Origin: a bacterium
GTDB taxonomy: Bacteria; Margulisbacteria; Marinamargulisbacteria; JABIPA01
Direction: 5' to 3'
Assembly: GCA_018698675.1 (NCBI GenBank)
Contig: JABIPA010000073.1
Coordinates: forward strand, 1-64,000
Length of the DNA: 64,000 bases
Part shown: piece by piece, positions 1 through 64,000 of the stretch
Layout of the letters: every line of letters begins with the position of its first letter
Position numbering within the stretch: the stretch's first letter is position 1
Position numbers and translations under genes: made by a program
The notes under the pieces: generated by a model
What the model saw: only the letters and a program-made list of their open reading frames with translations
Databases searched by the model: none
Told to the model about the DNA's origin: nothing

Positions 1-9
1 ATAAAGGTT

Positions 10-513
10 TTATTGAGCGCCCGAAATTGACGCACAAACGTGTTCAACTGACTCTAAATTCAACTCTTTTTTAAATGATGCGGTGATTTCTCTTCCTAAG
101 ACATTCATTCCTATATGAGAAAGCTGAGTCCGCAATGAAGAAAGCATATGGTGCCCACAACTGGCGCTGAAACTAGAAATAACAGCAGGTTTGTTATTAA
201 ATGCTCCTCGCCAATCTTTTTGAGATACACTTATCCAAGCAATAAAATTAGATAATACAGGCGGAATACCTCCGTTATACTCAGGTGCGACAAAAATAAA
301 AGCATCAGTCTCGTTTAATAATTGAATACAATTAGAAACCCGTTTAGGAATACCATTTTTTTTATGCTCTTTTCCCGAATATAATGGTAAATCTAAACTT
401 ACTAGATCTATGATAGATGAGGCGTTGTTGTGTTTTTTAAGCTCTAGGTTAAACGCGTCGGCGACCTTAGCATTTTGACCTTGGCTCGATAAAAGAATTG
501 TAATTTGTTTCAT
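10..513 (-). CDS. NADPH-dependent FMN reductase family protein
   Basis: 167 aa; flavodoxin-like fold with 'FVAPEYNGGIPPVLSNFIAWIS' typical of NAD(P)H-dependent FMN reductases. Confidence 0.8.
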   Translation of the reverse strand: MKQITILLSSQGQNAKVADAFNLELKKHNNASSIIDLVSLDLPLYSGKEHKKNGIPKRVSNCIQLLNETDAFIFVAPEYNGGIPPVLSNFIAWISVSQKDWRGAFNNKPAVISSFSASCGHHMLSSLRTQLSHIGMNVLGREITASFKKELNLESVEHVCASISGAQ

Positions 514-606
514 TTAGAGAAAAAAGTATACCAAATAATATTCCAAAAATTAAATACATTTTCCTTTGAAACTTTATCGATATATTAGTATATAAGGAGA
601 AAATAT

Positions 607-1158
607 ATGGATATAGGACAATTTCAAATTGGGTTGCCAAATGCTATGGATATTTCAACAGGTTCGTCAGATTTATTGGCGACACCAGGTGTGGAAAATT
701 TTGGTAATGTAATAGCAGAACAAATAGACGAATTAGTAGAAGAGAAAAAGAGTCCCTTAGTTATTGCTTTAGAAAATGCGTTAATGTCAGAAGATATTGC
801 AGACAAAGATAAAGCGATATTACAGAAGTTTGTAGACTTTCTCCAAATGCAAGAATTACGGGCATTGAACGATAAAGTGCCTTTTAAAAAATGTAGTTGT
901 GATAAAGAAGAACTAATAGAAAAGATAAAAGAAGCAATCCTAAGTGGCGATATAACCCCAGAACAAGCGGTCAAGTTAATGTTTATGCTCACTTTCTTAG
1001 GAATACTGGGTCAGGACGATATAGAAGAACTGATGGCTCATATAAAGAGCTCTGAAGAGTCTGAAGAAGTATCAGTAGATACATCCGTGAATGTAGACGT
1101 ATCGATTGCTCAAATAAATATGTTATCAATATCAATGAGTGAAACGTCTGTAGGGTAA
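607..1158 (+). CDS. hypothetical protein, acidic
   Basis: 183-aa ORF with upstream 'aaggaga' RBS; no family recognised. Confidence 0.7.
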   Translation: MDIGQFQIGLPNAMDISTGSSDLLATPGVENFGNVIAEQIDELVEEKKSPLVIALENALMSEDIADKDKAILQKFVDFLQMQELRALNDKVPFKKCSCDKEELIEKIKEAILSGDITPEQAVKLMFMLTFLGILGQDDIEELMAHIKSSEESEEVSVDTSVNVDVSIAQINMLSISMSETSVG

Positions 1159-1179
1159 TACAAGTACCTGAATTAATTT

Positions 1180-1256
1180 TGGTGGGCCCACAAGGACTTG
1201 AACCTTGGACCTGCCGGTTATGAGCCGGACGCTCTAACCAACTGAGCTATGGGCCC
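1180..1256 (-). tRNA. tRNA with CAU anticodon (Met or Ile2), CCA encoded
   Basis: Reverse complement GGGCCCATAGCTCAGTTGGTTAGAGC...CTCATAA...GGTTCAAGTCC...TGGGCCCACCA folds as a cloverleaf. Confidence 0.93.
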
Positions 1257-1322
1257 CAAAAAAATATGTTTTAATTATAACTATCTTGAGGAGCCACGTA
1301 CAGACCTGAAATAGGTAATGAA

Positions 1323-2234
1323 TTACATATAATCCTTAAGTCTTTTTATACGAACAGGATGTCTTAGTTTTTCTAATGCTTTTGTTTCAATTTGCCGAAT
1401 TCTTTCTCTAGTAACCAAAAATATTTTTCCTATTTCTTCAAGTGTTTTTGGAGTATCCCCTTCAAATCCAAAACGTAATCTTAAAATTTTTATCTCACGC
1501 TCAGTCAAATCTTCCATTATAGTTAGAATTTCTTTTTTAAGGGACTTTGCAGAAACACGGTCTACTGGTAGGCGCTGATTTTTATCGGCTAAAGAATCAA
1601 GCAAACTGAAATCATTTGCTCCTGAAGGGGCGTCTAAGGAAATAGGTGTTCTTGATAGTTTCATAAGTTCTTCGATTTTATCGGGGGTAAGTCCTGTTTT
1701 TTCAGATATTTCTTCGCTATTTGGAGATCGAAGAAGATTTTGAACAAGTTCCTTGCTGACGCACCTTATTTTATTTATATTTTCTATAATATGAACGGGT
1801 AACCGGATTGTCCGCGCATTGTCAGCAATTGAGCGGGAAATCGCTTGGCGAATCCACCAAGTTGCATATGTACTAAATTTATACCCTCTTTGGTAATCAA
1901 ACTTTTCGACTGCTCGAATCAAACCTATGTTTCCTTCTTGAATGAGGTCTAATAGTGTAATACCTCTTCCATTATATTTTTTGGCAATACTGACTACTAA
2001 TCTAAGGTTTGAAACGATTAGATTCTGGCGTGCTATAACGTCATTGGATTCGGCTATTTTTTTTGATAAAGAGTGCTCTTGTTCTCTAGTTAGTAAAGGA
2101 ATTTTACTTATTTGGTCAAAATAGGCATTTACGGAGTCAATGGCATAAGAACGGTTTGAATGGTTAGAAAAGGGTGGGGATGGAAGTGGCTGGTCAGATA
2201 GGATAGGATTTTTTATTTTAGAGCTTGTTTTCAA
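1323..2234 (-). CDS. rpoD: RNA polymerase sigma-70 family factor (primary, RpoD/SigA type)
   Basis: '[57 protein letters not shown]' region 2 and C-terminal HTH '[28 protein letters not shown]'; next to dnaG. Confidence 0.93.
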
Positions 2235-2235
2235 A

Positions 2236-4011
2236 CTACTTCTCCTTCATTGATTGTACCAATTGTTGAAGTTCAACAAGTAAATTGTTTACGACTTCGT
2301 CATTATTATTATTATTATTATTATTATTTTCTTCCTGTTCAATCTTTTGCTTGAGCCGCTCAACTTCTTCTTTTTTAATCGAGTCTTGTAGTGAGTTAAT
2401 ACAATCTTTCCATGAATATGAGGTAGGTTCATCATATTTATGAGACATATTTACAAAAATCTTTATTAATATTGCTTTGTTTTTTTCTTTTAACGAGTCT
2501 ATAAGCTCTTTTCCAGATAAAGGAATCGATGAAATCTCAACGAATATTTCTTTAAATTCCTTTGTTCTTATTAAGTCGACAGATGCGACGCTGAGAATCG
2601 ATTGTTTTGTTTCTAAATCATTTGCCATGAAGTAGATCAACATCTCTTCTGCTTTGAATTGTTTATTCTCTTTTTGAGTTAAAGAATAGAAATTTTTCTT
2701 TAAATTATAGCTTTTGTTTTTAAGTTTTGCCATCACGAGTGTTTCATCAATTTTAAGTTCTCGAGAAAATTTGGAGACATAGTGTCTAAGTACTATGGGG
2801 TCTGTTAACATTCGAAGGTAAGGGACTAAGTTTTTAACAATCGACGAAATTCCTTGAACGTCTAGAGTCTTTTCTTGGCTTTTGAATGTGTGAAACATAA
2901 AATCGATAGATGGCATTGCATTTTCGAGGGCTTTCGTAAAAGACTCTTTTCCATGGGTGACTAAAAAGTCAGCTGGGTCATTTTCTTTATAGCGAAGAAC
3001 TCGAACATCCATATTGAAAGGAGCGATTAAAGAGATAGCCTTTTGAGCCGCCTTTTGTCCTGCACCATCATTATCAAACGCTAAAATAATGGATTTGGTC
3101 ATTCTAGAAAGGAGACGTATGTGATTTTCTGTTAGAGCGGTTCCCATCGACGCAATCGTGTTAGGGAATCCATTATCAATAATCATAAGTGCGTCGAAAA
3201 AACCTTCCGTCACTATAATGAAACCTGCTTTATTAACATGCTTTTTTGCTTGATCCAACCCGTATAAAACGGAGCGCTTGTTAAAAATTAGTGTTTCTTC
3301 AGAGTTTATATACTTAGCAGGGCTTTGATTCGCGGGAAGAACACGTCCACTAAATCCGACGATTCTCCCGAGATGGTCTGAAATGGGAAACATAATACGT
3401 TCTCGAAACCGTGAATATAGATATCCTTTTTCTGAAAGAACGCCCATTCCAGCAGATTTAATATCTGAGTCGGAGAATCCATGATTCTTTAGGACCGTTA
3501 ATAGGTCATTGTTATTTGGAGAATATCCAACATTATATTTTTGAATAATTTCTGGGGAAAGACCCCTTTTAGTTAAATAATCTGTTTCACCTTTAGATTG
3601 AGAGAGTTGTTGCTTAAAGAACTCTCTAGAATAGACTAATAAGTCCCGTAGCGTTTCTTTTAATTTATCGTTTTCACTGGAAAATCCGGAGTTTTTTGAT
3701 TCGGTCCGTTCTAGTTCGATTCCAGCGTAACTTGCGATGTTTTCAATGGCTTCTTTGAAGGTAAGGTTGTCGATTTTTTGAAGGAAGCTGATAAGGTCGC
3801 CAGATTCTTGGCATCCAAAACAATGCCATAATTTTTTTTCTGGACTAACAGTAAATGAGGGGGATTTTTCTGAATGAAAGGGGCACAAACCGAGATGGTT
3901 TCTGCCCCTTTTTTTCAAACTGACATATTGAGAGATTATCTCAACCATGCCAGGGTAATGTCTTACTTGTTCAATAGATTGCTGAGCAATCGACGAGAAA
4001 GAGTTAGTCAC
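2236..4011 (-). CDS. dnaG: DNA primase DnaG
   Basis: N-terminal zinc finger '[25 protein letters not shown]', Toprim '[11 protein letters not shown]'; poly-Asn near C-terminus. Confidence 0.96.
2302..2328 (-). repeat. (AAT)9 trinucleotide microsatellite inside dnaG encoding nine Asn
   Basis: attattatt... uninterrupted on + strand; protein '[13 protein letters not shown]'. Confidence 0.95.
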
Positions 4012-6634
4012 ACGCTACTTGAGCAGCTACTAATCTTGCGATTGGAACTCGGTAAGGTGAACATGATACATAGTCAAAACCAGCTTTGTAACAGAATTCG
4101 ATTGAGTTTGGTTCTCCACCATGCTCACCACAAATTCCAATTTTCAAGTTTGGTTTTGCACGACGTCCGTCTTCAACTGCGATGTTAATTAATCGTCCAA
4201 CACCTTTTTGGTCTAATTCTTGGAATGGATCAGATGCCAAGATTCCTTTTTCAACATATTCAGGTAAAAATACACCAGCATCATCACGTGAAATTCCAAA
4301 AGTAAGTTGAGTTAGGTCATTAGTTCCAAAAGAAAAGAAATCAGCTTCTTTTGCAATTTCTTCAGCTGTTAAAGCTGCTCTTGGAATTTCAATCATCGTA
4401 CCAATTAAATAATCAACAGTTGTTCCAGTTTCTTTAAAAACGTTTTCAACAATTGCTTCGATTTTTTGGCGTAACATTTTAAATTCTTGAACTTCTCCAA
4501 TTAGAGGGATCATGATTTCAGGTTTAACTGATTTACCTTCTTTAGAAAGTCGGCACGCTGCATTCATAATTGCTTGAGCTTGCATTTCATAAATTTCTGG
4601 GTAAGAAACGCCTAATCTACATCCACGATGTCCTAACATAGGATTCGTCTCTTTTAGAGAATTTATTTTTTGCTCAACAATTTTTGTTGAAACGTTTAAA
4701 TCTTTTGCAGCTTGTTCAATAGACGCTTTATCGTGTGGTAAAAATTCATGAAGAGGCGGATCCAAAAGTCTTACCGTAACTGGCATATCTTCAAGAATTG
4801 TAAAAATGTCATAAAAATCTTTTTCTTGCATTGGTTCAATTTTAGCAAGAGCTTTTTTACGTCCTTCTAAAGAACCAGATAAAATCATTTCTCGAACGGC
4901 TTGAATACGTTCTTTTTCAAAAAACATATGCTCTGTTCTACAAAGTCCAATTCCTTCAGCACCGAATTTTTTAGCTACAGTACAATCTTCGGCTGTCTCA
5001 GCGTTTGTACGAATTTTAAGAGTTCTTATTTCGTCTGCCCATGACATTAACTCTTCGAATTCATCAGTTAATTCAGCTTGCATTAGAGGCGCTTTACCTT
5101 CGATGATTTCTCCAGTAGTACCATTGATTGTTAGCCAATCATTTTCTGTGTATGTTTTACCGTTAATAACAACAGATTTGTCGGTTTCGGAAATATGAAG
5201 AGATCCACAACCAGCGACACAACTTTTTCCCATTCCACGAGCAACAACTGCTGCGTGACTGGTCATTCCACCACGCGCCGTTAAAATTCCTTCAGCGGCA
5301 TTCATTCCGCCGATATCTTCTGGAGAAGTTTCTTCTCTTACAAGAAGAACTGGCTTATCTTCAGATTTTGCTTGTTCTGCATCTTCAGCAGTGAAAGCTA
5401 ATTGTCCAACAGCTGCTCCTGGAGAAGCCGGAAGTCCTTTAGCTAGAACGGTTGTTTTTGCTTTAGGGTCTATCATTGGGTGAAGAAGTTGATCAATTTG
5501 TTCTGCAGTTACACGATTAATCGCTTCTTTTTTTGTAATCATTCCTTCTTTAACCATATCAACTGCAATTTTAATAGCTGCGGCTGCAGTTCGTTTACCA
5601 TTTCTGGTTTGAAGTAAATATAATTTTTTATCTTGAATAGTAAACTCAAGATCTTGCATATCGCTGAAGTGATTTTCTAGTTTTTTATAGATAGTTACCA
5701 ATTCTTGATAAATATCTGGCATGATTTTTTCAAGTTGAGCGATTGGGTTTGGCGTACGAATTCCAGCAACAACGTCTTCACCTTGTGCGTTAATTAGATA
5801 TTCACCATAAAAGGCTTTATCTCCATTAGATGGGTTCCTAGTAAATGCGACACCAGTTCCTGATGTGTCTCCTAAGTTTCCAAATACCATAGCTTGAACA
5901 TTAACAGCAGTTCCCCACTCGTCAGGAATCTTATTGATTTGTCGATATTTGATAGCTCTTGCAGCATCCCATGAACCAAAAACAGCGCCAACTGACATTG
6001 TCAGTTGTTCCATAGGGTCTAGAGGAAAATCGTTTCCGCTTTTTTCTACCAATGCTTTATATTCTGCAACAAGTTCTTTTAATGCATCAACGGAAAGGTC
6101 AGTATCTTCAGAAACACCGTTTGCTTTCTTTTTGTCAGCCAAAATGTGTTCGAATGAATGATGTTCAAGTCCAAGAACAACATTAGAGAACATTTGAATG
6201 AATCGTCGATAACTGTCCCAAGCAAATCTCTCAGAACCAGATTGTATTGCCAAACCTTTAACAGCTTCGTCATTTAAACCTAAATTTAATACGGTATCCA
6301 TCATTCCAGGCATAGATACTCTGGAACCAGAACGAACAGAGAAAAGTAGTGGGTTTTTAGAATCTCCAAATTTAAGATTTAGAGCTTCTTCAACACGGTG
6401 AATATTTTGTTTGATTTCTTCAATCAAACTTTCAGATAATGATTTATCACACGCATAATATTTTTCGCATTCGTCAGTACAAATAGTAAATCCTGGAGGA
6501 ACTGGAACTCCAAGTAGGGTCATTTCAGCTAAATTTGCCCCTTTTCCTCCCAAAAGTGTTCTCATTTTTCCCGTTCCATCGGACGTGTTATTTCCAAAGA
6601 AATAAACAGATTTTGTTTTCGTTAATGTAGTCAT
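4004..6634 (-). CDS. ppdK: pyruvate, phosphate dikinase
   Basis: 876 aa; 'GGKGANLAEM', 'GGMTSHAAVVARGMGKSCVAGC' phosphohistidine domain and C-terminal TIM barrel 'GTNDLTQLTFGISRDD'. Confidence 0.97.
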   Translation of the reverse strand: MTTLTKTKSVYFFGNNTSDGTGKMRTLLGGKGANLAEMTLLGVPVPPGFTICTDECEKYYACDKSLSESLIEEIKQNIHRVEEALNLKFGDSKNPLLFSVRSGSRVSMPGMMDTVLNLGLNDEAVKGLAIQSGSERFAWDSYRRFIQMFSNVVLGLEHHSFEHILADKKKANGVSEDTDLSVDALKELVAEYKALVEKSGNDFPLDPMEQLTMSVGAVFGSWDAARAIKYRQINKIPDEWGTAVNVQAMVFGNLGDTSGTGVAFTRNPSNGDKAFYGEYLINAQGEDVVAGIRTPNPIAQLEKIMPDIYQELVTIYKKLENHFSDMQDLEFTIQDKKLYLLQTRNGKRTAAAAIKIAVDMVKEGMITKKEAINRVTAEQIDQLLHPMIDPKAKTTVLAKGLPASPGAAVGQLAFTAEDAEQAKSEDKPVLLVREETSPEDIGGMNAAEGILTARGGMTSHAAVVARGMGKSCVAGCGSLHISETDKSVVINGKTYTENDWLTINGTTGEIIEGKAPLMQAELTDEFEELMSWADEIRTLKIRTNAETAEDCTVAKKFGAEGIGLCRTEHMFFEKERIQAVREMILSGSLEGRKKALAKIEPMQEKDFYDIFTILEDMPVTVRLLDPPLHEFLPHDKASIEQAAKDLNVSTKIVEQKINSLKETNPMLGHRGCRLGVSYPEIYEMQAQAIMNAACRLSKEGKSVKPEIMIPLIGEVQEFKMLRQKIEAIVENVFKETGTTVDYLIGTMIEIPRAALTAEEIAKEADFFSFGTNDLTQLTFGISRDDAGVFLPEYVEKGILASDPFQELDQKGVGRLINIAVEDGRRAKPNLKIGICGEHGGEPNSIEFCYKAGFDYVSCSPYRVPIARLVAAQVACD

Positions 6635-6875
6635 TCAGTATTCTCCTTAGTTTTTTCCAACGGTTTATTATATTCATAAATAGTGGATTTAGCAAATATG
6701 GAGTATCTGAACTAAAAAAGTGGAGACGGAGAGGATATTACTAAGATGTTTAGAAAAAGATAGTTTTTCTGGAAGATGTTAAATTAAAATTGACCATATG
6801 ATTTGTCACAAGAACCGTTAAAAAAGTTGGTACCATTTTATTGAAGTGAATTTAAATAGAGGGGGATGCGATACG

Positions 6876-7100
6876 TTATATGGACGGGAGGAGTGGTTGT
6901 GATGATTTATCGTTTCCAACGTGCTTCATAGCCCAACTAAGAAGGTCTAGCTCCAACGTGAGATCTTCTAGTGTGGATTTATCTTTATTGAGCTTGTAGT
7001 CGATTAAGGCATCGTGGCAGAATCCTGTGTCTATTTCAGAGTTATTTTGTTGAATCTTTGATTTGGAAGTTGAGCTATTTGGATGTAACGGACTTATCAT
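6876..7100 (-). CDS. small hypothetical protein
   Basis: 74-aa ORF in an otherwise empty intergenic stretch; no family recognised. Confidence 0.35.
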   Translation of the reverse strand: MISPLHPNSSTSKSKIQQNNSEIDTGFCHDALIDYKLNKDKSTLEDLTLELDLLSWAMKHVGNDKSSQPLLPSI

Positions 7101-7392
7101 TTATTTTCCCCCGAAAAATTGTTATCAAACTAGATGGACTACTACTAGAAGTGTTAATGCCATCTAAGAATATAGTTCCCAGCATTTTTGTTTTTTAAAC
7201 ATTCAATACAATTGGTTTATTAGATTTTAAATTTGTTTCCATTGAACAAATAAGTTGTAGATTGGGTTTTTGTGAAGGAAGTCATGTTGTAAGAAATAGA
7301 GAGTTTCTAATGGGAATAGATAATACAAAGATAGATGCCGATGGAATTCATATGGGTTGCCCATGCAAGGGGATTAAAAATAAACAAGTTTT

Positions 7393-7468
7393 TGGTGGAG
7401 CCACGGGGGATCGAACCCCGGACCTCTAGAATGCCATCCTAGCGCTCTCCCAGCTGAGCTACGGCCCC
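7393..7468 (-). tRNA. tRNA-Ala(GGC), CCA encoded
   Basis: Reverse complement GGGGCCGTAGCTCAGCTGGGAGAGCGCTAGGATGGCATTCTAGAGGTCCGGGGTTCGATCCCCCGTGGCTCCACCA; anticodon GGC. Confidence 0.95.
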
Positions 7469-7582
7469 AAATTTGAGTAAAATAGTATACATTAATTAGA
7501 TGAGTTTACGCCATAAAAAAGCAATCGATGACGTATTTTGAGACGACTAATTTTAAAATGTGTAACGAAATGTTGGAAGCTA

Positions 7583-7951
7583 TTAGTGATGGAAAACAAT
7601 AGATTTAGACTCTAAAAGAGTATCTAATGCATAAAATTCACGCATTTCTGGCGTCATGATATGAACAATAATTGAGTTTAGATCAAGTATCATCCACCCA
7701 CTTGCAGTAGTTCCTGACGTTAATGCTTCATCATATATGTCGGTCGACGGCATTTTTGTCATGAGAGAACTGCTTTTTTTGTCTAGTTCTTCCGAAATTG
7801 CTTTAATATGAATATTGTTTTTAGCTGTCATTAGGACAACATAATCGGCTAAAAATGCTGGGTTTTCCATTTGGAATGCTTTTATATCTGTTGCTTGAAT
7901 TTCTGAACCTGCGTCAATTAATTCTTGTAAATAGGTGTTGATTGTTTCCAT
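7583..7951 (-). CDS. rsfS: ribosomal silencing factor RsfS (Iojap family)
   Basis: 122 aa, 'ADYVVLMTAKNNIHIKAISEEL' and 'GWMILDLNSIIVHIMTPEMREFYALDTL'. Confidence 0.9.
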   Translation of the reverse strand: METINTYLQELIDAGSEIQATDIKAFQMENPAFLADYVVLMTAKNNIHIKAISEELDKKSSSLMTKMPSTDIYDEALTSGTTASGWMILDLNSIIVHIMTPEMREFYALDTLLESKSIVFHH

Positions 7952-7960
7952 ATTAGTTCC

Positions 7961-9196
7961 TTAATAAGTCTTTTTAATGGACCGTTTTTTTAATGGCCAA
8001 TCACTGCCCAGAATTAACGAGGCTGACATTTTTTTGTGAGCATTATCATAGACGATAATTTGAGAAGGGTCAATCGAGAGGCGTTCAGAAATTGTTTGGT
8101 AATCTTTTGTTGAATTACTCCAAATAATTAAAGTTGTTTCTTCGAAATCAAATGTAGACGGCATATGCTTTTCTTTAAATCTGTAGTTGGGAAGGGCTTT
8201 TGAAATTAGTTGTTTATCTGCAATTTCTCCAGAATAATTAATAATTTCGATTTCGTTTGAATATATTTTTTCTGGGTCTGATTGAAAGTCATTCCCGAGT
8301 AATGTATCGTTGAGAAAACCCTCCTTTTTTAGCAAATTAATCTTCCAATAGGAGACTCTATCTTTTATAAATATTTTTCCTGGAAGAGTTGCGTACGAAA
8401 AATTGTTATTTCGAAAAGCATTTTGCGCGACAAGGCTGACTTTTAGGAATTCTGTTTTAGGAATGTTCATCGAAACAAAGCTTGTTAAAAGGGTATAGAG
8501 TTTAGGGAGATCGAATAGACTAGTCGATGAAAATAATTTTGAGGCGAGATTTTTGAGGAAGTTTTGCTGACGAGCAATTCGTCCGATATCACCTTTGGAG
8601 TCTTTTCTAAATCTTAAGTACTGCAGGGCCTGATCTCCGTTAAGAATATGGGAGCCTTTCGCTAAATTTATGTCCAGACCACCTGCAACATCTTGGTAAA
8701 GTAAATGCTTTTTAACGGTTATAGAAAGCCCCCCAACCGAGTCCACTATTTCTTTGACTCCATTGACGTCTAATCTAATGGTATATGGAATTTTTATTCC
8801 TAAGAAATTTTCGACCGTTTGAGTTAACAGTTTAGAGCCTCCGAACGCATAGGCATGGTTAATTTTAGTCGCTCGACGACGATTGGGTATATCGACGTAG
8901 CTGTCTCTAGGAATTGAGAGCGCTCCTACGTAAGAAGTGATCGGATCAACATGGACGACGACAATACTATCTGCGCGTTTTACACTTTTTGTCGCATCAA
9001 CCCCAAAAACAAGAATGTTTGTTCCTCTAATAGGCTCCCCTGGGAGAAGCGTGTATAAGGCATTGACGAAACGAGATGAGAGTAAAATTGAGGAAAAAAT
9101 AAACATCGAAAACAAAACAATTGTGAAAATTCCAATTACTTTTGAAAAGATAATCGAAATATTTATTATTTTGTTTTTAAGTAGTGATTTCTGCAT
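7961..9196 (-). CDS. LytR-CpsA-Psr (LCP) family cell-wall polymer transferase
   Basis: 'NILVFGVDATKSVKRADSIVVVHVDPITSYVGALSIPRDSYVDIP', 'KINHAYAFGG', 'RFRKDSKGDIGRIARQQNFL'. Confidence 0.93.
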   Translation of the reverse strand: MQKSLLKNKIINISIIFSKVIGIFTIVLFSMFIFSSILLSSRFVNALYTLLPGEPIRGTNILVFGVDATKSVKRADSIVVVHVDPITSYVGALSIPRDSYVDIPNRRRATKINHAYAFGGSKLLTQTVENFLGIKIPYTIRLDVNGVKEIVDSVGGLSITVKKHLLYQDVAGGLDINLAKGSHILNGDQALQYLRFRKDSKGDIGRIARQQNFLKNLASKLFSSTSLFDLPKLYTLLTSFVSMNIPKTEFLKVSLVAQNAFRNNNFSYATLPGKIFIKDRVSYWKINLLKKEGFLNDTLLGNDFQSDPEKIYSNEIEIINYSGEIADKQLISKALPNYRFKEKHMPSTFDFEETTLIIWSNSTKDYQTISERLSIDPSQIIVYDNAHKKMSASLILGSDWPLKKRSIKKTY

Positions 9197-9744
9197 TTTA
9201 GTGTATATGGATGAATGACTAATTGTCGTTCAACTAGGGATAAAATAGAGTAATTAGCAATATAAAAGACGCATGAATCTAAGGATTTGAAAGCCAGTTC
9301 TCTCGCTTTTTCGACCTCGTTAAAGGTTCTACCAGGCTCAATGAAATCAGCAATAAAAACTATTTTTTCCAAGGAAGACATTTTTGACTTTCCTGTTGAA
9401 TGCCATTTCATAGCATTGAGTATTTTTGGAGAAATACCTGGGATCTCATGGTTTGCTAAAGAAGGACCAAAAAAAGAATGCCATATTTTAGGATACGTTT
9501 TAAAAAGTGTTTCTAAAGGGTCAAGTGGTAACGATTTTATTTTAACTGAGTCCGGAGTTAACTGCTTTGCAATATCATGAAGAATTCCTGCTGAGTACGC
9601 TATCGTTTCGTCGAGGTTCCAGTGTTTTGCTAGTGCCCGAGCTTGAACAGCTACTCTTAGAGAGTGATCGAATCTAGGGCCAGGTTGAACATATTTAGAT
9701 AATGTTTTTGTGATGAGCGATTCAGATATTGTGGAAGTAGTCAT
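9166..9744 (-). CDS. yqeK: HD-domain phosphohydrolase, YqeK-like
   Basis: 'RFDHSLRVAVQARALAKHWNLDETIAYSAGILHDIAKQL' and 'FIADFIEPGRTF'; upstream of LCP and rsfS as commonly seen. Confidence 0.9.
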   Translation of the reverse strand: MTTSTISESLITKTLSKYVQPGPRFDHSLRVAVQARALAKHWNLDETIAYSAGILHDIAKQLTPDSVKIKSLPLDPLETLFKTYPKIWHSFFGPSLANHEIPGISPKILNAMKWHSTGKSKMSSLEKIVFIADFIEPGRTFNEVEKARELAFKSLDSCVFYIANYSILSLVERQLVIHPYTLKCRNHYLKTK

Positions 9745-10014
9745 TTTTAATAAGAGCTCCGTAATCAGCGTATATGTTTATAATTTGTTTAGATCGGATA
9801 TTCGTGAACGGTTTAATGATGAATTGTTTGAAGGTAATTGTCCAATATTAATCGTGAATTGCAACATACATTTACATTGGGTAATCGAGAAGCTGTTCAA
9901 AAAAATTAGCTAAGCAACTGATTCTGAAAAATCACCGTAAAAGTGAAACCTCAAACCAGAAGCTCAGCCAAAATTTTTGAAAAGATTTTATTTTATTGTT
10001 CGATTACAATCGAG

Positions 10015-11193
10015 TTAGAATAAAACTCCGATTTCAAGAGTATGAAATGATTTCGGGTCCATTCCAATTTCTTCGCCGGCTTCATATGTATTATATACAT
10101 AGTTAAGATGGAGAATATAAAGGTCAAGTCCGAATCCACCAACGACATATCCTTGATTTAATCCGCCCCTAAGCTTTAAGAACATAATTTCTTTTTCAAA
10201 TCCCATGTGTAATTTTTTGTACATACTTGATTCGTCTGAAATAACTTCATAGTCGATTCCAAAAGTGGCCTCACCTAAAAAACTACCTACAACAGGAACA
10301 AATTCAAAATCTTGTTCTACAGAAAATCCAAGTTTAGCAATAACAGGGATTTCTCCTGTTACAGTAGTTGTTGAATAGTTCCCATCGTCGTCTTTAAGGG
10401 ACATTTCACCCTCTAGAGAAGCTCCGATATTTTTGATGACAAGGCCAACATTTCCATCTATCCCATCAAGAGGTTTTAAGAAGCCGATGTCAACGCCAAA
10501 TCCTTCCATGCTAAAAAAGTTTGGTCTGTCTTCTTGCAATCCGTTAATGTTTGCAAGGATGTCTCCTTGACCAAGCTCAAAAAATAATTCGCCAGTATTT
10601 TCGTTGTATATTTTGCTACGAGAAATATATTTAAATGTCGCACCTATTGAAATTTCTTCTCCAAGTATTTCAAAGTCGTCAGAAATTCCAACCATTCCTG
10701 ACGCATCTATTTGCCCAATAACATGTAATGTGGGACTAGTTCTTCTAGTCAAAGCAGCAGAAAACGCAGAATCAACATAGATTCCAGCCGCAAGTCCTGG
10801 CATAGATACGGATACGAGAGGGTAGAGTCCAAAACCAAAAATTTGATCCATAGGAACCAATGCCTGCAACATATCAAGTTGAGCACTTTCGTCTCCATCT
10901 TCAGATGATATGTCAGAAACATCTTGCATTTTTTCAAGACCTTCAGTTCCTAACATAGCACGAAGTCTAGGGAATTTAAGATGGAAGCCACCTAAGTTTG
11001 AAAGACCAGCTGGGTTTTGATAAAGAGCTGCGTCACTCTCACTAGTAGCCGTGGAAATTCCACCCATGGCTTGTTGCCTTAATGAACTAAATAATAAATC
11101 GGACTCATTTTCGCTTCCGATTGTAAATGTAGACATAAAAGCGATAGAGAAAATTGTTAATAATATCGTCTTTAATGATTTGTTAATATGCAT
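10015..11193 (-). CDS. outer-membrane beta-barrel protein (PorV/FadL/UPF0164-like)
   Basis: Signal peptide, 'ATSESDAALYQNPAGLSNLGGFHL', alternating beta-strand pattern to C-terminus ending in F. Confidence 0.7.
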   Translation of the reverse strand: MHINKSLKTILLTIFSIAFMSTFTIGSENESDLLFSSLRQQAMGGISTATSESDAALYQNPAGLSNLGGFHLKFPRLRAMLGTEGLEKMQDVSDISSEDGDESAQLDMLQALVPMDQIFGFGLYPLVSVSMPGLAAGIYVDSAFSAALTRRTSPTLHVIGQIDASGMVGISDDFEILGEEISIGATFKYISRSKIYNENTGELFFELGQGDILANINGLQEDRPNFFSMEGFGVDIGFLKPLDGIDGNVGLVIKNIGASLEGEMSLKDDDGNYSTTTVTGEIPVIAKLGFSVEQDFEFVPVVGSFLGEATFGIDYEVISDESSMYKKLHMGFEKEIMFLKLRGGLNQGYVVGGFGLDLYILHLNYVYNTYEAGEEIGMDPKSFHTLEIGVLF

Positions 11194-11207
11194 TTAAATG
11201 AATCTCC

Positions 11208-12239
11208 TTACAGCTTGAAATCTTTGAATATGTCTTCTATTACGGTTTGAACCTTATCGGAAGTCGTGTCGTCTGAATCCTCCGAAGAAAAAGTAACAGA
11301 GGTCGATCCGTTAGTGTATGTTCCATCTGTTGTAACTGCTTCATAGAGTTGATAAAAATCACCGGTATATTCTTGAATACGACGAATAATGTCTACTTGA
11401 TCGTCTTTAAAAAGTTTAACTTTATCTGATGTAATAAAATTTATACACTCGTCACCAAAATAGGCGACACCAAGAGGGAATGTGCTTGCTTCGATTTTAG
11501 CTTTAAGTTCTGGGTCGATTAGATTTAGAAAGTCAGTAACTTCAGCAGAAAGAGTTGGCTCGATTAGTAGGGTTAAAACTTGTCGGTAATCCCCTCCATA
11601 GTCCGCTTGGACCTGCGCTTCATCAATGGTTCCATCTTCTTGAAGTGTTATGACGTCATTAATTATGACAAATGCGGCTAATGCGTTTGCCATCATTCCG
11701 ATTAACGATTCATTTGCATCCAATTCTCCGGCTGTGTCTGCTTGAGCCTTGAAGCTCGAACCGATTAATTCAGTCGTAAGAGCAGATGCTGCATTCGTTG
11801 ATAGAGCTGCAATTAAAATGTCTGTTTTCTTTTCTTCAGAAACGTCGCCGTTTTCGTCAGTTAGACCGACCGTTTCGGAGATTTCAACTATCATGTTATC
11901 TCCACTTGTAGAACCGTCACTTGCAGCGTCTGCAAATTTGGCTCCAATTTCAAGAGATGAAACTTCATTTTGCCCAAATATAGCTTCTGCATTTGCAATT
12001 AAGGCATCTTGTTTTTGTTCTGGGTTGGCATTTTCACTAGAGATTACAATTAAAGCAACCTCTTCAACTTTATTATAGTCTTCGGGACTGGATGCTTGTT
12101 TAATCAGGTCAATAGGATCCGTTTCTTCTGGCTCATCAGCAAACCCTTCAAAAAGATTCGTTCCACATCCGACCAATAAGAGCATGCAAACAGCTAATAC
12201 ACTTGTTAACATAGCCCCTTTATAAAAATTTTTTTTCAT
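11208..12239 (-). CDS. predicted lipoprotein of unknown function
   Basis: Lipobox 'LAVCMLLLVGCGTN'; 343 aa; immediately upstream of and co-oriented with the OMP gene. Confidence 0.75.
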   Translation of the reverse strand: MKKNFYKGAMLTSVLAVCMLLLVGCGTNLFEGFADEPEETDPIDLIKQASSPEDYNKVEEVALIVISSENANPEQKQDALIANAEAIFGQNEVSSLEIGAKFADAASDGSTSGDNMIVEISETVGLTDENGDVSEEKKTDILIAALSTNAASALTTELIGSSFKAQADTAGELDANESLIGMMANALAAFVIINDVITLQEDGTIDEAQVQADYGGDYRQVLTLLIEPTLSAEVTDFLNLIDPELKAKIEASTFPLGVAYFGDECINFITSDKVKLFKDDQVDIIRRIQEYTGDFYQLYEAVTTDGTYTNGSTSVTFSSEDSDDTTSDKVQTVIEDIFKDFKL

Positions 12240-12487
12240 AAAATCACCTCTTTTGATATTTTTTACTTTGAATCATTTGTAATTTGGATAATTTATTTAT
12301 CCGAGCTCGTCCCTAAATAGCAGAGTTATTAGTTTTTAACTGTCACCGAATGGTATACCGATAATTGAAGAATCATTTAATGTATCGAATTTAGATAATT
12401 TAATTTAAATAAACGATTTATATATGATATATACCCATTATTTAAATAAAACTAACATATTTTCTTAGCGACTAAATTACTGCAAAC

Positions 12488-13687
12488 TTAATCATCAAAT
12501 GATTCATCGTCCGTAAGGTCAGAAATGACTAGCGAGCCAACGGCATCACCATAAACATTTGTGACTGTTCGAAACATATCTAATATACGATCAATAGCAA
12601 GTATCAAACCGACACCTTCAATAGGGAGCTGAACTGATGATAACACAGCGACCATTGTAACTAAACCCGCGCTAGGTATTCCTGCCGCGCCAACGGAAGC
12701 TAAAATAGCGGTTAAAACAATTATGCCTTGTTGAAATAGAGTTAAGTGGATGTCATATGCTTGGGCAATGAAAAGAGCAGCAACTGCTTCATACAGAGCT
12801 GTTCCGTCCATATTTACGGTGGCGCCTAATGGTACAACAAACCCGGTTACTTTCTTTTTTAACTGTTTAATTTGATGTAGGCAGGACACCGTTACTGGGA
12901 TAGTTGCGACACTACTGTCGGTTGAAAAGGCAGTTGCTAACGCCGGTAATATGGTTTTTATAAACTTGAAAGGTGATTCGTTACTAAAAATCCAAACGAT
13001 TACTGTTAATACCAAAAAGAAATGGATGGCTAATCCAAGAACTACAGTGGTTCCGTATAGAAATATAGGAGCTAGAACAGTGTAGCTATTGGTAGCAACT
13101 AGCTCTGCAATTAGTACCATGACTCCAATCGGGGCCAATTTCATAATCCATTGTGTAATTAGCATCATGACATCGTTTATGCTGATAAAGAATTTCGATA
13201 TGGATTTATTTTTAGACTCGATACTTAAAAGAACAACTCCAATTAATATTGAAAATAAAATTAGCCCAATCATATTGGCGTCCACCAATGCTCTAAAAAC
13301 ATTGTCTGGGATTAAATCGATAAAGGAAAAGGGGCGCTCACCTTTGATGGCGGATAGGTCCGGTTGTGGAAGATCATGAGCAACTATAGAGACGCCAGGT
13401 TTAATAACGTTAACTAGAAACAACCCTATAATGACTGAAATTGCAGAAGTGAAAAGGTAAAAGACGATGGTTTTAAATCCAAGCATTTTTAGGGCTTTTA
13501 TATTTTTAAGATTAACGATTCCTGAAATAATCGAAGCAATAACTAAAGGAACCATTATTAAACGTAAGAGACGAATAAATATTTCGCCGATTGGATGGAA
13601 AATTACGACCCACTCTTTGAAAAATAAGCCAAGAAATAAGCCGATAAAAATCCCAAGGAAAACTTGAGTATGTAAGTTGATTTTCAT
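12488..13687 (-). CDS. dicarboxylate/amino acid:cation symporter (DAACS family)
   Basis: 'PLGATVNMDGTALYEAVAALFIAQ' and 'DRILDMFRTVTNVYGDAVGSLVIS'. Confidence 0.95.
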   Translation of the reverse strand: MKINLHTQVFLGIFIGLFLGLFFKEWVVIFHPIGEIFIRLLRLIMVPLVIASIISGIVNLKNIKALKMLGFKTIVFYLFTSAISVIIGLFLVNVIKPGVSIVAHDLPQPDLSAIKGERPFSFIDLIPDNVFRALVDANMIGLILFSILIGVVLLSIESKNKSISKFFISINDVMMLITQWIMKLAPIGVMVLIAELVATNSYTVLAPIFLYGTTVVLGLAIHFFLVLTVIVWIFSNESPFKFIKTILPALATAFSTDSSVATIPVTVSCLHQIKQLKKKVTGFVVPLGATVNMDGTALYEAVAALFIAQAYDIHLTLFQQGIIVLTAILASVGAAGIPSAGLVTMVAVLSSVQLPIEGVGLILAIDRILDMFRTVTNVYGDAVGSLVISDLTDDESFDD

Positions 13688-14024
13688 AGAGGTTCTTTTA
13701 AACGATAGCTAGAAAAAAAGTTTTTGTAAAAGGGAAAGTTTTTTGTTAACCAAACGAATGCGTAAATAAATGGATTATTTAGACTGTTTCAATAGAGGTG
13801 TGAAAAAAGGGATTTACATACTTGATCGTATTATAGGCAAAAGTAAGGAACTTTTTAATAGTCGAAATTTCGCTTGTCTTGGTATAGAAAAATCAGGTAT
13901 CTGTGTTAAACTTTTTAGTCTATTTAGGAAGGTTCTTTTGACCCTTTATTGAGATTACGTTGATTTATTTAATATTTATTAGAAATAATGTGCTGGCGAG
14001 TTGAGCATATAAAAGGTAGAAAAA

Positions 14025-15401
14025 ATGGAAACAGTTGGTAGAGAATTAATCGAAAAATATAATATTAAAGGGCCGAGGTACACAAGTTATCCGACTGCCC
14101 CAAATTGGGAAAGTAATTTTTCGGAAGAATCTTACAAGGAGAAACTTGTTTCGTTTGGACAAAGTAATAAATCATTGTCCCTTTATATTCATGTCCCGTT
14201 TTGTGAATCCCGGTGTTATTTTTGCGCATGTTCCGTATTGATTCATAAATCGTTTCCCCAGAATTTTCAGAATGAATATATAGATTCTGTGTTGAAGGAA
14301 GCTCGTCTTGTTCAAGGAATTATAGGCGGTAGAAAAAAAGTTAAGCAGTTTCATATCGGAGGTGGGACGCCAAGTTACTTGTCAGTAGAGTCTCTTGAGC
14401 GTTTAATGGCCGGAATATCTGATTATTTTGATTTGGATTTTGAATCTGAAGTTGCTATCGAAATTGACCCTAGATTTATTGATTTGAAGAAATTAAGTTG
14501 TTTGAAAAAACTAGGTTTCAATAGGCTTTCTTTTGGAATACAGGATTTTTCAGAAAAGGTGCAGGAGTCTATCAATCGATTTCACAGTTTTGAACTTGTA
14601 TCCGCTTTATTTAAAGATGTGAGAAAGGTTGGTTTTGAAAACATAAATATTGATTTGATTTATGGCCTTCCGAATCAAACGATGGAGAGGTTTCAGAAAA
14701 CAATTGAGCAGGTTTTTCAATTGAAACCGTCAAGAATAGCATTGTATAGCTTTGCCCATATCCCTCAAGTAGTTTCTCATCAAAAGTTGATAAAAGATGA
14801 CGAACTACCGTCTCCTTCCGTAAAACTTGATTTGTTTATGTATGCAAGAAATGAGTTTGAGAAACTAGGTTATTTAGCGATTGCAATGGACCATTTTGCA
14901 TTGCCTTCGGATCCCTTGGCAGATGCTTTTGAAAATCAATCATTGCATAGGAATTTTATGGGATACACAACGAGACCAGCTGACGAATTTATTGGGCTTG
15001 GATATTCTTCGATTGGATTTTTGGAAAATACGTTTGTTCAAAACGTTAAGTCGTTGGATAGTTATTTCAAATTGTTAAAAGAAGGCAAACTTCCTGTGTC
15101 TAGAGGATTGCTATTGTCTGAAGACGATAGAATTCGAAAATGGGTAATATATGAAATAATGTGTCATTTTGAACTAGATATGAACGTATTTCAGGAAAAA
15201 TATAAAGTGAGTTTTAGAGACTATTTTCATGACGAAGCAACGGGGATTCATGATTGTGAGATGGCAGGTTTTCTTAAGTGTGAGGAAAATATGATTACCG
15301 TCACAACTAAAGGCAAAATGTTCGTTAGAAATATAGCTATGGTATTTGATATCTATTTGAAAAAGGATAGAGAGAAACAAGTTTTTTCGAAAACTGTTTA
15401 A
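14025..15401 (+). CDS. hemN: oxygen-independent coproporphyrinogen III oxidase
   Basis: 'PRYTSYPTAP', radical SAM 'CESRCYFCAC', 'GGGTPSYL', 'GIQDFSEKVQESINR'. Confidence 0.93.
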   Translation: METVGRELIEKYNIKGPRYTSYPTAPNWESNFSEESYKEKLVSFGQSNKSLSLYIHVPFCESRCYFCACSVLIHKSFPQNFQNEYIDSVLKEARLVQGIIGGRKKVKQFHIGGGTPSYLSVESLERLMAGISDYFDLDFESEVAIEIDPRFIDLKKLSCLKKLGFNRLSFGIQDFSEKVQESINRFHSFELVSALFKDVRKVGFENINIDLIYGLPNQTMERFQKTIEQVFQLKPSRIALYSFAHIPQVVSHQKLIKDDELPSPSVKLDLFMYARNEFEKLGYLAIAMDHFALPSDPLADAFENQSLHRNFMGYTTRPADEFIGLGYSSIGFLENTFVQNVKSLDSYFKLLKEGKLPVSRGLLLSEDDRIRKWVIYEIMCHFELDMNVFQEKYKVSFRDYFHDEATGIHDCEMAGFLKCEENMITVTTKGKMFVRNIAMVFDIYLKKDREKQVFSKTV

Positions 15402-16024
15402 TTCAAATTTGTTAGAGTATCTCGGGAGCCTCTTTGTAAAAGAGAGCGATATAATGTTACCGGAGCCTGTTCAAAATGCTCGAAAATTGTTTTGCTCCAT
15501 TTCAGAAAAACTAGAATGAAAATTGCGATATTTAGAATATAAAACTCTGCTGCTCCGTCAGTAAAGCTAATCGTGAAAAATTGAAGAATAATCGTAAGTA
15601 ACATTCCTATCGCGACTGAATTCGCGGCTAAGCATAACAATGAAAGCATAATTGGGAAAAGAATAATCATTGCTGGGAAGAAAAATGTATAAATTCCTAA
15701 AAGAAAACTTATCGTAAATCCAGAATATTTAAATCCAGTAAACGGAGACCATAAGTGAAGTGCAAACCCTATAGATAACGCAAAAATAATATGGTGAGCA
15801 GGAACAAATTGAAATCCGTAATAAAGAGGTAAAAATCCTTTTAAAAATGAACCGACCCATGCAAAGGCCAATCGAATAGGCTTTGCGGGCATCATGATAA
15901 ATGGAATATCTCGCTGGCCGTTATAATATTTATTTTTTTCGTGTAACCAGTCGAAAAACAAATCTAACGGAATAGATAAAATAAAAATAACGGCAAGATA
16001 ATAAATAACTGACGTTATTTCCAT
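15398..16024 (-). CDS. hypothetical polytopic membrane protein
   Basis: 208 aa with several hydrophobic helices; no family recognised with certainty. Confidence 0.7.
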   Translation of the reverse strand: MEITSVIYYLAVIFILSIPLDLFFDWLHEKNKYYNGQRDIPFIMMPAKPIRLAFAWVGSFLKGFLPLYYGFQFVPAHHIIFALSIGFALHLWSPFTGFKYSGFTISFLLGIYTFFFPAMIILFPIMLSLLCLAANSVAIGMLLTIILQFFTISFTDGAAEFYILNIAIFILVFLKWSKTIFEHFEQAPVTLYRSLLQRGSRDTLTNLN

Positions 16025-16027
16025 AGA

Positions 16028-17266
16028 CTAGTGTTTATCCAGTTCAAACGCATCATGTAGATATTGAAGCGCTGGCTTTGCATCTTCTTTATTAATGACA
16101 CATGAAATTTTAATTTCTGAAGTTGAAATGAATTTAATATTAATTTTATGTTCGCCAAATACCTGAAACATTTTAGCGGCAACGCCAGGTTTAGATACCA
16201 TTCCAATACCAACTACAGATAGTTTTGCAATATTATCATCCCATTCAATACCTGAAGCATTTAATTCATCACAAATGGTTTGAGATATTTTTTTCGCTAA
16301 TTCTAAATCTATCTTATCGATAGTATATGTTACGTCGTTCATTTTATTTTCGTTGATACTTTGAACAATCATATCCACGTTGATATTTTGTTCAGCAAGT
16401 TTTGAAAATATTAGACCAGCTACACCTGGCGTATCAGGGACTTTTAGAATAGATAGTGTTGCTTGTTCTTGATTTAATGTTATTCCGGTTACGGGTCTAT
16501 GAGATTCCAAATTAGAACCCTCCTTTACTCTAGTTCCTTCCGAGTCCTTAAAAGAACTTCGGACATGTATAATAATATTATTTTCTTTCGCACATTCTAC
16601 AGATCGAGGGTGTAATACTTTTGCACCTAACGATGCTAATTCTAGCATTTCATCATAAGAAATTTCATCTAGTTTTCTCGCATTTTTAACCAATCGAGGG
16701 TCTGTCGTGTAGACACCGTCAACGTCTGTGCAAATGTCACATTCGGACGCCCCAATAACGGAAGCTAAAACAACTGCGGATGTATCAGAACCGCCTCGTC
16801 CAATTGTCGTCACATCTAAAATGTGATTTACACCTTGAAATCCGGTAACGATAACGATTTTTCCTTTAGACAATTCATCGTATATTCGAGAAGGTTCTAC
16901 TTTTATAATTTTTGCTCTGTTATAAATATTTTCAGTTTTAATCCCGGCTTGGAGCCCCGTTAGTGAAATGGCCGGCGTTCCAGAACCATTAAGAGCCATG
17001 GCTAAGAGTGCGGCAGAAACATTTTCTCCAGTGGATATCAATGCATCATATTCACGTGGGCACGGATTTGGAGACATTTCGGATGCTAATTTAACAAGGT
17101 TATCTGTTGTATCGCCCATTGCGGACACAACTATTACTAAGTTTGGGAATTGTTTTTTTGCTTCAATCAGTCGAGCAGCGATATTTTTAATCCGTTCAGG
17201 ACTTCCAACCGATGATCCACCAAATTTTTTAACGGCTATTTTCATATTGGATTGTAAAACTACCAA
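16028..17266 (-). CDS. lysC: aspartate kinase
   Basis: 'KKFGGSSVG', 'GRGGSDTSAVVLA', two C-terminal ACT domains. Confidence 0.96.
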   Translation of the reverse strand: MVVLQSNMKIAVKKFGGSSVGSPERIKNIAARLIEAKKQFPNLVIVVSAMGDTTDNLVKLASEMSPNPCPREYDALISTGENVSAALLAMALNGSGTPAISLTGLQAGIKTENIYNRAKIIKVEPSRIYDELSKGKIVIVTGFQGVNHILDVTTIGRGGSDTSAVVLASVIGASECDICTDVDGVYTTDPRLVKNARKLDEISYDEMLELASLGAKVLHPRSVECAKENNIIIHVRSSFKDSEGTRVKEGSNLESHRPVTGITLNQEQATLSILKVPDTPGVAGLIFSKLAEQNINVDMIVQSINENKMNDVTYTIDKIDLELAKKISQTICDELNASGIEWDDNIAKLSVVGIGMVSKPGVAAKMFQVFGEHKINIKFISTSEIKISCVINKEDAKPALQYLHDAFELDKH

Positions 17267-17359
17267 ACATTAACTAGCATGTCTATAATTAACCATAGGT
17301 TATTATGATAATAAGGTTGGGTTTATAGTTTTTTCTAATTTAAAATAGTCATAAAATGA

Positions 17360-17971
17360 TTGAAATATTTAATTGAACGGGTGGATGGGATACAAGTGAA
17401 TAACGAATTTTTAATTTTTGGAGTAATCGGACGGAATGGGGCGGGTAAGTCGACGATATGCGACTATTTGTCCGAGAAGGGATTTAGTGTTTTTTCGTTA
17501 TCAGATATCGTTAGATCTGAAGCGGATAGGCAAGGCTTAAGTCATACGCGAGAAAATTTGATTCAAATTGGGACTCGCTTGAAAAGCGAAGAAGGGTTGG
17601 ATGTATTGGCCAAACGTTCATTTAAAGAAATTGTAGAAAAATCAGAAAATAAAAAAATCGTATTTGATAGCATTCGTTTGCCAGAAGAGGTTCTGTTTTT
17701 TAAATCTCACGGTGCTATTTTATTAGGGATTGATGCACCAGTTGAAACAAGATATTCGAGAATATCAAAACGAAAAAAAGAAACAGACGAGCAATCTTAC
17801 GAAACATTTAAAAAATTGGACCTTCATGAATATGAAGGGAAAAGCGGTGGACAGAATATTAAGGCAACTTTTTCGTTATCAGACCACGTCATTGATAATG
17901 TAGGTGATTTGAAAAATGTGCACCGAAAAATCGATAATATTTTGGAGTCAGTAAAAAATGGACCATCTTAA
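17360..17971 (+). CDS. P-loop nucleotide/dephospho-CoA kinase-like AAA protein
   Basis: Walker A 'GVIGRNGAGKST'; 'LSDIVRSEA...TRENLIQIGTRLK'. True start may be GTG at 17396 (MNNEFLIFG). Confidence 0.75.
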   Translation: MKYLIERVDGIQVNNEFLIFGVIGRNGAGKSTICDYLSEKGFSVFSLSDIVRSEADRQGLSHTRENLIQIGTRLKSEEGLDVLAKRSFKEIVEKSENKKIVFDSIRLPEEVLFFKSHGAILLGIDAPVETRYSRISKRKKETDEQSYETFKKLDLHEYEGKSGGQNIKATFSLSDHVIDNVGDLKNVHRKIDNILESVKNGPS

Positions 17972-19205
17972 AATAAAAGGAGGCATACCTTTGAATGGAA
18001 CGGTAAGTGCCTCTGGATCTAAAAATTCAGCATTACCATTACTAGCAGCAACCATTTTACTGAATGGTGAAACCGTTCTTCATAATGTTCCAAACTTAAG
18101 TGATATCGCAGTAATGATTAAGATATTGAATTCTTTGGGAATGAGGGTGGAAGCCTGTCCTGATAACCAGGTTAAAATATGGAATGAGAAAAAAATTCGA
18201 CATATCGCTCCCTATGATTTAGTTACGTCAATGAGAGCCTCTTTTTTTGTGGCTGGACCAATACTTGCTAAAACTGGCTTTGCTAAAGTCCCTTTGCCAG
18301 GCGGGTGCTTAATAGGATCTCGGCCGATTGATATTCATTTGAAAGGGTTTCAGGATCTTGGAGCTGAGATTAAATTGCAAAATGGGTTTGTAGAGTTACG
18401 GGCAAAGAAACTAAAAGCGGCGCGAATTTATTTGAATTTCCCTTCTGTTGGAGCAACTGAAAACTTAATGATGGCAGCCTCTTTAGTGGAAGGGGTGTCT
18501 TACATTGAAAACGCAGCCTTAGAGCCTGAAATAGATGACTTAGCAGATATTTTGAATAAGGCAGGCGCCAAAATTACTGGGGTAGGGACACGCTGTATAA
18601 AGATAGAGGGAGTTTCTGAACTAAAAGGTGTTTCCCATCATGTGATTCCGGATCGAGTAGAGGCCGGGACACTGTTGATAGCCGGTGCTATTACAGGCGG
18701 TGATGTAACGGTCACTAATTTAAATGTAGATCATTTGGAACCCTTGATTCGGAAATTGAAAGACTGCGGATTTGGATTAACGATTGATGGGAATTCGATT
18801 CGGGTTATTGGGAAAAAAGAATTTGGTGGAGCGACGATTGAAACACTACCTTTTCCTGGTTTTCCTACAGATCTTCAAGCCCAAATGATGGCTATATTAT
18901 CTGTCGCCAATGGAACCTCTATTATAAAAGAAACAATTTTCGAAAATCGGTTTATGCACGCATATGAGTTAAAGCGTATGGGGGCGGATATTAAAATAGA
19001 CGGAAATCATGCATTTATAAAAGGTGTTGAGAAGTTATCGGCGGCTCCAGTGAAAATAACGGATTTACGAGCCGGAGCGGCTTTGATTTTAGCTGGGTTG
19101 AGGGCAGAAGGAACAACAGTTGTTCATGGATTAAAGCATTTGAGACGTGGATATCAAGGATTGCCAGAAAAATTAGGGAAACTTGGTGCTTCTGTATTTG
19201 TATAA
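17958..19205 (+). CDS. murA: UDP-N-acetylglucosamine 1-carboxyvinyltransferase
   Basis: 'LNGTVSASGSKNSALPLLAATIL', 'FPTDLQAQMMAIL', 'DLRAGAALILAGL'. Confidence 0.97.
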   Translation: MDHLKIKGGIPLNGTVSASGSKNSALPLLAATILLNGETVLHNVPNLSDIAVMIKILNSLGMRVEACPDNQVKIWNEKKIRHIAPYDLVTSMRASFFVAGPILAKTGFAKVPLPGGCLIGSRPIDIHLKGFQDLGAEIKLQNGFVELRAKKLKAARIYLNFPSVGATENLMMAASLVEGVSYIENAALEPEIDDLADILNKAGAKITGVGTRCIKIEGVSELKGVSHHVIPDRVEAGTLLIAGAITGGDVTVTNLNVDHLEPLIRKLKDCGFGLTIDGNSIRVIGKKEFGGATIETLPFPGFPTDLQAQMMAILSVANGTSIIKETIFENRFMHAYELKRMGADIKIDGNHAFIKGVEKLSAAPVKITDLRAGAALILAGLRAEGTTVVHGLKHLRRGYQGLPEKLGKLGASVFV

Positions 19206-19323
19206 AAGTAAATAAGTGATTGATTGTTGAAAAACAAGATCTGAATTTTTGACTCTAAAGATATTGGACCCTATAATAAGGGTCGGAAAATTAATAGACA
19301 CGTAGTCTAGTGAAGGAAATTAA

Positions 19324-20175
19324 ATGAAAAAACGTTTACGATTTAGCAAGATGCATGGGCTTGGTAATGATTTTATTTTGATTGATGGAATAAACCAAAG
19401 AATTGATGACAAAGATTTGTCGTCGTTAGCTAGAACAATGTGTGATCGGAATTTTGGAATTGGAGCAGATGGACTCATAATCGCGCTGAAGTCAGATTCG
19501 ACAGATATTAAAATGCGAGTGATTAACTCTGATGGATCAGAGCCTGAAATGTGTGGAAACGGAATCCGATGTTTTTCTAAATTTGTTTATGAAAAGAAAC
19601 TAATTGAAAAGGTTGTTTTTTCTGTTGAAACCTTAGCCGGGAATATGGTTCAAGCATTAATTATTAAAGACGGTGTGGTTGTGTCAGTAGAGGTAGATAT
19701 GGGCGAACCGATATTAATCGCAAAAGATATACCCGTTGTTTCTGATACAGATCAGGCTGTATGCAAACCAATTGATATTTTAGGAAAAACGTATGAATTT
19801 ACTGCGGTTTCGATGGGTAATCCTCATGCCGTCGTATTTTTAGATGACTTAAAAACGATAGACCTAGAGAAAATAGGACCTTTGTTTGAGTCTCATAGTA
19901 ATTTCCCAGAGAAAATAAATACGGAATTTGTTCAAATAGTGAACCCAAATGAGTCAATTTTAATTGTTTGGGAGCGAGGGGCTGGCGAAACGCTTGCATG
20001 TGGGACTGGAGCGTGTGCGTCAGTAGTTGCTGGGGTTTTGAATAAAAAATGTGAAAGAAAAGTTAAAGTACATTTACCAGGTGGACCGTTAATGATTGAA
20101 TGGCAAGAACATGATAATCATTTGGTTATGACAGGGCCTGCAGAGTTAGTATTCGACGGACAAATAGAAATTTAA
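19324..20175 (+). CDS. dapF: diaminopimelate epimerase
   Basis: 'KMHGLGNDFILID', 'NSDGSEPEMCGNGIRCFSKF', 'ERGAGETLACGTGACAS'. Confidence 0.97.
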   Translation: MKKRLRFSKMHGLGNDFILIDGINQRIDDKDLSSLARTMCDRNFGIGADGLIIALKSDSTDIKMRVINSDGSEPEMCGNGIRCFSKFVYEKKLIEKVVFSVETLAGNMVQALIIKDGVVVSVEVDMGEPILIAKDIPVVSDTDQAVCKPIDILGKTYEFTAVSMGNPHAVVFLDDLKTIDLEKIGPLFESHSNFPEKINTEFVQIVNPNESILIVWERGAGETLACGTGACASVVAGVLNKKCERKVKVHLPGGPLMIEWQEHDNHLVMTGPAELVFDGQIEI

Positions 20176-20204
20176 AGAAATTACAGTAAAAAAGGATAAA
20201 TATT

Positions 20205-21380
20205 ATGAAAATTACAGATAGAATTAAACGAATCCCTCCTTATATCTTTGCAACTATAGATGAAAAAAAATCGGAAGCGATAGCAAAAGGAATTGATGTA
20301 ATAGATTTAGGAATTGGAGATCCAGATTTACCAACTCCTAAGGTTATTGTTGATGCTTTAGTTAAATCCGTTCAAAATCCTGCGACGCATGATTATCCTC
20401 CATATCAAGGAACGTTGTCTTTTCGAGAAGCCGTTGCTGCTTGGTATAAAGACCGATTTAATGTGGATTTAAACCCAAATGACGAAGTTGTTTCATTGAT
20501 TGGTTCAAAAGAAGGAATTGCTCACGCATTTTTGACGTTTTTAGATCCAGGAGATGTCGCGATTTTGCCAGATCCAGGATACCCAGTTTACAAAGTAAAT
20601 ACATTGATAGCTGGTGGAGTTCCGTTTATGGTTCCTGTTAAAGAGGAGAATGGATTTCAAATGGATTTGAATTCTATTCCAGAAGACATTAGACAGAAGG
20701 CGAATATGCTTTTCATCAATTACCCAAACAATCCTACCGGAGCAGTTGCTACGGATGAACATTTACAAGAAGTTGTTGATTTTGGGCTTAAGTATAATAT
20801 TTTGATATGTATGGATTTAGCTTATTCTGAAGTTAATTATGATGGATACGTGCCAAAAAGTATTTTGGAATTTAAAGGAGCGAAAGATATCGCTATTGAG
20901 TTTCACTCATTGTCTAAATCATTCAATATGACTGGATGGAGAATTGGAATGGCCGTTGGAAATAAAGAGGCTGTTCAAGCTCTTGGAAAAATAAAAACTA
21001 ATGTTGATTCTGGTATTTTTAAAGCGATTCAAGAAGCCGGTATTGTCGCACTTCAAAATTATAAATCAATTTGTGGGGATCAAAACGATCGCCTTGCGAA
21101 AAGACGCGATATTATTGTGAATGGCTTAAATGATCTCGGATGGAATTTGGAATCGCCAAAAGCGACATATTATATTTGGGCGCCTGTTCCTGAAGGAATG
21201 AAGTCTCAAGATTTTACTATTTCCTTATTAGAAAGTACTGGAATACTTGTTGTTCCTGGTACAGGGTATGGACCTTGTGGAGAAGGTTATTTTAGAATTT
21301 CGATAACGACTCCTGAAGAAAAACTACATGCTGCAGTTAAACGATTGAAAGAACACAATATTACCTATAAAAAGGGATAA
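20205..21380 (+). CDS. dapL: LL-diaminopimelate aminotransferase
   Basis: 391 aa class I/II aminotransferase, 'INYPNNPTGAVA', 'HSLSKSFNMTGWRIGMAVGN'; follows dapF. Confidence 0.88.
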   Translation: MKITDRIKRIPPYIFATIDEKKSEAIAKGIDVIDLGIGDPDLPTPKVIVDALVKSVQNPATHDYPPYQGTLSFREAVAAWYKDRFNVDLNPNDEVVSLIGSKEGIAHAFLTFLDPGDVAILPDPGYPVYKVNTLIAGGVPFMVPVKEENGFQMDLNSIPEDIRQKANMLFINYPNNPTGAVATDEHLQEVVDFGLKYNILICMDLAYSEVNYDGYVPKSILEFKGAKDIAIEFHSLSKSFNMTGWRIGMAVGNKEAVQALGKIKTNVDSGIFKAIQEAGIVALQNYKSICGDQNDRLAKRRDIIVNGLNDLGWNLESPKATYYIWAPVPEGMKSQDFTISLLESTGILVVPGTGYGPCGEGYFRISITTPEEKLHAAVKRLKEHNITYKKG

Positions 21381-21456
21381 TCAGTCATTAAATTTTAGTT
21401 CAATTTTAATTGTTGGTTATTATGGGTTTGCAAATGCAGGGGATGAATATCTTCTG

Positions 21457-22395
21457 TTGCAAACCCTACGCCGACATATCTCTTTGCTTTCGTCTGGTAA
21501 ATTAAATATTCTTTACAGGTGCAAACAAACGACCAAAGGTTACATTGTTTTAGATGGTGTATCTTATTCGGTGACGTTCGTGCCTAGAAAGTCTTTTTTT
21601 TCTATTTTTTCCGCCTTGTTTCGGGTGAAAAAAATATGTTTTGGAGGAGGTGGCTTATTTCAAGATAAGACATCTACCTTTAGTTTTTTATATTATTCGA
21701 TGATTGTGTGTGTAGGAAAGCTTATGAGAAGACAAATCAATTTTTATGGCCAGGGTTTTGGACCAATAACAGGTAGATTATCTACCTCTGTTTTCCCACT
21801 AATACTAAAGCAGGTGGATACGCTCGAAGTGAGAGACGATGCATCAGCCGCGTATTGTAAAACTATTAATAATATTGTTCCTCCTGACCTGAAAATGGAT
21901 ATGAGTTTTGAAAGAGCTGATAAATTTAATGACTCCTACAACGAGAATGGAGTTGTTGGTCTTTCTTTAAAAGAAGACACGTTTACGCCATCTGTTCTTG
22001 ATTCATTAAATAGTTTTTCGACGTCGGAATGGGTATTTATAGAAGCCCATAGACAGGTTGATTTTAGGAAGGATTGGCAGAGACAACTGTCGATTTCGAA
22101 TGACAGGTTGTTAGATTTCACGTATATTCTTACGAATGAATTATCAAGTCCGGTACCATTATCTATGATTATTTCTATGAGGTTTCATGTTTGTGCTTGG
22201 GCTGCAATGACGGGAATTCCGTTTTTGGCAATTAGTGATGATCCTAAATTGACACAACTTGCTGAACAATTTGGGCAACCTCTTATAAACCCCCGAGAAA
22301 ATATCATGTCAGAAGCAGAAATTCGAAATAAACTTCAGCATAAAAAATATAGGTCTCGTCTAATTGAAAAAAGAGAGGCGTGTCTATGTCTTTAA
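21457..22395 (+). CDS. csaB: polysaccharide pyruvyl transferase CsaB-like (true N-terminus extends upstream of this start)
   Basis: Same-frame upstream codons encode 'ILIVGYYGFANAGDEYLLLQTLRRH'; internal 'CFGGGGLFQDKTS', 'GQGFGPI', 'MRFHVCAWAAMTGIPFLAIS'. Confidence 0.85.
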   Translation: MQTLRRHISLLSSGKLNILYRCKQTTKGYIVLDGVSYSVTFVPRKSFFSIFSALFRVKKICFGGGGLFQDKTSTFSFLYYSMIVCVGKLMRRQINFYGQGFGPITGRLSTSVFPLILKQVDTLEVRDDASAAYCKTINNIVPPDLKMDMSFERADKFNDSYNENGVVGLSLKEDTFTPSVLDSLNSFSTSEWVFIEAHRQVDFRKDWQRQLSISNDRLLDFTYILTNELSSPVPLSMIISMRFHVCAWAAMTGIPFLAISDDPKLTQLAEQFGQPLINPRENIMSEAEIRNKLQHKKYRSRLIEKREACLCL

Positions 22396-23105
22396 AGAGC
22401 CAGTTTGTACGGTTGTTTGATTATCCTATCAAGGTAGGTACCCGCAAAAATATAATGGAAAGCATTTTAGGGACGTCTAAGACTTCCTTTTGTCATGTAG
22501 TGACTCTCAATCCTGAAATAATTGTTTATAACGAAATTGATATCAACAAAAAAAGAAAGATGTTAGATAAATGTTTTTTTATTGCAGATGGAATAAGTTT
22601 GGCGTGGGCATCTAAAATTTTACAAAAGAAAAAGATAGATCGGTTTCCTGGAATCGAATTGGCCCAGGCCTTATTAACGCGTGAAGACAAAACATTTTAT
22701 TTCATTGGTTCAAAAACTGAAATAATTGAGAAAGCCGTTAAAAAAATCGGCGGACAAAATGAAAAATTATCAATCGTGGGCTACTCAGATGGGTACTTGG
22801 ATGAACAAAAAAGATCCAACGTATTAGAAGATATTAAAAATAAGCAGCCAGATATTGTTTTAGTAGGAATGGGGCACCAACGACAGGATGATTTACTATT
22901 TGAAATTGGTCAGATTTTGACTAAAGGTGTTGGTGTTGGCATTGGAGGAAGCTTTGATGTTTTATCCGGAGAACTAATGAGAGCTCCAAAATGGATTCAA
23001 AGCATACAGCTTGAATGGTTTTATCGAGGTCTTTCAAATCCGTTAAGAATGAAACGTTGGGGATTTATCCCTAAATTCATTAAGTTAGTTATTAAAGCTT
23101 TCTGA
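22380..23105 (+). CDS. WecG/TagA/CpsF family glycosyltransferase
   Basis: 'VTLNPEIIVYNEI', 'ADGISLAWASKIL', 'GMGHQRQDDLL', 'GIGGSFDVLSGELMRAPKWIQSIQLEWFYRGLSNPLRMKRW'. Confidence 0.95.
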   Translation: MSMSLKSQFVRLFDYPIKVGTRKNIMESILGTSKTSFCHVVTLNPEIIVYNEIDINKKRKMLDKCFFIADGISLAWASKILQKKKIDRFPGIELAQALLTREDKTFYFIGSKTEIIEKAVKKIGGQNEKLSIVGYSDGYLDEQKRSNVLEDIKNKQPDIVLVGMGHQRQDDLLFEIGQILTKGVGVGIGGSFDVLSGELMRAPKWIQSIQLEWFYRGLSNPLRMKRWGFIPKFIKLVIKAF

Positions 23106-24677
23106 ATAAATTTTTTGAAGTAGTTTTTCTGTTTGAGTATTTCCTTCATAGGTGGAGGTAGATTGCTTTCGTAATTGTCCTAAGCTTGTAGCAAGTTTTT
23201 TTCCTAATTCTACGCCTTCTTGATCAAACGAGTTAACATTCCATAAAAAGCCTTGAAACATGATTGTGTTTTCGTAAAAGGATAGCAACGCTCCTAACGT
23301 TTCTGGATTGAGCTGGTCACAAATTAACAATGTACAGGGACGGTTCCCGTCAAAGTTTTTTCTTGGGTCCCTAGATTGGTTTCCAAGAGTAAGCGCAAAA
23401 AATTGGGAAATTAAGTTTTCATTCAATAAATTGTGGTTTCTTTTAAAGTTATCGGAAATAGGGTCTTCGACGGAGATGTCGATTTGAGTCTTTTTAAATC
23501 CAATAAATTGGACAGGACAAACGTCTGAACCTTGATGGAACTTTTGAAAATACGAGTGTTGAGAATTTGTACCAGCACTACCTACTAACATGGGCCCGGT
23601 TTGGTATGGAATAAAATCACCGTTTTGATTGACCTGTTTTCCATTACTTTCGCAGTCTGTTTGTTGAAGATGTAAAATAAATGAATTCAACGCTTCAGAG
23701 TATGGAATAACTGCTTTATACGAATAATTTAAACAATTTCTTTCCCAGATGGAGTTAAGAGCATTTAACATGGCCAGATTAGTTAGGCAGTTTTTGTTTA
23801 GACTATTTTCGTCAATTTCTCGAGAGCCTTTTAAAATACTTTCCATATAGGTAGGGGAGAAAACGAGGCTAACTATTAACGCACCAACGGCGCTAGTTAC
23901 TGAAAAACGACCACCAATATTTTCGTCGATATAGAATGTGTTTAAGCAAGTGGTTTCCTGTTCAAGACGACTCTTTTTTTGAGTGACTAATACGATATTT
24001 TTACTAATATCTATCCCCTTTTTGTCGGCAATAGCTCGTAACAGATTTAGATTCTCGGTCGTTTCAATCGTTGATCCACTTTTGGAAACAATTATCCAAA
24101 GTGTTTCGTTAAAAACGGATGATTCAGCATGTAAATAAGAATAAAAACTGTCTGGGTCAATGTTTGAAATGAAGTCTGATTTTAACTTAACATCGTTTCG
24201 TGAGATGGCATAAGGCATCAAAGCGTCTAAAAATGATTTTGGACCTAGATATGATCCCCCAATTCCAATTTGAACAACTTTTTTAAATGGAGTTCCATTC
24301 GAAGACGTGATTGTCCCGGAATGGACACCATTTGCAAATGTTTTGATGCGATTAAATTCGTCACTATATAATGTTTTCGAAGATGACCGAACAGCGTGGT
24401 GAAGAACTGCTCTGTTTTCAGTTTTGTTTATCAGGCTCCCTGAAGTTAATTCTTTATATCTAGAAATGAGGTTGCTTTGTTCGCTAAGTTTTTGAAACAA
24501 TTGAAGTACGTTTTGGTCGATTTTTGCACCATAGAAATGGTAAGAAAGGGACGCTGTATGTGCCTGAAAGTCTTTTACTCGTTTTACGCTCATCATATCT
24601 TTAAGACGTAACCCGTTCTTTGCGTACGAAAAAAGTTGAGAGAACGCGTCTAATTGGTCAAGATTTAGGGGTGTCAT
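23085..24677 (-). CDS. pgi: glucose-6-phosphate isomerase
   Basis: 'VQIGIGGSYLGPKSFLDAL', 'IIVSKSGSTIETTENL', 'GGRFSVTSAVG', 'GNQSRDPRKNFDGNRP'. Confidence 0.95.
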   Translation of the reverse strand: MTPLNLDQLDAFSQLFSYAKNGLRLKDMMSVKRVKDFQAHTASLSYHFYGAKIDQNVLQLFQKLSEQSNLISRYKELTSGSLINKTENRAVLHHAVRSSSKTLYSDEFNRIKTFANGVHSGTITSSNGTPFKKVVQIGIGGSYLGPKSFLDALMPYAISRNDVKLKSDFISNIDPDSFYSYLHAESSVFNETLWIIVSKSGSTIETTENLNLLRAIADKKGIDISKNIVLVTQKKSRLEQETTCLNTFYIDENIGGRFSVTSAVGALIVSLVFSPTYMESILKGSREIDENSLNKNCLTNLAMLNALNSIWERNCLNYSYKAVIPYSEALNSFILHLQQTDCESNGKQVNQNGDFIPYQTGPMLVGSAGTNSQHSYFQKFHQGSDVCPVQFIGFKKTQIDISVEDPISDNFKRNHNLLNENLISQFFALTLGNQSRDPRKNFDGNRPCTLLICDQLNPETLGALLSFYENTIMFQGFLWNVNSFDQEGVELGKKLATSLGQLRKQSTSTYEGNTQTEKLLQKIYSESFNN

Positions 24678-25926
24678 AAAAAGGTTTATTTATTTTTTTT
24701 GATGATTCAAATAATTCTGTGTGTTCTGATCTTAATTTAACGTTTCGTCTTAGCATTGCACGTTTTGCTGTTTTTAAAAATTGATCCATTCGATAAGGTT
24801 GATAGTTATTTGCTTCTCCCCACGAAAATGGAGGAACGAATTTATTATGTATAGCGGGGCCAACTATGTTAGAGCCGAATCCAATGTTTGTACCCGCCGT
24901 TAGCAGAGTGCCTATTCCAGTTTTGACATGGTCTCCGAGAATCGCGCCTAAAAATATTTTCTGAGTGTTAATGGTTCCATTGTGAGAATCTACTTTTATA
25001 GGACCATATGTATTTTTTAAGTTAGAAGTCGTGGTGCCTGCACCTAAGTTTGCCCATTCTCCTAAATAAGAATGACCGACAAATCCGCTATGCGCTTTGT
25101 TTGAGAAGTGGAAGAAAATAGACTGACTAACTTCGCCAGAAACTTTGCAGTGATTTCCTATCGTCGATGTTTTTATTTTTCCACCTAAAATTTTTGAGTT
25201 CTGTCCGATAAAAAGAGGGCCTTCCAGCCGGGTTCCAGATTCAATATATACATTTTTTTCTATATAGATAGGCCCCTGCTCAGCGTTAAGTACAACAAAA
25301 TCTTCAATAAATGTTCCTTTGTCTACGAATACATTATTCTCATTATATATAATTGTGAATGGATTAATGGTTCCTTTAATGATGCCAGGTTGTTTTCTGT
25401 CATTAAAATCTATCAATAACATTTTTTCGTTCAGTTCAATGAGATCGTGAGCAAAATTTAGAATTAATGCGTCATCGACTTCTTTAAATACACATGAGCT
25501 TCTAAGGTTTTGAATTAATGTTTGATTGTTTGGCGTTTTTTCGAGAGACGTTTTCATGAAATCAAGATTTTTTTCGCTTAAATAAGCTGCTACAACTTGT
25601 CCTTTATGGGTAAGAACAAAATCGCGATCCTGTTCAAAGTTTGTGATGATTTCAAATAGCTGTTCAGTTAAGATGGTTCGCCCATTTATAAAAAGACAGG
25701 GCGCCCCTGTGTTAATTTGATTTACTGTAAAATCCGAGTGCTTCAATCGTTCAATTGGTTTTAAATGGTCTCGACAGTGAAGGGTAATATTTGCATAATT
25801 AAAAAACCTTTTGAATTTATCAAATAATGTGTCGAATCCAATTAAAAGGTCGTAAGAAGGTTTCGCATAGGTTAAAGGATACAGAAAATGATATTTATCA
25901 TCTTCATACAAACATATATTAATCAT
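24658..25926 (-). CDS. putative sugar nucleotidyltransferase with left-handed beta-helix (GlmU-like family)
   Basis: 'MINICLYEDDKYHFLYPLTYAKPSYDLLIG' N-terminus; hexapeptide-like C-terminal region 'GAILGDHVKTGIGTLLTAGTNIGFGSNIVG'. ORF track extends to 25947. Confidence 0.85.
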   Translation of the reverse strand: MINICLYEDDKYHFLYPLTYAKPSYDLLIGFDTLFDKFKRFFNYANITLHCRDHLKPIERLKHSDFTVNQINTGAPCLFINGRTILTEQLFEIITNFEQDRDFVLTHKGQVVAAYLSEKNLDFMKTSLEKTPNNQTLIQNLRSSCVFKEVDDALILNFAHDLIELNEKMLLIDFNDRKQPGIIKGTINPFTIIYNENNVFVDKGTFIEDFVVLNAEQGPIYIEKNVYIESGTRLEGPLFIGQNSKILGGKIKTSTIGNHCKVSGEVSQSIFFHFSNKAHSGFVGHSYLGEWANLGAGTTTSNLKNTYGPIKVDSHNGTINTQKIFLGAILGDHVKTGIGTLLTAGTNIGFGSNIVGPAIHNKFVPPFSWGEANNYQPYRMDQFLKTAKRAMLRRNVKLRSEHTELFESSKKINKPFYDTPKS

Positions 25927-25968
25927 ATTAATTGCAATGATAACCAACTAGGCTGGCGTTGACAACGT

Positions 25969-26250
25969 ATGACTGACAAACTGAAATATTTAGGATTAAT
26001 GGCTGTTATTCTTCTCTTTTTTATCTCGATTCAAGCCGTTTACGTAAAGACACAATCTCTGCATGAGAAAAATAGGGCAATGTCTGCTCAGATCAACAAG
26101 TTGAAGAAGAAAAATCATTTACTTTATTTATCACTATTGGAAAAAACTAGTTTGCAGGAAATAGATAACAAGGTAAGTCAGGATTTGGGAATGACGAGAC
26201 CAAAAAGAATAAATTATATTTTGGTTCATAATGAGGCTACCTCAAGGTGA
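25969..26250 (+). CDS. FtsL-like small bitopic division protein
   Basis: 93 aa, one N-terminal TM followed by coiled coil; overlaps start of ftsI-like gene. Confidence 0.6.
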   Translation: MTDKLKYLGLMAVILLFFISIQAVYVKTQSLHEKNRAMSAQINKLKKKNHLLYLSLLEKTSLQEIDNKVSQDLGMTRPKRINYILVHNEATSR

Positions 26251-27992
26251 ACGATATAGAAAATACCGATATGTCTACCTACGCTAGCGGAAACAGGAGG
26301 AAGTCTGTACGACTAAATATAGTTTTGGCATTTTTTTATCTCGTTTTTTTTGGCTTAGTTGCGCGGCTGTTTTTTCTTCAGATTATAAAACACGACTATT
26401 ATTTAGATAAGTCTAGAGACCAATTAAATCGGGTGATTCGCTTATATCCTGAAAGAGGAGATATCCTCGATCGGGAATTGAACCCTATCGCCTTAACGCT
26501 GCCGAGTACGTCATCGTACCTTGTCCCAGAAAAAGTTTAAAACAAAAAAATCTTTGTAAATGAGGTTTCTAAAATAACTGGCTTGTCCAAGCCGGATTTA
26601 AGGAGCAAGGTATCTTCTGAACAGCCGTTTGTATGGCTTGTTCAAAAAATGCCAGCGGAAATGACTGAATCATTAAAAAAATTAGATATGAATGCCTTAG
26701 GATTTATTGATGTTGAAAAAAGAACCTATCCAAATAGCGGGTTAATGTCCCAAGTGGTTGGGTTTGTCGGTGTCGATAATCAAGGACTAGGCGGTCTCGA
26801 ATATAAGTTTGATAAAGAGCTAAAGGGCCATGAAGGTATGATTATGCTAGAAGGCGACCCTTTAGGAAGGCAGTTGGTTTTTGGTAAAAATAAGAAGGTT
26901 AAAAAAAGTGATGGAAAGACGATTATTACAACCTTGGATACGACAATTCAATATGTTGCAGAAAAGCATTTAAAAGAAGGTGTTGCTTTGAATGATGCAA
27001 AGGGAGGGGTGGCTATTGTTTTAGGGGCTCAAACTGGTGAGATTTTAGCGATGGTAGACGAACCAGGCTTTGACCCAAATAAATGGATGAGTTCAGAGAG
27101 TATAGACAGAAAAAATGGATGTATAACGGACGTATATGAACCAGGGTCTACATTGAAAGTATTTACAATAATGGCGGCGATTGAGGAAAAACTGGTTACT
27201 CCGGGCACTATCATTAAAGTCCCAGAAACATTTATGATTGCAGGTCATAAAGTAAAAGAGGCGCATGATAGGGAAGATGGGGATGTTGATGAGAACACGG
27301 TAACGGAAATTTTGGAAAAATCTCTCAATGTTGGCACCTCTCTTGTCGCTCAAAAATTAGGGAAAGATTTGTTGTATACCTATTTACGAAGGTCTGGATA
27401 CGGTGGAGTCACTGGAGTTAGTCTTCCAGGCGAGTCTAGCGGGTTGTTACGAAAACCATCTACATGGTCAGGTGTTGATATTAGCATGTTATCTTTTGGG
27501 CAAGGGATTGCCGTTACGCCGTTACAATTGGCCGCGTCGTTAACAATAATTACAAATGAAGGGCGGTTAATAAAACCTCGAATCATTAAAGGTGTGATGG
27601 ACGCAGATAGGCGCACATTAAAGGCAACTCGTATTAAATATGGGGAGCAGGTTGTTAGTAAATCAACGGCAAATAAAATGAAGATAATAATGAAAAGTAT
27701 TGTCGAAAATGGGACGGGAAAAATTACTAAATTAGACGGCATTTCAAGTGGAGGAAAAACAGGGACCGCACAGAAGGCTAGAGAAGATGGTCGTGGATAT
27801 AAAAAAGGAGCTTACATTGCTTCGTTTTTAGGTTTTTTTCCGATAGAAGATCCTAAATATATTATTCTCGTGGCGGTTGATGAGCCTAAAAAAAGTATTT
27901 GGGGATCATCTGTAACGGGGCCTATTTTTAAGAAAATTGTGCAAGATATAGTGGACTATACAAATATGGTTCCTATATCGACCTATCCCTGA
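26247..27992 (+). pseudogene. ftsI: FtsI-like class B penicillin-binding protein interrupted by one in-frame TAA (26538-26540); gene may be read through, mutated, or mis-sequenced
   Basis: ORFs 26247-26540 and 26583-27992 are in the same frame; N-terminal TM 'RLFFLQIIKHDYYLDKSRDQLNRVIRLYPERGDILDRELNPIA', then TPase motifs 'EPGSTLKVF', 'SLN', 'KTGTAQ'. Confidence 0.85.
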
Positions 27993-28915
27993 TTTTTGAG
28001 TTCAACAACCATATCCTTTAGAGATGGATAGTCTGTTTTCATTCCAAAGTGGTCTGGGGCTACTGTATCGTATTCGAAATACGGGTTTTCAATGCAGTGT
28101 TTGTCCCAAGAGCCAACTTCAATTCTCAATATTTTTGCTAAAAACATTAAAAACTTACTGTTAATTTTTATTCTGAAGGGGATGCTTACACCGAAAACGT
28201 TACAGAGTATTTCGATGACATCTTTTCCTTTTAAAACTTTATTTCCTAAAACATAAGACGATTTTTCAACGGGATGTTCCATCACATATTTTGTGACTTT
28301 TGCGATGTCTTTACTATGTAAGAAATGAAATCGTGCATCCATATAAATAAATCTTAAGAGTTTTAAATAGTTTTTGTTTGGAACGATTCCTGAGCTTACG
28401 TGAGAATAGGGGTGGGTCTTGTCCCCACCGAATACTAATGTAGGGAACAATGTAACAATTCGATCTGAAATTTTAAGTGTCTCAAGAGATGTATATGCTT
28501 TGTATTTTGAACTAACGTAGCCCGTACCCAATGTACCAGCTTCCTTAATAGGCGAATTGTTTTTTCCTAAAATACTTGCAGTAGAAAAGTAAACAACTTT
28601 TTTACAAATATCTGGGTTAAGATACGAAAACATTTTATGAGATTTTGTGACGTTTAAAAGAAATGCATAATCAGAGTTACTCCAGTCGGTAGCAATATGA
28701 ATCAGATAATTCATTTCAGATATCAATGTTTCGTGTTCTTCAATAAATTCAAGGTTTCCCTTTACCGGAAAAAAATTGGACGCTTTTATCTTTATTTTTT
28801 CGGGGGTTCTTGCAAGGAGGTAACAGTCATAATTTGGGTTGTTTGCAAATAGATCAAGTACATAGTGTCCGACACATCCTGATGCTCCGGTTATAAAAAC
28901 CTTACTTTTTATCAT
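27983..28915 (-). CDS. NAD-dependent epimerase/dehydratase family protein
   Basis: 'VFITGASGCVGHYVLDLF', 'YFSTASILG...YVSSKYKA'. Confidence 0.88.
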   Translation of the reverse strand: MIKSKVFITGASGCVGHYVLDLFANNPNYDCYLLARTPEKIKIKASNFFPVKGNLEFIEEHETLISEMNYLIHIATDWSNSDYAFLLNVTKSHKMFSYLNPDICKKVVYFSTASILGKNNSPIKEAGTLGTGYVSSKYKAYTSLETLKISDRIVTLFPTLVFGGDKTHPYSHVSSGIVPNKNYLKLLRFIYMDARFHFLHSKDIAKVTKYVMEHPVEKSSYVLGNKVLKGKDVIEILCNVFGVSIPFRIKINSKFLMFLAKILRIEVGSWDKHCIENPYFEYDTVAPDHFGMKTDYPSLKDMVVELKNQG

Positions 28916-28976
28916 GACCCATACTGTACCAACTATCTTTGCAGAATGAAATGAATCAGCTATTATTCTGCAAGAA

Positions 28977-29714
28977 ATGAAATTACAAATTCTTATCGAT
29001 TTCTTAAATAAATGGGCCCCAGAAAGCGATGCTGAAAGTTGGGATAACGTGGGGCTCCAAATAGGGGACCGGAACGCTCAAATTAAACATATTGTACTCG
29101 CTATGGATGTTGATAGAGACCTTCTTTCATATCTTTCTAATAACCCTGCCGATTTAGTTATTACCCATCATCCACTTTTGTTTAGTTCGGTAAAATCTGT
29201 TGATAAATCAGAACCTTTAGGCGAAGCAATCTATGCATTTATTAATAAAAATTGTGGGTTATATTCGATGCACACGAATTTAGACAAGGCGGATAATGGT
29301 ATAAATGATGCCTTAATCAAACAATACGGGTTAGACCCTAAACAGGGAACGTGGTTCGATGGAGGTATTGGCAAGTGGTTTGACGTCGAGTCTGGTGTGA
29401 CAGAGCAAACGTTGAATGCGTTTATAAAAGGAAATAAAGGTATTGTTGTTGGAAACAAGAAGGATAGAATAATAAGCCGGGTTGGCTTTTGCGGAGGAAG
29501 CGGGAAGTCATTGTTAGGGCAAATTCGAGATTTATCTATTGATTTATTTATTACCGGAGAACTTGGGTATCACGATGAAGTGAATTTAGGTCTTTCGGGC
29601 AGCTCCGCTTTTTTGATGGGGCATAAAGAATCAGAGTTTTTTGGATTATATGAAATAAAAGAGTATATTAATAATAGTTTTTCGGAAGTTGATGTGAAAG
29701 TGTTTGGGAGATAA
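28977..29714 (+). CDS. Nif3-like dinuclear metal-center protein
   Basis: 'WAPESDAESWDNVGLQIGD', 'VITHHPLLFSSV', 'YSMHTNLDKADNGINDAL', 'GELGYHDEV'. Confidence 0.93.
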   Translation: MKLQILIDFLNKWAPESDAESWDNVGLQIGDRNAQIKHIVLAMDVDRDLLSYLSNNPADLVITHHPLLFSSVKSVDKSEPLGEAIYAFINKNCGLYSMHTNLDKADNGINDALIKQYGLDPKQGTWFDGGIGKWFDVESGVTEQTLNAFIKGNKGIVVGNKKDRIISRVGFCGGSGKSLLGQIRDLSIDLFITGELGYHDEVNLGLSGSSAFLMGHKESEFFGLYEIKEYINNSFSEVDVKVFGR

Positions 29715-29719
29715 CAAAA

Positions 29720-30070
29720 ATGTGGATTCTATTTTTAATAATTTTAGTGAGAACGGTAACGGATATTGCGTTTAAATTTGTGGTAAATAATTTAAATTTT
29801 GACTCAATGAACTCTATTTTCTCGAATATTGTATTGATGATAAAGAATCCAATATTGTGGTTAGGTCTAACTATGGGAGTCACAAATTATTATTTGTGGA
29901 TATTATGCTTAAGAGAATTTGATTTGAGCTATGCATACCCGTTTTTAAGCATTGCTTATATTTCTATTATTTTGTCAGGGAAATTTATTTTTAAAGAACG
30001 ATTAGGGATGAATAAAGTTGTCGGGTTAATATTTATATCGATAGGCGCAGGGATGTTATTTGTTGGATAA
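29720..30070 (+). CDS. small EamA/SMR-like four-TM transporter subunit
   Basis: 116 aa, 'FDLSYAYPFLSIAYISIILSGKFIFKERLG'. Confidence 0.75.
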   Translation: MWILFLIILVRTVTDIAFKFVVNNLNFDSMNSIFSNIVLMIKNPILWLGLTMGVTNYYLWILCLREFDLSYAYPFLSIAYISIILSGKFIFKERLGMNKVVGLIFISIGAGMLFVG

Positions 30071-30111
30071 GATAAAAACATCGATTGTAGATTGCCAAGT
30101 AAGGGTGAACA

Positions 30112-30495
30112 ATGTCAAAGTTTAAGAATTTAGTGTTTTTTGTTTTATTGCCAGTTGTGATGACGACATTGGGCGAATTTATCTTGAAGTTTTCGGTCAA
30201 CCAAGAGCATATGTCTGTTTCCGAATATTTATTCTCCTTTAATTTTAATAGTTTTATGGTTCTATTTTCCACGTTTTTGATAATTGCCGGTGGCGTGTTG
30301 TGGCTAGTTGCGATGTCGAAATTTGAGTTATCATTTCTATACCCTTTTTTAAGTATTAATTATGTGGGCATTGTTATCGGTTCCCAGTTTGTGTTAAAAG
30401 AAGAGGTAAGTATATATAGGTACATTTCAATAATTTTTATAGTGATTGGGTTAATATTTATTTCTAGAAGCCCATATTCAAAAAAAGAAAGCTAA
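30112..30495 (+). CDS. small EamA/SMR-like four-TM transporter subunit (paralog of upstream gene)
   Basis: 127 aa, 'FELSFLYPFLSINYVGIVIGSQFVLKEEV'. Confidence 0.75.
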   Translation: MSKFKNLVFFVLLPVVMTTLGEFILKFSVNQEHMSVSEYLFSFNFNSFMVLFSTFLIIAGGVLWLVAMSKFELSFLYPFLSINYVGIVIGSQFVLKEEVSIYRYISIIFIVIGLIFISRSPYSKKES

Positions 30496-30511
30496 AAAGG
30501 ACGGAATCCAC

Positions 30512-31738
30512 ATGAACAATACAAACTCAACAACTAGCGTAATTAAAACTTCAAAATTGGCAAATGCTATTGAGCCATCCATTACGATGGAAATTACAAG
30601 TCTGGCCAAGTCGTTACGAGCAAGTGGACAAGATGTCATTGGGTTTGGAGCTGGAGAACCTGACTTTGATACACCTGAATTTATTAAGGAAGCTGCAAAA
30701 AAAGCAATAGATGAGGGTAAAACAAAATACACTCCAGCAGCGGGTATTCAAGAACTTAAACAAGCGATTTGTGATAAGTTCAAAACGGATCAAGGCTTGG
30801 AGTATACGCCAGAAAATATTGTAGTTTCCTGCGGCGCGAAACACACAATCTACAATTTATTATTAGCACTTGTTGACCAAGGGGATGAAGTTTTAATCCC
30901 TAGTCCTTATTGGGTAAGTTATCCGGATCAAGTTAGACTAGCGGGTGGTACTCCAGTTATTGTTGAAGCAGATGAGTCAACAGCTTTTAAATTGACGCCT
31001 TCTATATTAAAAGCAGCGATCACTCCAAAGACAAAAATTCTAATGTTGAATTCGCCATCAAACCCTACGGGAATGGTTTATAGTCGAGCAGAGTTAAATG
31101 CATTGGCTCCTATTTTGGAAGAGCACAATATTACGATTCTTTCTGACGAAATTTATGAAAAACTTGTTTATGCTGGGCAAGAGCATGTAAGTATAGCGAC
31201 TCTTTCTGAGTCTTTGAAAAATCAAACAATCATTATTAATGGTGTTTCTAAAGCATATTCAATGACAGGCTGGAGAATTGGATATTGCGCAGCTCCAGTA
31301 AATGTTGCAAAAGGAATGAGCAAAATTCAAAGTCATTCAACATCAAATCCTACGACTCCTTCTCAATGGGCTAGTATTGAAGCTCTGAAACATGGAGAGA
31401 AAGACATTGAGCGCATGAAAGTATCATTTAATGAACGACGTTTAAAAATGGTTGAACTGTTGAATAACATTGACGGAATTTCCTGTGTAGAGCCAAAGGG
31501 TGCTTTTTATGCATTCCCTAATATATCAGGTTGTTTCGGAAAAACGTCAAAGACAGGAATTGAAATTAAGTCTTCTAAAGACTTTTGTAGCGCATTGCTT
31601 CAAGAAGCATTGGTAGCGTGTGTTCCAGGAATTGGATTTGGAGAAGATACGTGTATTCGTTTTTCTTATGCGACGTCAATGACTGATATCGAAAATGGAT
31701 TGAAACGTCTTTCTGATTGGGTTGGGACCTTAAAATAA
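30512..31738 (+). CDS. aspartate aminotransferase-like class I/II aminotransferase
   Basis: 'IGFGAGEPDFDTPEFIKEAAKKAIDEGKTKYTPAAGIQELKQAI', 'NGVSKAYSMTGWRIGYCAAP'. Confidence 0.93.
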   Translation: MNNTNSTTSVIKTSKLANAIEPSITMEITSLAKSLRASGQDVIGFGAGEPDFDTPEFIKEAAKKAIDEGKTKYTPAAGIQELKQAICDKFKTDQGLEYTPENIVVSCGAKHTIYNLLLALVDQGDEVLIPSPYWVSYPDQVRLAGGTPVIVEADESTAFKLTPSILKAAITPKTKILMLNSPSNPTGMVYSRAELNALAPILEEHNITILSDEIYEKLVYAGQEHVSIATLSESLKNQTIIINGVSKAYSMTGWRIGYCAAPVNVAKGMSKIQSHSTSNPTTPSQWASIEALKHGEKDIERMKVSFNERRLKMVELLNNIDGISCVEPKGAFYAFPNISGCFGKTSKTGIEIKSSKDFCSALLQEALVACVPGIGFGEDTCIRFSYATSMTDIENGLKRLSDWVGTLK

Positions 31739-31762
31739 AGTCTTAACCCCAGACGGATTTTG

Positions 31763-31807
31763 AATAAGGGGTATCATTCTATTTATATGAGAATGATACC
31801 CCCTATT
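31763..31807. terminator. bidirectional intrinsic-terminator-like hairpin between convergent genes
   Basis: aataaggggtatcattct / agaatgataccccctatt around a 9-nt loop, with a single mismatch. Confidence 0.8.
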
Positions 31808-31822
31808 CCATGAACTAAATTT

Positions 31823-32212
31823 TTACTTTTGCCCGTGTTCTAGGGTACACGTCGCATCTATTCCCCCACGAGTATTGTAGACAGTCGTGATTTTTAAATA
31901 TTTAGCTGAAAGCAATTGTTTAAGATCTTCGAATAATTTGTTAGTGACGGCTTCTTGATATAACCCCACGTTTCGGTAAGAAATAATATAATATTTTAGT
32001 GACTTAAGTTCCACGATTTTAGAATCTGGGATGTAATGAATAAGTAATGTTCCGAAGTCTGGTAACCCTGAAAAAGGACAAACACATGAAAATTCGTTGG
32101 TTTTATATTCAATGAATTGGGGATTTCCTTTGTAGTCAAATGTTTCTAAAAAATCGGTTCGAATTGCTTTCTCATCTTCAAAATTAAAAACGCGTCCTTC
32201 TGCAATTGCCAT
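31823..32212 (-). CDS. queF: NADPH-dependent 7-cyano-7-deazaguanine reductase, short (type I)
   Basis: 'YKTNEFSCVCPFSGLPDFGTLLIHYIPDSKIVELKSLKYYI'. Confidence 0.93.
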   Translation of the reverse strand: MAIAEGRVFNFEDEKAIRTDFLETFDYKGNPQFIEYKTNEFSCVCPFSGLPDFGTLLIHYIPDSKIVELKSLKYYIISYRNVGLYQEAVTNKLFEDLKQLLSAKYLKITTVYNTRGGIDATCTLEHGQK

Positions 32213-32294
32213 TTGTTTTCTCCCAATTTTATTGTTGTACTAGAGTTTTTATCTAATAGTAGGTACACTATTTGAAAAAAATACTGAGAAAACT

Positions 32295-33692
32295 ATGTCA
32301 AAAAATACACTATACGACAAGGTCTGGGACAAACATAAAGTAGATACACTACCTACGGGACAGGACCACCTTTTTATCGGATTACATTTAATACATGAAG
32401 TAACGACTCCTCAAGCATTCTCCATGATGGAGGAAACAGGTGCTACGGTAAAATTTCCAAATAGAACATTTGCAACTACCGACCACATAATTCCAACTCA
32501 AGCTCAAGAACGTCCTTTCGCAGATGGTAAAGCCGAGTCAATGATGACAGCTCTTGAGAACAACGTAAAAAAATACGGTATAAAATATTTTGATTTTAAA
32601 TCAGGTAAGCAAGGAATCGTACATGTTGTCGGGCCTGAATTAGGAATTACAAGACCAGGCATGACCATTGTTTGTGGAGACAGCCATACGAGTACCCATG
32701 GTGCGTTTGGGTCACTTGCTTTTGGGATTGGAACTACTGAAGTTAGACATGTGTTGGAGACACAGTCGCTTGCCTTGAATCGATTAAAGGTTCGAAAGAT
32801 TAATGTAACTGGGGATTTGCCAAAAGGCGTCTATGCTAAAGATATTATATTAGCAATTATACAAGCAACTGGCGTGAATGGTGGTATTGGGTACGCTTAC
32901 GAATTTAATGGACCCGTTATTCATAAATTGTCTATGGAAGAGCGTATGACGATTTGTAATATGAGTATTGAGGGTGGCGCTCGAATTGGATATATCAACC
33001 CAGATAAAGTTACCTATGATTATTTAAAAGACAGAGAGTTTTCTCCTAAAGGAAAAGACTTTGATAAAGCCTTGGAATATTGGAAATCAATAGCATCTGA
33101 TGAGGATGCCTTATATGACGACGTGGTCAACATTAACGGTTCAGAGTTGGAGCCTATGGTAACGTGGGGAATTACTCCAGCACAGTCAATTAGGGTTTCG
33201 GAAAAAATACCTGAAATTAATAATTTTTACGAAGATGACAGGCCTGTTCTAGCAAAAGCATTGGAATACATGGATGTTAAGGAAGGTCAGCATATCAAAG
33301 GTCTTCCAATTGATGTCGCTTTTATTGGGTCTTGTACAAACTCTAGACTTTCAGATTTGAGAGAAGCTGCTAAAGTTTTAAAAGGCAAAAAAGTTAAAGT
33401 GAAAACACTTGTTGTTCCTGGATCTCAAGACGTTCGTGCTCAAGCACAAAAAGAGGGCTTAGATAAAATATTTATAGAGGCCGGAGCTGAATGGCGTTTC
33501 GCAGGATGTTCGATGTGTTTGGCAATGAATCCAGACAGGTTACATGGAACACAACGATGCGTATCGACAAGTAATAGGAATTTCATGGGAAGACAAGGTA
33601 GTCCTACAGGACGAACGTTGTTGATGAGTCCAGCTAGCGTTGCGGCTTCAGCTGTTGAAGGAAAGGTGGCAGATATCCGTGAGTCTTACTGA
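32295..33692 (+). CDS. leuC: 3-isopropylmalate dehydratase large subunit
   Basis: '[32 protein letters not shown]', '[13 protein letters not shown]', '[10 protein letters not shown]'. Confidence 0.96.
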
Positions 33693-34278
33693 AAATAAAA
33701 TTCTTACAATAGAAGGTCGTGGTATTCCTTTAGAAGGAAATGATATTGATACCGACCAAGTTGTTCCTGCTAGATTTCTAAAAGAAATAACGTTTAAAAA
33801 TATGGGCGATTACTTGTTTTATGATGCCCGATTCGAAGAAGATGGTAGCCTAAAAGAACACCCTTTGAATGAGACTAAATTTAAAGAGGGAAAAATTTTA
33901 TTTGTTCAGGAAAACTTTGGATGTGGCTCTAGTAGAGAACATGCTGCTCAAGCAATTAAACGATATGGAATCGAAGCTGTTGTTGGAATATCTTTTTCTG
34001 AAATATTTGCGGGAAATTGTAAGTCCTTAGGAATTCCAATTATACAGCTGGATAAGTCTCAAATTTCTGAAATATTAGGAGCTGTGAATGAGTTCCCAAC
34101 GATCATATGTGCATTGAATATTAAAAACGGAACATTAAGTGTTGGCGCTCGAGAATTTTCTTTTTCAATGACACCTGCTTTGAAAGCCTCATTGGTAGGA
34201 GGAACGTGGGATGCGCTTACTTTGTTACAAAATAACGAGAAGAAAACGAATAATCTAGAATCCCTCTTACCTTATTAG
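33679..34278 (+). CDS. leuD: 3-isopropylmalate dehydratase small subunit
   Basis: '[13 protein letters not shown]', '[14 protein letters not shown]'; ORF track starts 33640, GTG at 33679 gives the more usual N-terminus overlapping leuC stop. Confidence 0.93.
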
Positions 34279-34304
34279 AAACGATTTTTTTACTTACGTT
34301 TCTA
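34276..34304. terminator. stem-loop between convergent leuD and glycosyltransferase genes
   Basis: tagaaacg ... cgtttcta with T-rich loop. Confidence 0.4.
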
Positions 34305-34325
34305 GAAAAGTCTTCAGTAATTTAT

Positions 34326-35915
34326 TTAAGAAATAACACAATCAATAAGGTTATGCTTAATGAGGTACATAATCGTCGCATCTATTTTATAAGAACGATC
34401 TAGGTTTAAGGCCGTTTCTATATCTTTTTTGGACAATGATGAATTACCCAATTGATTAAGAATGGAGGGAATTAAAGGAAATCTATTTAGATGAGTTTCC
34501 ATGCCATAAAAGGAGTCTTCATTTTTCATAATTTTTTTACCATATGTTGATAGTGTAAGCAGTGTAGTGGCATCTAATATAGAGGTTGTGGACTGACTAT
34601 ATTTAGATGTTACATCATGAAATGGAAGAGACGGAAACGTCCATCGATTTTTAGGAGGTGCATTTTTAATGAAATTATCAAACGCCTTTTGATAGTTTTT
34701 AGACATAGTCTGATTCGAGAATTTTTCTAGGACGGTATTTCTAGCAGACACGCCCATTTTCGTGCGTAATGAGGGTGAGTCTATCAATCGCTTTAAATTT
34801 TCACGAAATAATTGGTTATCGTAGGCAATCGATTGAATCATAGCATCACCAAAATCAGCGCTACTGGAGCAATTAAATAAAGCATCAAGTTCAGATGAAG
34901 GATGTGCTCCTAGCGTCGGAATTACAAATCCTTGGTCTCCATTCTGAATATGGTCCGATTGACCAGCTATATCCGTTAGGATGACTGGGAGCCCGCATGC
35001 CATACCTTCTATAGGAGATATTCCGAAATTTTCGGAAAAATGGTCGGACATCGATAGAAAGATATCGGATGCTTGCATATATGTTTCTATCGAATCATGA
35101 TCAACATTTGTCTCGATTTGTATTGAGTCTTCAAGCGTTTTATCTTTAATATAATCAGTTAAAAATTTTAGGTAATCTTTATTTGTAGACTCTCCAACTA
35201 CCCATAGAAAGGCATCGGGGCATGATTCCAATAGTTGAGAAAAATTTTGAATGGTAACAAATATATCTGTTTTCGTTTTTGGATTTATTCTTGCGAGTGA
35301 TAAAACGACGGTTTTGCTGGAAGGAAGATCGAATTGAGCTTTTAATTTTGAATGGGAAGAAACTGGTTTGAATTTAGATGTGTTTACACCGAAAGGAACG
35401 GTTTGAATTGAAAGGTGACATGGTTTCTGGGTCCAGGACTCTATCCAATCTTGGCAAATACGTTTTGATGATTCTGAAGGAACAATGAGTCCGTCACCTA
35501 TAGTCGTATTAAACGCAAAATGGCGAAGAATAGTTAGGGTGTTTAGGCTAGAGAGACTATGAATTTGACCAATGTAAGGAATTGGCATTTTTGATGCATT
35601 TCTTAAAGACAAGGCATAGCTTGGAAAAGGTACGGATAGATTATAGACAAGGCTTGGTGAGTCGTTACTTAGTGATTTTAAAAGAGTTTCGTTAAAATCT
35701 GAGTGCGATGATATGTTGGTGGGTGAAATATGCTTTTTATTAAGATAGTCCGTCGATTCTGAAAGAGAACTATCTGTTAATAGTATTTTATTAGGGAGTG
35801 TTGTAAGTAATGTGTCGAGTATGTTTTCACCTACAGTAATTGCACCATTTATAGACGTCCATTTTTTACCAAGAATAGTAGATGGAACATCAATAAAAAT
35901 AGAGTGTTTTGGCAT
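34326..35915 (-). CDS. group 1 (GT4-like) glycosyltransferase with C-terminal extension
   Basis: 'DIFLSMSDHFSENFGISPIEGMACGLPVILTDIAGQSDHI'. Confidence 0.85.
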   Translation of the reverse strand: MPKHSIFIDVPSTILGKKWTSINGAITVGENILDTLLTTLPNKILLTDSSLSESTDYLNKKHISPTNISSHSDFNETLLKSLSNDSPSLVYNLSVPFPSYALSLRNASKMPIPYIGQIHSLSSLNTLTILRHFAFNTTIGDGLIVPSESSKRICQDWIESWTQKPCHLSIQTVPFGVNTSKFKPVSSHSKLKAQFDLPSSKTVVLSLARINPKTKTDIFVTIQNFSQLLESCPDAFLWVVGESTNKDYLKFLTDYIKDKTLEDSIQIETNVDHDSIETYMQASDIFLSMSDHFSENFGISPIEGMACGLPVILTDIAGQSDHIQNGDQGFVIPTLGAHPSSELDALFNCSSSADFGDAMIQSIAYDNQLFRENLKRLIDSPSLRTKMGVSARNTVLEKFSNQTMSKNYQKAFDNFIKNAPPKNRWTFPSLPFHDVTSKYSQSTTSILDATTLLTLSTYGKKIMKNEDSFYGMETHLNRFPLIPSILNQLGNSSLSKKDIETALNLDRSYKIDATIMYLIKHNLIDCVIS

Positions 35916-35918
35916 GGG

Positions 35919-36839
35919 TTAGTCAGTATAAAGGCTTCGAGTATTTACCCAATATAATGGATTTACCCTAACATTTTGAACGCCAAGACCCCAATGCAAA
36001 TGAGAGCCCGTTGAAATGCCTGTTGTTCCCATTTTTCCAATAAGTTGACCCTGAGTCACGATGTCCCCATGTTTAACTTTCAACTTGCTCATATGATTGT
36101 AAATTGTTTTAATTCCAAAACCATGGTCAATCATAATAGAGAGCCCATGACTTTTTAGGGATTCACTCATGATAACGATACCGTCATGAGAGGCAACAAT
36201 CTCTGTTCCTTCAACGTTTGCGATATCGAGACCGCTATGTTTTGATGACGATTTTTTTGTTCCTTTATACTTTCTATGTTTTCCAAATTCTGATGAAAAA
36301 TTTCCCTTAGCAGGTAATATAAATGGTGATGTAAGCTTTTTGTTTTGTCTGTGTTTAGACGTAGAGCCAAATTTTGAAGTAATAAGCTGGGATTCTTTTG
36401 AAAGTTGCTTGGTGTTGTTTGCGAGGCTTTTTTTTACTTTAGGCAAGGCCACCGTTCCATAGGGAAATTTTCCGTCTCTGATATCAAATGAGAATGTTTT
36501 TTTAAATGAACTGTTCTTTAGCGGTAATGTGAGAACGCAGTTATATACTTTAGGTTCAAGGTATCTGGATAAACCTGCATATAAGACATAGTGATAGGTG
36601 TGTCCTATTTTCTCAACGTAGTTTATTTTCCAAGATCTCCCTGCAAACCAGGCGGTTGGCTTAAGTATTTTTCGATTACATGTAATGCCTATTTTGACTG
36701 TTTCTCCCAGCTTCAGGGTTCTATCCAAGACATCGAAATCAAATGTTATTTTACTAAAAATAGGAGACGAAACGAGTAATATAGTAATTAATGAAATAGT
36801 TAATTTTTTGAGCATACTAAATTGTAGAAGTTTATTCAT
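35919..36839 (-). CDS. secreted M23-family peptidase
   Basis: Signal peptide; 'SSKHSGLDIANVEGTEIVASHDGIVI', 'MIDHGFGIKTIYNHMS', 'GSHLHWGL'. Confidence 0.93.
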   Translation of the reverse strand: MNKLLQFSMLKKLTISLITILLVSSPIFSKITFDFDVLDRTLKLGETVKIGITCNRKILKPTAWFAGRSWKINYVEKIGHTYHYVLYAGLSRYLEPKVYNCVLTLPLKNSSFKKTFSFDIRDGKFPYGTVALPKVKKSLANNTKQLSKESQLITSKFGSTSKHRQNKKLTSPFILPAKGNFSSEFGKHRKYKGTKKSSSKHSGLDIANVEGTEIVASHDGIVIMSESLKSHGLSIMIDHGFGIKTIYNHMSKLKVKHGDIVTQGQLIGKMGTTGISTGSHLHWGLGVQNVRVNPLYWVNTRSLYTD

Positions 36840-36937
36840 AGTATTTCCATGTTTTTTTGTCTACGGCTCATGTTCTTATCTTAAAATGCCAATTTTATTT
36901 ATTTGGGTTATATTTTTAGATATTTTCCTGGAAGCTC

Positions 36938-37612
36938 TTACTTGTTTCTCAAAAATCGTTTTGATGATGGAAGTACGAACGTTAACCGATTACCTTTTGT
37001 CGGATGAATAAACGATAAAGAATAAGCTTGAAGAAGTTGGGCTTCTCCGGGCTTAGATTTAAAGTAGACAGGATCTCCAATGACGGGATGTTGATTAGCC
37101 TCCATGTGCACCCGAATTTGATGTGTTCGGCCCGTAATAGGTCGTATAGAGACAAATGTTTTGGAGTTAAAGCGTTTCAAAACAGACACGATAGATGTGG
37201 ATGCTTTTCCACTTGTATGGCAAATCATTCGATGTCGTTTTGAAGGGTGTCGTTTTATCGCTTTATTAATTTCGAATTCGTCACTTAAAACATTTCCATA
37301 AACCATCGCATAGTATTTTTTATGAATGTCCTTGCTTTTGAATTGGTTCACTAAGTGTTCGTAAGCAAGCTCTGTTTTTGCAATGACCATCAGACCTTCT
37401 GTTAATTTATCTAGACGATGAACAATTCCAGCTCTTTCACTATCCATATTTGATAAGCTAAAGTTTTTTGCTTTTAGAATATCAACGAGAGTAATCTCAT
37501 TTTCATTATTACCTTTATGGACGTTAAGATTAATGGGCTTGTTTAAAACAATAATATTGGGATCTTCATGTAAGAGATCTAATTTAAAATTTGCAGGATT
37601 TACATCAATCAT
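36938..37612 (-). CDS. RluA-family pseudouridine synthase
   Basis: 'AGIVHRLDKLTEGLMVIAKT', 'RPITGRTHQIRVHMEANQHPVIGDPVY'. Confidence 0.93.
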   Translation of the reverse strand: MIDVNPANFKLDLLHEDPNIIVLNKPINLNVHKGNNENEITLVDILKAKNFSLSNMDSERAGIVHRLDKLTEGLMVIAKTELAYEHLVNQFKSKDIHKKYYAMVYGNVLSDEFEINKAIKRHPSKRHRMICHTSGKASTSIVSVLKRFNSKTFVSIRPITGRTHQIRVHMEANQHPVIGDPVYFKSKPGEAQLLQAYSLSFIHPTKGNRLTFVLPSSKRFLRNK

Positions 37613-38054
37613 TTTGCTTCTCCTTTGAATAAAATAGATCGATTAATAGGAATACAATACCGATATCAATAAATGCGTCGGCGAAATTAAATACAGGAAC
37701 TAAAGGAGTATGAATAAAATCTATGACATATCCATATACACATCGATCTATTAAATTTCCGATCGCTCCCGCAATTAAAAAAGAAAGTCCAATTCTCGAT
37801 AATTTAGAAGGCGCAAGTGAATGTCTAAAATAGAAGCAGAAAAATATTACGAGCGAGCTTACAATAATTAAGAATACTTTTTGATTCTGAAAAATTCCAT
37901 ATGCGGCTCCGTAATTGTGCACGAGAACAAAGTTGATAAATGGCAGAATAGGTTTTAGTGAAACGGTAGAAAGAAAGTTTTCAGCAATCATTTTAGAAAT
38001 TTGGTCTGAAAGAACTAATAAAAAAATAGCAGTTGAATATAAAGGACCAAACAT
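37605..38054 (-). CDS. lspA: lipoprotein signal peptidase II
   Basis: 'FVLVHNYGAAYGIF', 'GAIGNLIDRCVYGYVIDFI', 'VFNFADAFIDIG'. Confidence 0.92.
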   Translation of the reverse strand: MFGPLYSTAIFLLVLSDQISKMIAENFLSTVSLKPILPFINFVLVHNYGAAYGIFQNQKVFLIIVSSLVIFFCFYFRHSLAPSKLSRIGLSFLIAGAIGNLIDRCVYGYVIDFIHTPLVPVFNFADAFIDIGIVFLLIDLFYSKEKQND

Positions 38055-38530
38055 TATTTTTGGATGAATTGACTAAGTTTTTCAATAAAGTGAAAAAAAG
38101 TATGGTCAGGATATGCTGACTTATAGAGATAAATAAGAAGAAGGCTTATCATTAAAATACCTAGAGCAAAACCAATCCCTCTAATGATTCCAATAAAAAG
38201 GTTTAGGCCCAAGACTCGACTAGGGTTGGAGATAAATATCGCCATTTCGTCAAATTTTGATTGCTCAAAAATACTCGAAAGAATTCGGACACTATCCGTA
38301 AAATCATCTCGGTATCCAACTGTTTGGACCTGGTTTTTTGATGAGTTTTCTTTGTAGAGGTCAAAGTCTTTTTTTGCACGGATAGCAGATTCTGAAAGAA
38401 CATCTCTTTTCTCAGAAAGGTTATCTAATGAATGTTTTAAATTATTGTGATCAAATGTTGTCATATATATTCCGTTAATTAAATCAAAAAACATGCTAAA
38501 TTTAAAGTAATTGCGTCTTTTTTGCGTCAA
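38054..38530 (-). CDS. hypothetical protein with C-terminal TM helix
   Basis: 158-aa ORF; more likely start at the internal Met near 38463 (MTTFDHNN...). Confidence 0.6.
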   Translation of the reverse strand: MTQKRRNYFKFSMFFDLINGIYMTTFDHNNLKHSLDNLSEKRDVLSESAIRAKKDFDLYKENSSKNQVQTVGYRDDFTDSVRILSSIFEQSKFDEMAIFISNPSRVLGLNLFIGIIRGIGFALGILMISLLLIYLYKSAYPDHTFFHFIEKLSQFIQK

Positions 38531-38611
38531 CGAGCATTTAGTTGGTGCAAGTTAGTTTTTTTAGAGAAATACCTTAAATGTATCTAAAATTTTCAATATG
38601 AGTCGAACGAT

Positions 38612-38643
38612 AAACTGCCCTAAAAAAAACATTAGGGCAGTTT
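38612..38643. terminator. stem-loop downstream of pgk
   Basis: aaactgccctaa ... ttagggcagttt, 12-bp perfect stem. Confidence 0.6.
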
Positions 38644-38650
38644 GAAAAAA

Positions 38651-39886
38651 TTAGTTTGATTGAGATAGAGCTTCTATTCCCGGTAAAGGTTTTCCCTGAA
38701 TAAATTCAAGAGACGCACCACCACCTGTAGAACAGTAGGTTATTTTATCAATATACCCAGATTGTTTGCATGCAGAAACAACATCTCCGCCGCCAATGAC
38801 CGTTTGCCCTTCGCATTCTGCCATTGCATGAGCAATTCCATTTGTTCCGTTAGCAAATTCTGAAAATTCGTATACGCCCATAGGGCCATTCCAAAGAACC
38901 GTTTTTGCGTTTTGAATTTCATTGGCCATCATTGCTGTCGAAACGTCTCCAATATCGAGACCCATCATATCGTCAGGAATCGCGTCTATTTTGACAGTCT
39001 TTTTAATCGCGTCGTTAGAAAACTTGTCTGCAACTACGACATCAACAGGAAGAATGATTTTTTTATTATTTACTTTTGCATATTCAATTAACTCAAGCGC
39101 TTTATCTAAATATGTTTCTTCGTAAACGGATAAACCAATTGAATAACCCAATGCTTTTAGAAACGTAAAACTCATTCCGCCGCCAATCATTAATGTATCA
39201 ACCTTGGTTAATAATTTATCTAAAATCTGAATTTTGGATGAGACTTTTGACCCGCCGATAATACTAATAAAGGGCTTTTCGGCCGTTTCCATTAATCCGC
39301 CAAGAACCGATAGTTCTTTATCTACAAGTAATCCAGAGAAACTAGGAACATATTTTGTAATACCACTTGTTGATGAATGAGCTCTGTGAACACATCCAAA
39401 AGCATCTTGGACAAAATAGTCACACAGTTTAGAAAGAGATATCGCTAAATTATCACCATTTTTCGTTTCTTCTTCGTAATATCTAATATTTTCTAAAAGA
39501 AGAATGTCTCCATTAGAAAGATTTTTTGATCGTTCTTGTGCAATGGAAGACTCCATAATAGATTCTGATACAAATTGAATTGGAATTTCTAATAGATCGT
39601 TTAGTTTTTTGGAAATTAATTGTAATGAAAATTCAGGGTCTTTAAGTTTCGGTCGGCCTAAATGAGAAACAATAATAATTTTCGCTTTTGCATCAATCAA
39701 ATAACGAAGTGTCGGTATACTTTTAACAATACGTTCATCATCGATTATTTTTCCATCAATAATAGGTACGTTATAGTCAACACGAATAAGAACGCGTTTT
39801 CCTTCAAATGTTGAAACAGGGACATCCGCAATGGATGTCCGAGTAGCATTAAGTTGAGTTTTATTTTCTTTCAAGAGAGTGGGCAT
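38651..39886 (-). CDS. pgk: phosphoglycerate kinase
   Basis: 'KRVLIRVDYNVPI', 'SHLGRPK', 'VQDAFGCVHRAHSSTSGI', 'GGGDVVSACKQSG'. Confidence 0.97.
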   Translation of the reverse strand: MPTLLKENKTQLNATRTSIADVPVSTFEGKRVLIRVDYNVPIIDGKIIDDERIVKSIPTLRYLIDAKAKIIIVSHLGRPKLKDPEFSLQLISKKLNDLLEIPIQFVSESIMESSIAQERSKNLSNGDILLLENIRYYEEETKNGDNLAISLSKLCDYFVQDAFGCVHRAHSSTSGITKYVPSFSGLLVDKELSVLGGLMETAEKPFISIIGGSKVSSKIQILDKLLTKVDTLMIGGGMSFTFLKALGYSIGLSVYEETYLDKALELIEYAKVNNKKIILPVDVVVADKFSNDAIKKTVKIDAIPDDMMGLDIGDVSTAMMANEIQNAKTVLWNGPMGVYEFSEFANGTNGIAHAMAECEGQTVIGGGDVVSACKQSGYIDKITYCSTGGGASLEFIQGKPLPGIEALSQSN

Positions 39887-39888
39887 TC

Positions 39889-40908
39889 CTACCCGGTAAC
39901 CTTTGACGGAGCGATTTTTGAAACAAGGTCAACAACTCGACTAGAGTATCCAATTTCGTTGTCATACCATGAAACGATTTTAATCATATTTCCATCAACC
40001 ATAGTTAATAATGAATCAAAAACGGATGAGTGAGGGTTTCCGATAACATCGCAAGAAACGATAGGTTCGTCCACATACTCTACAACCCCTTCCATTGCTC
40101 CATTTGCTGCTTCTTTAATTAAAGCATTAACTTCTTCTTTAGTGGTTCCTTTTTCAACTTCACAGACAAGATCAACGACAGAACCATCAGGAGTCGGAAC
40201 ACGCATTGCAATTCCATCAAGTTTCCCTTTAAGTTCAGGAATAACAAGCGATACAGCTTTAGCAGCGCCCGTACTCGTAGGAATGATTGACATAGCTGCT
40301 GAACGAGCACGTCTTAAATCACTATGCGGGAAGTCAAGAATTCGTTGGTCACTTGTATAAGAATGAACGGTTGTCATATAACCTTTTTTAATTTTGAAAT
40401 TATCGTTTAAAATTTTAGCGATTGGAGCTAAACAGTTTGTTGTACAAGAAGCATTTGAATAAACGTTTATGTCTTCAGAAATTTCATCAGTGTTTACACC
40501 TAAAACAACCGTTTTAATTTCGTCTTTTGCAGGAACGGTCAAAATCACTTTTTTTGCGCCAGCGGTAAGATGGTCATTGTAACCACCTTTGTCACTAGTT
40601 GCAGATGTGAAAATTCCAGTCGATTCAATAACAACATCAACATTTAAAGATGCCCAAGGTAGGTCTTTGGGAGATCTAATAGAAGAAACCTCGATATTTT
40701 TACCGTTTACAGTAATTGACGTTTCGTCAGAAGAGATTTTTCCTTGGAATCGTCCATGAACAGAATCATATTTTAATAGGTGAGCAAGTATGGAAGGTGA
40801 TGTTAAATCATTGATTGCCACAACCTCAATATCATCTCTATTTTCTATTACTTTGAATACATTTCGTCCTATTCGTCCAAATCCGTTAATTGCAACTCGA
40901 GTTACCAT
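39889..40908 (-). CDS. gapA: glyceraldehyde-3-phosphate dehydrogenase, type I
   Basis: 'VAINGFGRIGRNVFK', 'SNASCTTNCLAPIAK', 'SWYDNEIGYSSRVVDL'. Confidence 0.97.
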   Translation of the reverse strand: MVTRVAINGFGRIGRNVFKVIENRDDIEVVAINDLTSPSILAHLLKYDSVHGRFQGKISSDETSITVNGKNIEVSSIRSPKDLPWASLNVDVVIESTGIFTSATSDKGGYNDHLTAGAKKVILTVPAKDEIKTVVLGVNTDEISEDINVYSNASCTTNCLAPIAKILNDNFKIKKGYMTTVHSYTSDQRILDFPHSDLRRARSAAMSIIPTSTGAAKAVSLVIPELKGKLDGIAMRVPTPDGSVVDLVCEVEKGTTKEEVNALIKEAANGAMEGVVEYVDEPIVSCDVIGNPHSSVFDSLLTMVDGNMIKIVSWYDNEIGYSSRVVDLVSKIAPSKVTG

Positions 40909-41073
40909 AATAAAGTCCTTTCAATCAAACCATGTTAAATTATATAAATTTTGAAAAAAATAGTAGCAAATTAAAGTCAGTTATGTCAATTTTTTATAGT
41001 TGAAAATAAGAGCGTTTGAACATGCATGACTACCTTTTCATAGTCGGAGTGGATGAGTAGAAAAAAATGTTCT

Positions 41074-41808
41074 TCAGAAAGTGTCGGTTATTGTTGTTAA
41101 ATGAGATTGTGCCGCTAACGTAACTGTATTGGAGCTATTCGTATAACTCCAATCAACAACGTCTTCTATATGAGTTACCTTATTGCTTTCTTTTGTATAG
41201 GGATTATTTGGGATTTCTGCGATATAAGTTGGGACGAGGTCTGCTGCCCAAGTAGATGTAGGCGGATAGTTTCCGCTGTTATTTTCAGCATACATTCGCA
41301 GTGCCGCTTTAATCGCATAAAGTTGAGCCCATGCATATTTTGATTGATTCTTTGAAATAATAAGAGTCATGTTTTCTGAAACTATCCCTCCTTTTGACGT
41401 ATAGAGTCCAAGGTTAACGCGTACACGAACCCTTTCTTCGTTGTTATCAAAATCATCCCCTGAAAAGGCTACGTAATTAGGGCCCTGTTTTTTTAAAAAG
41501 GTAACTTCCATAATGGAGTGGCCCGTATATCCATCGTCAGAAAGAGCTGTTTTCCATGTTGAAAATGGATGTTCGTCTAGATAGGTGTTGTCGGAATCTC
41601 CCTCCCAAATCCAAAATCCAAGTGTGTTGATTTGAACCAGCTTTTTTTGGATATGCATTTGAATATTATTGTATTCTGTTAAATTTCCATTTGCAGTTAA
41701 AATTTGAAAAAACACGGACAAAGAATAGGTTAGAACTGTTCCTAATATGACGATAGAAAAAATAACTTCTGGTAATGTGAATCCTTTGTTTTTCATTTTT
41801 TGGTTCAT
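41074..41808 (-). CDS. prepilin-like protein with extra GspG-like C-terminal segment
   Basis: 'MNQKMKNKGFTLPEVIFSIVIL' class III signal; 'AIKAALRMYAENNSGNYPP...IPNNPYT'. ORF track extends to 41880. Confidence 0.82.
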   Translation of the reverse strand: MNQKMKNKGFTLPEVIFSIVILGTVLTYSLSVFFQILTANGNLTEYNNIQMHIQKKLVQINTLGFWIWEGDSDNTYLDEHPFSTWKTALSDDGYTGHSIMEVTFLKKQGPNYVAFSGDDFDNNEERVRVRVNLGLYTSKGGIVSENMTLIISKNQSKYAWAQLYAIKAALRMYAENNSGNYPPTSTWAADLVPTYIAEIPNNPYTKESNKVTHIEDVVDWSYTNSSNTVTLAAQSHLTTITDTF

Positions 41809-41812
41809 GATA

Positions 41813-42343
41813 TTAAATTTGAATAAATCCTGTTTCTGGAATGATGGTAATTGTTGATTGCATTCCATTAGCGGTTTCAAGGATTATATTTCTTTCAGAA
41901 GAAAGAGCATCCGTTATCTGGGTAGGATTTTTGCTCTGAAGATCTTCATAAGGAATTCCTTTTTCGTCAAATATAACTTGGTCATCGGTTAATGATGTAG
42001 AAAGAACAGTCATGCCCGTAGGAAATGCGTAGCTATTAATTTCTAGTTCCCACGAATTGCCTGCCGTACTCTGAGTATACATCGAATATGTAGTTGATCC
42101 GGGTGTAAAAATCACTTTTTTTAAAAGCCGTTCGCTCATTGATTCTATTTTGGTGTTTGTTATATCAGTTTTGACCTGAACAGTCCCGGCCTGAATGTTC
42201 ATTGTATCCATGATATCAATTACATTAGGCCGGATGAAAGTTAATGAGATTATCCCTAATATCACTAGAGTAGTTACTAGCTCAATTAGGGTAAATCCTT
42301 TTTTGTTTATAGGTAAATTATAGTGCGATTTTTCCGGTGACAT
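41813..42343 (-). CDS. prepilin-like (GspH-type) protein
   Basis: 'INKKGFTLIELVTTLVILGIISLTFIRPNV'. Confidence 0.85.
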   Translation of the reverse strand: MSPEKSHYNLPINKKGFTLIELVTTLVILGIISLTFIRPNVIDIMDTMNIQAGTVQVKTDITNTKIESMSERLLKKVIFTPGSTTYSMYTQSTAGNSWELEINSYAFPTGMTVLSTSLTDDQVIFDEKGIPYEDLQSKNPTQITDALSSERNIILETANGMQSTITIIPETGFIQI

Positions 42344-42716
42344 TTGCTCTTACTTCACCAGTTGAAGAATCATAAATCCATCCTCCTGCATTATCAATAT
42401 CCCCAACGGCGATAGGTGTCGCTGCTGGCGTTATAACGGCAGATGCAGAAATATAGGGGTCTTCAGGTACTTCTCCTTCTGCAAACAATGTACCAGTTAG
42501 AGTACTTGGGTAAGCGGCTGTACCAGTAGTTAATGCTTGGTTACTATAATACAGAGATAAAGCACTTCGAATCGTTCCTAGTTGCCCTTTCAACGCATTT
42601 TCTTTTGCCGTCGATGACATGTCATAATATTTTGGAATAGCAACTAAACCAATAATTCCTAAGATTACAATTACTACGATAAGCTCAATGAGGGTAAACC
42701 CTTTATTCTTTTTCAT
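42318..42716 (-). CDS. major prepilin/pseudopilin (GspG/PilA-like)
   Basis: 'MKKNKGFTLIELIVVIVILGIIGLVAIPKYYDMSSTAKENALKGQLGTIRSALSLYYS'. Confidence 0.93.
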   Translation of the reverse strand: MKKNKGFTLIELIVVIVILGIIGLVAIPKYYDMSSTAKENALKGQLGTIRSALSLYYSNQALTTGTAAYPSTLTGTLFAEGEVPEDPYISASAVITPAATPIAVGDIDNAGGWIYDSSTGEVRANVTGKIAL

Positions 42717-42822
42717 TTTTTTTTGCTCCTTTTATTTACTTGAAAACTTTATTGTAAAGATACGGAGAGTACTTATCAACAAAATTTTTAAGGAAGTTTT
42801 TTTTTATTTTAAACATGATGTT

Positions 42823-44043
42823 TTAGCCTTGGCTCATAACGGACATCATATTTAACATTGGGGTAAAGATTCCAAGAGCAAGTACTAAAACCAGCATGCC
42901 AATAATTCCTATAAGAATTGGTTCGATGTAAGTAAAGATACGTTCTAAAACATTTTCAACTAAATCACGATAGAGTTGGCTTGTTTTTTCTAACATCGAA
43001 CCTAAATTTCCACTATTTTCCCCGACGGTTATCATTTGTGCTGCCAATCCACTAAAGAAAAAGGTTAAATTACTTGCTTTTCCTAGAGAAAGGCCCTGTT
43101 TGATATTGCTATAGCTTTCAGCGATATCTTGCTGGAAAACTTCGTTTTTGGAGAGTGTTTGTATGATTTTCAGGCTATCTAAAATTGGAATTCCGTTTTC
43201 GTATAATATGGCAAATATTTTCATAGATTTAGAAACAATTAAATTTTTATACATTTCACCAAAGAGAGGCGTTTTTACTAGAATTAAATCTATTTTTGAT
43301 TTCATTTTTTTATTTTTAGATGCGAGAAAGAGTCCTTGTATGATGCCTAATAAAGCGATGAAAAGTATTAATTTGTTATCGACTAGAAAGTTACTAATTG
43401 AAAGTAATGTTTTAGTAAGGATGGGAAGGTCTACTTTGTTGGAGGTAAAAAAGACTGCAAATTTAGGAATGATGAATGTAAAGACTCCAATCATCGCAGT
43501 AAAGCCTACACCCATTACAATAAGAGGGTACCTAAATGCTTTTTGTACTTTTTTTGAAAGCTCTTCGTCCCATTGAAGGAGTTGGTAAAGCGTTTTTAAG
43601 ATCTCGTCCAGTTTACCGACTTTTTCTCCAGCGCTGATTAGTGCGATAAATTCTTCCGTGTAGAGCTCTGGAAGTTCGTTTAGAGATTTCGAGAAACTTT
43701 GTCCTTGTATCAGTTTAGATGTCAGCTGGTTAATTAATTGTTTTAAAGACTTTTTATGTACGATGTTTTCTATTATTTTTAGGCATTCAACAATAGAAAT
43801 GCCTGCTTGAGATAACGATTGTAAATGCGCTGTAAACTGCATGACATCTTTCTTTTCTATTTTTGGCTGGAGAAATTTATTCAATGAAGGCATTAGAGAA
43901 GAGACCTTCTCAACTTTAATAATGACACTTGCTGTATGTTTTTCTAAAATCTTTAAACGTGCATCTTTTAACGACTTTCCTAGGATAGGCTCTTCTTTTA
44001 ATTGACCAGATGCAGTTATGAATTTAATTTTAAAGGTGCGCAT
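42823..44043 (-). CDS. type II secretion/type IV pilus inner-membrane platform protein (GspF/PilC)
   Basis: 406 aa; 'FTAHLQSLSQAGISIVECLKII', 'VGENSGNLGSMLEKTSQLY'. Confidence 0.94.
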   Translation of the reverse strand: MRTFKIKFITASGQLKEEPILGKSLKDARLKILEKHTASVIIKVEKVSSLMPSLNKFLQPKIEKKDVMQFTAHLQSLSQAGISIVECLKIIENIVHKKSLKQLINQLTSKLIQGQSFSKSLNELPELYTEEFIALISAGEKVGKLDEILKTLYQLLQWDEELSKKVQKAFRYPLIVMGVGFTAMIGVFTFIIPKFAVFFTSNKVDLPILTKTLLSISNFLVDNKLILFIALLGIIQGLFLASKNKKMKSKIDLILVKTPLFGEMYKNLIVSKSMKIFAILYENGIPILDSLKIIQTLSKNEVFQQDIAESYSNIKQGLSLGKASNLTFFFSGLAAQMITVGENSGNLGSMLEKTSQLYRDLVENVLERIFTYIEPILIGIIGMLVLVLALGIFTPMLNMMSVMSQG

Positions 44044-44048
44044 TTTGT

Positions 44049-45626
44049 TTAGGTTGCTAAAAATTGGCAGGCTTTAAATACTTCTTCAGGTGTTGTTAAA
44101 CTCATTTTTATTTTTTTGAGACCATCATCTAACATGGATGTCATCCCATTTTCTATGGCAATTTCTCGTAATTGAGACGATGTAACATTGTTGGAAATAG
44201 CGTTAACTAAATTAGAGTTCATCACAAGAATTTCATATATCCCAACACGTCCTTTATACCCTGAGTTAAAGCAAGACTTGCACCCGGAACCTTTATAGTA
44301 AGTGTCTTCTTTTGGCAATTTTAGAAAATCAAGAATGGAAGGATCTGGTTCGTAAGGTTGAATGCATTTTTTACAAATACATCGAACTAAACGTTGCGCG
44401 AAGACGCCGGTCACTGATGAGCTAATGACATAATTTGGGATACCCATATCTAAAAGCCTGATAACTGTACTGGGAGCATCATTTGTGTGAAGAGTACTAA
44501 ATACTAAGTGGCCGGTTAAAGAAGCACGGGCTGCTAATTCAGCGGTCTCTAAATCTCTAATTTCTCCAACCATTATGATGTCAGGGTCTTGTCTTAAAAT
44601 TGACCGAAGACCTCTTGCAAATGTTAGCCCCGATTTATTTTGAACTTGAACTTGCCGAATTAGAGGGAGTTTATATTCAACAGGATCTTCAAGCGTAATA
44701 ATATTGTGTTTTACATCGTTAATATGATTTAAGGCAGCGTAAAGCGTCGTTGTTTTTCCTGAACCGGTTGGCCCCGTGACTAATATCATTCCTTGAGTGT
44801 TTCCAATGAGTCGATAGCAGTTTTCTAAGTCTTTACCTAGAAAGCCTAATTCTTTCATTTCCAGTAACACTTCTTGTCGTCCTAAAATACGAATAACAAT
44901 ATTTTCTCCGTGAATCGTGGGTAACGATGAAACTCTTAGCTCGTAGAAAACATTTTCATGGCTGACTCGAATATTTCCGTCCTGAGGTAGACGACTTTCG
45001 GCAATATCCATGTTTGCCATTACTTTTATTCGGGATACGATTGGAGGTAAATATTTTTTTGGAAAAGTACGAAGTTTATGAAGGGTTCCATCAACCCGCG
45101 TTCGAACAAGCACTTCTTTTTCGCTAGGTTCGATATGGATATCGGAGGCATGACTAATAATTGCTTGATTAATAAGTAAGTTAACAAGTTCTATTATCGG
45201 GCCTTCGTCTTCAATTTTGTCGTCGAGAACCGCATTCTCTAATTTTTCTTTTGTTGTGACATCAAAGTCTGTTTCTTCTTCAGAAACAAGGGCGTCAATG
45301 GAGCCCATAAATCCATAATATCGGCGTATAGCGACTTTAATATCTTCTTTTTTAGCAAGGACTGTTTCAACGGAGTACCCAATTTGTTCTTGAATGGAAT
45401 CTATGAGGGGGAGGTTGTCTGGGTCTGAGAGAGCAATTGTGACCGTATTTCCAATTTTAAATACGGGCATGAATTCGAATTGTGTGACAATATTTCCGGA
45501 AATTTCCTGGATTAGATGTTCGTCTATTAAAAACGTAGAAAGATCTATAGATAGCAAATCCTTATCGGGCATTTTGGTCAATTCCTTTTTAATTCTATTA
45601 CTTGAAAGTTGTTGATATACTAACAT
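44049..45626 (-). CDS. type II secretion/type IV pilus assembly ATPase (GspE/PilB)
   Basis: 'GMILVTGPTGSGKTTTLYAALNHIN', 'RQDPDIIMVGEIRDLETAELAARASLTGHLVFSTLHTNDA', tetracysteine 'CICKKC...CKSC'. Confidence 0.96.
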   Translation of the reverse strand: MLVYQQLSSNRIKKELTKMPDKDLLSIDLSTFLIDEHLIQEISGNIVTQFEFMPVFKIGNTVTIALSDPDNLPLIDSIQEQIGYSVETVLAKKEDIKVAIRRYYGFMGSIDALVSEEETDFDVTTKEKLENAVLDDKIEDEGPIIELVNLLINQAIISHASDIHIEPSEKEVLVRTRVDGTLHKLRTFPKKYLPPIVSRIKVMANMDIAESRLPQDGNIRVSHENVFYELRVSSLPTIHGENIVIRILGRQEVLLEMKELGFLGKDLENCYRLIGNTQGMILVTGPTGSGKTTTLYAALNHINDVKHNIITLEDPVEYKLPLIRQVQVQNKSGLTFARGLRSILRQDPDIIMVGEIRDLETAELAARASLTGHLVFSTLHTNDAPSTVIRLLDMGIPNYVISSSVTGVFAQRLVRCICKKCIQPYEPDPSILDFLKLPKEDTYYKGSGCKSCFNSGYKGRVGIYEILVMNSNLVNAISNNVTSSQLREIAIENGMTSMLDDGLKKIKMSLTTPEEVFKACQFLAT

Positions 45627-45658
45627 TTAATTTCACTTAAAAAAAATAGGAGTTTCAA

Positions 45659-48016
45659 ATGAACGGACTTAAAAGCCAGTCTGGTTTTTCTATGGTGTTG
45701 ACCTTAATTGTTTCCGTAGTATCTATAGCTGCAGTCGGGGGGCTTGTAACCATTATCCAAAATGAGACGGCTACAGTTGAGGCCGTGTCAGAAAACTATA
45801 AAGCGGCTGATATTGCCGAAGTTGGGATGGAAACAATTCTTTCCTCCTTAACCGACGATATGGATTGGTCTGACAATGAGGTTACAAGTTCAAATGCTTA
45901 TCAAGATGGAACTTATGAGGTGACGTTATCACAAAGGGAAACTCACTCGGTATTAGTTACAAGTATCGGGAAATATAAAGATGATACTTATGAAATGGAA
46001 CGATTGGTAAAGAGGCCAATTACGATGGCAAGAGATGTCGTTGTTTCTGTAGACAATGCAAATTTAACGCGTAGAAGTAAACATTTATCGCCTTTTGATG
46101 TCATAAATAACGGGACGATTACTGCTGAAATTGAAAAGGTAATCGTTTCATGGTCTTATGAACCGGCAGATGGTCCTGGGACTACGAAAATAAAGGAAAT
46201 TGAATTGGATGGATCTGACCTGTGGAACCCACCTAATACCGGAAGTCCTTCTGTAGATTCTTATTCTGGACAAATGTTGACGTTTAATTCTGTGGCATCT
46301 ATTGCGCCTGGAACTTCAGAGCCGTTTAAATTTAAGTTTTCGTCCTCGATTACTGGAAAGGTTGTTTCTGTTATTTTTTTCTTTACGGATGGCTCTCAGA
46401 TCGCAGGGGATTTTGAAACTATGGGTGGAACACAAGCCCAGCGGATGAATATAGATTCCGATGAAGCAGAGTTTAGTGAAGATGGTAAAACAATAAGTAA
46501 TATCAATCTGGAAAATGTAGGGAATACAACAATTTACGTATACAACATAACTCCAAGTTGGGAATATGAGGAACCTGAGGCAAACATTAAACTTGTGAAA
46601 TTTGATACGAGAACGGCGTGGTCTGGAACTAAAGCCTCTGGGGTAAAACTATCAACGAACACGTCTTACACTGAAATGGTAGAAGCTCAGACCAAAGAGG
46701 TAACCTTGGTTTTTGATGAAAGTATGGTTTATAAAAAAATCGATGTTCTTTTTGAAATGACGGATTTTTCCACAAAAAATATTAGTATAGATAACAGAAT
46801 CGATCAGGCGTCTAATCTTGAAGTCGATGATTCAGATGCTAAAATTATAGGGGATACGATAAGCGGTATCTCGGTAGATAATAGTCATTCTGATCCAACG
46901 AACGCAGTAGTATGGATAGATTCAATTAAAGTTGAAATGGATCCTGATACGGGACAAACCGTTAGCGGTGTTGAAATTGATGGAGAGAGCGTATTGGCTT
47001 CTTCGGGGCAGGCTTTAAATTCCTTTTTTGAAATTTCAAGAACAGGGATTACTTCCGAAATGGATATAAATTTGTCGTTTTCAGATTTGGGGGACGAGGC
47101 CTCTGTTACGATATCCTTTAAAATGAGAGATGAGACGATAAAGATACAAAGTTTTGATGTCGTGAAAGGATCGTCTGTAGCAGAGTCTGTGGGGGTTAAC
47201 GGAGAGTTTGCTCGGATTTCAAATAGTCGAAAAAATCTATATAACGTTAAACTGAAAAACTCGTCGAATGCGGCGATTAGCGTTACTCACTTATTACCTA
47301 TATGGAATCCAACAGATGGGAAACGCATAAAGAAAGTTTATATTGATGGAACTAGAGTTTATTCGAATAATTCGGGAGACGAATCTGGTGAACTGCTAAC
47401 CTTTAGTTCTTCGGGCATTATCCCAGCGTATTCTACCGACACAGAAGTTAAGCTTGAATTCAACGATGATTCCATGACAAATAAAGATTTTGATTTAACA
47501 TTTTCTTTTTCAGACGGGTCGTCAAAACAACAATATGTCAATCTAAATCCTGCCAATAGTGAGTGGGTGGCAGCAGACAATTTCGAAACAGGTGTCGATT
47601 TTGATGAAGGGGCAGGATTTTCTGGAGATTGGGAATCGAATTATTCAAAAAATAATGTGATTAAGTCTAGTGGACCGCGATATTCAGGTAAGTATCATGC
47701 AAGTTTAAAAGGTGGCTCAAATCCAATGTATATGGAGCGTATGGTAACCAGTTCGGCTCAAACGACCGAGCTGAGTTTGAATTTTGTAAGTTATATAGAA
47801 AAGTATGAAGGAAACGATGATTCTTGGCTCATGACAAAAGTTGGAAGTCTACCGTGGCAGACAATTCATTCTTTTAAAAATCAGGCAAGCCAAGAATATG
47901 TCACTAATAATTTTGTGTTGGCATTGACAGAAGGCGAGTCATTTAAAATTAGATTCGAGTCTGGGGCCAATAAAACGGATGAGCTTTTAAATATCGATGA
48001 TGTCTATATCAAATAA
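45659..48016 (+). CDS. large pilin-like exported protein with tandem beta-sandwich repeats and C-terminal lectin-like domain
   Basis: 785 aa; prepilin-like 'KSQSGFSMVLTLIVSVVSIAAVGGLVTIIQNE'; four diverged repeats of about 115 aa; C-terminal 'FETGVDFDEGAGFSGDWESNYSKNNVIKSSGPRYSGKYHASLKGG'. Confidence 0.8.
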   Translation: MNGLKSQSGFSMVLTLIVSVVSIAAVGGLVTIIQNETATVEAVSENYKAADIAEVGMETILSSLTDDMDWSDNEVTSSNAYQDGTYEVTLSQRETHSVLVTSIGKYKDDTYEMERLVKRPITMARDVVVSVDNANLTRRSKHLSPFDVINNGTITAEIEKVIVSWSYEPADGPGTTKIKEIELDGSDLWNPPNTGSPSVDSYSGQMLTFNSVASIAPGTSEPFKFKFSSSITGKVVSVIFFFTDGSQIAGDFETMGGTQAQRMNIDSDEAEFSEDGKTISNINLENVGNTTIYVYNITPSWEYEEPEANIKLVKFDTRTAWSGTKASGVKLSTNTSYTEMVEAQTKEVTLVFDESMVYKKIDVLFEMTDFSTKNISIDNRIDQASNLEVDDSDAKIIGDTISGISVDNSHSDPTNAVVWIDSIKVEMDPDTGQTVSGVEIDGESVLASSGQALNSFFEISRTGITSEMDINLSFSDLGDEASVTISFKMRDETIKIQSFDVVKGSSVAESVGVNGEFARISNSRKNLYNVKLKNSSNAAISVTHLLPIWNPTDGKRIKKVYIDGTRVYSNNSGDESGELLTFSSSGIIPAYSTDTEVKLEFNDDSMTNKDFDLTFSFSDGSSKQQYVNLNPANSEWVAADNFETGVDFDEGAGFSGDWESNYSKNNVIKSSGPRYSGKYHASLKGGSNPMYMERMVTSSAQTTELSLNFVSYIEKYEGNDDSWLMTKVGSLPWQTIHSFKNQASQEYVTNNFVLALTEGESFKIRFESGANKTDELLNIDDVYIK

Positions 48017-48031
48017 ACTGGGACGAAGTAG

Positions 48032-48562
48032 ATGACCGATAAACAAGGTCTAACATTAGTAGAACTGATTGTCTCTATTTCTTTGATCGGAATTATTTTT
48101 TCTGTCATGAGTCCGATTATTTATACGGCTGTAGAGTCGTTTCGGTCTATCAATACCCATAAAATATATAATCAAGATGCAAGAGCAACTATTTTGTTGT
48201 TTCAAACCTTGTTAGAAAATACAGAACACATTTACACGACGGAATCGGATGAATTTAAATTTATGTCTGACGGAATAGATTTTGATTTTACACTGGCATT
48301 GTCTTCAGGGGGAGACTCCTACGAATTATTTTTAGCGAAGGATACAGGCTCCGATTATTTATTATTGGATAACATTGCAAAATTAACGGGACCTATTCGT
48401 CCAGGTTTAGAGTTTTCATATTTCAATCAAAATCATGAGTCCGTGAGCATAACAACTAATGTTCGAAGCGTTGAAATAGACTTAGTTATGCAAGGGGACG
48501 AAAATCAATATATATTTTTTACGGCCTTGAACGTAAATGCAGATGAAATAGATCTTAATTAG
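48032..48562 (+). CDS. prepilin-like (GspJ/PilW-type) protein
   Basis: 'DKQGLTLVELIVSISLIGIIFSVMSPIIYTAVESF'. Confidence 0.85.
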   Translation: MTDKQGLTLVELIVSISLIGIIFSVMSPIIYTAVESFRSINTHKIYNQDARATILLFQTLLENTEHIYTTESDEFKFMSDGIDFDFTLALSSGGDSYELFLAKDTGSDYLLLDNIAKLTGPIRPGLEFSYFNQNHESVSITTNVRSVEIDLVMQGDENQYIFFTALNVNADEIDLN

Positions 48563-48587
48563 ATGGTATACTTTCGGGGAACTCATG

Positions 48588-48620
48588 TTTAAAGAAAATT
48601 TAAAGAAAATTTAAAGAAAA
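48588..48620 (+). repeat. three exact 11-bp tandem copies of TTTAAAGAAAA directly after an ATG
   Basis: atg-tttaaagaaaa-tttaaagaaaa-tttaaagaaaa-aacaaagcc. Confidence 0.97.
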
Positions 48621-48658
48621 AACAAAGCCGAAGCGCAACCAGTAAAATTGGGATTTGT

Positions 48659-50182
48659 GTGCGGGATGACAAAATATGTGTGGTGAAAACGCCTAAAGAT
48701 TTTGGTGTCTACATATATAAAACACATTTCCATACATTAGACCCCAAATTTTCTACCGCAAAAAATCTAGAAAAATGTATAGAAAAGTTACCGAAGGGTT
48801 TTTTCGAATTATCCGAAGTAAGTATTTGTATTCCATTTCACCAAACTATTAAAAATCAGGTGAATTTCCCATTTTTATCCAGTGAAGACTTGTCCGCCGC
48901 AATTTCAAACTTAATAGATAAAGATGTGGAAGAAGGCGAAGAGCAGCGCTTATGTCAGTATCAGAAAGATGGCCGACCTCACTTAAGTTTGACTATACAC
49001 AAAGTCAAAAAAGAAATTATTGAATCTTATATCAGCGTGTTTGAAAAACATGATATCACCTTAAAAACGGCCACTACTGAGTCGATGGTTATGTCTGATT
49101 TAGCTAAGTCTAGGGTTTTGTCTACTGGAGTCTCTCCAATTTTAGTCGCAGATTTAGATTTTAACGCGTTAAAACTTTATGTCTTTTTGGACCATCAATT
49201 GGTGTATACAAGGTTCGTTCCACTTGGATTTCGTAATTTTTTAGAAGCGGTTACGCGAAAAATTGTTATTGAAAAAAAAGTTACGGAGCTTACCGATAAA
49301 CAAGGGCGAAGTCTTTTAGGGTCTACATATATGTTTAAATCAAGAAAGGCCACGGATAAGGTTCCTTATGACAGATTATTTTTTCAGCTGAGGCCTATTG
49401 CAGAGAAAGTGGCTCTTGAGATAAAAAAGACAATTAACTTTTATATTAAATTAACGGGATCCGAATCTATTAAAACATTGCACACTATGGGTGAGTTTAA
49501 TAATCTTTTTCAGTTTAATACGTTCTTAAAAGAAAACATCGATTTAAAATTAACAAAGGCTGTTTTTAAGGGCGGGTACAATGTCCCAGCTAAAAAAAAT
49601 GATGTTGGGTATCGAGAGACGACATATTTTAGTTTAGGTACAACTAAACGATTAACTAACTTTAATTTATTGCCGCAGTCATATAAAGAACATCAACAGT
49701 CAAAAAAAATAGCGAAAATTATTCTTGTCGTAATGGTATTTTGGATGTTTGTTATGGCAGGCGCGGTATTTAAATTTAAAGAGCAAAAGTTTGCAATTAA
49801 TCAAAACTTGAGCCAACGTAAGAATGAAATAAAAATATTAGAACTTAAAGTTAGTCAGCTATCAAATTTGAAGACGGCTAGGTTTTCGGTTTCAAAAGAT
49901 ATTGATTTTGTTAATAGTATTCTTCAAAGTAAGGTTCCTTTTGACAGAATGGTTTTTGATTTAAGTGAAAGTTCAGTACCACCGATTATTTTAAGGTCTA
50001 TCTCGATAGGAAAGGATGCAATCGTTCTTACAGGAGATATCCCTTCAAAACGAGCTCAGATGTCATTAATTAAATACATAAGTAAACTTGAAGCCTTGCC
50101 TTATATTAAGAGTGTTGTTTTTGATACAAAAATGGAAAACGTCGATTTTATATCGTTTGAATTATATGGGTATTTAAAATGA
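48659..50182 (+). CDS. PilM-PilN fusion (GspL-like) assembly protein; probable native start is ATG 48585 (currently out of frame)
   Basis: N-terminal actin-like PilM region, then TM 'IAKIILVVMVFWMFVMAGAVFKF' and PilN-like periplasmic domain; same-frame upstream codons encode KENLKKKQSRSATSKIGICV. Confidence 0.85.
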   Translation: MRDDKICVVKTPKDFGVYIYKTHFHTLDPKFSTAKNLEKCIEKLPKGFFELSEVSICIPFHQTIKNQVNFPFLSSEDLSAAISNLIDKDVEEGEEQRLCQYQKDGRPHLSLTIHKVKKEIIESYISVFEKHDITLKTATTESMVMSDLAKSRVLSTGVSPILVADLDFNALKLYVFLDHQLVYTRFVPLGFRNFLEAVTRKIVIEKKVTELTDKQGRSLLGSTYMFKSRKATDKVPYDRLFFQLRPIAEKVALEIKKTINFYIKLTGSESIKTLHTMGEFNNLFQFNTFLKENIDLKLTKAVFKGGYNVPAKKNDVGYRETTYFSLGTTKRLTNFNLLPQSYKEHQQSKKIAKIILVVMVFWMFVMAGAVFKFKEQKFAINQNLSQRKNEIKILELKVSQLSNLKTARFSVSKDIDFVNSILQSKVPFDRMVFDLSESSVPPIILRSISIGKDAIVLTGDIPSKRAQMSLIKYISKLEALPYIKSVVFDTKMENVDFISFELYGYLK

Positions 50183-50799
50183 ATAGAAAATTTTGGGCAT
50201 TATATTCGATTCCAATTCGCACATATAGAAAGAGTGTTGCATTTTTAAAACGTCGGTTTACAGTTAGAGAAACTGCAATGATTAGTTTTGGATACTTTAT
50301 ACTTGTAACACTCGTTTTTTCTGCTTTGTATTTTATCCCATATCAGCAAGACTTGGACCAATTACAGTTACAATTTAGAGCGATGAACTCTAGACACTAT
50401 AAGGTATCAAAAACCCTAGAAGCTTTGGCAAAGAACCCGCCTAAAAAGAAAAAGGAAGAACCTATAAAGATCGTGAAGCCTGGTGAATTTTTAAAGCCAT
50501 TAAAAGAACATTATTTATCGACGTTGTTGGCTTTATTTCAACATCATCATTTGGCTTTGATAAAGTCTCAAATTCCACAGCCACTTTCGACGCCAGGGCC
50601 GTTTAGTAAATCTCAAATAGTACTTGAGCTAGAAGGAGAGTATTCTGATTTGGGAAATTTTTTATTTCATTTGGAAGAACTGCCAATGTTAACGTCGCAT
50701 CATTCATTAAAAATCACGCCCATTCCAGAGAGTCATTTAAATAGGATGGAGCTTGTGTTAGATGTTTTTGTGTATCGTCCAACTGAGCCTGTGTATTAA
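50179..50799 (+). CDS. PilO/GspM-like protein
   Basis: 206 aa, one TM then coiled coil and ferredoxin-like domain; position after PilMN. Confidence 0.65.
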   Translation: MNRKFWALYSIPIRTYRKSVAFLKRRFTVRETAMISFGYFILVTLVFSALYFIPYQQDLDQLQLQFRAMNSRHYKVSKTLEALAKNPPKKKKEEPIKIVKPGEFLKPLKEHYLSTLLALFQHHHLALIKSQIPQPLSTPGPFSKSQIVLELEGEYSDLGNFLFHLEELPMLTSHHSLKITPIPESHLNRMELVLDVFVYRPTEPVY

Positions 50800-50800
50800 G

Positions 50801-51202
50801 ATGAAATTAGATAAAAATAGTTGCAACGTGAATAGCAACAAATTAGACTTGGTAAAGGTGAACCCCGTTAGAATAGTTATTTTTGGATTGGCAACATACT
50901 TTTTCGTGTTTGCTAACGTAATTGATGCAAAAGTAAGAATATGGGTAGCGGATCCATTTCGACCAAAATTGGATGTTATTTCACCTCAACAGAACATGTC
51001 ACGGCAAGTAATTTTACCGAGTGAAACCTCTATTGTTGTTCAAGGGATAATGAAAATGGGGAGTAGTTATAACGCAATGATTTCGAATAAGTTTGTTAGA
51101 GAAGGCGATAGTATCGGCGGATTTATCGTGAAGAGTATAGGTAAAGACAAAATCATCGTCCAGGGTTCTTCTGGAGAATTAAGGCAGGTATTATTTAATT
51201 GA
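50801..51202 (+). CDS. PilP/GspC-like protein
   Basis: One TM then 'VVQGIMKMGSSYNAMISNKFVREGDSIGGFIVKSIGKDKIIVQ' HR-like domain; ORF track starts 50762. Confidence 0.65.
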   Translation: MKLDKNSCNVNSNKLDLVKVNPVRIVIFGLATYFFVFANVIDAKVRIWVADPFRPKLDVISPQQNMSRQVILPSETSIVVQGIMKMGSSYNAMISNKFVREGDSIGGFIVKSIGKDKIIVQGSSGELRQVLFN

Positions 51203-52455
51203 ATAAAATAACGCGACTCATCATAGTAGGAATTCTTTTCGTTGTATCTGTAGGAACAGGAATATCGGCAAATGCTGATTCAGAGAAAATAGCTCAGGTT
51301 GAGATGTTGAAAATGTTAGTCAAGGATCCAAAGCCAATTCAGTTGAAGTTTAAGGATACTGAAATTAAGGAAATATTGTCATTTTTTTCACAAGCGTTTG
51401 GCCTAAATATTGTTACAAACCCTAAAGTGATAGGTAAAGTGAGTTTTGATTTTGATAAAATTAGTGTCCAGGAAGCATTTAATTCGGTTGTGATTTCACA
51501 AGGATTAGATTGGCATCTTGATGGAAATGTAATATTCGTTTACCCCCAACAGCCCATCGAGATATTTAATTTAGATTATGCAAAAGCTGAAGACGTTCTT
51601 GATTCTTTGTCTTCAATTGTAAATGAACAAGGGCATATAAATTTTAATGAAGTGGCCAACTCCTTGGTCGTTCAAGCGCCTTACGAAGAGCTGGTCAAAA
51701 TTCGGTCCTTGGTGAAGCAAATGGACGTTAGACCTCGGCAAATATTGGTTGAAGTTAAGATAATGGAGATTCAGGCAGACGGGACAAAAGATATTGGAGT
51801 GGATCTTGGCGTTGACTCCGTAGCCGATTCAAATTTTGCACAAACTGCTGGATTTGCCGGAGATGTTAGAAGTGCATCCCCCAAAGGACTGTTTGTGGAA
51901 GCTATTGCGGGCGACTTTTCTGGAGTTTTGGAGTCGTTAACTACTAGGCAAGATACCGAAGTCTTGGCAACTCCACGTATTTTAGCTCTGAATCACAAAG
52001 AATCCAGTATTATTACAGGGCAGAGGCTGGGGTATAAAACAGACGTTTTTTCTAGTGAAGGGACGTTGTTAAGCGAGGCTGTTGAATTTTTAGAGGTTGG
52101 AACGAAACTAACGTTTACTCCTCATATTTCTTCAAATGGCGAGGTAATTATGGATATTAAACCCGAAGTGTCTGAAGGTGATATTATTGATGGAATCCCT
52201 CAAGAAGACACGACGGAAACTACTGCAACTGTTTTGGTTAAAGATGGTCAAACAATAATGATTAGTGGATTGATTAGAGAGCGAACTAGACAGTCTGTCT
52301 CCGGTGTTCCCATATTAATGGACCTTCCATTTGTTGGCGGTGTTTTTAGGAATACAAGTGATTTAACTCAAAAAAGGGAAACGGTAGTTTTTATTACGCC
52401 GCATATTATTGATATAGATAATCCAGTTATACTTCAAAAGACCAATCTTTTATAA
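51199..52455 (+). CDS. secretin (GspD/PilQ family)
   Basis: 'QILVEVKIMEIQADGTKDIGVDLG', 'VLVKDGQTIMISGLIRERTRQSVSGVPILMDLPFVGGVFRNTSDLTQKRETVVFITPHII'. Confidence 0.94.
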   Translation: MNKITRLIIVGILFVVSVGTGISANADSEKIAQVEMLKMLVKDPKPIQLKFKDTEIKEILSFFSQAFGLNIVTNPKVIGKVSFDFDKISVQEAFNSVVISQGLDWHLDGNVIFVYPQQPIEIFNLDYAKAEDVLDSLSSIVNEQGHINFNEVANSLVVQAPYEELVKIRSLVKQMDVRPRQILVEVKIMEIQADGTKDIGVDLGVDSVADSNFAQTAGFAGDVRSASPKGLFVEAIAGDFSGVLESLTTRQDTEVLATPRILALNHKESSIITGQRLGYKTDVFSSEGTLLSEAVEFLEVGTKLTFTPHISSNGEVIMDIKPEVSEGDIIDGIPQEDTTETTATVLVKDGQTIMISGLIRERTRQSVSGVPILMDLPFVGGVFRNTSDLTQKRETVVFITPHIIDIDNPVILQKTNLL

Positions 52456-52821
52456 GAGAGAATTAATGACCTCGAGTAATTCTTGGTCGTTAAATGGTTT
52501 AGTTAAATATTTATCGGCCCCACTTTGCAGTCCCATGGTTCTGTCCATGTCTTGAGAGAGTGCCGATAACATAACTACAGGGATGTTCTGATATTTTTCA
52601 TCAAATTTAAGTAATTTACATATTTTAAAGCCGTCAATTGAAGGCAACATGGCATCCAGGATAATTAAATTTGGAAATTCTTCGCGAGCTTTTTGAAGGC
52701 CTTCTTTTCCGTCATTTGCAGTAGAAACCTCAAATCCATTAAATTCAAGACGCATTTTTACAACTTGTACAAAGTCTTCTTCGTCGTCAACAATTAGTAT
52801 TTTATTTTTTAGCATGATCAA
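52450..52821 (-). CDS. single-domain response regulator
   Basis: 'ILIVDDEEDFVQVVKMRLEFNGFEV...LIILDAMLPSIDGFKIC...VVMLSA...GADKYLTKPF'. Confidence 0.95.
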   Translation of the reverse strand: MIMLKNKILIVDDEEDFVQVVKMRLEFNGFEVSTANDGKEGLQKAREEFPNLIILDAMLPSIDGFKICKLLKFDEKYQNIPVVMLSALSQDMDRTMGLQSGADKYLTKPFNDQELLEVINSLL

Positions 52822-52827
52822 ATTCTC

Positions 52828-53637
52828 CTAATTTTTTCTTTTTGGAAGCGTTACGACTACTTCAATACCTTTTTCTGAAATAGTATTTATTTCTAGTGTA
52901 CCTTTGTGCATCATAACAATTCCCTTACTAATTGGAAGCCCTAGTCCTAGTCCTTGATACCCTGAACGAGGAGATCTTCCATCTTGCCTGAAAATTTCAA
53001 GTAAGAGGTTTACATTTTTTGGAGTGGGACTATTTCCTATATCTTGTAGACGTATTTCAACACAGTTTGGTAAATCGTTCAACATAATTTGCACGGATCC
53101 TCCATCTTTTATAAATCGAATTGAGTTAGAGATAATATTATTAAACACAATTTCCATTTTTAGTTTATCAAGTTCAACCATTAGTGGGGTTTCTGGTGAT
53201 TGAAATAAGGTTTTTATTATTATTTTTTTGCCTTCGGCAACTTTTTTATATTTGGCACAGATTGAAGATATAAATTCCTTGATGTTTAAGTCAGCATAGA
53301 CCAATTTTATTCTATTTGATTCAATTTCGGACATTAGAACGAGGTCTGTTACTAGCTTATCTAGACGAAGGTAGTTTTTTTCTGCGATAAGCATGATTTG
53401 TTTTTGTTCTGGCGTTAAAGGGCCTTTTACTTCATCTGTTATTAAATATATACATTCTTTAATAATTGCTAAGGGAGTTCTTAATTCATGCGATACGGTG
53501 GATAGAAAGGTGGTTTGGTAAGACAATTCGGTAATCTCTTGAATTAGAGACTCTATATCAGTTTTTTTGACTGTTTTTATGATAAGGAACTTGTTTAGTT
53601 TGTTAAATAGTTCTCTAAGTTTTGTAAATATTCTCAT
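52828..53637 (-). CDS. sensor-less histidine kinase
   Basis: H-box 'FLSTVSHELRTPLAIIKE', G2 'GLGLGLPISKGIV'; no TM or sensor domain in 269 aa. Confidence 0.92.
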   Translation of the reverse strand: MRIFTKLRELFNKLNKFLIIKTVKKTDIESLIQEITELSYQTTFLSTVSHELRTPLAIIKECIYLITDEVKGPLTPEQKQIMLIAEKNYLRLDKLVTDLVLMSEIESNRIKLVYADLNIKEFISSICAKYKKVAEGKKIIIKTLFQSPETPLMVELDKLKMEIVFNNIISNSIRFIKDGGSVQIMLNDLPNCVEIRLQDIGNSPTPKNVNLLLEIFRQDGRSPRSGYQGLGLGLPISKGIVMMHKGTLEINTISEKGIEVVVTLPKRKN

Positions 53638-53843
53638 TTTTTTTGATTTTCTTAAAATAATTATTCCCTAGAATTGAATGTAATAAACCTTAAAAAAGTA
53701 ACTGGTTTTGAAACTAAATGAGCTGGTGGGGAATTATTAAAGTAATTGGTAGAAAGGTTCTTGTTTTTAGGGTATAGGTTTGATATTATTACCTGCCTAG
53801 GAATTCACTGTTTTTTTTCGAAGCAGTTAGTTTTTAATATTGT

Positions 53844-53919
53844 GATTCGGTAGCTCAGTTGGTAGAGCACCTGACTTTTAATCAGGTGGTCGTGAGTTCG
53901 ACCCTCACCCGAATCACCA
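53844..53919 (+). tRNA. tRNA-Lys(TTT), CCA encoded
   Basis: GATTCGGTAGCTCAGTTGGTAGAGCACCTGACTTTTAATCAGGTGGTCGTGAGTTCGACCCTCACCCGAATCACCA. Confidence 0.96.
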
Positions 53920-54099
53920 TTATATCTTTGTAAATTACCCTTAAACTTAATTTTTTTTCTTTTGGCAATATTGAAGTATTTGCTATTTAGGACGGATGTC
54001 TTTTTCTTTTTATCAAAGTTATCTTTCTTCAAGAGCTTAAATTGTATTAAACGTTATAATTCATTTTTTTGAACGAGGAGTTTGTTATTTAGAGTAAAT

Positions 54100-54579
54100 T
54101 TAATGGACGGATGAAGGTCTAGATAAAATTTCGTTGCCAATCACCCATGATAAAATCTCTTTTTCATTCAGGTCTAGAGACATTTGGTCTGAAGGAATAC
54201 TTTTTTTTAGAATTGGAGACGACGTTGCTGATATTGGTTTTATTGGTTCATACTTTGCATTTGCAGTGCTGTTAGGAGAAGGATGTGTTTCTGGAGTAGG
54301 AGTCGCCGATGCTTTTGAAGAATGGTGTTGTTGATTGTTTGCTCGAATAGAGTCTGAAGGTGTAACAATGTTGGAAACGACAGTTTCAAAAAAGGAGACC
54401 TTTTTTTTGGAAGGATTGCGATCTGAGTGAATTTTTGTGGTTGCTCTATTTAGAGGGGTCGGGGTCCTTCTGTTTTTTCGATAGGCCTTCATCCAAGTAT
54501 AAGCCAGGTACAGGACTACAAAAGCTCCCGTACCCATAGATTCTGCATAATCGATTAAACTTACAATAATATCACCCAT
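54100..54579 (-). CDS. hypothetical protein, N-terminal TM plus low-complexity tail
   Basis: 159 aa; 'TGAFVVLYLAYTWMKAYRKNRR' followed by Ser/Thr/Pro-rich region. Confidence 0.6.
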   Translation of the reverse strand: MGDIIVSLIDYAESMGTGAFVVLYLAYTWMKAYRKNRRTPTPLNRATTKIHSDRNPSKKKVSFFETVVSNIVTPSDSIRANNQQHHSSKASATPTPETHPSPNSTANAKYEPIKPISATSSPILKKSIPSDQMSLDLNEKEILSWVIGNEILSRPSSVH

Positions 54580-54608
54580 GATTTTTCCTTAGTGCTTGAA
54601 TAAACGAA

Positions 54609-55592
54609 TTATTTTTTGTTTCCACCCATTTTGGAGATTGAATCTCTCATGCCTGAATCGGCCTCGATATTTTTCATTTTGTAATAGTCCATAACTCCTA
54701 GATTTCCATCCTTAAATGCTTGCGCCATTGCTAAAGGTATCTGCACTTCTGCTTCAACAACCTTTGCTTTGTTTTCTTGAACTTTAGCAATCATTTCTTG
54801 TTCTTCGGCTATTGCCATTGCACGACGTTCTTCTGCTTTTGCCTGAGCAACGTTTTTATCGGCTTCTGCCTGGTCGATTTGAAGTTGTGCACCAATATTT
54901 CGTCCGACATCAACGTCAGAGATATCTATAGAAAGAATTTCGAAAGCGGTTCCAGAGTCTAAACCTTTATTTAATACGTTTGAAGAAATTAATTCAGGGC
55001 TTTCTAAGACTTCTTTATGAGAAACAGCAGACCCGATAGTCGAGACAATACCTTCTCCAACTCTAGCAATAATTGTTTCTTCAGTAGCACCACCTACAAG
55101 CCGTTCTAAATTTGCACGTACGGTTACCCTTGCTTTTGCTCTTACTTGAATTCCGTCTCCAGCAACAGCTTCTATAACTTCTTTTCCAGACTCTGCACTT
55201 GGACAATCGATAACTTTAGGGTTAACACTTGTCCTTACTGCCTCTAAGACGTCTCGTCCGGCAAGGTCAATCGCAGCTGCTTGAGAAACTGATAATTCGA
55301 TATTTGCCTTTTCTGCACCTATAAGAGCCTTAACAACCTTAGGAACATTTCCTCCAGCCATATAATGGGCTTCTAATACGTCCATATTTAAATCAACGCC
55401 AGCTTTGGTACCCATAATCATTGAATCTACAATTGTAGAGGCTCTAACTTTTCGGAGTTGCATACCAATTAACTTTGCATAAGTGAGCTTGACTCCAGAG
55501 AGTCTTGCACGAAGCCACATTCCAAAATAATTGAAAACGATAATTAGTAGTAGAAAAAAGACAATCCCGAGACCGATCATTAATAATTTCAT
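54609..55592 (-). CDS. floA: flotillin-like protein FloA (YqfA family)
   Basis: '[69 protein letters not shown]'. Confidence 0.94.
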
Positions 55593-55640
55593 AAAAATAC
55601 TCCTTTAAATTCTAAAAATAATACAGACGACATAATAACT

Positions 55641-57092
55641 TTATTTTTTTTGAATTGTTTTAAATTTAATAACAGTTAATTCACTTCTTTCGTTTCCAAC
55701 GACTTGAATTCGATCGTTTTTCTCAATGTAACCTACTTCTGAGCGACAATCAAACACGGAGTCGTTAAATTGACCAATTCCTATGGGGCGTAAGTCAGAG
55801 GTAGCAATACCAATTTCACCAATAGGAGGTAATTGTTTCGAAGGGGTGGAGTTTGATGGAGTTATCTCATTTTCAAAAATATCGGATTTGTTTAAAATTG
55901 AATTAAGTAAAGGAATTTGAGCAATGTGCTCGATGAAAAACACGCTAGAAATTAATGCAACGATGGAGCTCCCAAAAACCATGACTCCGCTTCCATACAT
56001 TCTGTCTAAATTCCAAGGCGTCGAATAAAAATTTTCGGGAACATATGATAAAAAAAGTGACCCAGTAACAAGTAAAAACCCGATGATTCCAAAAAGGCCA
56101 AAACCAGGAAGAACAAAAACCTCCAAGGCAATAAAGATAAGTCCCAATAAAAATACCCCCAATTCGAAAACTTCAGCAAATTCGATAATGTATTGACCTC
56201 CTAATGCTAGACTCAAACAAATTACTCCTGTAATTCCTGCCAACCCTAAGCCGGGTATCTTGAACTCGGTAAGTAGTAACAGTAGTCCTGTAGATAGTAA
56301 TATTGAACTGATAGATGCTTGTGTAACAAATTTGGCAAAGATTTCTAAGAAGCCAGGTTTCACCACGTGAATGTTTTTCTTATTGATTTTAAGTTCGATT
56401 AATAGTTCTGAAAGGTTATTTGTCGAATAGGACGATAGCTCAATATCCATGGCTTCACTTGATGTTAGGTTTAAAAGTTTTCCTTTTGTATTTGAATAGG
56501 GAACCTTTGAGTTAAGGTTAGTTACTTGGATGTCCTTGTCTACCATGGCCATCGCAATCGACGTATTGTAATTATTTTGTTCTGCCACGCCTTTAAACTT
56601 TGCTCTAAGTGCGGATATATATTTTTCGTCTAGTATTTTACCGCTTGAGCCATCTACTGGAGTTGCGGACCCAATAGTGGCTCCATTTTTCATCGAAATT
56701 TTTTGGCAGGATAACGCAATTAATGCACCTGCTGACCATGCTTTGTCTTGTATAAAAGCAGTCGAAGAAATGTCTTTGTCTAAATCGAGAATAGTATTTG
56801 AGATTTGGATGGCAGAATCGACTTGTCCCCCAAATGTATCAATTTTAAAAATAATAGAGGACGCATTGTTCTCAACTGCTTTTTGAACCGATCGGTTAAC
56901 AAATGCGGCCAGCCCTGGATTTATTTCACCTTCAATAGGTATGACGTATACGGTTTCCGTTGTAGATAAATAACTAATGGCAGACGTGCTTAAAGCCCCA
57001 ACAGCGAGGACTAAAAAGAATAAACCTAATATTTTTTTAGTCAAGGGAACTAATTTTGTATAAAGCAGACTTAAAAAATTAGAAGACATCAA
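55641..57092 (-). CDS. NfeD family protein (ClpP-class serine protease domain + membrane domain)
   Basis: 'VIPIEGEINPGLAAFVNRSVQKAVENNASSIIFKIDTFGGQVDSAIQISN', 'GATIGSATPV', C-terminal OB-like NfeD domain. Confidence 0.93.
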   Translation of the reverse strand: MMSSNFLSLLYTKLVPLTKKILGLFFLVLAVGALSTSAISYLSTTETVYVIPIEGEINPGLAAFVNRSVQKAVENNASSIIFKIDTFGGQVDSAIQISNTILDLDKDISSTAFIQDKAWSAGALIALSCQKISMKNGATIGSATPVDGSSGKILDEKYISALRAKFKGVAEQNNYNTSIAMAMVDKDIQVTNLNSKVPYSNTKGKLLNLTSSEAMDIELSSYSTNNLSELLIELKINKKNIHVVKPGFLEIFAKFVTQASISSILLSTGLLLLLTEFKIPGLGLAGITGVICLSLALGGQYIIEFAEVFELGVFLLGLIFIALEVFVLPGFGLFGIIGFLLVTGSLFLSYVPENFYSTPWNLDRMYGSGVMVFGSSIVALISSVFFIEHIAQIPLLNSILNKSDIFENEITPSNSTPSKQLPPIGEIGIATSDLRPIGIGQFNDSVFDCRSEVGYIEKNDRIQVVGNERSELTVIKFKTIQKK

Positions 57093-58178
57093 CTAAGACG
57101 AACCTATGATTGACGCAGCCCATTGCGTTCCTGGATTTGTTTCCAAGACAATTTTCACTACCATCGTCAGAGGAATAGCTAATAACATACCTATTGCTCC
57201 AAATAACCATCCCCAAAATAGTAAAGAAATAAATATAAACAGAGGGGATAGGCCCAGTCCTTTTCCCATATATTTTGGCTCAATGATACTGCCAACAACG
57301 GTGTTTATAATAAGGTAAAAACAAAGAATGATTATTGCGTGAGTCATGTTGTATTGAATGAATCCCAGTAAAATGACAGGAATCGCCGCGATAATTGAAC
57401 CTACGTTGGGAATAAAGTTTAAAAGAAACGCAAGAAAGCCCCATAAAAAAGGATAGTGGATATTATATACACTCAAAAATAGAGTGACACAGATTGCTGT
57501 GATAAGGCTAAATAAGGTTTTTAAGAACATGTACCGATTAACCTTTTGGATAAGTGTTTGAATAAAAGATACAGTTTTGTCCGACGTTTTTTCATAGAGC
57601 TTGGGTCGTTTTGAACCCGTTTTAGAAAGTTTTGAATAAAGTCTAGATGTTTCCATAAGCATAAAAGAAACCATCAATAAAATTAATAAAAATTGAGCAA
57701 GCATATTGCCAACTTGGTTTAGTCCAGATGAAACAAACTGAAAGACAGTGGCTGGTTTTATGAGACTTCGTATTTGAAGCATATCGATATTAAAACCAGA
57801 GGATTCGATAAGGTCAAAAACGACGCCCGTTTTTAGTTTGAGTTGAGCTTCGTAACTAGGTAGGTTCGTCGAAAACTCCGCAGAAGAGGACCCGATAATA
57901 CCTACGCTAAACGTCCCGAATGCAGCAATTAGAGAAATTATAAGAACTAAAGATAGTACATCAGGGACCTTTTTTGATCGGAGCCAAAAAAGAAAAGGTG
58001 ACGCAAGAATGGTAATAAATAGAGATAAAAGAACGGGTATGACTATGGATTGTGAAAATTTTAATCCTGCAATAATTATGAAAAGAGAAGCAATTGTAAT
58101 AAGTAGATTTCCTTTTTTGGAAACGTGTTGATTTTGGCTGGAGGTTTTATCAACGATTAAATCATCTTGCATTAACAA
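57093..58178 (-). CDS. AI-2E transporter family (PerM-like) permease
   Basis: Multiple TMs; 'FLLNFIPNVGSIIAAIPVILLGFIQ', 'NTVVGSIIEPKYMGKGLGLSPLFIFISLLFWGWLFGAIGMLLAIPL'. Confidence 0.93.
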   Translation of the reverse strand: MLMQDDLIVDKTSSQNQHVSKKGNLLITIASLFIIIAGLKFSQSIVIPVLLSLFITILASPFLFWLRSKKVPDVLSLVLIISLIAAFGTFSVGIIGSSSAEFSTNLPSYEAQLKLKTGVVFDLIESSGFNIDMLQIRSLIKPATVFQFVSSGLNQVGNMLAQFLLILLMVSFMLMETSRLYSKLSKTGSKRPKLYEKTSDKTVSFIQTLIQKVNRYMFLKTLFSLITAICVTLFLSVYNIHYPFLWGFLAFLLNFIPNVGSIIAAIPVILLGFIQYNMTHAIIILCFYLIINTVVGSIIEPKYMGKGLGLSPLFIFISLLFWGWLFGAIGMLLAIPLTMVVKIVLETNPGTQWAASIIGSS

Positions 58179-58265
58179 AATAGTATACCTATATCTTCAA
58201 AAAATAGGAATGGGTATCCATTGAAAAATAATGGGAATATAGAGTACTATTTATGCTAATAATCT

Positions 58266-58850
58266 ATGTATAAACTATTACTATTTTTTATTTTTATTTT
58301 TGTTTCGATTACGGTAAGGCCTTGCGCTTTATATGCACAAAGTAATGAGGTCTCTGAAGCAACTAAATCTTCAGTAAATTCTGACATTGTAATCAATGCC
58401 GATGTGTTTGAACTTGATGGGGTAACGAAGGAATTTCTTGCATCAGGAAATGTAAGGGTGATTCAAGATGATATCGTAATAGTCGGCGACAAAGCGACAT
58501 TTGATAAGGACAAAAATTTAATTCAACTTTTTGGCGATATCGAATTAAAAAAGGATAAAATGAATATAACCTGTAAGACGTTAAATGCGTATGGGAAAAA
58601 CCAAAAAATCAAAGCATTCGGCGGTGTGAAATTTAACTATGAAGATATTAAAGGGGCTTGTGACGTAGCTGATTACAATACTAAATCCCAATTGTTGGTT
58701 TTAAATGGTTCTGCAGAAGCTTGGCAGTTTGGGAATCGATTGAATGGCGAACAAATTTTCATAGATTTAAAACGTCAAAAAATACGAACTCAAGGTAAAG
58801 CAAAAGTTAAGTTGATTATGAAAGAAGAAACAAAAGAAGACCAAAAATAG
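58266..58850 (+). CDS. lptA: LptA/OstA-like LPS transport periplasmic protein
   Basis: Signal peptide; 'INADVFELDGVTKEFLASGNVRVIQDDIVIVGDKATFDKDKNLIQLFGDIELKKDKMNITCKTL'. Confidence 0.85.
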   Translation: MYKLLLFFIFIFVSITVRPCALYAQSNEVSEATKSSVNSDIVINADVFELDGVTKEFLASGNVRVIQDDIVIVGDKATFDKDKNLIQLFGDIELKKDKMNITCKTLNAYGKNQKIKAFGGVKFNYEDIKGACDVADYNTKSQLLVLNGSAEAWQFGNRLNGEQIFIDLKRQKIRTQGKAKVKLIMKEETKEDQK

Positions 58851-58872
58851 GTCACAAAAGGAATAATATAAT

Positions 58873-59868
58873 ATGGTAGCAATAGAAGAAACATTAGGTC
58901 AGATGGAAAAAGTTCCAGATGTTCCCCACAATATTTATGACATTCTTATTATAGGCGCAGGGCCTGCCGGAATGTCTGCCGCTGTATGTGCAAGTCGGGC
59001 TAATATGAACGTCTTGTTAATAGAAAAAGCGATGCCCGGGGGAGAGACATCTATTTCCTATAAAATCGATAATTATCTAGGTTTTCCAAAAGGTATTACA
59101 GGAGACAGTTTGGGTAAGAGAATGGAACAGCAGTTATTCGAATATAACGTAACTTATATACGAGAAGATGTTACAGAAATAAGAAATATTCGAAAAGAAG
59201 AAAAGACTGTCGTGACGGATATGGGGTCAGAATTTAAAACAAAAGCCATATTATATGCGGTTGGCTTAGAACCAAAACCATTGGGAACAGATTTTGAGAA
59301 ACAATTTTTAGGAAGAGGTATTTCTTATTACGCGCAGTGTGACGCTTCACGGTATGAAGGTAAAGATGTTGCCGTAGTTGGTGGAGGTAATTGTGCCTGT
59401 TACGCCGCGGAATATTTGTCAGGGTATGTAAACAAATTATATATTATTCACCGCTCAGATTTCATTAAGGCTGTTCGAAGTCTAAAGGATAGAGTGTTGA
59501 GTAACCCAAAAATAGTAGTTATGTGGGATTCTGAAATTGAAGAAGTATTTGGAATAGATAAAGTAGAAAAAGTTAAAGTTAGAAATACAAGGACAAATCA
59601 ATATACGTGGCTAGATACAAAAGGAATTTTTGTGAATTCTGGACGAATACCTCCTAAGGGCTTATTAGGTGGGGCTGTAAATGTTGATGAATCTGGGTTT
59701 ATAGTAACGGACGAATATATGAGAACGAATATCCCAGGGGTTTATGCTGCTGGAGATATTAGAGCAAAACAAATTCGTCAAATTGCGACGGCTGTTTCGG
59801 ACGGTATGATCGCGGCAATTAATATTGAACGTGATATTTACCGAAATCAATTTCATAGTAGGGCGTAA
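58873..59868 (+). CDS. thioredoxin reductase-like FAD/NAD(P) oxidoreductase with atypical redox motif
   Basis: 'DILIIGAGPAGMSAAVCASRANMNVLLIEKAMPGGE', 'VGGGNCACYAAEYL', 'VYAAGDIRAKQIRQIATAVSDGMIAAINIE'. Confidence 0.9.
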   Translation: MVAIEETLGQMEKVPDVPHNIYDILIIGAGPAGMSAAVCASRANMNVLLIEKAMPGGETSISYKIDNYLGFPKGITGDSLGKRMEQQLFEYNVTYIREDVTEIRNIRKEEKTVVTDMGSEFKTKAILYAVGLEPKPLGTDFEKQFLGRGISYYAQCDASRYEGKDVAVVGGGNCACYAAEYLSGYVNKLYIIHRSDFIKAVRSLKDRVLSNPKIVVMWDSEIEEVFGIDKVEKVKVRNTRTNQYTWLDTKGIFVNSGRIPPKGLLGGAVNVDESGFIVTDEYMRTNIPGVYAAGDIRAKQIRQIATAVSDGMIAAINIERDIYRNQFHSRA

Positions 59869-59873
59869 ATCAA

Positions 59874-60683
59874 ATGAATAAAATTAAAATTGCAATTCTT
59901 CAATTGCCAGGTACAAATTGTGAATATGAGACAAAACGATGTGTCGATGCACTTGGAATGACAGGTGATATTGTTCGGTGGAATTCGTCTAGAGAGACGA
60001 TTGAATCGTATGACGGGTATATTTTACCTGGGGGGTTCTCTTTTCAGGACAGAGTGAGATCTGGGGCAATCGCCGCAAAATTGGAATTGATGTCAATATT
60101 AGAGGCGTCAGCGGACCAAGGGAAGCCTATTTTGGGGATTTGTAATGGGTGCCAGGTATTGGCTGAAACAGGACTCGTTCCAGGAGCTAACGATAATAAA
60201 ATAGAGATGGCGCTTACCTATAATAATGATAATGGTAAACGGGTAGGGTTTATTTGTGATTGGAAATATGTGACGTTTAAGAACCCAAGTGCTTCTATTT
60301 TTACAAAAGAATTCAAAGATACGGACGTCTTGGCAATTCCAATTAATCATGGCGAAGGTTGTTTTATATTTAATGACGAGTATGTAGATGACGTTAAGAC
60401 TTTAGGCGCCATTCAATATTGCACAGAATCTGGTGATATCGATGAAAGTTATCCAACAAATCCAAATGGAAGTATGTTGAATATCGCTGGAGTCGCGAAT
60501 AAAAAAGGAAATGTATTTGCAATGATGCCTCATCCTGAGCGAGCCTTTTTTAAAAAACAGTTTCCTAAAGATTTAGAAAAGACCCTGTCGGATAGTAAGT
60601 CTGAATTGGGGCCTTGGGCATTATTATTAAAAGGTATGAAAAATTACATTGAATCTGAAAAGATTAAAAAGGACGTAGGATAA
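59874..60683 (+). CDS. purQ: phosphoribosylformylglycinamidine synthase glutaminase subunit
   Basis: 'ILQLPGTNCEYET', 'YILPGGFSFQDRVRSGAIAA', 'ILGICNGCQVLAETGLVPG', 'MMPHPERAF'. Confidence 0.95.
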   Translation: MNKIKIAILQLPGTNCEYETKRCVDALGMTGDIVRWNSSRETIESYDGYILPGGFSFQDRVRSGAIAAKLELMSILEASADQGKPILGICNGCQVLAETGLVPGANDNKIEMALTYNNDNGKRVGFICDWKYVTFKNPSASIFTKEFKDTDVLAIPINHGEGCFIFNDEYVDDVKTLGAIQYCTESGDIDESYPTNPNGSMLNIAGVANKKGNVFAMMPHPERAFFKKQFPKDLEKTLSDSKSELGPWALLLKGMKNYIESEKIKKDVG

Positions 60684-61201
60684 TGATTCTTTATACGTAT
60701 CAAAAAAATATTGATCTTCAAGCGATGTCTGCAAGTGAATCGATGAAAAATGATTTGGGATTAGAAACTTTAAATAAATTATCTAGATTCGTTGCTTGGG
60801 AGCTAGAGTTTGATGGAGAAGATGAAACACTTCAATTAAAAAATCTTTTGGAAAATTCTTTTTTTATCGTTAATCCGAACAAAGAATTATATAAAGTTAA
60901 TGAAATGCCAACTCGAACCATAAGAAACGGTGAAATGGGGATTCGTGTTAAAGTTGAACAAAAAATTTCCCAACAATTTGATTTAGAAACGTTGAATAAA
61001 AATAGCGGTGTAAAGTTGAAGAGCTTGAGAAATTTTTTGATCTGGGATCTTTATGTTTCATATGATGAAATATCTTCAAAAGAAGATGTTCTTAAAGCAG
61101 TGACGCGGCAAGTGATTATTACGACTAACTCTTCTAAAGGATTGTTAGTAAATCCAGTGTCTGAACGCGCAACTATTAGTCTGATAAATCCTACTTCATA
61201 A
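60683..61201 (+). CDS. PurS-like protein, apparently tandem duplicated
   Basis: 172 aa; overlaps purQ stop; two similar halves with PurS-like spacing. Confidence 0.6.
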   Translation: MILYTYQKNIDLQAMSASESMKNDLGLETLNKLSRFVAWELEFDGEDETLQLKNLLENSFFIVNPNKELYKVNEMPTRTIRNGEMGIRVKVEQKISQQFDLETLNKNSGVKLKSLRNFLIWDLYVSYDEISSKEDVLKAVTRQVIITTNSSKGLLVNPVSERATISLINPTS

Positions 61202-61205
61202 CGCT

Positions 61206-62054
61206 GTGATAGATCTTACGATAGTTATCGTTAACTACAACGGTGCCGATTATATATCGGAATGTATCGAATCGATAAATAGTAGTAAGGACTCGTTGGA
61301 AAAAGAAGTGGTGATCGTCGACAATAATTCTCAAGATTCGTCTTTAGATGTTATCCAGTCATTACTGAATCCTAAGATTCGACTAATCAGTAATAAAGAG
61401 AATCTAGGGTTTTCTGCAGCTAATAATCAGGGAATTAAAGTAGCGAATGGAAAGTATATCTTTTTGCTTAATAACGACACCATATTGAAACCAGATTGTT
61501 TACAGAAATTAAAAAATTTTTTTGACACAGAAGAAAGTCTTGGTGGCGTAGCTCCTCAATTATTAAATGAGGACGAGACCATTCAAGTTTATGGAAGCGT
61601 CCTATCTCATTGGAGGTATAGAGGTTCAAGGCCCATTTCGTTGTCGTTTCTTTCAGGGGCTGCGTTTTTTACAACTAAATCGATTCTAGAAAAAATAAAT
61701 GGCTTGGATGAAAATTTCTTTTTTTACAACGAAGATATTGATCTTTGCATGCAAATTAAAAAGTTGGGACTCAAATTGATTTATTATCCTCCTGCAAAAC
61801 TTATTCATTATGGAGGAAAGGCGACAGCGACAAGAAAGTCGGGGTCGATTATTGAAGGATATAGAGGCGGGTTATATTTAGTAAGAAAACATTATCCGAA
61901 TTGGGTTTACCAATTGTACAAAAGAGTATTAATGCTTGATGTGGGGCCTAGACTAATAGTAGCGAAACTAAAAAAGAATGAAGATTATTGTCATGCATAT
62001 AAGTCTGTAATTGAAATTGTTAGACAAGAAAAAATAATAGGGAGAGTTATTTAA
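61206..62054 (+). CDS. family 2 glycosyltransferase
   Basis: 'LTIVIVNYNGADYISECIESI', 'GFSAANNQGIKVANGKYIFLLNNDT', 'FFFYNEDIDLCMQIKKLG'. Start codon not certain. Confidence 0.92.
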   Translation: MIDLTIVIVNYNGADYISECIESINSSKDSLEKEVVIVDNNSQDSSLDVIQSLLNPKIRLISNKENLGFSAANNQGIKVANGKYIFLLNNDTILKPDCLQKLKNFFDTEESLGGVAPQLLNEDETIQVYGSVLSHWRYRGSRPISLSFLSGAAFFTTKSILEKINGLDENFFFYNEDIDLCMQIKKLGLKLIYYPPAKLIHYGGKATATRKSGSIIEGYRGGLYLVRKHYPNWVYQLYKRVLMLDVGPRLIVAKLKKNEDYCHAYKSVIEIVRQEKIIGRVI

Positions 62055-62056
62055 GT

Positions 62057-62674
62057 ATGTTAAAAAAAATTAGTTTTTTTATTTTATGTTTGTTTGTTCT
62101 GAGTAATAGCGTGTTTAGTGAAACGTATGTCATTCCAACAGACCTCCAGGCCGATATTGGCTCGTTCGAAAAACAATATGAAGTGAATCCTACGGATAAT
62201 ACTCGATTCGATTTAGCTATGGCGTATGCATATACAGGTCAAATTATTAAGGGATGGAAATTGTTAAAAAAAGTTTCTCCTGAGTACGCAGAAGTGGTTG
62301 TTGATGTACAAGCGAAGTTGGTTGAAAAAGAGCCTGAAAATTGGAAACATCATTTTAAATTAGCGTTTGGACAATATTTTAAAGGCGATAAAGATGTTGC
62401 CCAAAAAAGCTTTCAAACGGTTATAGACCTGGACCCAAAAAATGTGTGGGCAATGGGATATTATGCATTGTTAGAAGGTGAAAAAGGTGAAAATAGTTCG
62501 GCTATTGAATGGTGTGAAAAAGCTTTAAAAATAGAACCGAATGCAACAGGAATACATTTCTTAAAGGCAGAAGGGCATAGGCGACAAGGTGATTTTATGA
62601 AGGCAATTGGTCATATGATGATTGTTGGGCGATTGACCACTGAGGAAAATATTGAACTTCCGAAAGAGCTTTAG
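62057..62674 (+). CDS. secreted TPR-repeat protein
   Basis: Signal peptide and TPR-like repeats 'AQKSFQTVIDLDPKNVWAMGYYALLEGEKGENSSAIEWCEKALKIEPNA'. Confidence 0.8.
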   Translation: MLKKISFFILCLFVLSNSVFSETYVIPTDLQADIGSFEKQYEVNPTDNTRFDLAMAYAYTGQIIKGWKLLKKVSPEYAEVVVDVQAKLVEKEPENWKHHFKLAFGQYFKGDKDVAQKSFQTVIDLDPKNVWAMGYYALLEGEKGENSSAIEWCEKALKIEPNATGIHFLKAEGHRRQGDFMKAIGHMMIVGRLTTEENIELPKEL

Positions 62675-63248
62675 CTGGTTTCGAAAAAGAAAACGTTTTT
62701 CAGCAGGACTTATTGCCGGAATCTCTTTTGTAGCATTTGTTTATATGTTTTTTTCTGCTCCAGAAATCACAGACCTTCCTGAGAAAAAAAGAGGACTTCC
62801 TGATTTTAGATTTGAAGATATCGTCATTTCAGAATTTGATTCGGGAAATTCCGTTTGGGAAATAAATGCGAGGCAAGCACATCTTTATAGAGATAGTGAT
62901 AATTCTTTTTTAAAGGGCGTAGCGGGGACTGTCTATGATGACGATAAGGAAATTATTGCTTTTGAGGCACCTAAGGCGGAACTAAATTTAAATAAATCTA
63001 TTTTAAGATTGATAGATGTTGTGGCTAGTATCAAGTTTGATACCCTGGAAACGAATATAAAGGCAGATGAGTTGATTTGGGATGGAGAAAAGCAATCTTT
63101 TGAAGGAAGAGGTCAGGTGCAGATAGAATCTGAGTTGGGTTTGATGAAAGGTGACTATTTTTTGGTTTCAATTCCGATTAGGAAAATCAGGTTAGAATCG
63201 AATTCGGAAGCACATTTTAATTATACTAAAACTCTTCCTGTGAATTAG
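62652..63248 (+). CDS. lptC: LptC-like LPS transport protein
   Basis: N-terminal TM, 'PDFRFEDIVISEFDSGNSVWEINARQAHLYRD...VYDDDKEIIAFEAPKAELN'. Confidence 0.82.
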   Translation: MNFRKSFSWFRKRKRFSAGLIAGISFVAFVYMFFSAPEITDLPEKKRGLPDFRFEDIVISEFDSGNSVWEINARQAHLYRDSDNSFLKGVAGTVYDDDKEIIAFEAPKAELNLNKSILRLIDVVASIKFDTLETNIKADELIWDGEKQSFEGRGQVQIESELGLMKGDYFLVSIPIRKIRLESNSEAHFNYTKTLPVN

Positions 63249-63307
63249 ATAATTAGTAAATGATTTAAGTTAGTTGGAAATCTCATCAAATAACCTTATA
63301 ATGCGGC

Positions 63308-64000
63308 ATGCGACAAACGTCTTTACTTTCTTTTCTATCTAATAATTCTGCTTATTCAAGACGAGACTTGTTTGATTGTCTAAAAGACAAGCAGGTTAAA
63401 GTTAATCAAATTGTGGTTACTGATGGCTCGATGCCAATAAATCCAAACCGGGATATTGTGAAAGTTCGTCGTCAGACAATTAAGAGTTATAAAAAAGTAT
63501 ACTTCAAATTTAATAAGCCGGTTGGCGTTGTAAATTCCTTAAACGATCCTAAACATAGAAAAGACTTAAAAAGTTATATCAAGAAATGCAAAGAGCCCGT
63601 TTTCCCCGTCGGACGATTGGATATGGATTCTGAAGGTCTTCTTTTATTTACAAATAACGGTGAATTAGCGAACCAAATTATGCATCCTAAGTTTGAAATT
63701 GAGAAAAAGTACGTCGTTGTTGTAAAAAAAGACGATGATAAAAATACCTTGAAATTTAAATCGGAGTTGTTGCCACGTTTAGAAAAAGGTCTTTTTTTGG
63801 ATGATGGACCTATAGCGTTCAAGTCGGCGACGTTCCTTTCAAAGGATACTGTAGAAGTTGTTCTTACCGAAGGTCGAAATCGAATAATACGGCGAGTGTT
63901 TCAACATTTTGGCTACGAAGTAATTATGTTGAAACGCATAGAGATTGGAAGTGTGAAGTTGAACCAGTTGAAGTCTGGTCAAATGACAGAACTTTCGGCA
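63308..64000 (+). CDS. RsuA/RluB-family pseudouridine synthase, truncated by window end
   Basis: Not in ORF track; ATG 63308 reads MRQTSLLSFLSNNSAYSRRDLFDCLKDKQVKVNQIVVTDG...FNKPVGVVNS...FPVGRLDMDSEGLLLFTNNGELANQIMHPKFEIEKKYVV...LTEGRNRIIRRVFQHFGY. Confidence 0.93.
   Translation, partial: MRQTSLLSFLSNNSAYSRRDLFDCLKDKQVKVNQIVVTDGSMPINPNRDIVKVRRQTIKSYKKVYFKFNKPVGVVNSLNDPKHRKDLKSYIKKCKEPVFPVGRLDMDSEGLLLFTNNGELANQIMHPKFEIEKKYVVVVKKDDDKNTLKFKSELLPRLEKGLFLDDGPIAFKSATFLSKDTVEVVLTEGRNRIIRRVFQHFGYEVIMLKRIEIGSVKLNQLKSGQMTELSA

Follow-up and report, generated by a model that had tools for sequence, protein, structure and literature searches.

A gene for a predicted GspL-like component of a secretion or pilus machine carries, directly after its probable start codon, three perfect copies of an 11-bp unit that place this codon out of frame with the remainder of the gene. 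The frame break likely originated in the slipped-strand gain of one unit, and the reading that we prefer, with modest confidence, is that of a loss-of-function mutation that arose recently and incidentally, though it may have been selected, in a dispensable system, rather than that of an evolved switch.

Repeat array and reading frame

Within the window (the whole 64,000-nucleotide stretch of DNA analysed here), the locus reads CGGGGAACTC, ATG 48585, TTTAAAGAAAA three times and then AACAAAGCC on the + strand. The array spans positions 48588-48620, its individual copies lying at 48588-48598, 48599-48609 and 48610-48620, and with 100% matches and a score of 66 it is the top array reported by Tandem Repeats Finder for the window. 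Its self-match run is 22 bases long, a length reached in 0 of 100 dinucleotide shuffles (best shuffle 16), and the array is beyond chance. When perfect arrays were required to have near-2 copies at least and a match run of 14 upwards, no other with a unit exceeding 3 bp turned up in a 260-kb sample of the same genome, and a search of the 2.49-Mb assembly that tolerated up to two mismatches placed the doubled unit nowhere but here. Perfect trinucleotide arrays, which leave the frame unchanged, were observed as ATT x9 (window 2302-2328) and TTC x11 (L047, 1262-1295). A Shine-Dalgarno-like GGGG (48576-48579, + strand) lies 5 nt upstream of the ATG (48585-48587, + strand); the initial annotation had described an ATG with Shine-Dalgarno spacing followed by three exact 11-bp copies, and both the sequence and the coordinates agree with it. 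A promoter-like match at 48543-48572 was discarded, such matches being at chance level (22 found versus 24.7 expected).

Read from ATG 48585, the three-copy allele encodes MFKENLKKI and ends after nine codons at a TAA (48612-48614, + strand), and removal of one copy joins this ATG to the PilM frame, the two-copy allele reading MFKENLKKKQSRSATSKIGICVRDD...; translation of the two alleles bears out the initial annotation on both points. Its further claim that five copies would be ON again did not survive, since the translated alleles with n=3, 4, 5 and 6 copies all give MFKENLKKI and stop at codon 10. The stop is formed where the third copy begins, within the array, and for this reason every allele with at least three copies is OFF. 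With n=0 and n=1 copies the ATG is likewise out of frame, so that two is the sole ON copy number among 0-6, frames beyond the internal stop not being counted. Typical phase-variable arrays regain the frame at each third copy number. The reading frame of the present array does depend on copy number, as in slipped-strand phase-variable loci; several ON and OFF copy numbers, a feature typical of evolved arrays and not strictly required of them, were not found.

According to the mechanism that we propose, the working form of the gene would probably have had two 11-bp units directly after the ATG, to which replication slippage would have added a third. The third unit would throw the start codon out of frame and end translation after nine codons, as the translated allele shows, and the result would be an OFF or nearly OFF allele in this genome, reversible in principle through the loss of one unit. 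Weak residual expression, from the GTG at 48659 or by rare -1 frameshifting, would be possible.

Encoded product, gene cluster and sister species

The open GspL-like frame (48593-50182, + strand) holds 529 codons and a stop, with no canonical start before GTG 48659, and the product of 48585-50182 is predicted to be a GspL-like (fused PilM-PilN) cytoplasmic/inner-membrane component of a T2SS or type IV pilus-like machine. The frame is laid out as a PilM domain, a membrane helix and a PilN-like C-terminal tail, and its length, its hydrophobic stretch and the gene order point to a PilM-PilN fusion. The protein resembles GspL and PilM-PilN of T2SS and type IV pili in its PilM-like domain, membrane helix and C-terminal domain, and its gene, like theirs, sits between a pseudopilin gene and genes for PilO, PilP and secretin. 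Unlike curated members of these families it is divergent and lies under their cut-offs: the match to Pfam PilM_2 is 5.1e-5 (22.8 bits versus a curated cut-off of 27) and that to TIGR01175 is 1.7e-9 (37.2 bits versus a curated cut-off of 133). Homology at the level of PilM profiles was found, a four-sequence profile matching the solved PilM 3jc8 at 2.5e-10, as was a conserved neighbourhood, the order pseudopilin, PilM, PilO, PilP and secretin recurring in L003/L031. A second PilM of this genome is located on contig 29, which also carries another secretin.

On the - strand, the cluster encodes a GspF/PilC-like inner-membrane protein (42823-44043; T2SSF, 2.9e-45) and a GspE/PilB-like ATPase (44049-45626; T2SSE, 2.9e-129), both intact. 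The + strand run opens with an open reading frame for a 785-aa protein (45659-48016) whose N-terminus is hydrophobic and pilin-like and which matches neither Pfam nor NCBIfam; large proteins resembling it sit upstream of the pseudopilin in L002, L003 and L004. An intact pseudopilin with the prepilin N-terminal motif (48032-48562; N_methyl, 1.8e-5) precedes the GspL-like frame, which is followed on the same strand by an intact PilO/GspM-like protein (50179-50799), assigned from its position and a PilO match of 0.0062 that is under the cut-off, by an intact small protein without a Pfam match that is placed by position alone in the PilP/GspC slot (50762-51202), and by an intact secretin, PilQ/GspD (51199-52455; Secretin, 3.3e-41). 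All these neighbouring cluster genes are open, as is the remainder of the GspL-like frame, and the lesion therefore looks recent, although an otherwise undamaged frame also fits a flip-flopping locus or a recoding rescue.

The flanks of the cluster share about 77-85% DNA identity with those of a sister species in the same genus (G001), from which the ~10.8-kb stretch running from GspF to a histidine kinase (42811-53636) is absent, window positions 42810 and 53637 being adjacent there (L063, 2610-2617). An orphan GspG-like pilin gene, with a 73% identical protein, is intact in G001 beside a tRNA-Lys (L063, 2701-3099). Because this pilin remains and the cluster is present in other families of the class, the arrangement suggests that the cluster was deleted in G001 rather than inserted here. 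G001 further lacks two minor pseudopilin genes that lie upstream of the GspG-like pilin (window 41074-42343), apparently through a second deletion. The ~10.8-kb stretch ends with genes for a response regulator and a histidine kinase (52450-53637), which may regulate the cluster. The PilM-like protein was found to have relatives in 6 of the 27 genomes of the class and the secretin in 11 of the 27, some of these genomes being incomplete; the small number of PilM-like relatives, together with the absent cluster and leftover pilin of G001, indicates that the secretion/pilus system is dispensable.

A protein scan of genome contigs for other copy-number alleles gave no relative, a secretin-alignment scan gave four distant loci, and the repeat pattern was found neither in viral contigs nor in G001. 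The comparison of copy number among relatives that the initial annotation had proposed yielded no two-copy allele: the nearest available homologues are without the array and G001 is without the cluster.

Start site and competing explanations

In three homologues of the GspL-like protein (G002, G006 and G023; aligned identity 24-30%), a conserved GI motif is preceded by a short, Lys-rich leader that begins at an in-frame ATG some 10-15 codons upstream. A two-copy allele would give a leader of about 17 residues ahead of IGI, near to theirs in length and Lys-rich character. Since the homologues start equivalently and GTG 48659 comes after the invariant G and I, ATG 48585 is, judging from these alignments, the probable natural start. 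Translation from the GTG (48659-48661, + strand), or re-initiation after the nine-codon mini-ORF, would give a slightly shorter working protein, and this GTG is the first canonical in-frame start, with a GGGA 5 nt upstream; nevertheless, a protein begun there would be missing the invariant G4 and I5 along with half of the first conserved strand, the three homologues begin upstream of this GTG, and its Shine-Dalgarno match is weak, so that we consider its use very improbable. A structure predicted from an alignment of two rows (mean pLDDT 42.9) was left unused; a low-confidence strand at residues 20-24 spans the GTG (residue 23). The gene could also be functional as it is if ribosomes shifted by -1 at T_TTA_AAG (48599-48605, + strand), a slippery-type heptamer of the ATG frame that lies in the second copy; translation would then run as MFKENLKENLKKKQSRS... 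into the PilM frame. This heptamer fits X_XXY_YYZ, lies upstream of the stop and, as in bacterial -1 programmed ribosomal frameshifting, is placed to join two frames, its -1 product entering the PilM frame exactly; moreover, X_XXA_AAG is the most shift-prone motif class in E. coli (PMC4066793). Low efficiency is nonetheless to be expected, given that even the best members of this class, of which U_UUA_AAG is not one, reach ~0.3% without stimulators (PMC4066793), and unlike programmed sites the locus has neither a Shine-Dalgarno-like stimulator adjoining the heptamer nor a structure 5-10 nt downstream, the closest 3' stem beginning ~22 nt away and being weak (z -1.8). Across 159 genes of the genome sample, the in-frame heptamers A_AAA_AAG (31/43 observed/expected), A_AAA_AAA (96/136) and T_TTT_TTA (37/53) are under-represented, a deficit that would fit their being slippery in this organism. 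T_TTA_AAG, in contrast to A_AAA_AAG and A_AAA_AAA, is not avoided (25 observed versus 23.6 expected) and is thus probably not very slippery here; nor is the site conserved, the three homologues, distant relatives, using a plain in-frame ATG. Rescue by frameshifting is in our view distinctly unlikely. RNA polymerase slippage at the A6 run (48617-48622) was ruled out as a rescue because the run comes after the stop.

An assembly artefact, with two copies in the true chromosome, appears very unlikely. The assembly, in 74 contigs, is incomplete, but a comparison of 22 neighbouring genes with G001 revealed no frame break on this genome's side (an internal stop occurs in the G001 copy of one of them), which speaks against an indel-prone assembly. 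In addition, reads are usually longer than the 33-bp array, and repeats tend to be collapsed rather than expanded in assembly. An evolved phase-variation switch, in which slipped-strand mispairing would toggle between two (ON) and three (OFF) copies and produce mixed populations, is a possible but unlikely explanation. It agrees with a unit that is indivisible by 3 and placed directly after the start codon, with the identity of the copies, with the otherwise intact gene and cluster, and with the reversion of tandem duplications in coding regions (PMC4169377). For a beta-lactamase gene, two duplication alleles showed reversion at 9.3e-7 and 3.6e-5, more frequent with the longer repeat (PMC4169377), and because such duplications can revert at ~1e-6 to 4e-5 in another bacterium, reversion is plausible here. 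Against a switch stand the three units with their one ON state and an internal stop in all longer alleles, the failure to find a second allele or a reversion in genome contigs, viral contigs or G001, the lack of a comparable array elsewhere in 260 kb of the genome, and the probable deletion of the whole cluster in the sister species. Furthermore, by published standards a phase-variable locus must be reversible and must switch at some minimum rate when selection is absent (PMC11868660), and on present evidence this locus cannot be called phase-variable in that sense. Of the switch that the initial annotation had put forward, the natural upstream ATG, backed by the homologues, and the slippage origin stand, but the switch itself is not supported, given the single ON state, the missing second allele and the probable G001 deletion. 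We favour an incidental allele, still reversible in principle, because there is one ON state, the units are few, similar arrays were not seen in the genome sample and G001 has lost the cluster, although an evolved low-rate switch would have the same appearance in one genome.

Relation to known switching systems and implications

The locus is like the contingency loci of Neisseria, Haemophilus and Campylobacter in having a 5' tandem repeat whose unit is indivisible by 3 and whose copy number sets the frame. It differs from them in that its array comprises three units with one ON copy number and has no similar arrays in the genome sample, and in that it is known as one static allele. Spontaneous sequence duplications are said to cause phase variation of pneumococcal capsule genes, reportedly in work by Waite et al. 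of 2001 and 2003, whose titles, cited in PMC4022640, would lend a switch some support. The capsule duplications are the closest functional precedent, an intragenic tandem duplication inactivating the gene and the exact loss of one copy being expected to restore it, but capsule switching was reported from cultured strains, whereas here there is a single static allele.

An out-of-frame repeat in one assembled genome is not in itself evidence of phase variation. That a single-ON-state 11-bp repeat switches the entire secretion/pilus machine of an uncultured, probably environmental bacterium via gspL/pilM seems to us quite unlikely; if true, the phase-variable gene would belong to the core assembly platform and would not encode a surface antigen. 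Should the array switch, a single assembly gene would serve to bet-hedge a whole secretion/pilus machine, and would do so in an uncultured lineage, where phase variation has received little study. If instead the system is decaying, which seems likelier, the two species would offer a snapshot of that decay: one has a single slippage lesion in a cluster that is otherwise complete, and in its sister the whole cluster has gone while a pilin gene remains.
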